Source: Sulfobacillus acidophilus (GTDB lineage Bacteria > Bacillota > Sulfobacillia > Sulfobacillales > Sulfobacillaceae). From it: 43,148 bases of DNA. The notes beneath the pieces are model-generated. The model saw nothing but the letters and a program-made list of their open reading frames with translations. It did no database searches and was not told where the DNA came from. Numbering within the stretch: the stretch's first letter is position 1; each line of letters starts with the position of its first letter. Location of the stretch: the NCBI GenBank assembly GCA_003023745.1, contig PXYV01000044.1:1-43148 (forward strand). Reading direction: 5' to 3'. Shown here one piece after another: positions 1 to 43,148 of this stretch. The position numbers and the translations under genes were made by a program.

Positions 1-1
1 G

Positions 2-346
2 AGCGCGGCCCAAAAGACCGCGGCGGAACAATTTTTGAAGTTCCTGACGTCGCGGGAGGGGCAAACCATCTGGATGCAGGATAGCGAGGGATACTTGCCA
101 GTGCGCGGCGATGTGGCCACGGTGCCGTCGGCTAAGAAATTCTTGGCGACGCATGTGGCTCAACGCGTCGCGCTCTCCGTGCTGGGGCGCTCGCACATGT
201 CGCCCAAGGTGGCGTGGTGGCCCCAGTTTTCCACCGACCTGATCAACGATGTGACGGCGGTACTGGATCATAAGATGACGCCCGCGCAGGCCATGCACGT
301 TGCGTATGAGCAAGCACAATCGACCTACGCCTCGCCACAAGGCTGA
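2..346 (+). CDS. ABC transporter solute-binding protein, family 1 (C-terminal part)
   Basis: This is the C-terminal ~114 residues of an extracellular solute-binding protein; the start lies before the window. The segment EQFLKFLTSREGQTIW followed by GYLPVRGDV is the typical end of sugar-type binding proteins (MalE/UgpB class), where the last helices pack against the C-lobe. Such a protein captures its ligand outside the membrane and delivers it to a MalF/MalG-type permease pair, which would lie to the left. The ligand cannot be told from this fragment. A second complete protein of the same class is at 15582. Confidence 0.8.
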   Translation, partial: SAAQKTAAEQFLKFLTSREGQTIWMQDSEGYLPVRGDVATVPSAKKFLATHVAQRVALSVLGRSHMSPKVAWWPQFSTDLINDVTAVLDHKMTPAQAMHVAYEQAQSTYASPQG

Positions 347-455
347 GGGCAGGGGGCGTGAGAGGGCTAACAAGATCCTCTTGACAGGGTGCGTGACCAC
401 TTCCTGACCATGGAGGGTTGAACGGCGCATGTTAGTATTCCAAAAGGAGCGATCA

Positions 456-2381
456 ATGGTGCGTAAAGTCGTGTTGCTGGGTTTAGATGGTGCCGTGCCT
501 ACGTTAGTGGAAGAATACGCGAAGCAGGGGCTTTTGCCCAATTTGCGCGGATTGATGGAGGCTGGATATTATACCCGCGCCTTATCTAGCTTCCCGGGGG
601 TCACACCAATTAACTGGGGGTGCATCTCCACGGGTGCGTATCCCGGGACTCATGGTGTCGTGGATTTCGAAATCCACGAGCCAGGAGAGCCATTAGACGC
701 CAAGCATTCGGGATTCTCTTCCCAAGCCCTGAAGGCGGAAACAATCTGGGAAAGCCTAAGCCGACAAGGTTATCGTACGGCCACCGTGAACTTCCCCGGC
801 GCTTGGCCACCGCGCGACGGCGTGACCAAAACCATTGCCGGGGAAGGTTCACCGTCCAGTCACTCACGATTTGAAATCCGTGCCAGTAGTTGCTTCGCGA
901 CTGCCAATCGTCAGTGGGCGCTGCGCGATGCCGACTTGTTGCGGATGCCCCGTGATGTCATTCATTTATGTCCGGAGTGGGATGCGGACGGTATTGGGCC
1001 GCACATTGCGGTAGATTTGGAACCGTCGGCAGATGGGGGACAGGTCCGGATTCGCAGCATCGATCATGTTGTGACCCCTTTCGATTACGTATGCGAAGTC
1101 AACCGTTTTTCGCCGTGGTTTTACGGACAATTTGTAGTTCAGGGCCGCGTGCGCGAGGGGACCTTTCGCATTCTCCTAAGCCACATAGAACTGACAAATG
1201 AAGAACCCGAGGTAATTCTTTATGTGTCTCAAATCATGCCGACGGATGAGATTTCACGACCCGACGACCTTGGTGCCAAGGTCGTGGAGCATGTCGGGCC
1301 GATGATTGAAAATTCGGGAGCGCGGGGCTACGAACGAGGGTGGGTGTCAGAACGTGTGTTCTTGGAAGAGGGAATTTACAAAGGACAATGGTTGGTCCGT
1401 GCCGCGCGCTATCTCCTCGAGCATGATGACGCAGACGCCGTATTTGTCAAATGGCACTTTTTGGACCATCTAGCGCACGAGTTCTGGGGCCAAATTGACG
1501 CGATGTCTCCCTGGTATGAACTCGGCCGATCTACGCATTTCGAAGCAATCTTTCAAGAGGCCTATCGCGCTGCGGATGCGATGGTGGGGAAGCTTTTGGA
1601 AGCTCTGGCTCCTGAAGATATTTTGGTCGTGGTCTCCGACCACGGCCAGCTACCGCACTTAAAGGCGATGTCGATCAACAATTTACTGTGGAACACCGGG
1701 CTAATCCGCCTCAAAAGCCAAGATCCGATGGTCGTGGACTGGGATCGTACCCGAGCCTATGCCGGTCCATGTCTCGGACACGTGCATATCAATCTGAAAG
1801 GCCGTGACCCGCAAGGAATTGTGAATCCGGAAGATTACTCTATGGTACAGAGTGAGATCATTCACGCGTTAACGAACTGGACTGACCCCGACACGGGTGT
1901 GCGGCCCGTACAATTCGCCGTGCCCATTGAGGAAGGCCATGTATTCGGGCAATGGGGCCCGCGCGCCGGGGATGTTTTGTATTTTATGGAGGCTGGCTAT
2001 ACCGGCGATATTAACTGGTTCCCGCTTACGTCGGATGGTACCGTGCTGCTGCCGATGTCGCGAGACCTCATCGCGACCGCCGATTACGGAGAAGGGAAAT
2101 TCATTGCGTCGAAGTTTCAAAGTGCTCACGGATGCGGCTTACCAACGCGACGACTCGGCCGTGGAACGGAAGAAGCTATCTTATTCGTGCGCGCCTCAGA
2201 ATTTGACACGAGTCCATTGTCCAATCGCACTGGTGTTCGTCTCGTTGATGTAGCACCAACCATCGCAGCACTGTTAGGGAAGATTCCCCCGAACCGTTCG
2301 GAAGGTTGCCCTCTCTTTCGGAGGGACACACCTGCGGCGTTTGGTGTTGCTTACACCGGGTCCCGAGGAGAGGGTTCATAG
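456..2381 (+). CDS. Alkaline-phosphatase-superfamily phosphodiesterase/nucleotide pyrophosphatase-like protein
   Basis: A 641-residue hydrolase of the type I phosphodiesterase/nucleotide pyrophosphatase branch. The start at 456 is preferred over the in-frame ATG at 429 because AAAAGGAG sits just before it and the conserved core begins at once (VVLLGLDGA, first metal Asp). Near residue 50 PGVTPINWGCISTG carries the probable nucleophile Thr in place of the Ser or formylglycine of relatives. HFLDHLAHEFWG, VVVSDHGQ and SAHGCGLPT supply the other metal-binding Asp and His residues. No signal peptide is visible, so it probably acts in the cytoplasm. It follows a sugar-binding protein gene, so the substrate may be a phosphorylated sugar or nucleotide, but that is inference. 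The superfamily assignment is firm and the substrate unknown. Confidence 0.85.
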   Translation: MVRKVVLLGLDGAVPTLVEEYAKQGLLPNLRGLMEAGYYTRALSSFPGVTPINWGCISTGAYPGTHGVVDFEIHEPGEPLDAKHSGFSSQALKAETIWESLSRQGYRTATVNFPGAWPPRDGVTKTIAGEGSPSSHSRFEIRASSCFATANRQWALRDADLLRMPRDVIHLCPEWDADGIGPHIAVDLEPSADGGQVRIRSIDHVVTPFDYVCEVNRFSPWFYGQFVVQGRVREGTFRILLSHIELTNEEPEVILYVSQIMPTDEISRPDDLGAKVVEHVGPMIENSGARGYERGWVSERVFLEEGIYKGQWLVRAARYLLEHDDADAVFVKWHFLDHLAHEFWGQIDAMSPWYELGRSTHFEAIFQEAYRAADAMVGKLLEALAPEDILVVVSDHGQLPHLKAMSINNLLWNTGLIRLKSQDPMVVDWDRTRAYAGPCLGHVHINLKGRDPQGIVNPEDYSMVQSEIIHALTNWTDPDTGVRPVQFAVPIEEGHVFGQWGPRAGDVLYFMEAGYTGDINWFPLTSDGTVLLPMSRDLIATADYGEGKFIASKFQSAHGCGLPTRRLGRGTEEAILFVRASEFDTSPLSNRTGVRLVDVAPTIAALLGKIPPNRSEGCPLFRRDTPAAFGVAYTGSRGEGS

Positions 2382-2471
2382 TAGTGACCCACGTCGCTTT
2401 TGCACCAAGCCGCGGCATGACAATGGGGATTTAGCGTCGAAGTCCCTCGTGTGTTCTCTCGCGACGGTTGA

Positions 2472-3023
2472 CTCTTTGGTGGGACCACGCATCCGCATAA
2501 CAGCGACTGGGACGCGGAGCGGAAGTGGGAGCAAGTTGGATCGGCCTACGAAGACCGGCTTAGCCGCAATATGCTGCCTGGAGTTGTCCCGGTTTCGGCG
2601 TGCGAAAGTCTCTACCGTGGCCGACCCAAAGTTCTGATTGAGGACGCCGACGGACCTCCCGTGATGGGGTTGAACGACTATCAGACGGTTGTGACATGGC
2701 TAAGCCAGGTGCGTTTATTGTTGCCAAACGGCATATGATCTGACCCAGACTGCACCGGGGCTCGGATAACCCCAGACGGACCGTCCATGGCTACCAAGGC
2801 GATCGCCCCACGTGTGGAACATATCCCCTCAAGGTCCAGTGTCGGAGGCGCCCTGGCAATCGGTCAAGGTCAGGTCATTATGCGGGGTTCCGACGATCTA
2901 GCGCGCGATGCCATGAACGCCCAGATCCGGATTGCGGAAGGGCACGCAATCGAACGGTTGCGCACGGGCTGGACTGGAGGAAAGCGCAAGTTTCGACAGT
3001 TTAGCCTATGTGTTCAACGTTAA
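2472..3023 (+). pseudogene. Decayed reading frame of unknown family, one in-frame TGA
   Basis: One frame stays open for 184 codons except for a TGA at 2736-2738. The translated segments look protein-like, for example WEQVGSAYEDRLSRNM, KVLIEDADGPPVMGLNDYQ before the TGA and LARDAMNAQIRIAEGHAIE after it. There is no ribosome site or credible start. I do not recognise the family. The TGA does not fall in a cysteine motif, and the hairpin after it (GGGG/CCCC at 2757-2773) has no G at the start of its loop. A decayed gene is therefore more likely than a selenoprotein. It lies between the phosphohydrolase and the Crp-like gene. Confidence 0.35.
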
Positions 3024-3510
3024 ATGCTCGGCGAATGGGGCGTTAGGGATTTCGTGGAATATGCTCCCATCAATAGAGGTACGGCAAGTGCCGATATCCT
3101 CGTTGTAAAGTTCTCACCCCAGGTTCGCCGTCGATGTTCCGTTCCAGACACCCCTCGCCTGCGCGGTCGCGCTTTAAATCCGCCAGCGCCTGAACCGCTT
3201 TTCTGGAAAAGAACGGCATCTATGGTATAATCGCCAGGCGGGCGCGCTCCTTCGAAATTGATAGGATTATCACCTTGCGTTTATCCGAGCAGGCCGGATT
3301 TTGGGTGTCTTTATATTTATGGTGCGGGGGCCAAATTCGAATATCGATGCGCATCAGAGTTTCGCAATACGCATGATTAAGTGAACGGTTGGATTAAAGT
3401 TTTTTTCCGCGAGCGCGTCAATCTCAAGCATAAGGCCACCTTTAGAGCACAATCGCGCAAAAAACTTTCGGCGTATGTTCCCCTAATTTAATAGCATTGG
3501 AGGGATGTTA
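3024..3510. other. Intergenic, no gene recognised
   Basis: No frame here has both a ribosome site and recognisable protein motifs. The right end is AT-rich and must hold the promoter of the Crp/Fnr-type gene at 3511, but no unambiguous -35/-10 pair or Crp/Fnr half-site pair could be chosen by eye. Confidence 0.5.
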
Positions 3511-4224
3511 GTGGAGCAATCAGTTATTATGGCCTTTTCGGTCATACCTGAGCCCGATTTAGAGCGGTTGCAGTTGAGTTGGGGCATCAGATCGTTTCGT
3601 AAGGGGCAATTAGTCTACAGTGAAGGCCGTGTAATCGACGAGGTATTAGTTGTGGTGACGGGACACTTACTTAGTTATCGTTTAACGACTGAAGGCAAAT
3701 CATGTACGCTTAGAACCATTGGGGCGGGAGACTTCATTGGCGAAGAGGATTTATTAGATGGCAAGGGGACAGAGGGCTATGTGAAAAGCGTGACGGAGTC
3801 ACGGTGTCTTGTGATTCCACAGAATGGCTACGAGGCTTTACTGTTGCACTATCCAACATTTGCAAGGCTACGGTTCGTAGAGATGAGTCGCCGTCTAAAG
3901 ACTGCAGAACGAATGATGCAAGAACTAGCGTATAGCACCGTCAAGCAGAGAATCCTGTTGATTCTGACGAAACTAGCGAGTGAAATTGGCAAAGCCCGAT
4001 CTGATGGTTTGGAGTTGACATTCAATTGGAGTCATCATGACCTAGCGTCGATGGTTGGATCAACCCGCGAAACTGTCACTAACACCCTTTCTCTACTGCA
4101 AAAGGAAGGGTTAATAAAGATGGAGGGAAAAAGGATGATGATCGCGCAACAAGCATCTTCAGGCGTGGCACATATACAGTACGGTAGACAAGACCATCAT
4201 TCCCTACGAGAATTCCCTAGATGA
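3511..4224 (+). CDS. Crp/Fnr-family transcriptional regulator
   Basis: A 237-residue regulator of usual family length. The GTG at 3511 is chosen because GGAGGG at 3499-3504 lies seven bases upstream; the ATG at 3505 touches that site. Residues ~15-110 form the cyclic-nucleotide-type beta-roll (FRKGQLVYSEGR, IGAGDFIGEEDLL). A long dimer helix follows, then a winged helix near residues 170-210 with HHDLASMVGSTRETVTNTLS, the Crp/Fnr recognition helix. No CxxC or N-terminal cysteine cluster is present, so it is not an FNR-type iron-sulfur sensor. The effector is unknown. It stands alone, with decayed sequence on both sides, so its targets cannot be inferred from context. Confidence 0.88.
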   Translation: MEQSVIMAFSVIPEPDLERLQLSWGIRSFRKGQLVYSEGRVIDEVLVVVTGHLLSYRLTTEGKSCTLRTIGAGDFIGEEDLLDGKGTEGYVKSVTESRCLVIPQNGYEALLLHYPTFARLRFVEMSRRLKTAERMMQELAYSTVKQRILLILTKLASEIGKARSDGLELTFNWSHHDLASMVGSTRETVTNTLSLLQKEGLIKMEGKRMMIAQQASSGVAHIQYGRQDHHSLREFPR

Positions 4225-4930
4225 GTCGAGTGTGCGTGCATGTGCGATGACTTCGGAGGCGACTGTGTTGTCTGGAGTTAATAGTAGCACATTCGCTCCT
4301 AATGTAATCCAGACGATGTGTTATGGGTTGCCCTACCGTAGGCTTCGCGGCGAGCGCTGTGTCACATTCCGGTAGCCGGTTTGTCGATACGCGGCGCAGG
4401 ATGGTGTCCCGAGCTATGCGGTAGTCTATGAGCTCCGCGGCAAACGGCGTTGGAGTCCAATTTTTCTCCAGAACTAACAATGAAACCCTCCGGGTATCGG
4501 TACGATAGACTCGGTTTTATCCACCTCCATTGGATTTTGCTTCGATATGCCCTTCACAAGAGGGGTGCTGACCTGGTCTTTACCCGGCAGTCGATGCACC
4601 CGATCCGGTTTCCGCTGTTCGAATGGCAACTCATATACATTGGCCACTATCTGGCCCAGCGCAGATTTCACAGATCACATAACACTTTGCCAATGATGCG
4701 TACACACGCCCAACTGACTTATCTTGAGGTGTATTGACACCTACATGTCGCAAAAGATGAAATCTGTCCAAAACTGTAAGGAAGATTACTGCGACCATTA
4801 CTATGATGGGATACAGTGGTGACAATAACTAGGCGAGGAGATTGTATGTCCCCCCGAAGGGGATTGAGACGTAGATTATTAAGTTGTGAGTTAGTCGGTA
4901 CCAGAAACGTTCAGAGGAGGCATTCTCGCT
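4225..4930. other. Intergenic, no intact gene
   Basis: About 700 bases with only short overlapping frames and no family motifs. It probably holds decayed sequence like its right neighbour. A CRISPR-repeat-like string, CGAAGGGGATTGAGACG, lies near 4856-4873 but occurs once, with no array. Confidence 0.45.
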
Positions 4931-5429
4931 GTGGTTATCGAGGGTATTGTGGTAGCAGGGATTGCAACCAACAGTACTTATGCGTCCATTTCCCCCAATT
5001 CCGTGGCCGAACCCGAATGGCTAGCGGGGAGGAACCATGCTCCTATTGCACTGGAGGTGTTGTTAAGCTGCGTTACGTATGCACGACATTTATCGCCAGG
5101 ATCAGTCTTTTCGAAGAATCGGTTAAGGCGTGCGTGACCGAGGTTTCGTGGGAGCTAGACATGTGTTTTGAGAATTCAAAGAAAGAAAGGCCGGGTTCGA
5201 CGAGACATCCGTGCACTTCGTGATCGATAGTCCCATCTCCAATGAACAAATTGAACCAAATATTGCACAGGTGTCAAAACGGGCCCGAGTGAAAAATACG
5301 ATTGAGAGCGCGGTGCGAGTTCGAGTGGAGATGCGGGCGCGAACGGCAGACTACCCTTTTCAAAAGGGGGTGCTTTTAGCGCTGCTGACCGAGCGTTTTC
5401 GGTCATTCATTGTGGAGTGTGCGTCATAG
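4931..5429 (+). pseudogene. OsmC-family thiol peroxidase-like gene, frameshifted
   Basis: The N-terminal frame (4931-5137, GTG after GGAGG) contains EWLAGRNHAPIALEVLLSC, which matches the OsmC signature of a GG-N-x-P turn, the helix LELLLAA and the first peroxidatic cysteine. The middle continues in a second frame, and the C-terminal part is in a third (5211-5429): HFVIDSPISNEQIEPNIAQV then VKNTIESAVRVRVEM, matching the closing IDSPLS-EQ-helix and strand of OsmC proteins. At least two frameshifts separate the pieces. The second cysteine (CPV in relatives) reads ARV. OsmC proteins reduce organic hydroperoxides. The decayed gene lies next to other thiol/sulfur genes. The assignment rests on motif comparison by eye. 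Confidence 0.5.
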
Positions 5430-5522
5430 TTGATGCCGGAGGTTGTGAGCGGTGCCATTGATCGGAATTTACGGACCCAGGATGGGCAGCGGGACCGGGT
5501 CAGTTGAGCGTGCCCATAGCGT

Positions 5523-5948
5523 GTGGACATTGTTGCAGATCTCCTAATTGGGATCGTTAGCGGGCCGGTAACCGGTTTTTCGGGGGTGAGTGCCGTCGTG
5601 GGACCCTGCCTTCATCTTGGTGCTTCACGTACCTGTCGCACCGCCGTTGGCGCCAGTCTGGCCGTCGACGTCGTGAGGTCAATCACGGTGGCGTGGAGTC
5701 AGTCCCGGCAGCATCATTTGGCGCTCAAACTCGGAGTACTCCGCATGCTGGGTGCCATGACGGGCGCACGAACCGACATCGTTTTATCGCATCACGTGCC
5801 TATTGCGTGGGTAGCCGTGGCGGTTGGCCTTTCGATGCTGATCCATGGATTCGGGCGCGGGGAAGGATCGAGACGGGGACAACATGGGTTAATGAGTCTT
5901 CGGCGATTGGGCGGATACTGTATATATGGCATTATGAAATCCCGTTAG
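5523..5948 (+). pseudogene. TauE/SafE-type sulfite/organosulfur exporter, half length
   Basis: The 141 residues resemble only the N-terminal four-helix repeat of the TauE/SafE (COG0730) family. LLIGIVSGPVTGFSGVSAVV stands for the usual LLIGLVSGLLGVGGGFLMVP, VGASLAVDVV for GTSLAVIV, and GAMTGARTDIVLSHHVP for GALLGARLGARLSHRLP. Full members have ~250 residues and two repeats; here the second repeat is missing and the tail is hydrophilic. No good ribosome site precedes the GTG. These proteins export sulfite or related anions. It sits between the broken OsmC gene and the MFS gene. A working single-repeat protein cannot be excluded, but a truncated relic is more likely. Confidence 0.5.
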
Positions 5949-5989
5949 GATACCCTAGGCCACCACCACGGATTAAGGAGTGATTGCGC

Positions 5990-7252
5990 ATGGTCCGACA
6001 TGATAGAGAGAAAGGGCAGGAAACGGGAGACCGATTGTCCGCATCCCGGTGGACGGCTCTGTTGTGGATCACCTTTGCCGAATTGTTGGCGATGAGTGTA
6101 TGGTTTAGCGCCTCGGCCGTCACGGGAGCCTTAACCCGACAATGGCATCTGTCCGGCATCGCCGTGACCTGGCTCACAGCGTCCGTCCAGTTGGGATTTG
6201 TGGGCGGGGCCTTAATCAGCGCCACACTGGGACTGGCGGACCGTTTTCGCCCTCGGACGCTGATGGGATGGGGTGCGTTGGGGGCCGCCTCTGCGACGGC
6301 GGCCCTACCCCTTTTCCCCCATGGTGGGTGGGGGCCTTTTGTTTTACGTGCGCTGACGGGGGTGTTTCTCGCGGTTGTGTACCCCGTGGCGGTGCAATGG
6401 GTGGCGCGCTGGTTTCCCCACCAACGCGGCTTGGCGGTAGGAATACTGATTGGTGGATTGACGATAGGGTCTGCCCTGCCGCATCTGTTGGCCGGCATGC
6501 CGTTCTTGCAACATTGGCAGGGGGCATTAGCGGGCAGTGCGGCCTTAGCCGTGATCTCATGGGGGGTGGTATTGTGGGTGGTTCCGGAACATCCGGGTCC
6601 CTTTCATCCGCCCGCCTTTCAGTGGGATCGGGTGGGGGCGGTGCTGCGCGACCAACCCGTCATGTGGGCTAATCTGGGATACTGGGGCCATATGTGGGAA
6701 CTGTACGCCATGTGGACCTGGTTGCCGGCTTTTTTTGTGGCTAGTTGGGCATCCCGGTGGACCGGTACGGCGCTCGTCAGCGTGACCGGGGGTGTGAGTT
6801 TTGCCGCTATTGGACTGGCGGGACTCGCCGGCGCGCTGGCGGGTGGATGGGCTGCGGATCGGTGGGGCCGGACGCGGGCGACTATTGGCGCCATGGGCGT
6901 TAGTGGGACCATGGCGTTGCTTATCGGAGGGACGTTTCAGCGTGCGCCGTGGCTGACGATTCTCGTTGCCCTGGTGTGGGGATTCAGTGTGATTGCCGAT
7001 TCGGCGCAATTTTCGGCCGCCGTGACGGAACTGGCCCCCACGGCGTTGCAAGGCAGTGCACTGACCTTGCAAATGGCGGTCGGCTTTTTAATCACCATTG
7101 GCTCCATTGATCTGGTGGGATGGCTTGAGCCACGCATCGGATGGTCCCACGTGCTGATGGTGTTGGCGGTGGGGCCGGCCGTCGGAATTTGGGCGATGGC
7201 GCGTTTGCGGCATCGCCCGGAGTCCCTGCAACTCGCACACGGTCGACGTTGA
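5990..7252 (+). CDS. MFS transporter
   Basis: A 420-residue major facilitator protein. The ATG at 5990 is preferred over the upstream TTG because AAGGAG at 5975-5980 is nine bases away. About twelve hydrophobic segments are visible, with the loop between helices 2 and 3 as LADRFRPRTLMGWG and the equivalent between 8 and 9 as AADRWGRTRATIGAMG, the standard MFS signatures. The N-terminal ~20 residues are cytoplasmic and charged. The gene ends 90 bases before the flavoprotein gene and probably belongs to the same transcript. The substrate is unknown; the neighbourhood suggests a sulfur-, selenium- or thiol-related compound, which is only inference. Confidence 0.85.
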   Translation: MVRHDREKGQETGDRLSASRWTALLWITFAELLAMSVWFSASAVTGALTRQWHLSGIAVTWLTASVQLGFVGGALISATLGLADRFRPRTLMGWGALGAASATAALPLFPHGGWGPFVLRALTGVFLAVVYPVAVQWVARWFPHQRGLAVGILIGGLTIGSALPHLLAGMPFLQHWQGALAGSAALAVISWGVVLWVVPEHPGPFHPPAFQWDRVGAVLRDQPVMWANLGYWGHMWELYAMWTWLPAFFVASWASRWTGTALVSVTGGVSFAAIGLAGLAGALAGGWAADRWGRTRATIGAMGVSGTMALLIGGTFQRAPWLTILVALVWGFSVIADSAQFSAAVTELAPTALQGSALTLQMAVGFLITIGSIDLVGWLEPRIGWSHVLMVLAVGPAVGIWAMARLRHRPESLQLAHGRR

Positions 7253-7341
7253 TGGCTTGCGGCGTACTGCGCGCATTATCGTATTCTCATCGCTATTTCT
7301 CAAATTGTTCCTAAATTTATTTTCGCTTGAGGAGGGATTTT

Positions 7342-8688
7342 ATGTCCAAACGCATTGTGGTCATCGGAGGCGATGGGGCCGGGATGAGTGCGGCGTCCCA
7401 AGCAAAACGGCGTGACCCCTCGCTCGACATTATCGCTTTTGAAAAGGGTGCGATCGTGTCCTATTCGGCGTGAAGCGTTCCTTATTATGTCGGCAGGTTG
7501 GTCGACAATACAGAGGAACTGATTGCCCGCACACCCGAGGAGTTTCAAAACCGCTTAGGGATTGCGGTTCGAACTCATCATGAAGTGGTCCAGATCGATC
7601 TTTCTCGCCAGCGCGTGGCGGTGCAAGGGAGTGGTGGCACCATGTGGGAAAGTTACGACGAGCTTGTCATTGCGACGGGGTCCGTACCTATCGTGCCTGA
7701 ATGGCCGGGAGTCGATTCGCGTGGAATTTTTACGGTCAAAACTCTAGAGGATGGCCGCGCCATTCGGGACGACCTCGAGCAATATCAGCCCCGCCATGCC
7801 GTCGTCATTGGCGCAGGCTATATCGGATTGGAAATGGCTGAAAATCTTCGGCATTGGGGAATAGAGACCACCATTGTGGAGCAAAAGGGCCAGGTGATGC
7901 CGACCATGGATGCTGACATGGCGGAATTCGTCACCGAAGCGCTAGAAGGATTAGGGGTGCGGGTTCATCTTCAGGAAGAGGTGGTGGGCTTTGACGTGTA
8001 CCGAGGGAGGGTCCGAGCGGTTCAAACGCGGCACGGGTTGATACTCGCAGATCTGGTAATTTTGGGTCTGGGAGTTCGTCCGCAAACCACCTTGGCTCAA
8101 GAAGCCGGCATTCCTCTCGGCGTCAAGAACGCCATTAGAGTCAATCCGTACCTCATGACGGAGGTATCGCACGTATGGGCGGTCGGCGATGCGACACAAA
8201 CCCTTCATCAAGTGACCGGACTGCCCAGTTACGTCGCCCTGGCCACGATTGCCAATAAACAAGGTCGGATTGCCGGCATGAACCTTAGTGGTGCCTCGAT
8301 CGCCTTTCCGGGCGTGTTGGGGACGGCCATAACTCGGGTCGGCGCCACCGAGGTGGCGCGTACCGGACTCACGTTGGCCGAGGCTAAGGCGGCTGGGATT
8401 TCGGCTATAGAAAGCCAAATCCAAGCCGAAACGAAACTGGGATATTTTGACGATGTGTCACCGATGACCGTCAAGATAGTCGCCGAAGTTTCCAGCGGCC
8501 GGATTCTCGGAGGACAAATTGTGGGCGGTAGCGGTAGCGGAAAGCGGATTGATACCATTGCCACCGCCGTCACTGCCAAAATGACGGCGGCGCAACTTGT
8601 CGACCTCGATCTTGCCTACGCACCACCATTTTCCGATGTCTGGGATCCGGTGCAAATCGCGGCAAGAACTCTGGTCTCCAAGATCTAG
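7342..8688 (+). CDS. CoA-disulfide-reductase/NADH-oxidase-type flavoprotein with UGA at the redox cysteine (candidate selenoprotein)
   Basis: Read through one TGA (7471-7473), the frame encodes 448 residues, the usual length of CoA-disulfide reductase/NADH oxidase proteins. GGAGGG lies seven bases before the ATG. Residues 5-17 form the FAD-binding turn (VVIGGDGAGMSA), 111-113 are ATG, 154-162 the NAD-binding VVIGAGYIG, ~278-283 VWAVGDA, and near the C-terminus LDLAYAPPFSDVWDPV holds the tyrosine motif of CoA-disulfide reductases. The TGA is codon 44, in SYSA-UGA-SVPYYVG, exactly where relatives have SYAAC-G-IPYYVG, the catalytic cysteine. Everything after the TGA is intact, and a SECIS-like hairpin follows at once. 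I infer selenocysteine; the alternative is a recent nonsense mutation of TGC/TGT. The enzyme would reduce a disulfide, polysulfide or oxygen using NAD(P)H. Confidence 0.85.
7474..7520 (+). promoter_or_regulatory. SECIS-like hairpin of the flavoprotein gene
   Basis: Directly after the UGA, GTTCC (7477-7481) pairs with GGAAC (7515-7519), extended by U-A and U-G pairs. After a 2x2 internal loop UAU pairs with AUA, and GUCGGC (7489-7494) pairs with GUCGAC's matching side (7501-7506), closing a six-base loop AGGUUG (7495-7500). The loop starts 21 bases after the UGA. Known bacterial SECIS elements have a short apical loop with a G in its first two positions, 16-37 bases from the UGA; the E. coli fdhF loop is AGGUCU. 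The pairings are seen directly; the function is inferred. Confidence 0.65.
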
Positions 8689-8754
8689 ACCCGGAACCGT
8701 GACCTGACCATTTGGAAAAAAACCGCTTTTTGAGCGAGAAAGAAGGAGATATCA

Positions 8755-9540
8755 ATGGATAAAACACCCCAGCTTCCCATTACCCCGATGGCACTGGATC
8801 TGTGGTATGAGGGACCTGGTTTCGTGGTCGCGGACAAACCCCAAGGTATGGCGGTGCATCCCGATCGAGCCGACGGTGAGGGTACCTTGGTCAACGGATT
8901 GTTGCAATCGAACCGTTGGCTCGCAGAAATGGAAACCAGCCATGCTCCCGGTGTGATTCACCGACTCATGGCACAAGACCGGGGGTTAGTTTTAGTCGCC
9001 AAGTCCGAGGACATGGCCGAGGCGCTACGCGGACTTTACCGTGAGCAAGCCATTACGTTTTCCTATCGCGTTCGCATAGCTAAAGACGTAAGGCCTGTGG
9101 CAACGGAACTGGTGACCGTCTTTGGTCATCAAGTCTATGACGATGTCTCGGTGTGGGATATTGACAGCCCGCTCGGCGATACCGAGCAATTGCGGAGCGA
9201 GTGGTTGGGTGAGGTCAGCCGTGACGCGTATTTCGTAGCATACCGGATGGACATTCCGGCGCCGCGCACGCACATTCAGGTGGGATTGGGCGAACGGATC
9301 GGGCTTCCTGCCATAGACCTCTACACCGTTCCGACGTGAAGCGTATGCAATGGGACGAAGGCGGTGCTTTCGTCAAATGGTTTTGCCTACCGTGACCACA
9401 CACTGGACGATGAGATGACTATCGCGGAAATGAGACGGCTACGCGGGCACGAGCGAGGAATTCCTGTGATTCTGATTAACGGCGTAGTCTCCGTGGGATT
9501 TGATCGACATCGATTAAAACACTCTCTGGGACTGTTTTAA
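8755..9540 (+). CDS. RluA-like domain fused to a glutaredoxin domain with a UGA-x-x-Cys motif (candidate selenoprotein)
   Basis: Read through the TGA at 9337-9339, the frame encodes 261 residues. AGAAGGAGA precedes the ATG. Residues ~15-185 resemble RluA-family pseudouridine synthases: VVADKPQGMAVHP at 24-36, EGTLVNGLL, and GVIHRLMAQDRGLVLVAKSEDM at the catalytic motif. The family motif HRLDxxTSG has its essential Asp replaced by Met72, so this domain is probably not a working synthase. Residues 187-261 are a glutaredoxin: IDLYTVPT, then UGA(195)-SVC(198), a helix, the cis-proline loop GIPVILINGVV (Pro237) and GFD. The UGA stands at the first cysteine of CxxC. A SECIS-like hairpin follows. 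The gene starts 66 bases after the flavoprotein gene. Taken without readthrough, the product would be a 194-residue protein ending just before the active site. Confidence 0.85.
9340..9390 (+). promoter_or_regulatory. SECIS-like hairpin of the glutaredoxin fusion gene
   Basis: GACGAAGGC (9354-9362) pairs with GCTTTCGTC (9366-9374), nine base pairs with one G-U, closing a three-base loop GGU (9363-9365). The loop starts 23 bases after the UGA at 9337-9339, inside the 16-37 base range of bacterial SECIS elements, and begins with G. A weaker outer pairing, GCAA (9347-9350) with TTGC (9383-9386), is possible. Structure is seen; function is inferred from position and the glutaredoxin motif. Confidence 0.65.
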
Positions 9541-10205
9541 GATTTAAGAAGTGTAGGCGCATTACCTTAGAGTTAGACTGTAGATGGCGGTCACGGGGCT
9601 CCTGACGATAACAAGCAAGCAAAGGGACCTCGTGGCTGGCGTCGTTACTGGCACGGTATTTTTTCACCGGCAGGCCACAAAGCACGTTTTCCGTATGTAA
9701 ACTTCTTGGACAATGATTTTTCCGTCGGCCCTGATTCGTGGCTACGGCGAAAGAACGTGATGTCTCGTGTGCATCGCTCTCCGCGATGCTGATGCCTAAC
9801 TGACGGGATGCTCGAGACTCTTAGTGACCACGGGACTGAGCTTGTTCGCGATTTGCGAAGGGGATTGAACGGCGTTACCAGCTATGGGTGACATGGTTTG
9901 ACCTCTGCAGGACCATCCGATTTCACAGTCAGGGACAAACCGCTACTTAGAGCCGGAGAGAGTAACGCCCTAAGATCTGCGGATATTACGGTACCACCAG
10001 AGCGTGAGTGCTTTGGTGGTTGTCCGCTGGATTTGCAGCGTTGATCGCTCGCATGATGCGCCATCGTTGGATTTTAGTGGAATGGAATGGTCGTTCTGAC
10101 CATCCCCTGGCAACCTCAGCACTTTTTGCGATGATCTCGTCCACCACACCGACGAATGCGAATTGTCGTGGTGACTTGCTTGTTTCCTAGTCGTTTCAGG
10201 AGATG
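9541..10205. other. Intergenic, no gene recognised
   Basis: No open frame here has a ribosome site plus recognisable motifs. A string GCGAAGGGGATTGAACGG near 9855-9870 resembles the end of a CRISPR repeat and one near 4860, but there is no array. No clear terminator follows the glutaredoxin fusion gene. Confidence 0.45.
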
Positions 10206-10236
10206 TTGACCCTGAAGCTCACGAACGCTGTATACT
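10206..10236 (+). promoter_or_regulatory. Sigma-A-type promoter of the GntR gene
   Basis: TTGACC (10206-10211) and TATACT (10231-10236) are near-consensus -35 and -10 boxes with a 19-base spacer, slightly long. The start codon is 25 bases after the -10 box, so the leader is short, which suits a self-regulated GntR gene. Confidence 0.55.
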
Positions 10237-10260
10237 ATAAATTAGCGAAAGGTGGGGGTC

Positions 10261-10935
10261 ATGGGCAGACCTATGTCATTGGGTGATAAATCGCTTGCCG
10301 AGACATTATATGAACGTGTCGTGAACAACTTTCGACCTGGCGACAAACTCCCGTCAGAGCGTGAGTTTTCGGCAGAATTAAAGGTTGGCCGGAATTCCTT
10401 GCGTGAAGCACTCCGTCAGTTGCAGGCTTTGGGACTAATCGATATTCGTCATGGATCGGGATATTATCGGTCGAACATCAATATCGATTCGTTGTTGTTG
10501 CCCATCAGCGAGCAGGTGGTTCAAAAGCGTCTCCTGATTGAAGAAATCGTCGAAGCACGCCTAGCCATTGAGCTTGCTATCCTTCGCCTGGCAATGCAGA
10601 GGGCGACGCCGCAGATGCTTGACACGATCGACCAATATTTGCAATCAGCTCTTCAAGCAGGGGACGTGGATTCCGGCGTGGATCTACGCTTTGAAGAACT
10701 CTTAGCCGAAATGGCTGGGAATCGTATGCTTGAAGTCATCCAACACTTGTTGCATAAGGTCTGGAAAGAGGTTACGCACAAGGGATGGCGGCATCGGTCC
10801 CAAGCAGACAATCATCGCGACCATTGCCGCATATTTACGAGTATTCGAGCGCAAAATGTGCAGCAAGCCGAGCAACAAATGACCGAGCATTTACGATATG
10901 CGATTGAACGGTTTAGCGAGATGAATTCAGGATAA
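10261..10935 (+). CDS. GntR/FadR-family transcriptional regulator
   Basis: A 224-residue regulator. The ATG at 10261 follows AAAGGTGGGGG with the same spacing as the rodA-like gene at 19158. The N-terminal winged helix carries the GntR signature FRPGDKLPSEREFSAELKVG then RNSLREALRQLQALGLIDIRHGSG. Residues ~95-215 are an all-helical FCD-type effector domain (IEEIVEARLAIELAILRLA, and HRDHCRIF near the metal-binding His positions). FadR-type proteins usually sense a carboxylate or sugar acid. The gene is convergent with the sulfatase/MFS pair at 11899-14919 across ~960 bases, and may control it or the ABC importer at 15582; this is inferred from proximity only. Confidence 0.88.
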   Translation: MGRPMSLGDKSLAETLYERVVNNFRPGDKLPSEREFSAELKVGRNSLREALRQLQALGLIDIRHGSGYYRSNINIDSLLLPISEQVVQKRLLIEEIVEARLAIELAILRLAMQRATPQMLDTIDQYLQSALQAGDVDSGVDLRFEELLAEMAGNRMLEVIQHLLHKVWKEVTHKGWRHRSQADNHRDHCRIFTSIRAQNVQQAEQQMTEHLRYAIERFSEMNSG

Positions 10936-11898
10936 ATGGTGCTTGTTGTCAATAAAAGGGGTGGCGTTGCTCTTGGTGGTGGGAACGCGTTTTTTCCTGC
11001 CTGAAGGCGAATCGGTACAGGTTTGTTCCAATGGGCGCATTTGCCCCATGATGATTTGGTGTACAGTCATGGTCTAGTCGCGTTGTAGGCGTTGGTGGCA
11101 ATGTCGTGCCGGTACTTTTAAATGCTGGATTCGGGATGCGCGCACCATCTCTTTAGCGGGACGTACTAGGAGGAGACAGACATTTAGCTCGGACGCAAAC
11201 GTGTTTGCGGTGTCCGATCTGGGTGCGCGGCTCTTGAGGGGGGTGCAGGAGCCCATGACACATGGGTCATGCACCGGGGGCGATTGGCTGTCATACTTGA
11301 TGCTGCTGCGATGAGGAGATCATCCGCATGGCGCAACTTAAAGATTAGACATCCGCTCGGTCCGCCGCGGAGGCGACGGTGCCAAACAACGTTGAACTCG
11401 CATGTCTTTCCATGGTCAAGACCTGTTTTCGATGTTCTGGGCGATACCCAGGGCGCCGATACGTGATCGTCGTGGGTTGTGGCGTTTTTTAACGTGGCGA
11501 GTTTCTTCTGAAACGCGGGTTGTCGCGCCGCCACACCACAGGGGAATCTGCTAGCAATCCCGTAAAATCGCGCAGTTAGGAGAATCGCTAAGCGCGGACA
11601 AGGGATTGCTAGAGATGATGATGGACTTGGCCTCGGTCAAGAAGTTACCCGCTATTTTGATGCCGGGTGGTAATGACCATCTCTCAGAGTTCTCCATTTT
11701 GCTCGCGCAGGCTTAGCGATTTGCAGACATTTGCCGTTTGGTAACACGAAAATCCGGGTGGCTGCCTGTTAAGATGAAGAAGTACAACTATCGGTGGGCG
11801 AGAAATGGTCCCCTGCAGCAATCGCGGATCCTATCTCGCGTCGCTGCAGGGGGATTGGTTCACGTCGGGTGACCGCAACCCTGTTTTGCACGCTATTC
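10936..11898. other. Long intergenic stretch between convergent genes
   Basis: About 960 bases between the GntR gene and the end of the sulfatase-like gene. No frame gives a recognisable protein on either strand. A short protein-like string (KKLPAILMPGGNDHL) occurs near 11640 without a start and may be a relic. The main structure is the long nested hairpin at 11551-11612, listed separately. Confidence 0.45.
11551..11612. repeat. Nested 62-base inverted repeat
   Basis: CTAGCAATCCC (11551-11561) and GGGATTGCTAG (11602-11612) form a perfect 11-bp outer stem. Inside, CGCGC (11569-11573) pairs with GCGCG (11592-11596) and TTAG (11576-11579) with CTAA (11588-11591), leaving an eight-base loop. No T-run follows on either strand, so it is not a standard terminator. 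It could be a structured RNA, a bidirectional RNA end, or a relic of a small mobile element. Confidence 0.6.
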
Positions 11899-13581
11899 TC
11901 AGGATCGCGTTGCGAGCGCGACATCGGTGACCCAATAATATTGGTCACCGATACAGACCATCGAATGCGCATCGATGCGTTGTAAGGCCTCTAAGGTCAT
12001 CGGTTCGATCGGACTGGTATCTACGCGATTAGCGAGCGCTTCGTCTTCCGTTAAGAACGCATAAGGACGTCCGGCGATCTTAATCGCGTAGACCGGGGTC
12101 GATAACGGCATAGCCTGGCCAGCTGACGAACCCGTCGTCGATGCCGCCGTATACGCTGCAATTCGGTCTTTTGAGGCTCCACATTCCGCGAGAAAATTTA
12201 GTAGTGCGCCATGAAGCTGTTCCGCTTCTTTAGAATGCTCGGTATAAACGTTGTGTTGTTGTTGAGGATCGGTGGTAAGGTGATAAAGCTCTGGGCGAGG
12301 GCCTCCTATCGGCGAGATAATCAAACTCCACTCGTCGGTTGTCACCGTGATGGGTTCCGATGTGGCATCAATGCCGACCCAGCCATCAAATGCGGCGGCC
12401 CCCCGACTTTGGGCGGCGGCTCCTGCTGTTAATATATTAACCTGACGCGAGAATCGGCCGGAAAATGCATAGGTACGAGATCCGGTGGACGTACCCGCCA
12501 TTAACGGGAACAGGGATTCACCTTGGATGGCCGGATCGGAAATTCCCGCAGCCGCCAAGATCGTTGCCGTAACATCCGGCGGCTGAACTATCGCTTCGAT
12601 TCGACGACCCGCCCCTAACCCTTCTGGATGTCTAACAAGGAGGGGAATTCGCGTGGTTGGCTCGTACAAACGTCCCAAGGGACCGGTGGGCTTGCCTTGG
12701 AGACCATGCTCGCCAAACAAATGGCCATGGTCGGTGGTATGAATAATTAGCGTGTTCCGGTTCATCCCTAAAGCCTCGACACAATCCAATATGCGCCCGA
12801 CGGATCGATCCACAAACTGCACCTTAGCCGCATAACGCGCTCGAACATCGTTAAGTTCGTCAGAAGTCATATAGTCCACTCGACCATATTTCGGATAAAT
12901 TATGGGCTCACCGTGATACGTGGGATCCGTGTATCGTGCCATGTCATAGGCAGGTGCCTCAAACGGATCATGCGGATCCCACATGTCCACCCACAGAAAG
13001 AACTTATCACGGGTCCGGTTGCGTTCGAGCCAATCACATGCAGCCAGGGCGGTCTTCGCACACATCCAATCGCGTTCATATTGCCGACGAGTTGCGTTTA
13101 ATAGGTACAATTGCAAACCCGTCGGGCTTTTGGTCTTGTAACTCGTCGGCAGTGTGAGTTCCACGGGATCCGTGATCCACCGGTCGCGGTGTTGGCCTCG
13201 TACCCAATCCCAAGCGGTAAACCCTCGCGTGAAATTATAGTCATCGTTGGCCAGTGGGGGTGTGTCAAAAATCATCATGCTGACGTAGCCGCGAGACTCC
13301 AATCGTTCGGAGATTACGACCTCGTCGGGCTTAAGTGGCTCCCAGCCTATGGTTGGAAAGCCGAATCGCCCTGTCGCGATGTCGTGGCGATTGGGAATCG
13401 TCGGATAGGATCCCACATAACAACGGTCAAATAGGGCGGACTGTTGTGCCAGTTTGTCGAGATGAGGGGTCTCGATAAATGGTTGCCCCTCGTGGCCAGG
13501 CCTGGTCCATGGAGCCGGCCATTGGTAGGCGTTAATGTGGTCGGCGCGCAAGGTGTCGTTCATCAAGAAAATGATATTCAC
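11899..13581 (-). CDS. Sulfatase-family hydrolase without the formylglycine cysteine
   Basis: A 560-residue alkaline-phosphatase-superfamily protein beginning with GTG at 13581. The N-terminus NIIFLMNDTLRADH gives the metal Asp pair. The nucleophile region reads GSYPTIPNRHDIATGR: where sulfatases have C-x-P-S-R, this has T-I-P-N-R, so formylglycine cannot form and Thr (or another residue) may act directly. LIIHTTDHGHLFGEHGLQGK supplies the second metal cluster and lysine. No signal peptide is present. It is the second gene of a minus-strand pair; its start overlaps the true stop of the MFS gene (GTGA) and AAAGGAGAG lies just upstream. It may hydrolyse a phosphoester or sulfate ester brought in by the transporter. 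Confidence 0.85.
   Translation of the reverse strand: MNIIFLMNDTLRADHINAYQWPAPWTRPGHEGQPFIETPHLDKLAQQSALFDRCYVGSYPTIPNRHDIATGRFGFPTIGWEPLKPDEVVISERLESRGYVSMMIFDTPPLANDDYNFTRGFTAWDWVRGQHRDRWITDPVELTLPTSYKTKSPTGLQLYLLNATRRQYERDWMCAKTALAACDWLERNRTRDKFFLWVDMWDPHDPFEAPAYDMARYTDPTYHGEPIIYPKYGRVDYMTSDELNDVRARYAAKVQFVDRSVGRILDCVEALGMNRNTLIIHTTDHGHLFGEHGLQGKPTGPLGRLYEPTTRIPLLVRHPEGLGAGRRIEAIVQPPDVTATILAAAGISDPAIQGESLFPLMAGTSTGSRTYAFSGRFSRQVNILTAGAAAQSRGAAAFDGWVGIDATSEPITVTTDEWSLIISPIGGPRPELYHLTTDPQQQHNVYTEHSKEAEQLHGALLNFLAECGASKDRIAAYTAASTTGSSAGQAMPLSTPVYAIKIAGRPYAFLTEDEALANRVDTSPIEPMTLEALQRIDAHSMVCIGDQYYWVTDVALATRS
11923..11952. repeat. Inverted repeat inside the sulfatase-like gene
   Basis: ATCGGTGACC (11923-11932) and GGTCACCGAT (11943-11952) form a perfect 10-bp stem with a ten-base AT-rich loop, about 25 bases before the stop codon. 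It lies in coding sequence and may be chance, or may help end or protect the transcript. Confidence 0.4.
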
Positions 13582-14919
13582 GAAGTAATCTCTCCTTTAA
13601 GTGTGGGTTGATTTTGTTCCAAGTTGTTCAAGGTCAAGGACTTGGTTTCTTGACCAAAAATGACCACAATCAAAAACACCACGAAAAATACGGCGGCTGA
13701 AGAATAATGTGGTCCATCCTGCAACAGCCAAGAGGGTTGGCAACAACAACGTTCCTAAAAAGGCGCCCACCTTCCCGCCGGCGCTTCCGATGGATTGACC
13801 GGTCGCACGCGCATGCGTCGGTAACTGTTCGACTGACCAGGGCCAATAAGGGATCACCGTGAGTTGTGAAGCAACAATGGCAATGGTGTAAACGACGACC
13901 AACAGTGGGGTAACATGTTCGACGTAGGCCGTGATCGCGGCTCCCGCCACGGTAATTCCGAGTGTCCACGCCGCCAGACTTTTGCGGCCGGAGCGTTCAA
14001 GCACCGTAAACTGAACCAGCAGGCTGAAAATCACGTATAGGCAACTCAGACCGACATTAAACAAAAGCGCGTCCGATCCACTAAAGTGAATGACTCGTTG
14101 AAAGATGACAGCTGTGTAGGTTAAAAGGGGTGCTCCACCGAGGCTTTGGACGAGCCAATACGCTGTAAAGAACGCGACTTTCCCTCGATATTCCCGGCCG
14201 AACACCGTTCGATACTGACCTCGACGCGATGTCGCTATAGCTATCGGTTCGGTCTTATCACCGCCGATAATTCGCTGTTCAGCCTCATGGGCCTCTTGCG
14301 ATCGACCGGCCGCCATCAGCCATCGTGGAGTTTCTGGGACATCGCGTCGCATAATCAACACAATCAAGGCGGGAATTGCGGCGGAAACAAACATCCATCG
14401 CCATGCGGCTGGGCCAGCAGTTTGGTACAGAATGTAGCCGACAAGGCCTGCAATTACGAATCCGAACAACCACACCGTATTTAACAGCGAGGTTAATGCC
14501 CCGCGCAAACGATCTGGGCTAAACTCTGCCAGCATGGATGAACTGGTCGGCATATCAGCCCCAATGGCCAATCCTATAATAAACCGTAGAATTCCGAGCT
14601 CGGGGACATTTTGACTGAGCCCCAAGAGAATAGATAGCACAAAGAAAATGGTCACGTCAGCGAGAAATACGGTCCGGCGCCCGAATTTGTCCACCAACGG
14701 TCCCGCCACGAGTGCGCCAATGGCCATGCCCAGAAACGGCACGGCCGTAATGACGCCTTCCGTCCCCGATGCCATATGGAACCGTGGCACTAACAAGAGC
14801 AGTGCCGCAGACATAATCAACAAGGAGTACCCATCTAAAAACCCACCCGCTGTACAGAGTCCGACGATTTTCCGTAAGGTAATCGGCCTTGGATTAATAG
14901 TCGTTCCGCCCGTAGCCAT
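13578..14919 (-). CDS. MFS transporter (metabolite:H+ symporter type), frameshift near the C-terminus
   Basis: A ~445-residue major facilitator starting at the ATG at 14919 (GAGGAGG upstream). FLDGYSLLIMSAALLLL opens helix 1 as in sugar/aromatic-acid symporters. GPLVDKFGRRTVFLADV and RFIIGLAIGADMPTSSSMLAEF are the helix 2-3 loop and helix 4 signatures. Near 13697-13712 the frame breaks: the unbroken frame ends at 13597 with a charged, un-MFS-like tail. In the neighbouring frame the expected last helix and family tail appear (VFFVVFLIVVIFGQETKSLT, then NNLEQNQPTLKGEITS) and stop at 13578, overlapping the GTG of the sulfatase-like gene. Either one base is missing in the sequence, or the gene has a recent frameshift or programmed slip. 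It probably imports the substrate of the hydrolase. Confidence 0.8.
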
Positions 14920-14941
14920 TCAAATCCGCCTCCTCATCTCA

Positions 14942-14975
14942 AAGTGATAGGATGACTTTCTTAAGTGATGGGATG
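14942..14975. promoter_or_regulatory. Two direct repeats upstream of the MFS/sulfatase pair
   Basis: AAGTGATAGGATG (14942-14954) and AAGTGATGGGATG (14963-14975) agree at 12 of 13 positions and repeat every 21 bases, two turns of DNA. They lie just upstream of the MFS start and are a likely operator for an activator or repressor bound side by side. Confidence 0.45.
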
Positions 14976-15581
14976 TATTCTCCATCAAAAGCAGTTTTTC
15001 CTGCTCGACTACACGTAACTTTCTAAAAAATTTCTCTGTTCCGTCGACGCAATTGGCTGGGGTACTGTTTCGGCGGGTGTGCACCATCATCACAAGTAAC
15101 GTTGACAAACCCTAAGAAACCCGCGCTGGAAGATCTGCGCGATTGACGATGTGCGAACACGGGTCTTCACTCTTCGAATGGACTTCACGACTTTGACACG
15201 ATTGGCATACTGTGGCGATTGCTGTCAATGAGTTCCCCGACAATCGGGTCCCGCATGACTTGCAATCCCGTGGGGCACGCTCAGCCAGGCACCACCCGTT
15301 TGATCATAAAATCATGCGAGTGCAAACCCCACCGAATGCGTTGTAGCGCACGCATCGAGAGAAGTCAACGCTTCGACCGCCTTGCGCATTTATTGACTCT
15401 TTATGTGTTCTTGTCGTCGTTTTAACCTACTCCTTGCGGAAAATTGATACGGTGAACCTGTCGCAAGTTCGCCGGAACATAAGTGGTGTGGGGTGACTCG
15501 CGACTTCGAAAGCCAGGCACACGACTCGTCTTTCGCAAGATCTTTCTCGACTTGCACCTATTGTGATTAAGGGGGACCGTT
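14976..15581. other. Divergent intergenic region
   Basis: Separates the minus-strand MFS/sulfatase pair from the plus-strand ABC importer and must hold both promoters. A protein-like minus-strand string near 15230-15350 (IVGELIDSN, with a stop inside) may be a gene relic of unknown kind. No complete gene was found. Confidence 0.4.
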
Positions 15582-16895
15582 ATGACTAGATTTCGTCGTT
15601 TGACGGCTCTGGCGTTAATGGCGCCAATAGCGTTAATCACCACGTTATCGATGGCCCACTTTGCGGTGGCGGCCCACAGACCCAATACCACTTCGCATAA
15701 GGTTGTGCATATTACGTATTGGGCAGGCCATAGTTCCGGCGCACTTCATGCGGCAGTAGTTGCCGAAGTGCAGAAATTTAACGCGACGCATCCGGGAATT
15801 CAGGTGACCTTTCACCCAATTGGCGCGTCGCATCATGGTCTCGCAGCTTTTGAAGCTGGGCAGGCACCAAACGTCGGCATGCTCAGTGAATGGATTGTGC
15901 CACAACTCATTCAAGCGGGCGCTCTAATTCGGTTGAACACGTGGGTATCGGGAAAGGGTGGTCTGTCCGCTGCGCAAATTAAAGACGATTACTATCCAGT
16001 GGTCTGGAATGACATGAAGGAACCCGACGGCGCGCAGTACCTGATGCCGTTGGAGAAGAAGTCGCTCGTGGTCATTTATTACAATGAGCATCTTTTCAAA
16101 AAGGCAGGCATTGCCGCCCCGCCCAAGAGTTGGGAGCAAGTGGGTCAAGATGCGGAGAAAATTACAGCCTTAGGATCGCAGTATCACGGGATCGCGTGGA
16201 CTCCGTCTTTGCGCCAGTACTTTGACATTGTGACAGCCGATGGTGGGGACGTGTTTAGCACCAAGACGCACCGCACCCATTTCGCGCTAGGGAATCGGCC
16301 GGCGGAGAATGCATTGGCGATGCTGAGAACATGGATCAAAAAAGGCTGGATGATCCAAACCAGCGGCTACCAGTACCAACTCGACTTTGGCACCGGCAAT
16401 GTGGGCATGTTAATCGACGCATCTGCAGGATACACATACGACAAAGCCTCGGTTGGCGGAAAGTTTGTTATGGGTGGGGTTGCAGCGCCGGTGGGGACGT
16501 CAGGTCACCCCTACCAATACATTAACGGGGCATCGCTGGCCATGTTCAATGTTGGAACGGCGGCTCAGAAGCAGGCCTCGTGGACCTTCGTCAAGTATCT
16601 TTCGTCTCCTCAGACCAATGTGTACTGGGACGAGCACACCAACTATCTTCCGCTCGGCCCGCAGGCGTATCGGATGATGGAAGCTTTTTACAAAACCCAT
16701 CCAGCGGAGGCGGCGAGTTTCAGCAATCCCCGGTACTGGTGGTATAAGCCCCGCAATCCGAACTACGAGGCGGCCAAGGCTGCCATGGAAACGCCGTTCG
16801 ACAAGGCGTTGCGGGGGACACTGAGCCCCGTCAACGCCGCTACGCAGATGACCCAAATCGGGACTCAGTATCTCACGGGCCAGATCAAGGGGTAA
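15582..16895 (+). CDS. ABC transporter solute-binding protein, family 1 (sugar type)
   Basis: A 437-residue extracellular binding protein. AAGGGGG precedes the ATG. Residues 1-30 are a signal peptide with a basic start and a hydrophobic core ending near AVAAHRP; no lipobox cysteine is visible, which is unusual for a Gram-positive-type binding protein. The mature part starts with VHITYWAGHSSGALHAAVVA and has FNATHPGIQVTFHPIGA, typical of UgpB/MalE proteins. PLEKKSLVVIYYNEHLFKKA and SWEQVGQDAEKITA are standard hinge and lobe segments. It is the first gene of a binding protein-permease-permease operon. The ligand is probably a sugar, glycerol-phosphate-like compound or similar; it is not determinable here. 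Confidence 0.9.
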   Translation: MTRFRRLTALALMAPIALITTLSMAHFAVAAHRPNTTSHKVVHITYWAGHSSGALHAAVVAEVQKFNATHPGIQVTFHPIGASHHGLAAFEAGQAPNVGMLSEWIVPQLIQAGALIRLNTWVSGKGGLSAAQIKDDYYPVVWNDMKEPDGAQYLMPLEKKSLVVIYYNEHLFKKAGIAAPPKSWEQVGQDAEKITALGSQYHGIAWTPSLRQYFDIVTADGGDVFSTKTHRTHFALGNRPAENALAMLRTWIKKGWMIQTSGYQYQLDFGTGNVGMLIDASAGYTYDKASVGGKFVMGGVAAPVGTSGHPYQYINGASLAMFNVGTAAQKQASWTFVKYLSSPQTNVYWDEHTNYLPLGPQAYRMMEAFYKTHPAEAASFSNPRYWWYKPRNPNYEAAKAAMETPFDKALRGTLSPVNAATQMTQIGTQYLTGQIKG

Positions 16896-16910
16896 TCCGA
16901 AAATCCCAGG

Positions 16911-16939
16911 CGGGGAACCGGGATGTCGCTGGTTCCCCG
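16911..16939 (+). promoter_or_regulatory. Intercistronic stem-loop after the binding-protein gene
   Basis: CGGGGAACC (16911-16919) and GGTTCCCCG (16931-16939) form a perfect 9-bp GC-rich stem with an 11-base loop, with no T-run. It lies between the binding-protein and first permease genes. Such stems commonly protect the 3' end of the binding-protein message so more of it is made than of the permeases. Confidence 0.65.
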
Positions 16940-16958
16940 TTGGAGAGGAGGGACATTC

Positions 16959-17903
16959 GTGACCCAACGACCGCTACCGGAAAGCCTCACGATTCAGACT
17001 TCGGCCGTGCGCGCGCGAAGACGACATGACATCGGGCATGCGATGGTATTGTTATTGCCGTTGTTTGCTTTTCTCATAGTGTTTACCTATTTGCCGGCCG
17101 CAGTTTCCCTAGTGCTCGGATTCTATCACTATCATCTTCTTGGTGTGAATACAACTTTTGGCGGCTTGGGGGATTTCAAAGAGGCACTGACCTATGCCGT
17201 GTTTTGGCAAGCCCTCCGCAATACTTTGGTCTTTGCTCTTTACATGATTCCGGCTACTCTAGTGGGCGCCGTTGCCATTGCCGTCCTCATCAGCGAGAAG
17301 AGTCGGTATTACGCTCTTTTACGAACTTTTGTTCTATTGCCGTATATCACGCCAGTCATCGCGACGTCTATTGGCTGGCTCTGGATGTTCAATCCGCAGT
17401 ATGGCATCTTGAACGCGATGCTGCATTGGCTGCATTTACCGCAGTCGCAATGGCTGTTGAGTCCGCAGCTGGCGATGCCTTCAATTGCACTGTACACGCT
17501 CTGGCATGGTCTTGGATTTGACGTTGTGATCGTCTTGTCGGCGTTGTCGAATATGCCGCACCACGTGATGGAGGCCGCCGCCATGGATGGAGCCACTGCC
17601 TGGACGCGGTTTCGTCGGATCACGCTGCCCTTGCTTTCGCCGACCCTGTTTTTTCTCGCGATTATCACGACAATTGGCACGTTGCAAGCCTTTTCGCAAA
17701 TCTTTGCGTTGACTGGTACACAAGCCGTAGCCGGTGGGCCCGAGAATTCCACGCTAACCTTGATTTTACTGATTTACCAGACAGCTTTTGATTACTTTCA
17801 CTTTTCCTATGCTGCCGCTATGGCACTGATTTTGGTCATGATTATTCTTGGACTCACGGTCATCCAAACGTGGTTTTCAAAAAGGTGGGTGTTCTACCAG
17901 TGA
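16959..17903 (+). CDS. ABC sugar transporter permease, MalF/UgpA type
   Basis: A 314-residue membrane subunit. The GTG at 16959 is chosen because GGAGGG ends seven bases before it; the in-frame ATG at 16923 lies inside the stem-loop. About six hydrophobic segments follow a basic N-terminus of ~35 residues. The cytoplasmic coupling motif reads EAAAMDGATAWTRFRRITLPLLSP, the EAAxxDGA...F..I.lP motif that docks onto the ATPase. It is the partner of the next gene, which it overlaps by four bases. Confidence 0.9.
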   Translation: MTQRPLPESLTIQTSAVRARRRHDIGHAMVLLLPLFAFLIVFTYLPAAVSLVLGFYHYHLLGVNTTFGGLGDFKEALTYAVFWQALRNTLVFALYMIPATLVGAVAIAVLISEKSRYYALLRTFVLLPYITPVIATSIGWLWMFNPQYGILNAMLHWLHLPQSQWLLSPQLAMPSIALYTLWHGLGFDVVIVLSALSNMPHHVMEAAAMDGATAWTRFRRITLPLLSPTLFFLAIITTIGTLQAFSQIFALTGTQAVAGGPENSTLTLILLIYQTAFDYFHFSYAAAMALILVMIILGLTVIQTWFSKRWVFYQ

Positions 17904-18766
17904 CCAAACGGGTACGTGGAGGAGGTCCCAATCGCTCCCATCGCGCCTATCGCACCATCATGCGAGGATTCCGCGGAGTTGTGGCCCTGGCGGTCGGTTT
18001 GTCGTTTTTATTTCCGCTCTACATCGCCGGGGTGACGTCAGTGGATACGCCCGCAGACGTATTCGTCTTCCCTCCCCATCTCGTGCCGGATTTTGATTTC
18101 CAGCCGTATACCGCCATGTGGCATATGGCGCCATGGCTCATGTACTTTGGCAATACCGCATTTATTACAGCAACGACTATTGCGATTGCACTGGCTACCA
18201 GTGTGCTGGCCGCCTATGCTTTGACCTTCATCGAATTTAAAGGACGGTCGGCACTCTTTATGTTGGTGTTGTTTGTCCTCATGGTTCCGGCTGAAGCCCT
18301 CTTGATCCCAAATTATGTCATTTTGCATCAGATGAATCTACTAAATACGCGGTGGGCTCAGATTCTCCCCTATGGCGGTTCGGTATTCGGAGTCTTTCTC
18401 CTGCGCCAGTTTTTTTTGTCGCTACCGACCAGTTATTGGGACGCCGCTCGGATTGACGGCGCTAGTCATCTCCGATTCTTGTGGAGCGTGGCGTTGCCGC
18501 TCGCCAAACCGGTTCTCTTTACCATTGGCCTATACATTGGGATTGGATCGTGGAATTCGTTTCAGTGGCCACTCATTGTGACCGTGAGTCATCAGGTCCA
18601 GCCTATCGAGGTGGCCGTTCAGCGGCTCATGAGTGCCCATTCCGTCGATTGGCGGCGTTTATCGGCGGCGGGCATCATGGCCACCCTGCCATTAGTCGTC
18701 ATTTTCCTGTTTGTGCAGGGGGCGATTGTTCGAGGCCTCAGCCGCGGTGAAGGTCTCCACGAGTAA
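17900..18766 (+). CDS. ABC sugar transporter permease, MalG/UgpE type
   Basis: A 288-residue second membrane subunit. It starts at the GTG at 17900 in a GTGA overlap with the previous stop, indicating coupled translation. Six hydrophobic segments are visible. The coupling motif is YWDAARIDGASHLRFLWSVALPLAKP. The N-terminus is basic. No ATPase gene follows; in many Firmicutes one shared MsmX-type ATPase energises several such importers, which would explain this. Confidence 0.9.
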   Translation: MTKRVRGGGPNRSHRAYRTIMRGFRGVVALAVGLSFLFPLYIAGVTSVDTPADVFVFPPHLVPDFDFQPYTAMWHMAPWLMYFGNTAFITATTIAIALATSVLAAYALTFIEFKGRSALFMLVLFVLMVPAEALLIPNYVILHQMNLLNTRWAQILPYGGSVFGVFLLRQFFLSLPTSYWDAARIDGASHLRFLWSVALPLAKPVLFTIGLYIGIGSWNSFQWPLIVTVSHQVQPIEVAVQRLMSAHSVDWRRLSAAGIMATLPLVVIFLFVQGAIVRGLSRGEGLHE

Positions 18767-19157
18767 CGAGCGTCGTGGCGTCCCCGGGAATATCACACGT
18801 TGCGGTCCTAGACCGACCTTCTGCGACCAGAACGCAACCTCTCGCTCGGTCGGATAGCCAATCGAAGGCATGTTACTCGCGACGGTCGCGGGTGCCGGTG
18901 ATTCTCGACGTGTCGCTACTTACCGCTTGAGGTCGTTCTCGCACCTCACCGTCACGGACTTGGCTAGTTGATGGGGAACACGGTTATACGGACGATGCGG
19001 CAACCGTCTTTGTAAAGGACGCAAAGTCGACCTGTTGGCAGGAAGCCCAGCGCCCGGTACCGACGAATGGGGAGCGTGGAGTGGTACGGACCTAAACAGA
19101 ATGGTGCTGGCGGTGGGGTAGGCATAGGGGTGCGTCACCAGACGAAAGGTGGGGGAG
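18767..19157. other. Intergenic, no gene recognised
   Basis: About 390 bases between the importer and the cell-wall gene. No frame shows family motifs and no strong terminator was seen. The rodA-like promoter must lie at its right end. Confidence 0.45.
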
Positions 19158-20342
19158 ATGCAGTCGTACCGGCGCGATTTCCGACTCGATCGATTTATGA
19201 TTCTGTTGGTGGTAGGTCTGATGGCATTCTCACTCGTGGTGATTGCCTATGCTAGTCGCGCCGTTGCCCCGCCCACGGATCCCCGGTACTTCGTTACACG
19301 GCAAGCGATATGGATTGTTTGCGGGTTACTGGTGCTCACGGTAACGACCGCTGTGGACTACCGGCGGCTGAAGCGCTGGGCCCCGTTGATCTATTGGCTG
19401 TCCGTCGGATTGCTAGTCGTCGTATTAGTCCGGGGCCACACGGTCTTGGGTGCGCAGCGGTGGATTCAAATCGGGTCGGTGCAGGTGCAGCCCTCGGAGT
19501 TTGCCACCGTTGCGCTCATCGTCTCGTTAGCCACGCATTTGGATCGGCAGCCGGGGCGGAACCGGTGGCGGGACTTAGGGTCGGCACTCTTACATGTGGG
19601 CTTGCCGATGCTGTTGATTCTTAAGCAACCGGATTTGGGCACCGCACTGGTGGTTGTGGCCATCACCGTTGGAATGTTGTACATGGCAGGCGTGCCCTGG
19701 ACCCAAATGCTGCTCTTCCCGGCGGGGTTAGCCGCCATTATCGGCTGGATTTATGCTCATTATCAGTGGAGTGTGCCGTTGCCGCTTCTCCACCCATATC
19801 AATTGGACCGATTGCTGATTTTCCTGCACCCCGATGCGAGTCCCTATAGTGTGGGATTTAATGTCTTGCAGTCGCGGGTGACTGTGGGAGCAGGCGGCGT
19901 GTTCGGGGCCGGGCTCGGTCCAAATCCTAGTAACCTACTAGGATTTTTACCCGAAGCGCACACGGATTTCGTCTTTGCCGCGGTCGCGGAACTCTTCGGT
20001 TTTGTAGGCGTTGCAGTGGTGTTGGGTGTCTATATCGTATTGCTCGGATGGGGCATGGCGGTCGCGACTCGGGCTCCGGACCGATTCGGCCTCCTGTTGG
20101 CGTCGGGGGTTGTGGCGCTGCTCGCCTTTCCCGTGCTGGAAAGCGCCGGTATGGTGACGGGTATCATGCCCGTTGCCGGGATTCCTATGCCGTTTATCAG
20201 TTATGGGGGATCCGCTTTGGTGACCGATGCGGCTGCGGTGGGATTGTTGCTGAATGTCGCGCGTCGTAGCCGTGCAAGCACAGCTTTGTTGTCGATACGG
20301 GATCGACTGCTGCGCGGTTCCGCACCGCACGCGGATCGGTAG
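19158..20342 (+). CDS. FtsW/RodA/SpoVE-family peptidoglycan polymerase
   Basis: A 394-residue SEDS-family membrane protein, probably RodA-like. The ATG at 19158 follows AAAGGTGGGGG with the same spacing as the gene at 10261. About ten hydrophobic segments are seen. Family motifs are GAQRWIQIGSVQVQPSEFA, LKQPDLGTALVV with the catalytic Asp region, QLDRLLIFLHPDASPYSVGF, FLPEAHTDFVFAAVAELFGF and the C-terminal GIPMPFISYGGSALV. SEDS proteins polymerise lipid II into glycan strands together with a class B penicillin-binding protein. None is adjacent, but uppP, which recycles the lipid carrier, lies downstream. Confidence 0.9.
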   Translation: MQSYRRDFRLDRFMILLVVGLMAFSLVVIAYASRAVAPPTDPRYFVTRQAIWIVCGLLVLTVTTAVDYRRLKRWAPLIYWLSVGLLVVVLVRGHTVLGAQRWIQIGSVQVQPSEFATVALIVSLATHLDRQPGRNRWRDLGSALLHVGLPMLLILKQPDLGTALVVVAITVGMLYMAGVPWTQMLLFPAGLAAIIGWIYAHYQWSVPLPLLHPYQLDRLLIFLHPDASPYSVGFNVLQSRVTVGAGGVFGAGLGPNPSNLLGFLPEAHTDFVFAAVAELFGFVGVAVVLGVYIVLLGWGMAVATRAPDRFGLLLASGVVALLAFPVLESAGMVTGIMPVAGIPMPFISYGGSALVTDAAAVGLLLNVARRSRASTALLSIRDRLLRGSAPHADR

Positions 20343-20402
20343 GCTGGAACCATATACAGGTAGTATTTGTGCAGGCCACCCACGGCCGGGGAGAGGTGGC
20401 AC

Positions 20403-20549
20403 ATGGGATCCTTTTGGGGGTTCGGCCCATTCGAAGTCCCTGGGCATTTAACACTTCGGCTGATTGGCTATGTGGCGAAAACGCTCCGGGTGGTGACCGT
20501 CACACGTTGCGTTACACTGTTTGTCGAGGAGCGTCTGGAAAATGGGTGA
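20403..20549 (+). CDS. Small hypothetical protein between rodA-like and uppP
   Basis: A 48-residue frame beginning MGSFWGFGPFEVPGH, with GGGGAGAGGTGG before the ATG. It has one hydrophobic/basic stretch (LTLRLIGYVAKTLRVVTVTR) and no known motif. It could be a small membrane-associated protein or chance; I would not rely on it without conservation data. Confidence 0.3.
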   Translation: MGSFWGFGPFEVPGHLTLRLIGYVAKTLRVVTVTRCVTLFVEERLENG

Positions 20550-20683
20550 CAGCTCCTTGAACCCGTCGATATCTGGTGGTTGTCGGGAGCCCGCGATTTG
20601 GGTGCACGACGCCCGTGAATTTACAGCCCCAGCTGAAACACCCCGACAGGGAAAATCGTTTTGGTAAAGGAGTGCAATACATA

Positions 20684-21538
20684 ATGCCGCATAATTTAGT
20701 TCCTGCGGTCATCGCAGGGCTGATTCAAGGCATTGTCGAGTGGCTGCCCGTCAGCAGCAAAACGATGATTACGATTTACTTTACGATTATTGGGATCAAG
20801 GTGCAAAATGCGTACGATTTGGGATTGATTGCTAATTTTGGTTCATTTTTTGCGGCTGTTTACTATTTCCGTGTGGAGGTGATCCGAACGGTTCGCGCCT
20901 TAGCACACCCATTCGGCCCTGATGAGTCGGCCCGGTTGCTGCGGTTCTTGGTGATTTCCACCTTAGCTACTGGAGCAACCGGTATTCCTGCGTACGTGAT
21001 GGTCCGTCATGCGATGAATGCCATCGGCGGATCGGCCGCCATGGTGCTTATCGGCGTGTTGCTGGTATTTACGGGGTTCGTAGCGCGGGCGAAAGAACGG
21101 ATGATGCAGGAGAATACACCACCTCGTTCGCCTGTTGGGGAAAAGCGGGTGCCCGGCATCGGCACCTCCATTCTTACCGGGGCCATGCAGGGACTCGCGG
21201 GACTGCCGGGGATTAGCCGCAGCGGCATGACCATTACGCCATTGTTGTGGATGGGCTATGATGCCGGCACTGCTCTGCGCTTGTCGTTCATGATGGATGT
21301 TCTCGCGCTGGTGGGAGCGGGCCTGGTTCCGTTGGTGATTGGCCAGGGCGGAACGCAGGCGGTCACTCAATTAGGCGTCACCACCACGGTCGTCATGGTG
21401 GCGGTTGCGAGCGTGGTATCGTTTTTGGCCATCCGGACGGTGTTGCGATTTGCGCAGCGTTGGAGAACATCCACGGCGACCTTTGTGATTGCTGGCATTA
21501 CTTTGGTGGTGGCCGGTCTCGCCCTGTTCGGCATTTAG
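20684..21538 (+). CDS. uppP: Undecaprenyl-diphosphatase (UppP/BacA family)
   Basis: A 284-residue membrane phosphatase. The ATG at 20684 has AAAGGAG upstream; the longer frame to the left lacks family sequence. IAGLIQGIVEWLPVSSKTM carries the conserved catalytic glutamate region (usual form GITEFLPISSxxH), and GLPGISRSGMTITPLLWMG is the second signature with the conserved Ser-Arg-Ser-Gly. About eight hydrophobic segments are seen. It removes a phosphate from undecaprenyl diphosphate, recycling the lipid carrier for the wall synthesis served by the upstream SEDS gene. The SSK variant in the first motif is less common than SSSGHL but occurs in a side branch of the family. Confidence 0.88.
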   Translation: MPHNLVPAVIAGLIQGIVEWLPVSSKTMITIYFTIIGIKVQNAYDLGLIANFGSFFAAVYYFRVEVIRTVRALAHPFGPDESARLLRFLVISTLATGATGIPAYVMVRHAMNAIGGSAAMVLIGVLLVFTGFVARAKERMMQENTPPRSPVGEKRVPGIGTSILTGAMQGLAGLPGISRSGMTITPLLWMGYDAGTALRLSFMMDVLALVGAGLVPLVIGQGGTQAVTQLGVTTTVVMVAVASVVSFLAIRTVLRFAQRWRTSTATFVIAGITLVVAGLALFGI

Positions 21539-21676
21539 TCGAGGACGCTCTCTAGTTGACAAATAAGCGGGTCTAACACGGTTGATGCGAATCTACGCAG
21601 CGGCGCTGGTTGCAAGTGCACTTCCTCGGTTCGTCCGGATCAAGGCCGTGTTTGTGGATGCATGGGACTTAAGCTT

Positions 21677-21954
21677 TTAGGGAACTTTTCGCGACCGGAG
21701 GTTGTCCACTAAGCCCCAAACCACGGCCAACGCCAATAAGAACGGGACAATCACGCCGTGGTCAATGAGAAAATTGACCCAATCATGCACAATGGACGAC
21801 ACCGTGGCGCCAAACGCTCCGATCCCCAGAGCAAATTCGAAGGGGCGGGCATTTGTGTGCGCGATGCCAGCGCGACAGCGTTGTTCACCCAGGACCATTC
21901 CGACCATAGGCCTACAACGATGCCTAAAAGGCCCAGACCCGCGCCCCGTTCCAA
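21677..21954 (-). pseudogene. Small membrane protein, frameshifted
   Basis: The N-terminal half reads in one minus-strand frame (LGLLGIVVGLWSEWSWVNNA, from 21954) and the C-terminal half in another (FGATVSSIVHDWVNFLIDHG then VIVPFLLALAVVWGLVDN, to 21677). The join lies near 21840-21880. Together they would make a ~95-residue protein with two or three membrane segments. The family is not recognised. Confidence 0.35.
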
Positions 21955-22296
21955 TGTTTTGTCATGGGTTTAGCCTATGACGTTGGTTGGCATCATGATC
22001 GCGGGTTGGATTCGGTCCTGATGCGGGAATATTTGGAGAATAGTTGCAGCGGGGAGCATTTCCCCCAGCGCGTTCGCTTTTGGCGCTAGCCTCGCGGTTC
22101 AGTCGTGCGCCCGCCTTATCTCCCTGACCATCGGGCGATTTCATCTGGGTTCCTAGTGCTCCTCGAGGCGCACAATACAGACCCGATCGTGTCAGTGGGT
22201 CGACGTATTGACAACGAGCATCAGCCTCACCCAAAGATTAGCCTCGAAGCCGACTGTGGGCCAGACGTCGAATTAGCCTCAAATCGGGTTATGCCA
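21955..22296. other. Intergenic, nothing recognised
   Basis: About 340 bases between a membrane-protein relic and the end of the IclR gene. No motif-bearing frame and no clear terminator was found. Confidence 0.4.
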
Positions 22297-23121
22297 TCAT
22301 TTTCCTACCGGCACTCCCGGGTGCGGTATGTTCTGTTGGACCCGGGGCGGGTTGGTGGGTCGTCCAGGCCACCCCATTTCGGTCGAAATGGCCTCTGCCA
22401 CCTGGACAATCAACGGACCCCACGTAGCTAATGTTTCATCAGTCACGCGGTGGACGGGTCCACCGACGCTAATCCCCGCGATTGGTTGGCTGTGCCGGTC
22501 CCAAATGGGGGCGCCTACCCCTCGTCCCCCCATTTCGAAATCCTGATCACTGATCGAATATCCGCGGTGCCGAATTACGGACAGTTCGGCGCGGAGACGT
22601 TCGGGATTTAGCTCGGTATATGGGGTATACCGCGGGTACTGCGGCAATTCGCGCAAAACGTCAGCTTGGACGGACGACTCGAGAAAGGCGAGCATCGCTT
22701 TGGGGGTAGCACCAGCGTGTAGAAAAGACACTTGGCCGACCTGGGACACGAGCCGGATGGCGTGGCGACTGGGCAACGTGGTCAATGTAATTGTTTCGCG
22801 CGCCTGCCAGCGCACCACGAGGTTGACCGTTTCGTCGGTCTGCTCTTGGAGAGTTCGGAGGTAAGGCTCGGCTACCATCACAATGGGATCACGGCGAATG
22901 GAGGGCATCAGGCGCAGAGCCATCGGTGTTAAGACATAGCCATCCTCCCGATCGGCAACCAGTCCGTATTCGTGCAGGGTTTTGATACATCGAAATACTT
23001 GGTTGCGCGATTGATGGGTCCGTGTTCCCAGTTCATCAACCGTCAGCGGGTCTGGAGAGGTAAACGCAAAGAGTGTGTCCAGCACTTTGACTGCTGATTG
23101 GATAGTATATCGACTCACCAT
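22297..23121 (-). CDS. IclR-family transcriptional regulator
   Basis: A 274-residue regulator. The ATG at 23121 is chosen because AAGGAGG lies eight bases upstream and the conserved N-terminus (YTIQSAVKVLDTLFAFTSPD) starts there; the longer frame adds 67 low-complexity residues. The winged helix includes LTVDELGTRTHQSRNQVFRCIKTL. The C-terminal effector domain carries EQTDETVNLVVR, LHAGATPKAMLAFL and ISDQDFEMGGRGVGAPI, all IclR landmarks. It is divergent from the M19/Dpp operon and very probably controls it, sensing an amino-acid-like or aromatic acid compound. An inverted repeat in the shared intergenic region is the candidate operator. Confidence 0.9.
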   Translation of the reverse strand: MVSRYTIQSAVKVLDTLFAFTSPDPLTVDELGTRTHQSRNQVFRCIKTLHEYGLVADREDGYVLTPMALRLMPSIRRDPIVMVAEPYLRTLQEQTDETVNLVVRWQARETITLTTLPSRHAIRLVSQVGQVSFLHAGATPKAMLAFLESSVQADVLRELPQYPRYTPYTELNPERLRAELSVIRHRGYSISDQDFEMGGRGVGAPIWDRHSQPIAGISVGGPVHRVTDETLATWGPLIVQVAEAISTEMGWPGRPTNPPRVQQNIPHPGVPVGK

Positions 23122-23343
23122 CTGGCCTCCTTGTCGCCCTCGGCAGCGACCTGTCATTGATCTCGCCATGCATTGATGGCCCACGACCCTGGGTGGTGCC
23201 CTCTCTATGGTAACAGACGGTCCGTGCCTGCGACAGGGGGACTCCATCATCACTATTTCCGAACCGCCACCGTTAAAAATTTCACGAGAGGGTGAATCGG
23301 AGCAGGAAAAGCCGACGCGCATGTCGTAATTCTCCTTCAGACT

Positions 23344-23377
23344 GTTGGCAATAACAACACTAATTGATTATGCCAAC
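23344..23377. promoter_or_regulatory. Inverted-repeat candidate operator for the IclR regulator
   Basis: GTTGGCA (23344-23350) and TGCCAAC (23371-23377) form a perfect 7-bp inverted repeat with a 20-base AT-rich centre, in the ~400-base region between the IclR gene and the dipeptidase operon. It is the only clear dyad there. The rest of 23122-23518 holds both promoters but no gene. Confidence 0.45.
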
Positions 23378-23518
23378 ATTCGTCATGGTGTTCCGCCTTG
23401 TATGCGTCATGAGGCCCACGGCGCCTACCGAGATGAACGGGTCGATAGTGCGCTTGAGTGTCTGTTGGGACGTCGAGCAGGGGCTGGCGCCGTGAGGCGT
23501 ATAGAGAGGATGAATTGT

Positions 23519-24721
23519 GTGAAAGCACCTAAACAATATACGGGCTATCGCTCGTTTCAGTATTTGCGGGCCAATCTAGATTATGAGGCATTTGCCCTGG
23601 CGGCGGAGACCGACCGGGTTCCAAGTCACCCCGTGTCCTGCACACGCGAACAGGAGGCACGGGTACAGACCTTGCTCGATAATGTACTGGTTATTTCCCT
23701 ACACGACCATCCGACGATTGTGCCCGAAGATCCTCGAGAAATTTTCCGCTATCGGCGTCAAGGTCGGGACTTTACGGGGTATGAGGGATTGAGCCGATCC
23801 AAAACGGACGTGATCTTTGACAACATGAATGATGGGACGGCGTTAATCACGTCCAAATCGGGCTGGAAATGGGACGACATTCTCTACGACATGGGGATGC
23901 GGCTGTGCGATTTTGCCCATCAGGATTTTGTCATGGTGGTGCGCACGATTGCAGATATTCAACAGGCGTATGACAGCGGACGCGTTGGCATCGTGCTGAC
24001 GCTGGAAGCGGCGACCCCGATCGAAAATGAGATCGACCGCCTCGACATCCTGTATGGATTGGGGGTGCGCTGCATGGGCTTGGTGTACAGCGAAGCAAAT
24101 GCGCTGGGGAGTGGGTTGAAAGAAGCACGAGACGGTGGCCTCACGCAATTGGGGCGTCAGGCGGTGCGCCGTATGAATCAATTGGGCATTGCCATCGACG
24201 TCGCGCATACCGGGGATCAAACTGCGCTGGATGCGATTGACGTAAGCGAAAAACCGATTTTCATCACCCACTCGGGAGCTCGTGCATTGTGGAATACGGC
24301 GCGGATGAAGCCGGACGACGTCATCAAAGCCTGTGCTGCTCGCGGCGGGGTGTTTGGGGTGGAAGCGGCTCCGCACACGACCTTGACCGAGCGACATAAA
24401 TCCCATTCCATTGAGAGTGTCATGGAGCACTTTGAATACATCGCCAATCTGGTCGGCCTGGACCATGTGGCGTTTGGTCCAGACACGCTGTTCGGCGACC
24501 ACGTGGCGTTGCATCATGCCTTTGCCCAGCAGTTGTCGATTGAGTCAGCGCACGTGGGTCCGGCCTTTGAGGAAGTGCCGTTTGTCGATGGGATTGAAAA
24601 TCCAGGGGAAAACTTTCACAACATCACGCGGTGGTTGGTGGCGCATGGGTATTCCGATGGGGAGATCGCCAAAGTGCTGGGCCAAAACATTCTGCGGGTG
24701 TTACAACAAGTCTGGGTCTAA
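23519..24721 (+). CDS. Membrane dipeptidase-like protein, peptidase family M19 (copy 1)
   Basis: A 400-residue M19 metallopeptidase. The GTG at 23519 follows GAGAGGA at good spacing and gives a length matching the second copy at 29685 (402). ISLHDHPTIVPED stands for the family's HNDLP metal motif. Then come LTLEAATPIENEIDRLDILY with the bridging Glu, GVRCMGLVYSEANALGSG, GLTQLGRQAVRRMNQLGIAI-DVAHTG and ITHSGARAL (usual SHSSARAL). The first motif is H-x-H rather than H-x-D. Family members hydrolyse dipeptides, including D-configured ones, and some beta-lactams or lactones. No signal peptide is visible, so it acts inside on imported substrate. It is the first gene of the operon. Confidence 0.88.
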   Translation: MKAPKQYTGYRSFQYLRANLDYEAFALAAETDRVPSHPVSCTREQEARVQTLLDNVLVISLHDHPTIVPEDPREIFRYRRQGRDFTGYEGLSRSKTDVIFDNMNDGTALITSKSGWKWDDILYDMGMRLCDFAHQDFVMVVRTIADIQQAYDSGRVGIVLTLEAATPIENEIDRLDILYGLGVRCMGLVYSEANALGSGLKEARDGGLTQLGRQAVRRMNQLGIAIDVAHTGDQTALDAIDVSEKPIFITHSGARALWNTARMKPDDVIKACAARGGVFGVEAAPHTTLTERHKSHSIESVMEHFEYIANLVGLDHVAFGPDTLFGDHVALHHAFAQQLSIESAHVGPAFEEVPFVDGIENPGENFHNITRWLVAHGYSDGEIAKVLGQNILRVLQQVWV

Positions 24722-24764
24722 CGAGTCCGGGCCGCTTGGGCCGGGTATACGAGGAGGTTGGAGA

Positions 24765-26381
24765 ATGAGTCGGGTAGCCACCATTGCAGTCGCGAGTGCA
24801 ACGGTATTGCTCGGAGGACTGGTCGCCGGGGTCGGGGGCATGGCATCGGCCCACGCCCGGGTCCATCCGGCCGCTACAGCGGCGACGGGGAGCATTACCA
24901 TGGAAATTAACGGGGACCCCAATTTCAACTTGTGGAATCCGAGCGCCTATGTCGATTCGGACAATATTGATCCACTTATTTTTTCGGGGTTGACGAAGGA
25001 CAATTTACAGGGCCTGCCAGCGCCAGATTTGGCGACATCGTGGCATGCCACCGATCATGGCCTGCAGTGGGTATTTGATTTGCGCAAGGGCGTGCGGTGG
25101 CAAAATGGCCAGCCCTTTACTGCGCAGGATGTGTTGTACACGTTTAATGACGTGGTGCTCAATCCCAAACTAGGCGCGAACGGCGCTTCAAACTATAGCG
25201 ACGTGACGAACGTCACTGCGAACGGGAAGTACCAGGTGGTTTTTCACCTGAAACAACCATGGTCGTCGTTGCCTGCGTATCTCACATTTTTCGCACCGAT
25301 CCTGCCGGCCCAAGTCTTGCAGCATGAAGGGACCAAATTGTGGACTGACGCCGCCTTTGGTACGCAGCATCCCATCGGCACCGGACCGTACGAGGTGCAG
25401 TCGGTGCAGCCGGGGCAATCCATCACCCTTGTTCGCAACCCCTATTATTTTGGGGCCAAACCGTCGATTCCGAAGATCGTCTTTCAAATTATTCCGGATG
25501 CGACCACGGTGGTCAGCGACCTCTTGAATGGCGACCTAAACTTTGCCGAGGTGGACGACCCACAATTGATTTCCGGACTCAAACGTGACCCGTCATTGAC
25601 GGTCACCCGTGTCCCGGAGCAGAACTATTACAATATCACGCTCAATGGGCGGGAAGCCCCGTTTAACAATGTCAAGGTGCGCCAGGCGCTGGAGTACGCG
25701 ATTAATCGACCGGCCATTATTAAAGGCCTGTTGAAGGGATATGGAACAGTGGCCAACGGGCCCATCGGGCCGATCCAGAAGTACTTCTATGATCCGAATG
25801 TCGAGAACTATCCCTATGACCCGGCCAAAGCGGTGCGCTTGCTGGAGCAAGCGGGGATGCGCAAGGGGCCCGGCGGAAAGATGTATTATCACGGCAAGCC
25901 GTTTACCATTTACATGCCCACGGCCCAGTATGGCTACTTGGTGCCCTTGAGCGAACTCGTGCAGCAATATTGGAAAAACATCGGGGTTACCGCAAACATC
26001 AAAGTGATGGACTTTAACAGCTGGATTGAGGCGAGCGTCATTAAACTGGACTTTCAAGCGACCGCAAGTTGGTGGATTGCGCCGTTGACGCCAGATGTGT
26101 ACCCGTACTTTGCCAGCAGTACTATCAAGAACGGTTACAACGTTCAGGGGATTGGGATTCCCAAGCTCGACCGACTCATGACTGCATTGCGTGCGGCGAC
26201 CAGTCTGGCCGCGCAAAAGAAATTAGCGGATGAGGTGCAGGTGGAAATTGCTAAAGAGGAACCGCTGGGCTTTCTGTTTTATCCAGAAATGGTCGATGTG
26301 ACCTCCAGCAACTTGTATGTGCCGCCCGTGAACTACAATATTGCGTTGGATAACGTCGCGGACTGGCATTTTAAGACGTGA
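24765..26381 (+). CDS. ABC transporter solute-binding protein, family 5 (DppA/OppA type)
   Basis: A 538-residue extracellular binding protein. GAGGAGG and GGAG precede the ATG at 24765. Residues 1-30 are a signal peptide ending near ASAHARVHP with no lipobox cysteine. The mature part shows the cluster signature: LIFSGLTKDN, LATSWHATDHGLQWVFDLRK-GVRWQNGQPFTAQDVLYTF, GTGPYEVQSVQPGQSI, NYYNITLNGREAPFNNVKVR and QALEYAINRPAII. It captures peptides or similar amino compounds. The first permease gene overlaps its end. Placement between dipeptidase and amidase genes suggests a peptide or N-acyl amino acid ligand. Confidence 0.92.
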   Translation: MSRVATIAVASATVLLGGLVAGVGGMASAHARVHPAATAATGSITMEINGDPNFNLWNPSAYVDSDNIDPLIFSGLTKDNLQGLPAPDLATSWHATDHGLQWVFDLRKGVRWQNGQPFTAQDVLYTFNDVVLNPKLGANGASNYSDVTNVTANGKYQVVFHLKQPWSSLPAYLTFFAPILPAQVLQHEGTKLWTDAAFGTQHPIGTGPYEVQSVQPGQSITLVRNPYYFGAKPSIPKIVFQIIPDATTVVSDLLNGDLNFAEVDDPQLISGLKRDPSLTVTRVPEQNYYNITLNGREAPFNNVKVRQALEYAINRPAIIKGLLKGYGTVANGPIGPIQKYFYDPNVENYPYDPAKAVRLLEQAGMRKGPGGKMYYHGKPFTIYMPTAQYGYLVPLSELVQQYWKNIGVTANIKVMDFNSWIEASVIKLDFQATASWWIAPLTPDVYPYFASSTIKNGYNVQGIGIPKLDRLMTALRAATSLAAQKKLADEVQVEIAKEEPLGFLFYPEMVDVTSSNLYVPPVNYNIALDNVADWHFKT

Positions 26382-27322
26382 GTCGCTACATTGTGCGGCG
26401 GGTCGCGCTCGGTGTCGTGACCTTACTCCTCATGAGTGTGATTGTGTTCTTGTTGATTAATGCGGCGCCGGGCGGTCCGTCCGCCATTGTCAGCATGAAC
26501 GCGACCGCCGCGCAACGCGCCGCGCTGGAAAAGCTGTATGGACTCAATCAACCAATTTTTGTGCGGTATGTTCAATGGCTGACACAGGCTTTGCGCGGGA
26601 ATTTTGGCATTTCCTACTCGCTTCAGCAGCCGGTGTTGGAAGTGATCGGCGAATACTTTCCCAACACCGCGTTGCTCGCGGGCACTGCGCTCATCTTGGC
26701 AATGCTCATTGCCATCCCGTTGGGCACACAGGCCGCCATCCGGCGCAAGAGCTGGTTTGATCGCCTGGCGTCGGGGATCAATATGATCGGCCTCTCCGTG
26801 CCAGACTATTGGTTGGCCATTCTCGGGATTTTGGTGTTTTCAGCGTGGTTGCGGATCTTGCCTGCGTCTGGCATGAATGCCGCCAGTGGAGGCGGTGGCG
26901 GGGGTCTCATCGCGCACATGGTGCTGCCGGTGAGTGTGTTGACCTTTGTGTTTATGCCCAACATTTTCGTCATCGCCAAATCGAGCATGATCGAGGCCTT
27001 GCGTGCCGATTATATTCGGACCGCACGGGGCAAAGGCGCATCGGAACGTCGCGTCATATATGTGCATGCCCTGCGCAACGCCTTTAATCCGGTGCTGTCT
27101 GTCATTGGACTGGTGTTCGCCGTGCTGGTGGGCGGGGATGCTATTGTCGAAACGGTGTTTGCCTGGCCTGGCATTGGACATTTGATGGTGGATGCCACGA
27201 CGCAGCGGGATTATCCTGTAATGATGGGCGCAACCATGGTAATCGGGGCCAGCGTCATCTTCATTAATCTGGTGGTGGATTTGTTGTATGGATTGTTAGA
27301 CCCACGGGTGCGTTATGAATAA
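26378..27322 (+). CDS. ABC peptide transporter permease, DppB type
   Basis: A 314-residue membrane subunit starting at GTG 26378, overlapping the previous stop by four bases. It opens SRYIVRRVALGVVTLLLMSV and continues INAAPGGP and LEKLYGLNQPIFVRYVQWL, as DppB proteins do. About six hydrophobic segments are seen. The coupling motif is EALRADYIRTARGKGASERRV. The end, LLYGLLDPRVRYE, is the standard DppB C-terminus. It partners the next gene. Confidence 0.93.
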   Translation: MSRYIVRRVALGVVTLLLMSVIVFLLINAAPGGPSAIVSMNATAAQRAALEKLYGLNQPIFVRYVQWLTQALRGNFGISYSLQQPVLEVIGEYFPNTALLAGTALILAMLIAIPLGTQAAIRRKSWFDRLASGINMIGLSVPDYWLAILGILVFSAWLRILPASGMNAASGGGGGGLIAHMVLPVSVLTFVFMPNIFVIAKSSMIEALRADYIRTARGKGASERRVIYVHALRNAFNPVLSVIGLVFAVLVGGDAIVETVFAWPGIGHLMVDATTQRDYPVMMGATMVIGASVIFINLVVDLLYGLLDPRVRYE

Positions 27323-28178
27323 TCCGATGGTCTGGGAGCCGCTCGATGAGGGTGGCGACAAGACCCCGACCGCAAGCCGCGTCGGACGGTGGTTGCGCCG
27401 CAATCCCGGCGGAGCGGTGGCGGCGGGCGTCTTGCTTGTGATTTACCTTATTGTCTTTGTGGGACCGTTGATTTATCGGGTGTCACCGATTACGACGCAC
27501 CCAGTGCAGGCACTTTTGCCGCCCGGTCCGGGGCATCCGCTGGGGACGGATGATTTGGGCCGTGACGTATTGGCTCGTCTATTGGCCGGAGGACGTGTGT
27601 CGCTAATTGTAGGGGTGATGGCCATGGTCGTGTCGATTGTGGTGGGTGTGCTGGTGGGCGCGTTAGCGGGATTCTTTCGAGGCGTGGTCGAAATGGTGCT
27701 GATGCGGGTTGTTGACGCCGCCTTGGCCATTCCGGCGCTCATTCTCATTATGGTTGAGGTCACCTCGTTTGGTAACAGTCCGGCGATTATCATTTTGGTG
27801 ATTGGACTGGTGAACTGGCCGGCCATGGCGCGCGTGGCGTTTGGCGAAGTCTTGTCGCTGCGGGAGCGGACATTTGTCGAGGCTGCCTACGGATTGGGGG
27901 GGACGCGGAGCTGGATTCTTCGGCGCCACATTATTCCGCAGTTAATCCCTTCGATTTTGTCGATGGCGACATTAACAATTGCATGGTCCATCTTGCTGGA
28001 ATCGGCGTTGAGTTTCCTGGGCTTAGGTATTCAACCGCCGCTCGCTTCCTGGGGGAGCATGTTGCAAAATGCACAAACTTATGTTTTTGTCGACCCCATC
28101 TTAGCGGTATTTCCGGGGTTGATGATTCTCATTACCGTGTTGTCGTTTAACGCATTGGGCAACGCATTACGGGACTAG
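27315..28178 (+). CDS. ABC peptide transporter permease, DppC type
   Basis: A 287-residue membrane subunit. The ATG at 27315 overlaps the end of the DppB-type gene by eight bases. A basic N-terminus (VGRWLRRNPGGAVAAGVLL) is followed by HPLGTDDLGRDVLARLLAGG, a DppC signature. The coupling segment is FVEAAYGLGGTRSWILRRHI, and SALSFLGLGIQPPLASWGSM is the conserved last periplasmic loop. No DppD/DppF ATPase genes follow, so the importer must borrow ATPases encoded elsewhere. Confidence 0.93.
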   Translation: MNNPMVWEPLDEGGDKTPTASRVGRWLRRNPGGAVAAGVLLVIYLIVFVGPLIYRVSPITTHPVQALLPPGPGHPLGTDDLGRDVLARLLAGGRVSLIVGVMAMVVSIVVGVLVGALAGFFRGVVEMVLMRVVDAALAIPALILIMVEVTSFGNSPAIIILVIGLVNWPAMARVAFGEVLSLRERTFVEAAYGLGGTRSWILRRHIIPQLIPSILSMATLTIAWSILLESALSFLGLGIQPPLASWGSMLQNAQTYVFVDPILAVFPGLMILITVLSFNALGNALRD

Positions 28179-28203
28179 GGTGAAAGGTAGGAGGATTCGA
28201 GCG

Positions 28204-28350
28204 ATGGAGTCAGTGTCTGGCGAGTCGTTGACCAGTGAGGAACACCGTCTTTACGAGGCTGAATGCCTCGCGCTGGCACGCGTAATAGCCGTGCTCGAGC
28301 GAATGGAAACGGTGCGGCCGTGGATCGCAGGTTGGGATATTCTATGTTAA
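28204..28350 (+). CDS. Small protein translationally coupled to the amidase
   Basis: A 48-residue frame (MESVSGESLTSEEHRLYEA start) with TAGGAGG eight bases before its ATG; its TAA overlaps the amidase ATG in ATGTTAA. The centre is one helix (EECxLALARVIAVLERM-like). Amidases of the GatA/AtzE class often have a small helical partner (GatC, AtzG) encoded just upstream, and the position and helix fit such a role, but no diagnostic motif confirms it. Confidence 0.5.
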   Translation: MESVSGESLTSEEHRLYEAECLALARVIAVLERMETVRPWIAGWDILC

Positions 28351-29663
28351 GAGGCCAGATTGAGATGCTTCGGCACCAGTATCTCACGCAGAAGACGACC
28401 CCTACGGCGATCATGGCGCGCCACATTGCGGCGGCGCAGGAATTGGGTACCACCTTAAACGCATTCACACAGGTGCTAGACGCAACGGCGATGCGCGAGG
28501 CTCACGCATCGACGATGCGCTATCGCATGGGACAGCCGCTGTCAGCATTAGACGGTATACCCGTATCGGTCAAGGACTTGTTGCATGTGGCAGGAACGCC
28601 GACCGGGGCGGGGTCGCGGGCTTATTCGTCAGCGGTGCAAGATCGCGATGCGGCACTGGTGACGCAGCTCCGGCAGGCGGGTGCGATTATCATGGGGAAA
28701 ACCAATTTGTTGGAGTTTGCGTTCGGATTAGTCCATCCCGCGCTCGGCCCCGTTCATAATCCCTGGGATCTGACCCTCACCATGGGCGGATCAAGCAGTG
28801 GTGCTGCGGCCGCTGTGGCGGCGGGCATCGGGGTGGTGGCCGTGGGTACGGATACCGCGGGATCGATTCGCAATCCGGCTGCGCTGGGAGGTGTTGTGGG
28901 CTTTAAACCGAGCTATGGCTTCTATTCGCCAGAGGGGTTGATCCCCTTATCGCCCAGTTTAGATCATCTGGGGTGGATCGCCCCGACGGTCGCAGACATC
29001 CGTACGGTCACCGAAACCCTGGGACTGGTGCCGCGGGATCCCGGGGATCGTCCGCATGTGGTGGTGGCCGATTTGGGCTTCACCCAGCCCGATGTCCGGG
29101 ATTTGACACAGCGCCTGGTGACGGCGATGTCGGCCATTGCCGACGTCCAAGACGGGTTTGTGTTTGCTTGGGACCAGGCGAATGCGGCGGCGCTCGTGCT
29201 GATTACGGCGGAGGCGTACGCCGTTCATCGCGACTGGCTCCGTACACGGTGGGCGAACTATAGTGTCGGCACCCGAGCGCGGCTGTTGGCTGGATCGCGC
29301 ATTACCACCGCCGAGTATCTCCGAGCGCGTCAGGTCCGGGCGTGGTTACAGGCGGAATGGCTGCGTCGAACGGTCGATTGGGACTTTGTGGTGTTGCCCA
29401 CCCTGCCGAGCGTCGCGCAACCCGAATCGCGAACGGGGGATGAGGAGTTGGCTTCGGCGACGCTGTACACCAGCACTTTTGCGCTCCTGGGGCTGCCTGC
29501 CATCAGCGTGCCGTCTGGCCTGACTCCCGCCAATCGACCCGCAGGGCTCCAAATTGTGGGCCGTCCTGGACATGATGCCGAACTCTTGGCGTTTGCGGCC
29601 CAAGTAGAGGCAATTCGCGGCCCACTGCCGCGCCCGCCACATTATGCATACATCATAGACTAA
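28344..29663 (+). CDS. Amidase-signature family hydrolase
   Basis: A 439-residue amidase. The ATG at 28344 overlaps the stop of the small upstream gene. The Ser-cisSer-Lys triad is visible: Lys in IPVSVKDLLHVAGTPT, the cis-Ser in MGGSSSGAAAAVAAGIG and the nucleophile Ser in GTDTAGSIRNPAALGGVVG. GFKPSYGFYSPEGLIPLSPSLD-HLGWIAPTV follows, as in the family. These enzymes cleave amide bonds of small molecules or act as GatA. With no GatB in view and a peptide importer beside it, it is probably catabolic, releasing ammonia or an amino acid from an imported amide. Confidence 0.9.
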   Translation: MLRGQIEMLRHQYLTQKTTPTAIMARHIAAAQELGTTLNAFTQVLDATAMREAHASTMRYRMGQPLSALDGIPVSVKDLLHVAGTPTGAGSRAYSSAVQDRDAALVTQLRQAGAIIMGKTNLLEFAFGLVHPALGPVHNPWDLTLTMGGSSSGAAAAVAAGIGVVAVGTDTAGSIRNPAALGGVVGFKPSYGFYSPEGLIPLSPSLDHLGWIAPTVADIRTVTETLGLVPRDPGDRPHVVVADLGFTQPDVRDLTQRLVTAMSAIADVQDGFVFAWDQANAAALVLITAEAYAVHRDWLRTRWANYSVGTRARLLAGSRITTAEYLRARQVRAWLQAEWLRRTVDWDFVVLPTLPSVAQPESRTGDEELASATLYTSTFALLGLPAISVPSGLTPANRPAGLQIVGRPGHDAELLAFAAQVEAIRGPLPRPPHYAYIID

Positions 29664-29684
29664 GCGAAAAGGACGGCGAGGCCA

Positions 29685-30893
29685 ATGTATCATTCCTATG
29701 GGTACTTAGAAGACGGCAAGGACTTGCGGACGTTTCGGTTTCCGCCCCAGCTGCGGCGGGTGCCCAGCCAGGGCGTACCAGTGACGGAGGATCAAGAAGC
29801 GCGCGTGCATGCATTGATGAACCAGTATGTCATGATCTCCTTGCACGACCATCCCACGTTAGTTCCCGAGGACATTTTTGAATTGCCGGACCTCATTCGC
29901 CAGGGACGGGATTTTACTGGCTATGAAGGGTTGCGGGCATCCGGATTGCATGTGGTCTTCGACAATATGCTGGATGGCACGTCCATGATTACGTCACACC
30001 ATGGCTGGAAGTGGGATGATGTGCTCTACGATTTAGGCATGCGATTTTCGGACTTGGCCCATCAGAATACGGTGCGGGTCATCAGGCGATACCACGACAT
30101 CGCGGCCGTCAAAGCGGCTGGTCAGGTCGGCTTGGTGTTTGCGGTGGAAGGCGGTGCACCTATTGAGCACGAACTGGATCGCGTGGACATCCTCTACGGA
30201 TTCGGAGTGCGCATGATGGGGTTGGTCTACAGTGAAAGCAACGCCCTCGGGAGCGGCCTGAAGGAGGTTCGCGATGGCGGACTGACGCAATTCGGCCGGG
30301 CCGTGGTGCGTCGCATGAATCAGTTAGGGATGGCGATTGATGTGTCGCACACAGGAGACCGGACGGCACTCGACGCGATTGCGTGCAGTGATGTGCCGGT
30401 CTTCGTAACTCATGCGGGGGCCCGCGCATTATGGGATACGCCGCGAATGAAACCGGACGCTGTCATTCAAGCGATCGCCGACAAAGGGGGGGTCTTTGGC
30501 ATTGAAGCAGCTCCCCATACCACCTTAACCGCCGAGTATCCGCGACATTGTCTGGACGGCGTGATGCAACATTTTGAGTATGTCGCCAACCTCGTGGGGC
30601 TCGAGCATGTTGCATTCGGTCCCGATACCTTGTTCGGCGATCACGCTGGGTTGCATCAGGTGTTTGCCCAGGCCATGTCGTTAGACACGGCCCAGGCAGG
30701 ACTTTCGTTTCCTACGGTTCCCTACGTAGACGGCTTAGAAAACCCGGCAGAATTCCCCAACATTATTCGTTGGCTGGTGGTTCATGGCTATCGCGATGCC
30801 GACATCGCAGCGGTGGCGGGTGGGAACATCCTCCGGGTACTAGCCCAGGTTTGGGGTGAGGAGGGTACGACAGGGTTGTGCCGTGACAACTAG
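29685..30893 (+). CDS. Membrane dipeptidase-like protein, peptidase family M19 (copy 2)
   Basis: A 402-residue M19 protein closing the operon, 21 bases after the amidase. It is a clear paralogue of the copy at 23519: ISLHDHPTLVPED, GRDFTGYEGLRASGLHVVFD, VEGGAPIEHELDRVDILYGF, GLVYSESNALGSGLKEVRDG, DVSHTGDRTALDAI and VTHAGARALWDTPRMKPD recur almost unchanged. This copy keeps EGG at the bridging-glutamate motif and SHTG, closer to the family norm than copy 1 (EAAT, AHTG). The two probably arose by duplication around the transporter genes and may differ in substrate. Confidence 0.9.
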   Translation: MYHSYGYLEDGKDLRTFRFPPQLRRVPSQGVPVTEDQEARVHALMNQYVMISLHDHPTLVPEDIFELPDLIRQGRDFTGYEGLRASGLHVVFDNMLDGTSMITSHHGWKWDDVLYDLGMRFSDLAHQNTVRVIRRYHDIAAVKAAGQVGLVFAVEGGAPIEHELDRVDILYGFGVRMMGLVYSESNALGSGLKEVRDGGLTQFGRAVVRRMNQLGMAIDVSHTGDRTALDAIACSDVPVFVTHAGARALWDTPRMKPDAVIQAIADKGGVFGIEAAPHTTLTAEYPRHCLDGVMQHFEYVANLVGLEHVAFGPDTLFGDHAGLHQVFAQAMSLDTAQAGLSFPTVPYVDGLENPAEFPNIIRWLVVHGYRDADIAAVAGGNILRVLAQVWGEEGTTGLCRDN

Positions 30894-32148
30894 AAGCCGA
30901 CAACGGGGCTTGGACCAATGCGTGTGGGGCGTTGCGGACTTTGAACGACGGTGGAGGCGGAGCATTGTTTTTAATCCCTGCACGCGAAACGTTATTCATC
31001 GCGGCCATTGATAGCCGGGGTGAAGTCGATTGGGTGAGGTGCCAACAGGCGTTCTTCCGCGGTGTTCCTGGTTTTTGGGGGCCAGTATAGACCCTCCGGT
31101 GATGGCGGCGTTGCGTAATAGCGTCACCGGGTTAATCCTATGATGACGTTTCCCAAGAGGCCTAAGTTTCGTTTGGGATAGGGGAGTTCGGTCGTCAATA
31201 TCCCCGTATCCGCCGATGGCAATCTTTGACAAAGCCTGTAGCTGACCATTCTGACTTAGATCGAACGGGTTCTCTGGTCCCTTTCGATGCACTCGGGAGA
31301 AGCTTGTTACAGACGTCGTCGCGACGGGAGATTAGTCTCGTATAAGCGGGCCGATGGCGGCTCTCCACTAGAGAGTGTAACCGCCCACAAGGGAATAGGC
31401 GGGTGCCTGAAAACTGGCCCTATAGCCGACTTCACCGCCAGACAGAAGACCCTCCAGTTCTTGAAAGAACCGCCACCAATCTGGCGGGAATTGACAGCGT
31501 CGTTGCTCGAAATCTGGGAGGCTTTTTGTTTAAAGAAGAGCCGTGTTGTCGGTATTGAACCAGTTGTACTCTTGATTGACCGCAATATCTTTGCACCGTT
31601 GTGGTCATTTGCTACGGGATGTGCTGGTAATCGCGATCTTCTTGGAATTTGGATAATGATAGGCCATCCGACGCAATCAAATCAAATCTGTTGTTGCGCC
31701 AACTCGACTTTGGAGGCCAGACAAATCCGGATAACCAGAGGAAGCGTGAGTTCAGAAAAAGTCGAGCCTCAACGAGCGCTATCCGAAAGCAGGCGATAGA
31801 TCGTTTGAGGCTTAATTCAGACCGCGCTCATCAGGACGAGCAAGTGAATGCCAGGGGATAGGGCTGCGTCGGATCGCCGCCTCGACAAACCATTGCAATT
31901 ATCGAAGAAGGGTTTATTTCACAAATTTTGTCTAATGTCTTGACAATGAGTATTCTTGGTTGCTTAATTGGTATTAAGGATGGACCAGAATACAACTTAT
32001 TCAAATGAAGGCATAAGGGAAACATATTAGTCTGTGGGCTTATAGCAGTTGTATTCTACCCTCCGTACACCGCGCAGCTTTTCCAGTATCACTAACGCAT
32101 TGCCAGCATGCGTCGTCTAAAGTCATTGAGAGGCAAAGGAGGTGCAGA
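30894..32148. other. Long intergenic stretch, probably decayed
   Basis: About 1.25 kb with no gene I can support. A plus-strand stretch near 31440-31620 reads protein-like (FLKEPPPIWRELTASLLEIW) but has no start, ribosome site or known motif and may be a gene relic. The right end holds the promoter of the XapX operon and a ~180-base leader. Confidence 0.4.
31940..31969 (+). promoter_or_regulatory. Candidate promoter of the XapX/acetamidase operon
   Basis: TTGACA (31940-31945) is a perfect -35 box; TTAATT (31964-31969) is a weak -10 box after 18 bases. The first start codon is 180 bases downstream, so a closer promoter is also possible. Confidence 0.35.
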
Positions 32149-32391
32149 ATGCAGTATGTATACTTCGGTAAAACCGAGCTCAAAGCGTTAATTGTAGGAC
32201 TGATTACCGGGGCGCTATATGGAGTGCTCAATCTCCCCATCCCAGCCCCCAACGTGTTAGGTGGCAATCTTGCCATTTTGTTCACGTTCATTGGACTCGT
32301 GATTGTCGGTCTGTGGCGCCATGAGATAAAGTTGGGTCGGCCGCCGTCCGCTAATGCAAAAACCGATTCGAACATCAGTTCAGGACAGTAG
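32149..32391 (+). CDS. XapX-domain (DUF1427) small membrane protein, copy 1
   Basis: An 80-residue protein with AAAGGAGG before the ATG. The XapX domain spans residues ~10-62: LKALIVGLITGALYGVLNLP, then IPAPNVLGGNLAILFTFIGL, two hydrophobic segments joined by the family's P-x-PAP turn. The tail is hydrophilic. XapX proteins are small membrane proteins of unknown function often beside transporters or hydrolases. A second copy follows 85 bases on, then an acetamidase gene, so the pair may form a channel or helper for amide or ammonia movement; that is inference. Confidence 0.8.
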   Translation: MQYVYFGKTELKALIVGLITGALYGVLNLPIPAPNVLGGNLAILFTFIGLVIVGLWRHEIKLGRPPSANAKTDSNISSGQ

Positions 32392-32476
32392 CCATAAGGT
32401 GACCTCTGAATAGTGCATGAACAACTCTGACGTTTTGGGTTTGCTAAATTTCACTTAAGAAAAGGAGCGGGCGATT

Positions 32477-32671
32477 GTGGACCAAATTGGAATTGGCGTT
32501 ACTGAACTAGCCGCTGCGGGAGTAGGACTGTTTACGGGGTTGATTTATTCGATACTCCGTGCACCGATTCCGGCTCCAAATGTGCTGGGAGGAATTTTGG
32601 CGATATGGGGCACGTTTGCCGGATTGGTCATTGTTCAGCTATTTGAACATCATGTCGTATTCTTTTTATAG
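32477..32671 (+). CDS. XapX-domain (DUF1427) small membrane protein, copy 2
   Basis: A 64-residue protein with AAAGGAG nine bases before its GTG. ELAAAGVGLFTGLIYSILRA then PIPAPNVLGGILAIWGTFAG is again the whole XapX domain, sharing the PIPAPNVLGG turn exactly with copy 1. It lacks the hydrophilic tail and ends soon after the second membrane segment. The acetamidase gene begins 15 bases later. The two XapX proteins are different enough to be partners rather than a fresh duplication. Confidence 0.8.
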   Translation: MDQIGIGVTELAAAGVGLFTGLIYSILRAPIPAPNVLGGILAIWGTFAGLVIVQLFEHHVVFFL

Positions 32672-32686
32672 GTAGGAGGGTTAGAC

Positions 32687-33715
32687 GTGGCAGAACCAAA
32701 ATTTCATGTTTTGCGAGCTACCCCCCAAACGGTGCAATGGGGGTACTTTGACCGAACGGTGTCTCCGGTATTGACCATCAATTCGGGGGATGTCGTGTTG
32801 ATGGAATCCCTGACACATCATGCTGGAGATGCACCAGATCTCATGATGGATAAGAACGTCCAACACGTATATGACTCAATTTCTAGTGCGGATCGGGGGC
32901 CAGGGGTCCATATTGTGACCGGCCCTATTTTTGTGCGGGGTGCCGAAGTCGGCGACGTACTGGAATGTCGGGTCCTGAGTTTGCAACCGCGCTTACCGTA
33001 CGGATCGAATTTTGAGGCAAACTGGGGCCTCCTGTACGAAGAATTTGGCCACACAGAACACGTAGTGATCTGGCAAGCAGACGTCTCTCGAGGAGTTGCA
33101 CGCGCCGTGTTCCAATATCCTTTCCCCGGAAAGCTAGAAATCCCTGGGACCATCACAGATCCATCCAGTGTTGAACGTCGGCCTGCACTTTCGCAAATAT
33201 CCATTCCGCTTAGGTTACATCTGGGTACCGCAGGGGTGGCACCCGCGGAAGATGGTCGTGTCAGCACCATTCCACCGGGCCAGTTCGGGGGGAATGTGGA
33301 CAATCGCTGGTTTGGTCCAGGCACCTCCATGTACTATCCGGTACTCAATACTGGGGCATTGTTTTGGGCAGGCGACTCGCACTTCGCCGAAGGCGATGGC
33401 GAAATTAGTGGTACTGCGATTGAGGGGCATCTTGACGCTACCCTCCAGTTGATTGTTCACAAAGGGCTGCGTATTCATAATCCCGTGTTGCAAACACCGG
33501 ATACATGGATGTGTCACGCATTTCATCGCGATCTCAATGAGGCCATGCGTCTGGCAGCTTTGGAAGCGATCGACTTTCTCGTCGCCCGGGAAAATCTGAC
33601 AAGGCAGGAGGCGTATTCCCTACTTAGCGTGGCGGGTGACTTTCACGTAACGCAAGTGGTGGATGATGTCAAAGGCATCCATGCAGTTATACGTCGGGAC
33701 TTTCGTAGGCCATAA
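32687..33715 (+). CDS. Acetamidase/formamidase-family protein
   Basis: A 342-residue FmdA/AmdA-family hydrolase. GGAGGG lies seven bases before the GTG. SPVLTINSGDVVLMESLTHH at residues ~24-43, GPIFVRGAEVGDVLECRVLS, the central PPGQFGGNVDN (family form PPxxxGGNxD) and GALFWAGDSHFAEGDGEISG are clear signatures. These enzymes hydrolyse formamide or short amides to ammonia and a carboxylate. The gene follows two XapX genes and precedes a GntR gene, forming an amide-use cassette. A hairpin at 33758 ends the transcript. Confidence 0.92.
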   Translation: MAEPKFHVLRATPQTVQWGYFDRTVSPVLTINSGDVVLMESLTHHAGDAPDLMMDKNVQHVYDSISSADRGPGVHIVTGPIFVRGAEVGDVLECRVLSLQPRLPYGSNFEANWGLLYEEFGHTEHVVIWQADVSRGVARAVFQYPFPGKLEIPGTITDPSSVERRPALSQISIPLRLHLGTAGVAPAEDGRVSTIPPGQFGGNVDNRWFGPGTSMYYPVLNTGALFWAGDSHFAEGDGEISGTAIEGHLDATLQLIVHKGLRIHNPVLQTPDTWMCHAFHRDLNEAMRLAALEAIDFLVARENLTRQEAYSLLSVAGDFHVTQVVDDVKGIHAVIRRDFRRP

Positions 33716-33757
33716 GTACGTTTGTTGGGTTATCGGAGAGTGACCAATCAGGCCGTT

Positions 33758-33785
33758 CAAGAGCCATACTCAGCGATGGCTCTTG
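33758..33785 (+). terminator. Terminator-like hairpin after the acetamidase gene
   Basis: CAAGAGCCAT (33758-33767) and ATGGCTCTTG (33776-33785) form a perfect 10-bp stem with an eight-base loop, followed by TCCTTATTTAC, a weak T-rich tail. It separates the acetamidase gene from the GntR gene. Confidence 0.65.
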
Positions 33786-33890
33786 TCCTTATTTACTTGG
33801 TGCACCGTAAACTCACCTTATCATTGGTAGATGGTATACTTCGAACAAGCAGGAGTGTGGTTTTCTCTCACTATAACAGGAGTGTTTCAA

Positions 33891-34616
33891 TTGAAATTTG
33901 AGCCGATTCGTCCGATCAGTTTAGTGGATATGATTGTGCATCGTCTTGAGGAAATGATGCTCCAAGGAGAGCTGAGCCCTGGCGAACGGTTGCCTCCGGA
34001 ACGCGACTTGGCACGCTCGATGCAAGTCAGCCGAACGTCTCTACGTCAAGCATTAGCCATTTTAAAGAACCGGGGACTCATCCACGTGAGGGCTGGTTCA
34101 GGAAGCTATACACAGGCAGAACCTGGCGCACTGGTGATAACAGACCTGGCCGGCGAGCTCGGGTCGTTTAAAGAGCGGGTTCTTAATCCCATGGAAGTAC
34201 GAAGATTATTGGAGCCTCAAATTGCCCGGTTGGCTGGCGAACGAGCGACATCAGAAGATGTGGAAATCATGGCACTATTGATTGCGGCCCAAGAAAGACA
34301 AGCGGCGGCAGGAAAAATTTTTATTGAGGAAGATATTGCTTTCCATCAACAAATTGTGATCAGTATCAACAATCAAATTTTACTACGGATTATGGATGAC
34401 GTACAACTTCGACTTCGGGACAGTCGCGAGATCTCGCTGAGTTCTCCGGCCGGCGCACAAGCGTCGCTGGAAGGACATAAACGAATCTATGACGCCATTC
34501 GTAACCACCAGCCTGATGCGGCTTACGAAGCGATGGCCAATCATATCGAAACCGTCGCTAACTTGATATTGGCAAACCTAACGCACGAGCGGAGAAGCGC
34601 CCCATCCCACGATTGA
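33891..34616 (+). CDS. GntR/FadR-family transcriptional regulator
   Basis: A 241-residue regulator starting at TTG 33891, chosen because AGGAG lies eight bases upstream and the conserved start (FEPIRPISLVDMIVHRLEEM) begins there. The winged helix includes GERLPPERDLARSMQVSRTS and LRQALAILKNRGLIHVRAGS. Residues ~95-225 are a helical FCD effector domain with EEDIAFHQQIVIS and the later histidines (GHKRIYDAI, ANHIETV) that bind metal in this class. A TATACT box at 33834-33839 is a likely -10. It probably regulates the amide cassette upstream. It differs clearly from the GntR protein at 10261. Confidence 0.9.
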   Translation: MKFEPIRPISLVDMIVHRLEEMMLQGELSPGERLPPERDLARSMQVSRTSLRQALAILKNRGLIHVRAGSGSYTQAEPGALVITDLAGELGSFKERVLNPMEVRRLLEPQIARLAGERATSEDVEIMALLIAAQERQAAAGKIFIEEDIAFHQQIVISINNQILLRIMDDVQLRLRDSREISLSSPAGAQASLEGHKRIYDAIRNHQPDAAYEAMANHIETVANLILANLTHERRSAPSHD

Positions 34617-34875
34617 CACTAAACGGCCTTTCATAACTTGACCAAGCACGGCTGTGGATAAGTACCGCCCTTGATCATGTGCTTCTCAACGGTCTGACCA
34701 CGGTTCTGAGGGACCGATCTACACGCCCTGGCAACGCGATGCCCGGCGAACGCCTTTTGGTCGTTCGCCCGACCGCTGGGACCTTATGTCGCCATCCCGT
34801 ACCCATGGCTCGGAGATCGTCGCGTGAACGTAAAAATTCCTCCTGCATTTTTCACCAACATGGCCTCAGCCAAAT

Positions 34876-35524
34876 TTGATGCGTCAGCACTGTCATTTGT
34901 GCAAGACCTCGTCAAAGTGGTGGGAAGCCCTGATACGCCTTAACGCCCATATCCCAGCTAAACTTTTTTCGATCCTCTGCTATCGTGGGTCTATTCATAC
35001 GGACACAGCAAGGATTCGAGGTCGGGCCGTGCCACACTGGACGGCAACTCTCGAAGTTTGACCGATCCGCTCCGAGGAGCGGAATTTGTGGCGTCAGTTG
35101 GTGGCCACCGATCATTATTGATTGTATTCGGGATTTTGCGGGTTGGTGGGTGATTCGCGGTATTATGTCGCGTGTGTCGAGAACGAATGACTGACCTTGT
35201 TGGGATGGGTCACCGCAGCATGGATGGGCCGTCCCTGGGATCAATGGATCGGGTGGACCCGCTTTGTCGTAGACAATACGCGATTCCTGATTTTATCGGG
35301 GGTGCAGGTACCGTATTTAGCGTCGAAAGTGCTCGTGCTCAATACCCGGTGTCTGGGCCCCGATAGGCAGGCCGTCTACGGGCATCTCGCTCGTGCTGGC
35401 CGAAACCTTTGTGGATCCGGCCTGCTTCGCGGGAAGGAGTTATCGCGAGGCGGAGCGTCAGTACTTAGGAGACACGCATTCGTTGGCCTCCCTACCTAAG
35501 ACCCGACTCCCGAAAATCGGCTGA
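34876..35524 (+). pseudogene. DUF4338 (DruA-like) gene, multiply broken
   Basis: One frame reads EERNLWRQLVATDHY then, past a TGA, LYSGFCGLVGDSRYYVACVE, past another TGA, LTLLGWVTAAWMGRPWDQWI-GWTRFVVDNTRFLILSGVQVPYLASKVL. A frameshift follows, and the next frame gives LAETFVDPACFAGRSYREA and QYLGDTHS. This is the DUF4338 pattern (LxxxHHYLG, WxLxxRDxxIGW, NtRFLILPwVrVpnLASkvL, ETFVDpxxFxGtcYraANW). At least three in-frame stops and one frameshift kill it. DUF4338 proteins include DruA of the Druantia phage-defence system and many proteins linked to mobile elements, so this is probably a relic of a mobile or defence segment. Confidence 0.65.
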
Positions 35525-35569
35525 CTCACGTCACGACTTTGACGTTATCTTGGCAGCCTAAAGATTTAC

Positions 35570-35598
35570 TTGACCGTATGAACCAATATCGGTACAAT
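35570..35598 (+). promoter_or_regulatory. Sigma-A-type promoter of the proC T-box leader
   Basis: TTGACC (35570-35575) and TACAAT (35593-35598) with an ideal 17-base spacer, placed directly before the T-box leader. A second, weaker TTGACG lies 31 bases further upstream. Confidence 0.75.
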
Positions 35599-35604
35599 AC
35601 TCCG

Positions 35605-35820
35605 TGATATAGATGTTGACCGTGTGGAAATCTACGAGTTTTGGCAAGATCTGTAGCGAGTGGCGGGTGGTGAAAGGCCACGATCTTGTAGGCTCTTCCC
35701 AGTTTCCGGAATGCACGGTACGGTTTCCTCCGATATCGGGATGTGAGGTGTCGCCGTAAGGCGACAACTAAGGTGGTACCGCGGCCTGTCCGCCCTTAGA
35801 GGCGACAGGTATTTTTATTT
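35605..35820 (+). ncRNA. T-box riboswitch, proline-type, upstream of proC
   Basis: The T-box sequence AAGGTGGTACCGCGG is at 35770-35784. Stem I is visible: CAAGATC/GATCTTG with a distal arm containing AGCGAGTGGCGGGTGGTGAA. A base helix pairs GGAAA with TTTCC. In the specifier bulge CCC (35698-35700, followed by A) is a proline codon, fitting the proC gene it precedes. A stem III hairpin (GTCGCC/GGCGAC, 35750-35765) follows. The terminator is CCTGT-CGCC/GGCG-ACAGG at 35785-35809 with a T-run. Uncharged tRNA-Pro would favour the antiterminator and switch proC on when proline is short. Confidence 0.85.
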
Positions 35821-35856
35821 TGGCCGAGATTACCAAGCATAAAGGGGGAGAACGAG

Positions 35857-36657
35857 ATGCAGCGGATTGTCATCGTGGGTTCCGGGCATTTGGCGCACGC
35901 GTTATGGGAAGGGTGGCATCGCAACCCGCGCGAGCCGCGCGTCATTGATTTGGTAGCCCGCTCCGAGGCCCATCGTGCGCTATGGAACCCTCGGGTGTGG
36001 GATACCGTATCGTTCTCGCCAGAGATTGTTGGTTCCGCGGACGTGGTGGTGCTGACGGTGAAACCCAAGGATACCGAGGCGAGTGTAGGGCAATTACGGC
36101 CATATCTTGGGGTGCGCACTGTATTGGTGTCTCCTGTCGCTGGTTGGAGCATTGCGCAATTTCGGGACTTGGGGGTTCAGGGCCCCATTGCGCGGATTAT
36201 GCCCAATGTGTCGGCTGCGATTGGGGCGTCAACAACGCTGGCTACGTTTGATGGTCTAGCGTCGGAGCGCCGCCGCGCTATCGAAGCATTTCTCAGTGAA
36301 TGCGGCCAGGTGACCGTGGTGGATGAATCGCTGATTAATCCCTATACCGCCTTGATTGGAAGTGGGCCCGCTTATATTTTCTTGTTGCTAAAGGCCTTGA
36401 TTGAAGGCGGCGAGCGCCTCGGGACGGATGCCGCCATGACGCGCCAATTGGTGAGCTCCATGGTAGAAGGAGCGGCTCGCTTGGCGCGAGACCGCTCCGA
36501 GGAATCACTGGACGACTGGATTGGGCAAGTGGCGTCTCCCGGCGGGACCACCGAGGCCCTCTTGCGGGTCTTGGACCGCGAGGGATGGCCGTCGATGATT
36601 CAAGATGCCGTGGTGGCAGCCAGCCGCCGCGCCGAGGAACTGGGCGTGCGACATTAA
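35857..36657 (+). CDS. proC: Pyrroline-5-carboxylate reductase
   Basis: A 266-residue enzyme of usual length with AAGGGGGAG before the ATG. The N-terminal dinucleotide-binding fold starts IVIVGSGHLAHALWEG, and VVVLTVKPKDTEA follows. The family signature is complete: ALIGSGPAYIFLLLKALIEG then VASPGGTTEALLRVLDREGW. It makes proline from pyrroline-5-carboxylate with NAD(P)H in the cytoplasm. It is controlled by the proline-type T-box upstream. Its stop is one base from the stop of the convergent serA gene, with no terminator between them, so the two transcripts probably overlap at their 3' ends. Confidence 0.95.
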   Translation: MQRIVIVGSGHLAHALWEGWHRNPREPRVIDLVARSEAHRALWNPRVWDTVSFSPEIVGSADVVVLTVKPKDTEASVGQLRPYLGVRTVLVSPVAGWSIAQFRDLGVQGPIARIMPNVSAAIGASTTLATFDGLASERRRAIEAFLSECGQVTVVDESLINPYTALIGSGPAYIFLLLKALIEGGERLGTDAAMTRQLVSSMVEGAARLARDRSEESLDDWIGQVASPGGTTEALLRVLDREGWPSMIQDAVVAASRRAEELGVRH

Positions 36658-36658
36658 C

Positions 36659-38233
36659 CTAGAACAACTGCGTGAACACGTGAACTTCTTGAATATCCGG
36701 CAACTGGACCACATCATCCAATAGTTGTTGCGGGGGATCGGTGTCGAGGGTCAGAATCATCAGGGCTTCTCCCTGGGGGCCGCGTCTTCCTAGATGCAGT
36801 TGTCCGATGTTGATGCCGTATTGCCCCACCAGTGTGCCTACTCGGCCGACGACACCGGGCGCGTCGTGATGGCGGGTGACCAATGCCCGTTCGGGCCAGG
36901 GGATGTTGACGGGAATGCCTGCGATTTTTTTGACGACGACGTCCGCTTCGGTCACGGACACCTCGACTTCGGTTTCATTGCGCCCTTCAACACGCAAACT
37001 AATGCGCGGATCATCGTCACTTTGGTGGTCAGCTTCCACGAGCAAGGTAATGCCTTGTCGTTGCGCCACTAAAAGCGCGTTGACGGTATTGACCCGCTCG
37101 TCCACGCGGTCTTGCAAAAAGGCGGCCAGCGCCGCTTGGCGAAGCCAGGGGCGAACCGAAGAGGCCATGGCCCGGCTGAGACTTAAGACAACGGGCGAAG
37201 CCACTTGCGGATTTAACCGTGAGAATATCGTCCCTAAAATGCGAACTGCACGGTCCAGACGCTTTAAGTTTTGTTCCGGTACGTCGGGAATCGGCACGTT
37301 GACCAAGTTCGGCGGGGTTTGATTGTTGAGCGCATCCAGTACCCCGCGCGCCGTCATGATTCCCACGCCTACCATCGCTTCGTGAGTGGATCCGCCCAAA
37401 TGCGGCGTTGTGACCACGTGGGCACGTTTCATCAAGGGCCAGTTCAAATCGGGAGGTTCGTGCGAAAACACATCAATGCCGGCGCCAGCCAGATGACCCT
37501 CATCCAAGAGCCGTGCCAAGGCCTCCTCGTCGATGAGGCCGCCACGAGCCACATTCATCACAATCGCGCCTTTGGGCAGCCGCCGCAGCAGGGCTTCATC
37601 CAAATGCGGGCCCGATTTGGGAGTGTGAATGGTCAAGATATCGGATTCAGCGACCAAGTCTTCTAATCGCGTGAACTGGCGCACGTCGTGCGCCTCAAAA
37701 ATGTCCGCCGACAAAAACGGATCATACGCGCTGACGGGCATGCGAAATCCATGGGCAATGCGGCTGACTTGCCGTCCCACGCGGCCCAGTCCAATGATGC
37801 CTAACCGTTTTTCATAGAGCTCCTGACCCAAGAAAGCGGCGCGATCCCATCCCCCTGATCGCACATGGGCATCGCCGGCCACAATATTGCGGATAACGGC
37901 CAGCAGCAGGCCAAACGTGTGCTCGGCGGCGGCGATGGCATTGGCGCCGGGGGCATTGATGACGGCAATGCCAAACTCCGTGGCCGCCTCCAGGTCGACA
38001 TTGTCGACGCCGGCGCCCGCTCGGGCGACCACTTTCAAACGGTTATGCCCTTGCAGCAACTCGCGCGTAAGCCGATGGGCGCTGCGAATAATGACGGCAT
38101 CGTACTGATCCATGAGGGCGGGCAGTTCGTCTGGGGGCAATAGGTCGTGGGCGTCCACGTCCGCATACTGGCGGAGATATTCCAAGCCCTTGGGTCCGAG
38201 TTTTTCTGTCACTAAGATGTGTGGGCGGCTCAT
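36659..38233 (-). CDS. serA: D-3-phosphoglycerate dehydrogenase
   Basis: A 524-residue long-form (type 1) enzyme. The ATG at 38233 is in an ATGA overlap with the aminotransferase stop, with GGAGG upstream. The NAD-binding fold has GIIGLGRVGRQVSRIA. The catalytic Arg, Glu and His are seen in VMNVARGGLIDEEALARLL, GIDVFSHEPPD and VVTTPHLGGST. Residues ~315-450 form the extra substrate-binding domain and the last ~75 an ACT domain (RHHDAPGVVGRVGTLVGQYG, LHLGRRGPQGEALMILTLD), the usual site of serine feedback. It oxidises 3-phosphoglycerate as the first step of serine synthesis, and is co-transcribed with the aminotransferase. Confidence 0.96.
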   Translation of the reverse strand: MSRPHILVTEKLGPKGLEYLRQYADVDAHDLLPPDELPALMDQYDAVIIRSAHRLTRELLQGHNRLKVVARAGAGVDNVDLEAATEFGIAVINAPGANAIAAAEHTFGLLLAVIRNIVAGDAHVRSGGWDRAAFLGQELYEKRLGIIGLGRVGRQVSRIAHGFRMPVSAYDPFLSADIFEAHDVRQFTRLEDLVAESDILTIHTPKSGPHLDEALLRRLPKGAIVMNVARGGLIDEEALARLLDEGHLAGAGIDVFSHEPPDLNWPLMKRAHVVTTPHLGGSTHEAMVGVGIMTARGVLDALNNQTPPNLVNVPIPDVPEQNLKRLDRAVRILGTIFSRLNPQVASPVVLSLSRAMASSVRPWLRQAALAAFLQDRVDERVNTVNALLVAQRQGITLLVEADHQSDDDPRISLRVEGRNETEVEVSVTEADVVVKKIAGIPVNIPWPERALVTRHHDAPGVVGRVGTLVGQYGINIGQLHLGRRGPQGEALMILTLDTDPPQQLLDDVVQLPDIQEVHVFTQLF

Positions 38234-39360
38234 GATGGATGACCTCCTGCTATCAATTTTTGCGTCGCAACCTGATACGCGGCTTTGAGTGCATCTTCCG
38301 GATACAACAACTCGGGTGCGAGGAGTCCTAGTCCTGCCCACAAGTCTCCGACATCAATGGCACCGACATGGCCGATGCGAATCGCGCTATCATGCCAGGG
38401 TCCGAGCGCTCCGGCGATTTGTAGACCCCGTTCTTCGGCGTGGCGGCGCACATCGCCCGGTTTGAGCGAAGCCGGCAGTCCCAAAGCCGTGACCGTGGGC
38501 GAGGCGTGGGACTCCTCTACCAAGAGGCTTAAACCACCGGCAGCACCATAGGCTCGCACCATATCGCGAAGCAGGCGATGGCGTGCGAAACGCGCCTTCT
38601 CGCCTTCTTGGGCTAAAAGATCTAACGCCGCATCCAGCCCGTACCACAGCGAAACGGCCGGTGTGTAGGGCAGATGGCCTTTGAGGTACGGATTGAGGTC
38701 GAAATAAAAGCGGCCTGGTCTGTTAGCTAAAATGGCCTCGCGGCCCCCATCGGAAAACGCCAAAATAGCTAAGCCCGGGGGACACATGAATCCCTTTTGC
38801 GATGCCGCCACGATCGCGTCAATGGCACCACTCAGCCTTAAGGGGATCGACGGAACGCCGCTGATGCTGTCGACGACCAGCAAGGGTCGTTCGGGCACGG
38901 TCAAAAGTTGCGTGGAGAGTTCTTCCACCGGATTTAAAACGCCGGTCGACGTTTCATTGTGCGTCACCAGAATGCCGCGATAGGGGTGGTCGGCCACGCG
39001 CGCGAGAATGTCTTGCGGCTTAAAGGCTTGGCCCCATGGAATTTCCAAACGGTCTATCTTAAGCTCTAACGACTGCGCGACTTCCCCAAAGCGGCGCCCA
39101 AACAACCCTGTTTCCACCACCAGGACGTCATCCCCGGGCATGAACAGATTTTGTATGGCCGCTTCCAACCCTCCGGTGCCCGACGCCGGCAGCACCGCCA
39201 CATGATTGGCGGATGGAGCTTGGAAGAGGTCGGCCAGTTGTTGTAAAACTCTTTTTTGCACGGTGGCGAAAAGCGATCCGCGATGATCGCTCATGGCGGT
39301 CAGCATGGCTTGTTCGACCGCCTTGGGAACGGGTGTTGGCCCCGGCAACAAGATATGCAT
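38230..39360 (-). CDS. Class V aminotransferase (serine pathway, phosphoserine- or serine-glyoxylate-type)
   Basis: A 376-residue PLP enzyme with TAGGAGGG before the ATG at 39360. It starts MHILLPGPTPVPKAVEQAM; ASGTGGLEAAIQNLF binds the cofactor phosphate, THNETSTGVLNP and VVDSISGVPSIPL hold the ring-binding Asp, and VAASQKGFMCPPGLA carries the Schiff-base lysine. This is the alanine-glyoxylate/serine-pyruvate aminotransferase branch, not classical SerC. Because it is co-transcribed with serA under a serine-type T-box, it most likely serves as the phosphoserine aminotransferase, as proposed for similar enzymes in microbes lacking SerC. No phosphoserine phosphatase gene is in the window. Confidence 0.88.
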   Translation of the reverse strand: MHILLPGPTPVPKAVEQAMLTAMSDHRGSLFATVQKRVLQQLADLFQAPSANHVAVLPASGTGGLEAAIQNLFMPGDDVLVVETGLFGRRFGEVAQSLELKIDRLEIPWGQAFKPQDILARVADHPYRGILVTHNETSTGVLNPVEELSTQLLTVPERPLLVVDSISGVPSIPLRLSGAIDAIVAASQKGFMCPPGLAILAFSDGGREAILANRPGRFYFDLNPYLKGHLPYTPAVSLWYGLDAALDLLAQEGEKARFARHRLLRDMVRAYGAAGGLSLLVEESHASPTVTALGLPASLKPGDVRRHAEERGLQIAGALGPWHDSAIRIGHVGAIDVGDLWAGLGLLAPELLYPEDALKAAYQVATQKLIAGGHPS

Positions 39361-39403
39361 CCGAATCCCTCCTAATGAAAATGCGAAGAGAAAGGACGGC
39401 GCA

Positions 39404-39625
39404 AAAATAGAAATCCGTCCCTTCTTTTAGGGACGGTGTAACCCGCGGTGCCACCCTAATTGACGGAGCAAGTCCGCCCACTCATTGGCCGGTTCGCCGG
39501 CTGCGTTCGACTCCTCGCCGAAACCCTCCCGAGCGGAATCGAACTCATGTGCCTCTACCGGTTTCCATCCTCCCGGCTTTCTGCAAGTAAGCCCAAGAAT
39601 TCTTCTCGTTCATCGGTCACCAACG
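39404..39625 (-). ncRNA. T-box riboswitch, serine-type, upstream of the aminotransferase-serA operon
   Basis: On the minus strand the T-box AGGGTGGCACCGCGGGT lies at 39457-39441, followed by a terminator CCGTCCCT/AGGGACGG (39436-39429 with 39422-39415) and an ATTTCTATTTTT run. Upstream, stem I shows an arm CCGG-GAGGATGGAAA-CCGG. The probable specifier strand reads GAGTTCGATTCC, where either TCG-A or TCC-G gives a serine codon; I cannot fix which without folding. The amino acid agrees with the genes controlled. Low charged tRNA-Ser would turn the operon on. Confidence 0.8.
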
Positions 39626-39654
39626 ATTATCACAAACTTTGTCCATGCTGTAAA
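39626..39654 (-). promoter_or_regulatory. Sigma-A-type promoter of the serine T-box leader
   Basis: On the minus strand TTTACA (39654-39649) and GATAAT (39631-39626) are separated by 17 bases, and the -10 is extended by TGT. It lies at the expected place just before stem I of the T-box. Confidence 0.65.
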
Positions 39655-39849
39655 GCGTAAAATTGCAAACCTCATGGCAATCCCCAAGTGGTGCTGTGCG
39701 TTCTATAGATTTTTCGGGATTCGGGTCGGTCAACCGACGTAACTCAGAACATCTTCATAGCACTAACAGTCGTGAACCGGGCGGTCATGAGCAGGACGCG
39801 GTTCGTACAGACTTTGCCCAGAATTAAGAGAACCAAATGCGTGCGACCT

Positions 39850-40135
39850 GTTCGGGGTGTTGAATTGACCGTGCATGGCATGTCGGGCACCCCACGTCAC
39901 GGAGCAAGCTCATGGCCGTATTACGCAAACGTCGCCATGACACGCAGGCTGTTCTCCGTGGGCACCGGGAAGTAGTCTTCATCGTAGACCACATCAAGAG
40001 CCCAGTGGAGAAAAATCTCAATGCTCCCAATGCCATTGGACGAACCCCCGACCGTGGCTGCATCGGCCTGATCTGCCGTCAGACAGATCGGTGATAGACA
40101 CCGCCACCTTGTGTCGCGGGTTGCTGTCATCTAAA
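39850..40135 (-). pseudogene. ISAs1-family transposase remnant
   Basis: The minus-strand frame from 40130 gives LTADQADAATVGGSSNGIGS then IEIFLHWALDVVYDEDYF, matching the end of ISAs1-type DDE transposases (xHWxIENxLHWvLDVtFxED). The following helix appears in another frame as RRLRNTAMSLLRD (family: LRRIALNLLK). The N-terminal three quarters are missing and at least one frameshift is present. No terminal inverted repeats were identified. Confidence 0.55.
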
Positions 40136-40139
40136 TCGG

Positions 40140-40683
40140 TGACAAATCGGTCAATTCCAAAAAAAATGGGACAGTCTGTGCGACTGGCAGATCGTAGTGC
40201 TGGCTGGCGAAAGTCTAATCCCTGCGAATTTCTTGTTCATGTGGGGTAGCCGATAGTGGCAAGGTGTCCGGGCTAACCCAGAATCTGATGGGCCTGAGGC
40301 GAATCTCGGGGCCGTACTCTTAGTGAACTGGTGGTGGCCTTCTTTGGGTGAGGAGCCCTCGAGATTTGGGCGAAGTCTACCACTGTGGCGGTTGAATGGG
40401 CATGCGCTCCCTGAATGCGGGCACGGAACGAGGAGCACCGCAGCAGACTCAAGAGGATCGTTACGGATGGAACCGAGGAAAAGCACTGCGACTGACCCGG
40501 TGAGGCCCTTATCATTACCCGCACTACCAATAATAGCCAGACCATCGGGTGACGAGAGCCTAGCCAGCATGGATATTCCCGAGGTCGAGAGATAGTGGGA
40601 CCTTAGAACATCGCAAATGGATAGATTTTTTGGGGACACCAATGCACTGTCGCGTACGCAACGGTTTGAAGTCCTGGAACTGT
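40140..40683. other. Sequence between two transposase remnants
   Basis: A long minus-strand frame (40151-40753) exists, but its composition is Ser/Pro/Arg-rich with no motif or ribosome site, so I do not call it a gene. Probably decayed mobile-element DNA. Confidence 0.4.
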
Positions 40684-41463
40684 TTAGGAAAAATCCAGTT
40701 GGGATAGTCGCATCCCCGGGATAATCAGTTGTAATTCCCGATATCCTCGCCACAGCGTCTTCACACCCGGATCACCATCGCCGGCGCGACCAATAACCTC
40801 CGAGTTTAGCCATCGTGTGGATCGCCTCACGTAAGGTGAGGCGATGGTTGGGATCACACGGGCCGAACCGCAGTCCCTTGCGCGGTCGTTGACGGTCATA
40901 AAGTCGGTGCAGAGCCTGTTCTTCGTCGGCGGTAAAGGCGCCCGAACACGGTTGATTGGGATCCAGACGAACCCGATAGGTCATCCATAAAAGATGCTAG
41001 GCCATGATCGAATCGAGTGCGATGGCCCGCCTCAGTCGGTCAACCGTTTCTAATGGCAATTTCTCGACGTTACGGCCCCCTGTTTTTAAGATGAAATGCA
41101 AGCGTTCGATCCGCCAGCGATAGGTGGACCACCGAAGAATCCGTTGAGCGTCCAGGAAATGTTCCACGGGGAGGTCGTGAGCAGGATCCACGGGATCGAC
41201 GTGATACCCGCCGGGGGATTAATTTCTTGGGCCAGAACGATCTGCACCCGAGGAGTGCCGACGTTGTCGGCCTTGCGAACCACGGGAATGTGTAAATCCA
41301 CCGTGGTCGCTTGCAGGGTCGGCGAGGCCTGGCGGATGGGCGGTCTCTCCTGGCACGGCACCTCGATCTCCACGGTTCCTAAAATATCCGTCGCTTCCAC
41401 CGCCGTGCAGAGATAGCCTTCCGGGTCCGCTAGACGGCGGTGAACCATTGGCGGAGTGAACAT
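40684..41463 (-). pseudogene. IS4-family (Tn5-like) transposase remnant
   Basis: Reading right to left: a core-domain piece (VEATDILGTVEIEVPCQERP, 41463-~41190), a frameshift, then LRWSTYRWRIERLHFILKTG with the YREK signature of IS4 transposases (Tyr, Arg, Glu, Lys at Y-2-R-3-E-6-K spacing). ALDSIMA is then cut by a TAG (40997-40999), but the same frame resumes with MTYRVRLDPNQPC and LTLREAIHTMAKLGGYWSRR. A second frameshift leads to GVKTLWRGYRELQLI, the Tn5-type C-terminal dimerisation motif. The N-terminal part is absent and the toxin-antitoxin-like pair begins just beyond. Confidence 0.75.
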
Positions 41464-41558
41464 ATTTTTCTTTGGAGCACCTCAGAAAGGGATACAATAA
41501 GGGCTGGAGGATGGTCTAGCGAGAATTCTCGCGTCCTAGGAAGGAAGGGGTGTCATCT

Positions 41559-42326
41559 ATGAACCATCAGTTGACTATAGCGCTGGAAGAAGTTCAGCGC
41601 CTGTTGACCCTTGAGGATCTGTCTGGAACGTTGGGCGCGTTGTCCTCGCTGCTTCGTGCAGTGGAGCGTCATGCGCGAGAACAGGGTCCGTCTGGTACGA
41701 CCTGGCGTGTGGTGTCATTGCATCATAGCGTGCCGACGGTGGTCGTTGCGCCCGACCCGGCGACCAACACGGCGGCGGAGGCGGTTCAGTTTGTCATCAG
41801 CACCTTGCGGCGATTGGAAAAAGGAGAGCGTCTGGATTGGCCCTTAACTCAGCCTGAAGAGGAGGCTTTGAACCGATTCGCCTCTTACGCGGTACATTAT
41901 CGTATTCATCTTCAGGGGGAAGGACTCGACAATGTGGTGATAACGACCCAGACTCAGAAATCCCTGAGTCAGCTGAGACAGGGCGCTACTCGCGAGCATG
42001 GCACGGTGGAGGGGCGGTTGGAAATGGTCACTATCCGGGGGCGTATGGAATGTAGTGTGTATGACGCGGTGACGGGTCACCGCGTCCGGTGTGTGTTTGA
42101 CGATGCGATGCTCAAGGATCTTCTCGCCTGTTTCGGCCAGCAGGTGGTCGCCGAAGGGGAGATCGTGGTCCAGGCCGGACGCGTGGAAATGTTGCAGTTG
42201 GAACGTCTACGGCGTACGATCCCTTCGCAGGATATTTCCCTGGATACGTATTTTGGCATTGGCCAGGACTGGTTTGATAAAATGTCGGCCGGAGACCTTG
42301 TCCATCGGGTCTGGGGCCATGAGTAA
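41559..42326 (+). CDS. Uncharacterised protein paired with a PIN-domain toxin
   Basis: A 255-residue protein; the ATG at 41559 follows AAGGAAGGGG at eight bases and is preferred to the GTG at 41550. Residues ~1-50 are helical (LTIALEEVQRLLTLEDLSGT). A middle section includes WRVVSLHHSVPTVVVAPD and FVISTLRRLEKGERLDWPLT. The C-terminal ~90 residues (GTVEGRLEMVTIRGRMECSV, then GHRVRCVFDD, VVAEGEIVVQAGRVEMLQLE) look like a small beta-barrel of OB type, judged from alternating strands and glycines. No family is recognised. It overlaps the PIN gene by eight bases, so it is probably the antitoxin or partner, though much longer than usual antitoxins. Confidence 0.75.
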   Translation: MNHQLTIALEEVQRLLTLEDLSGTLGALSSLLRAVERHAREQGPSGTTWRVVSLHHSVPTVVVAPDPATNTAAEAVQFVISTLRRLEKGERLDWPLTQPEEEALNRFASYAVHYRIHLQGEGLDNVVITTQTQKSLSQLRQGATREHGTVEGRLEMVTIRGRMECSVYDAVTGHRVRCVFDDAMLKDLLACFGQQVVAEGEIVVQAGRVEMLQLERLRRTIPSQDISLDTYFGIGQDWFDKMSAGDLVHRVWGHE

Positions 42327-42810
42327 GGGCAACCGGCCGGTGGTTTGCCTGGATACGTCCATCTTTATTTCCTTTCTCAAAGGGGACGATCCTTACAGTA
42401 TGCTATGCCGTGATGTCTTGCGAGAAGCCCAGAACGGGTTGTTTTCGGCCATCACCTCGACGTTGGCTATTGTGGAGACCGTTCACCTCGCGAAACCTGA
42501 TGTGGCAAACGAAGAAGTGGAAAACAGCATAAAAGCATTATATGAAGTGCCGTGGCTCACGATGTGGCAACTTAACAAAGCCGTGGCGTATGAGTCGAGT
42601 CGTTTATCCCGGAAATACCGCGGCACGACCAAGGATACGCCCCACGATTCAGTCTTTGTGGCGACTGCCAAACTCGCGGGAGCTTCCCGTGTGTTTACCA
42701 CGGACCAACGCTTCATTCGGCGCTTTGCCGATAATACGGAAGGCGTCATCGTAACCTCGCCCACGCTATTCAATCGGCAGTTGAACCACCTCCCCCTGGA
42801 CGAATGCTAG
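42319..42810 (+). CDS. PIN-domain protein (VapC-like ribonuclease toxin)
   Basis: A 163-residue PIN protein starting at ATG 42319 inside the end of the previous gene, so translation is coupled. VVCLDTSIFISFLKGDD carries the first catalytic Asp; a central Glu is in STLAIVETVHLA; DTPHDSVFVATAKLAGASRV then FTTDQRF give the third and fourth acidic residues and the family's terminal strand. PIN toxins cleave RNA, often tRNA or rRNA, and are held inactive by the product of the gene upstream. The length is slightly above the usual ~130-150 residues. Confidence 0.85.
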   Translation: MSKGNRPVVCLDTSIFISFLKGDDPYSMLCRDVLREAQNGLFSAITSTLAIVETVHLAKPDVANEEVENSIKALYEVPWLTMWQLNKAVAYESSRLSRKYRGTTKDTPHDSVFVATAKLAGASRVFTTDQRFIRRFADNTEGVIVTSPTLFNRQLNHLPLDEC

Positions 42811-43148
42811 CGAGGGGATTGTGCTGAAAAGCCGAGGGGGGACTACCGACTTACACTCACGTTCCCGTTCTCTCGCCCCCGAAACACTCATGTTGATTGC
42901 GTATTATTGCAGTCGCTCACTAGCCTGCGATGAATGACTGGGCACGAAGTTTGGGGTCGTGTTTTCGGACCTTTGAGCCCTTCGTAAAGTCGCTAAGGCA
43001 ACGCGGAGCCCTCCGGAGCGATTCTAATCTTTACCCATAGGGGGGAATATCCCATACGCGCTAACCTAAGCCTGACGCATCGCATTGAAGTAAGCGTTTA
43101 CGAGGGCGCTCCAGAAGCGGCGTTGTCCATGCACGCGAATCCAGGCGC
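42811..43148. other. Right-end intergenic sequence
   Basis: No gene start or recognisable motif is seen in the last ~340 bases on either strand. Confidence 0.4.

What the first reader, a model, noticed from the sequence alone, without database searches (positions are those of the whole stretch)
8755..9540. Second consecutive UGA-containing redox gene: glutaredoxin domain with a U-x-x-C active site
The frame that appears to stop at 9339 continues with SVC, a helix, the cis-proline loop GIPVILINGVV and GFD, i.e. a complete glutaredoxin. The UGA is the first position of the CxxC motif after YTVPT. Two adjacent genes both interrupted by UGA, each exactly at the catalytic cysteine, is hard to explain by random mutation. 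Standard gene callers would report a 194-residue protein and miss the glutaredoxin.
Basis: partly seen in the sequence, partly recalled or inferred. Interest (0 to 1): 0.93.

Follow-up and report, generated by a model that had tools for sequence, protein, structure and literature searches.

The report
Selenium glutaredoxin on dead RNA-enzyme scaffold
In an acid-loving Sulfobacillus-type bacterium, a gene of a kind that databases cut short at a UGA stop codon goes on to encode a redox domain (a glutaredoxin) joined to a likely inactive pseudouridine-synthase-like domain, and that UGA, which sits where some relatives have the active-site cysteine, is predicted to be read as the rare amino acid selenocysteine.

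Summary
Confirmed and extended. The frame 8755-9540 is one 261-residue protein with a single in-frame UGA (9337-9339) at the first Cys of a CxxC. Of 28 full-length family members read from DNA (this gene included), 22 have UGA there and 6 TGC; sequence after the UGA is under purifying selection. A hairpin fitting the published bacterial SECIS model follows it (18 of 22 UGA genes; 0 of 6 Cys genes; 4.5% of synonymous-codon controls). The genome has selA, selB, a UGA-containing selD and tRNA-Sec(UCA). So this is a predicted selenoprotein of a new architecture, not in a 2026 table of 119 families. Databases hold the UGA forms truncated. Sec looks ancestral (also in two Bacillaceae) and replaced by Cys 8-11 times if never regained; a 2026 review calls such swaps rare. 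The adjacent CoA-disulfide-reductase-like gene has its own UGA at the catalytic Cys; Sec/Cys state agrees in 14 of 14 genomes with both, but that is one independent contrast. Sec insertion and the proposed electron relay are untested.

The parts
8755..9540 (+). Predicted selenoprotein gene: pseudouridine-synthase-like domain + U-x-x-C glutaredoxin, 261 aa, TAA stop
8743..8749 (+). Shine-Dalgarno-like AAGGAGA before the ATG at 8755
   Evidence: read from the sequence
8782..9294 (+). Pseudouridine-synthase (RluA/RluD-type) fold, about residues 10-180; Pfam match at residues 23-111
8968..8970 (+). Codon 72 (Met), aligned with the Asp of the RluD HRLD motif
9310..9537 (+). Glutaredoxin domain, residues 186-261
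9337..9339 (+). In-frame UGA, codon 195, predicted Sec codon at the first position of UxxC
9354..9374 (+). SECIS-type hairpin: 9-bp stem 9354-9362 / 9366-9374, loop GGU 9363-9365, loop 23 nt after the UGA
7342..8688 (+). Upstream gene of the same pair: FAD-dependent CoA-disulfide-reductase-like protein, 448 aa with U44
7471..7473 (+). In-frame UGA, codon 44, at the catalytic Cys position (SYSA-U-SVPYY)
7488..7507 (+). SECIS-type hairpin after the UGA of the upstream gene: 7-bp stem, loop AGGUUG, loop 21 nt after the UGA
7330..7335 (+). Shine-Dalgarno-like AGGAGG before the ATG at 7342
   Evidence: read from the sequence

Best explanation
The UGA at 9337-9339 lies at the first active-site Cys codon of a glutaredoxin domain fused to a pseudouridine-synthase-like domain, and it is predicted to be read as selenocysteine, making a likely new type of selenoprotein. 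Shown by sequence: the in-frame UGA, its alignment with Cys in homologues, the conserved frame and SECIS-type hairpin after it, the Sec genes in the genome, and absence of the HRLD and GRTHQIR motifs. Inferred: SelB with Sec-tRNA decodes the UGA at the hairpin; the N-terminal domain no longer makes pseudouridine and serves as a docking or binding scaffold; the Sec-glutaredoxin is a thiol/selenol redox enzyme. Most likely working model (inferred): the neighbouring FAD enzyme, itself with a UGA at its catalytic Cys, passes NAD(P)H electrons to a low-molecular-weight thiol, probably CoA, and the Sec-glutaredoxin uses it to reduce disulfides or persulfides on protein clients.
Against: No protein-level data. 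Four of 22 UGA genes miss the model's -7.5 kcal/mol limit (-6.5 to -7.0), and B. pinisoli passes by a hairpin other than the conserved one; the folds of three relatives (L071, L108, L109) are no more stable than dinucleotide shuffles. The tRNA-Sec gene is cut by a contig end. G023 has UGA genes but no selA hit. Against the relay: 9 of 23 fusion genomes have no near FAD homologue; B. pinisoli has none and Terrihalobacillus only a 41% form without TGA; the U/C agreement is one independent contrast. Against a dead domain: 3 of 91 have Asp at the HRLD position.
Confidence: 0.83

Rival explanations
1. The UGA is a true stop; the gene makes a 194-residue pseudouridine-synthase-like protein and the glutaredoxin remnant is decaying.
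For: Gene callers annotate the family so: 30 of 62 database hits end at the residue before the UGA.
Against: Purifying selection after the UGA in 6 of 7 pairs; the stop would cut the glutaredoxin after its first strand; 6 of 28 full-length members have Cys and no stop; same UGA codon in Bacillaceae at 34-37% identity.
Confidence: 0.03
2. The UGA is read as Cys (or another residue) by a suppressor tRNA, not as Sec.
For: Cys occupies the site in 6 of 28 family members; minor Cys suppressor tRNAs are known (recalled, no call).
Against: Full Sec gene set, and a SECIS-type hairpin that fails the model in the Cys genes. I did not search the whole genome for other UCA-anticodon tRNAs.
Confidence: 0.03
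3. The glutaredoxin is a redox switch for an active pseudouridine synthase, giving redox-controlled RNA modification.
For: Fold match to RluD/RluA; 3 of 91 family sequences keep Asp at the HRLD position.
Against: Met72 here; R, A, M, E, H and others at that site in 88 of 91; HRLD and GRTHQIR each in 0 of 91; below the RluA family cut-off, 44.8 of 192.7 bits.
Confidence: 0.06
4. It is a Sec glutaredoxin, but its partner is respiratory metallo-protein assembly (cytochrome oxidase / heme A), not the FAD enzyme.
For: Fusion copies outside the FAD pair lie near cytochrome oxidase-type genes in 9 of 29 loci and near a heme A synthase-like gene (by eye) in 5 of 29.
Against: The oxidase genes are on the other strand, 1.2-1.9 kb away in 8 loci and 5.7 kb in one; the window copy has no such neighbour; I saw none beside the two Bacillaceae copies.
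Confidence: 0.15

Closest known systems
Sec-containing glutaredoxin (UxxC, PF00462), as listed in the review PMC13188914
   Same: U-x-x-C glutaredoxin active site, Pfam Glutaredoxin match above cut-off
   Different: Here the domain is the C-terminal third of a fusion with a pseudouridine-synthase-like domain; below the cut-offs of all 16 NCBIfam models matched
FAD-dependent oxidoreductase (CoA-disulfide reductase) selenoprotein, UGxP, in PMC13188914
   Same: The upstream gene is of this kind, UGA at the catalytic Cys
   Different: Motif here U-S-V-P; paired with the fusion gene; 431.2 bits against the TIGR03385 cut-off of 578.8
RluA/RluD family pseudouridine synthases
   Different: HRLD and GRTHQIR motifs present in 0 of 91 family sequences; a family motif NRWL[AS] in 90 of 91 and GRWLA in the other
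HUGP/GUXX-star fusion selenoprotein (NF045501)
   Same: A fusion with a glutaredoxin-like selenoprotein domain
   Different: 25.4 bits against a cut-off of 325, matching only the glutaredoxin-like end
Tandem Sec glutaredoxin and Sec MsrA (Kim et al. 2011; seen only as a reference title in PMC13188914)
   Same: Two selenoproteins proposed to act in one redox chain
   Different: Partner here would be an FAD CoA-disulfide-reductase-like enzyme

Membership tests
Bacterial selenoprotein | In-frame UGA aligned with conserved Cys of homologues | tested here: met
   22 of 28 UGA, 6 of 28 TGC at the same codon
Bacterial selenoprotein | Conserved coding sequence after the UGA | tested here: met
   dN/dS 0.02-0.17 in 6 of 7 pairs, one saturated
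[quoted passage not shown]
   Window gene passes at -12.7; 18 of 22 UGA genes, 0 of 6 Cys genes
Bacterial selenoprotein | selA, selB, selC, selD in the genome | tested here: met
   selC cut by a contig end
Bacterial selenoprotein | Selenium in the protein | not testable with these tools
   needs 75Se labelling or mass spectrometry
Glutaredoxin (PF00462) | Score above Pfam's gathering cut-off | tested here: met
   33 against 22.9 bits; 46 of 46 members of A2 match at E 0.01
Glutaredoxin (PF00462) | C/U-x-x-C motif and cis-Pro loop | tested here: met
   residues 195 (U read as C), C198, I236 and P237 invariant in 46 sequences
Glutaredoxin (PF00462) | Thiol-disulfide activity | not testable with these tools
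   no assay
RluA-family pseudouridine synthase | Fold | tested here: met
RluA-family pseudouridine synthase | Catalytic Asp in HRLD (that it is catalytic is recalled) | tested here: not met
   Met72 here; HRLD in 0 of 91; 3 of 91 have Asp at the position
RluA-family pseudouridine synthase | GRTHQIR motif | tested here: not met
   0 of 91; 7 of 7 RluA-type hits of the same search have it
RluA-family pseudouridine synthase | NCBIfam TIGR00005 cut-off | tested here: not met
   44.8 against 192.7 bits
Uxx-star glutaredoxin-like selenoproteins (NF041212) | NCBIfam cut-off | tested here: not met
   38.7 against 66 bits
CoA-disulfide reductase (upstream gene, TIGR03385) | Curated cut-off | tested here: not met
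   431.2 against 578.8 bits; highest bits of the 25 models shown
CoA-disulfide reductase (upstream gene, TIGR03385) | Catalytic Cys position | tested here: met
   U44 falls on the Cys of the three PDB chains shown aligned, one named CoA-disulfide reductase

The most novel reading that the evidence does not exclude
A pseudouridine synthase fold that lost its catalytic motifs became the permanent carrier of a selenocysteine glutaredoxin. Sec was the original state, swapped for Cys 8 to 11 times in lineages that mostly still make selenoproteins, and a neighbouring Sec CoA-disulfide reductase switches in step because the two are one NAD(P)H-to-thiol electron relay.
Probability: 0.3. Interest if true: 0.82.

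Novelty: new variant of a known kind. Interest (0 to 1): 0.64.

Why it matters
It adds a selenoprotein architecture that is not in a 2026 table of 119 prokaryotic families (PMC13188914, section 7 parts 1 and 2 read) and corrects a family whose UGA members public databases hold as truncated pseudouridine synthases or hypothetical proteins. It offers a family with many apparent Sec-to-Cys swaps, a direction the same review calls rare in bacteria, with matched Sec and Cys genes in close relatives and even in one genome, so the benefit of Sec can be tested. It also suggests an RNA-modification fold reused outside its usual chemistry.

Tried and rejected
Rejected: true stop or pseudogene; sequencing error (same UGA in many assemblies, including the isolates S. 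harzensis DSM 109850, Terrihalobacillus insolitus and Bacillus pinisoli); active pseudouridine synthase.

Led nowhere or weaker than hoped: (a) Sec genes do not separate UGA from Cys genomes: the Cys-form genomes G008, G012, G014 and G020 have selA over cut-off, as does S. thermotolerans, though G012 lacks a selD over cut-off; G023 has UGA genes but no selA hit. (b) The 14 of 14 U/C agreement with the FAD gene shrinks to one independent contrast; two of the 14 rest on broken FAD genes (G007, G014), G007's fusion state is from its intact copy, and the window genome is scored by the paired copy, its other copy being Cys. (c) The FAD partner is not universal. My line for a near homologue (E below 1e-120, plus the two broken genes) was drawn after seeing the list; G042, G054 and G056 fall just under it, without TGA. 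(d) The hairpin alone is not specific: other TGAs in the window have equally stable hairpins. (e) In one search one covariation measure (further pair types) was below the shuffles, and two rows with a one-base-shifted hairpin (L069, L071) count as broken. (f) My coding of the SECIS model asks for at least 4 uninterrupted pairs and lets bases of a called loop pair further, so the loops it prints are often 9 nt around the true 3-nt loop. (g) Bacillithiol: BshA is not over cut-off in the 90% complete genome, which leaves CoA as the likelier thiol, by inference only. (h) Direction of change: the root state rests on labelling 30 truncated database proteins as UGA; 14 of them are near-copies, on the tree, of loci where I read the UGA. 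(i) Literature: no paper with selenoprotein + pseudouridine synthase + glutaredoxin or selenocysteine + glutaredoxin + Sulfobacillus; other searches. PMC6211008 is unrelated by its passages; PMC7760498 and PMC4725956 were seen only as listings. Most subscription papers are not held.

Full report
WHAT IS THERE. The frame starting at 8755 has an ATG preceded by AAGGAGA, one in-frame TGA at 9337-9339 and a TAA at 9538-9540. Read with U at the TGA it is 261 residues. Pfam finds PseudoU_synth_2 (residues 23-111, 36 bits, cut-off 26.8) and Glutaredoxin (189-244, 33 bits, cut-off 22.9). The upstream gene, 7342-8688, has one TGA at codon 44 and is a pyridine nucleotide-disulfide oxidoreductase. The two genes are 66 bases apart, same strand.

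THE ORGANISM. The window is contig C68 of a 3.68 Mb, 128-contig assembly (completeness 89.58). Named relatives in the GTDB collection are Sulfobacillus benefaciens, S. harzensis, S. thermotolerans and MAGs titled mostly Bacillota bacterium. Sec use in Sulfobacillus is in print: Sec formate dehydrogenases in all Sulfobacillus genomes of that study (PMC4378227, one passage seen) and a Sec peroxiredoxin up-regulated in S. thermotolerans (PMC7409299, passages seen).

IS THE UGA A SEC CODON. (1) Homologues: from a search of 151 genomes I took all 26 full-length hits, the window gene included, and left out one broken copy in G007. UGA is at the same codon in 20 of 26 and TGC in 6 of 26. The six are a paralogue in the same genome (C35:50097-50876, 54% identical) and genes of G008, G012, G014, G020 and G027. 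Two Bacillaceae, Terrihalobacillus insolitus and Bacillus pinisoli, 37 and 34% identical, also have UGA there. (2) Selection: dN/dS downstream of the UGA is 0.02-0.17 in 6 of 7 close pairs that I chose, one saturated. (3) SECIS: 14 nt after the UGA begins a 9-bp hairpin with loop GGU. The 2026 review's model (PMC13188914, passage seen) asks for a G in the first two loop positions, a loop 16-37 nt from the UGA and MFE of -7.5 or lower. With that model 18 of 22 UGA genes pass and 0 of 6 Cys genes; synonymous-codon versions of the same proteins pass in 4.5%. The four failures are at -6.5 to -7.0, and B. pinisoli passes by a hairpin other than the conserved one. Against a synonymous-codon null the mean z of the fold energy is -2.47 for 20 UGA genes and -0.25 for 6 Cys genes. 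In the alignment 82.8% of cells pair in the 22 UGA genes, four pairs show changes on both sides (21 of 500 shuffles reach that) and the covariation score exceeds all 500 shuffles; 59.3% pair in the Cys genes. Two rows with a hairpin shifted by one base count as broken there. Single folds against dinucleotide shuffles are less clear: z -2.04 and -3.50 for the two window genes, -1.66 for L069, but near zero or positive for L071, L108 and L109. (4) Machinery in the genome: SelA 537.5 bits, SelB over cut-off in a 629-residue frame, tRNA-Sec over cut-off at a contig end, anticodon TCA by reading, SelD with its own UGA. Of 17 UGA-fusion genomes in the 42-genome searches, selA is over cut-off in 16 and UGA-containing selD in 17.

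WHAT DATABASES HOLD. Among 62 hits in 5.8 billion proteins, 22 have the CxxC, 30 end exactly at the residue before the UGA and 10 are other. Where a source gives truncated ones a name, it is 23S rRNA-/tRNA-specific pseudouridylate synthase or hypothetical protein. B. pinisoli and Terrihalobacillus are held as truncated pseudouridine synthase; Alkalihalobacillus deserti has a Cys form.

SEC AND CYS OVER TIME. A tree of 78 sequences (26 + 2 Bacillaceae + 20 full-length and 30 truncated database proteins, the last labelled UGA; two of the 22 CxxC database hits were left out) needs 9 changes, 5 forced by well-supported branches. With Sec lost only, 10 events on the best tree and 8-11 over 200 bootstraps; a Sec root is cheaper in 200 of 200. 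The window gene with its nearest UGA relatives sits among Cys genes, so a regain there is not excluded. The review PMC13188914 states that Sec-to-Cys substitutions are rare in bacteria, documented mainly for FdhA and SelD (passage).

THE FAD PARTNER. U44 falls on the Cys of the solved relatives shown. Among 61 genomes, UGA is in this gene in 11 with a readable near homologue and Cys in 3 (G008, G012, G020); broken copies exist in G007 (UGA) and G014 (Cys). A near homologue is in 14 of 23 genomes with the fusion and 2 of 38 without (Fisher p 2.9e-6, not corrected for kinship, and the line for near was drawn afterwards). The two lie side by side in 8 of 29 loci, and Sec/Cys state agrees in all 14 genomes with both, but only one contrast is independent. 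The partner is missing in B. pinisoli and is a 41% form without TGA in Terrihalobacillus. No BshA over cut-off was found, so CoA is the likelier thiol (genome 90% complete). The relay is thus a working model: about 0.4 by my estimate, against about 0.95 for Sec at this UGA.

WHERE IT STANDS. Sec glutaredoxins and Sec CoA-disulfide reductases are known; the fusion is not in the review's table of 119 families (section 7, parts 1 and 2 read), and the word pseudouridine does not occur in that review or in PMC9312934. No paper in the held library joins selenoprotein, pseudouridine synthase and glutaredoxin. PMC5322559 (passage) and PMC6211008 (passages) hold some of the words but are unrelated. I file it as a new variant of a known kind: a new predicted selenoprotein family.

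Noticed in passing
G000:C35:50097-50876 (L016:6098-6880): Cys paralogue of the fusion in the same genome, next to cytochrome oxidase-type genes; the copies beside such genes in 8 relatives have UGA.
   Followed up: partly
L119 (G032), L120 (G009), L121 (G018): Stand-alone glutaredoxin-like frames of 83-85 aa with one in-frame TGA in related genomes, perhaps a second Sec glutaredoxin.
   Followed up: no
L078:334-2399: A broken copy of the FAD gene and fusion pair in G007, with the UGA of the FAD gene kept; protein P0051 may be a joined annotation of it.
   Followed up: partly
window 5523-5948: Short TauE/SafE-like sulfite exporter frame, just under the Pfam cut-off (31.2 of 32.6 bits), upstream of the MFS transporter 5984-7252 that precedes the pair; perhaps a gene fragment.
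   Followed up: no
L062, L064, L067, L068, L070: Fusion copies near a heme A synthase-like gene in 5 loci (the name is from the sequence by eye).
   Followed up: no
L015:2645-9472: selA lies after heme biosynthesis-type genes (hemA, hemC, hemB by eye) and before electron-transfer flavoprotein-type genes.
   Followed up: no
L110:7125-10100: A large formate dehydrogenase-like gene (by eye) lies downstream of the UGA-containing FAD gene in G018.
   Followed up: no
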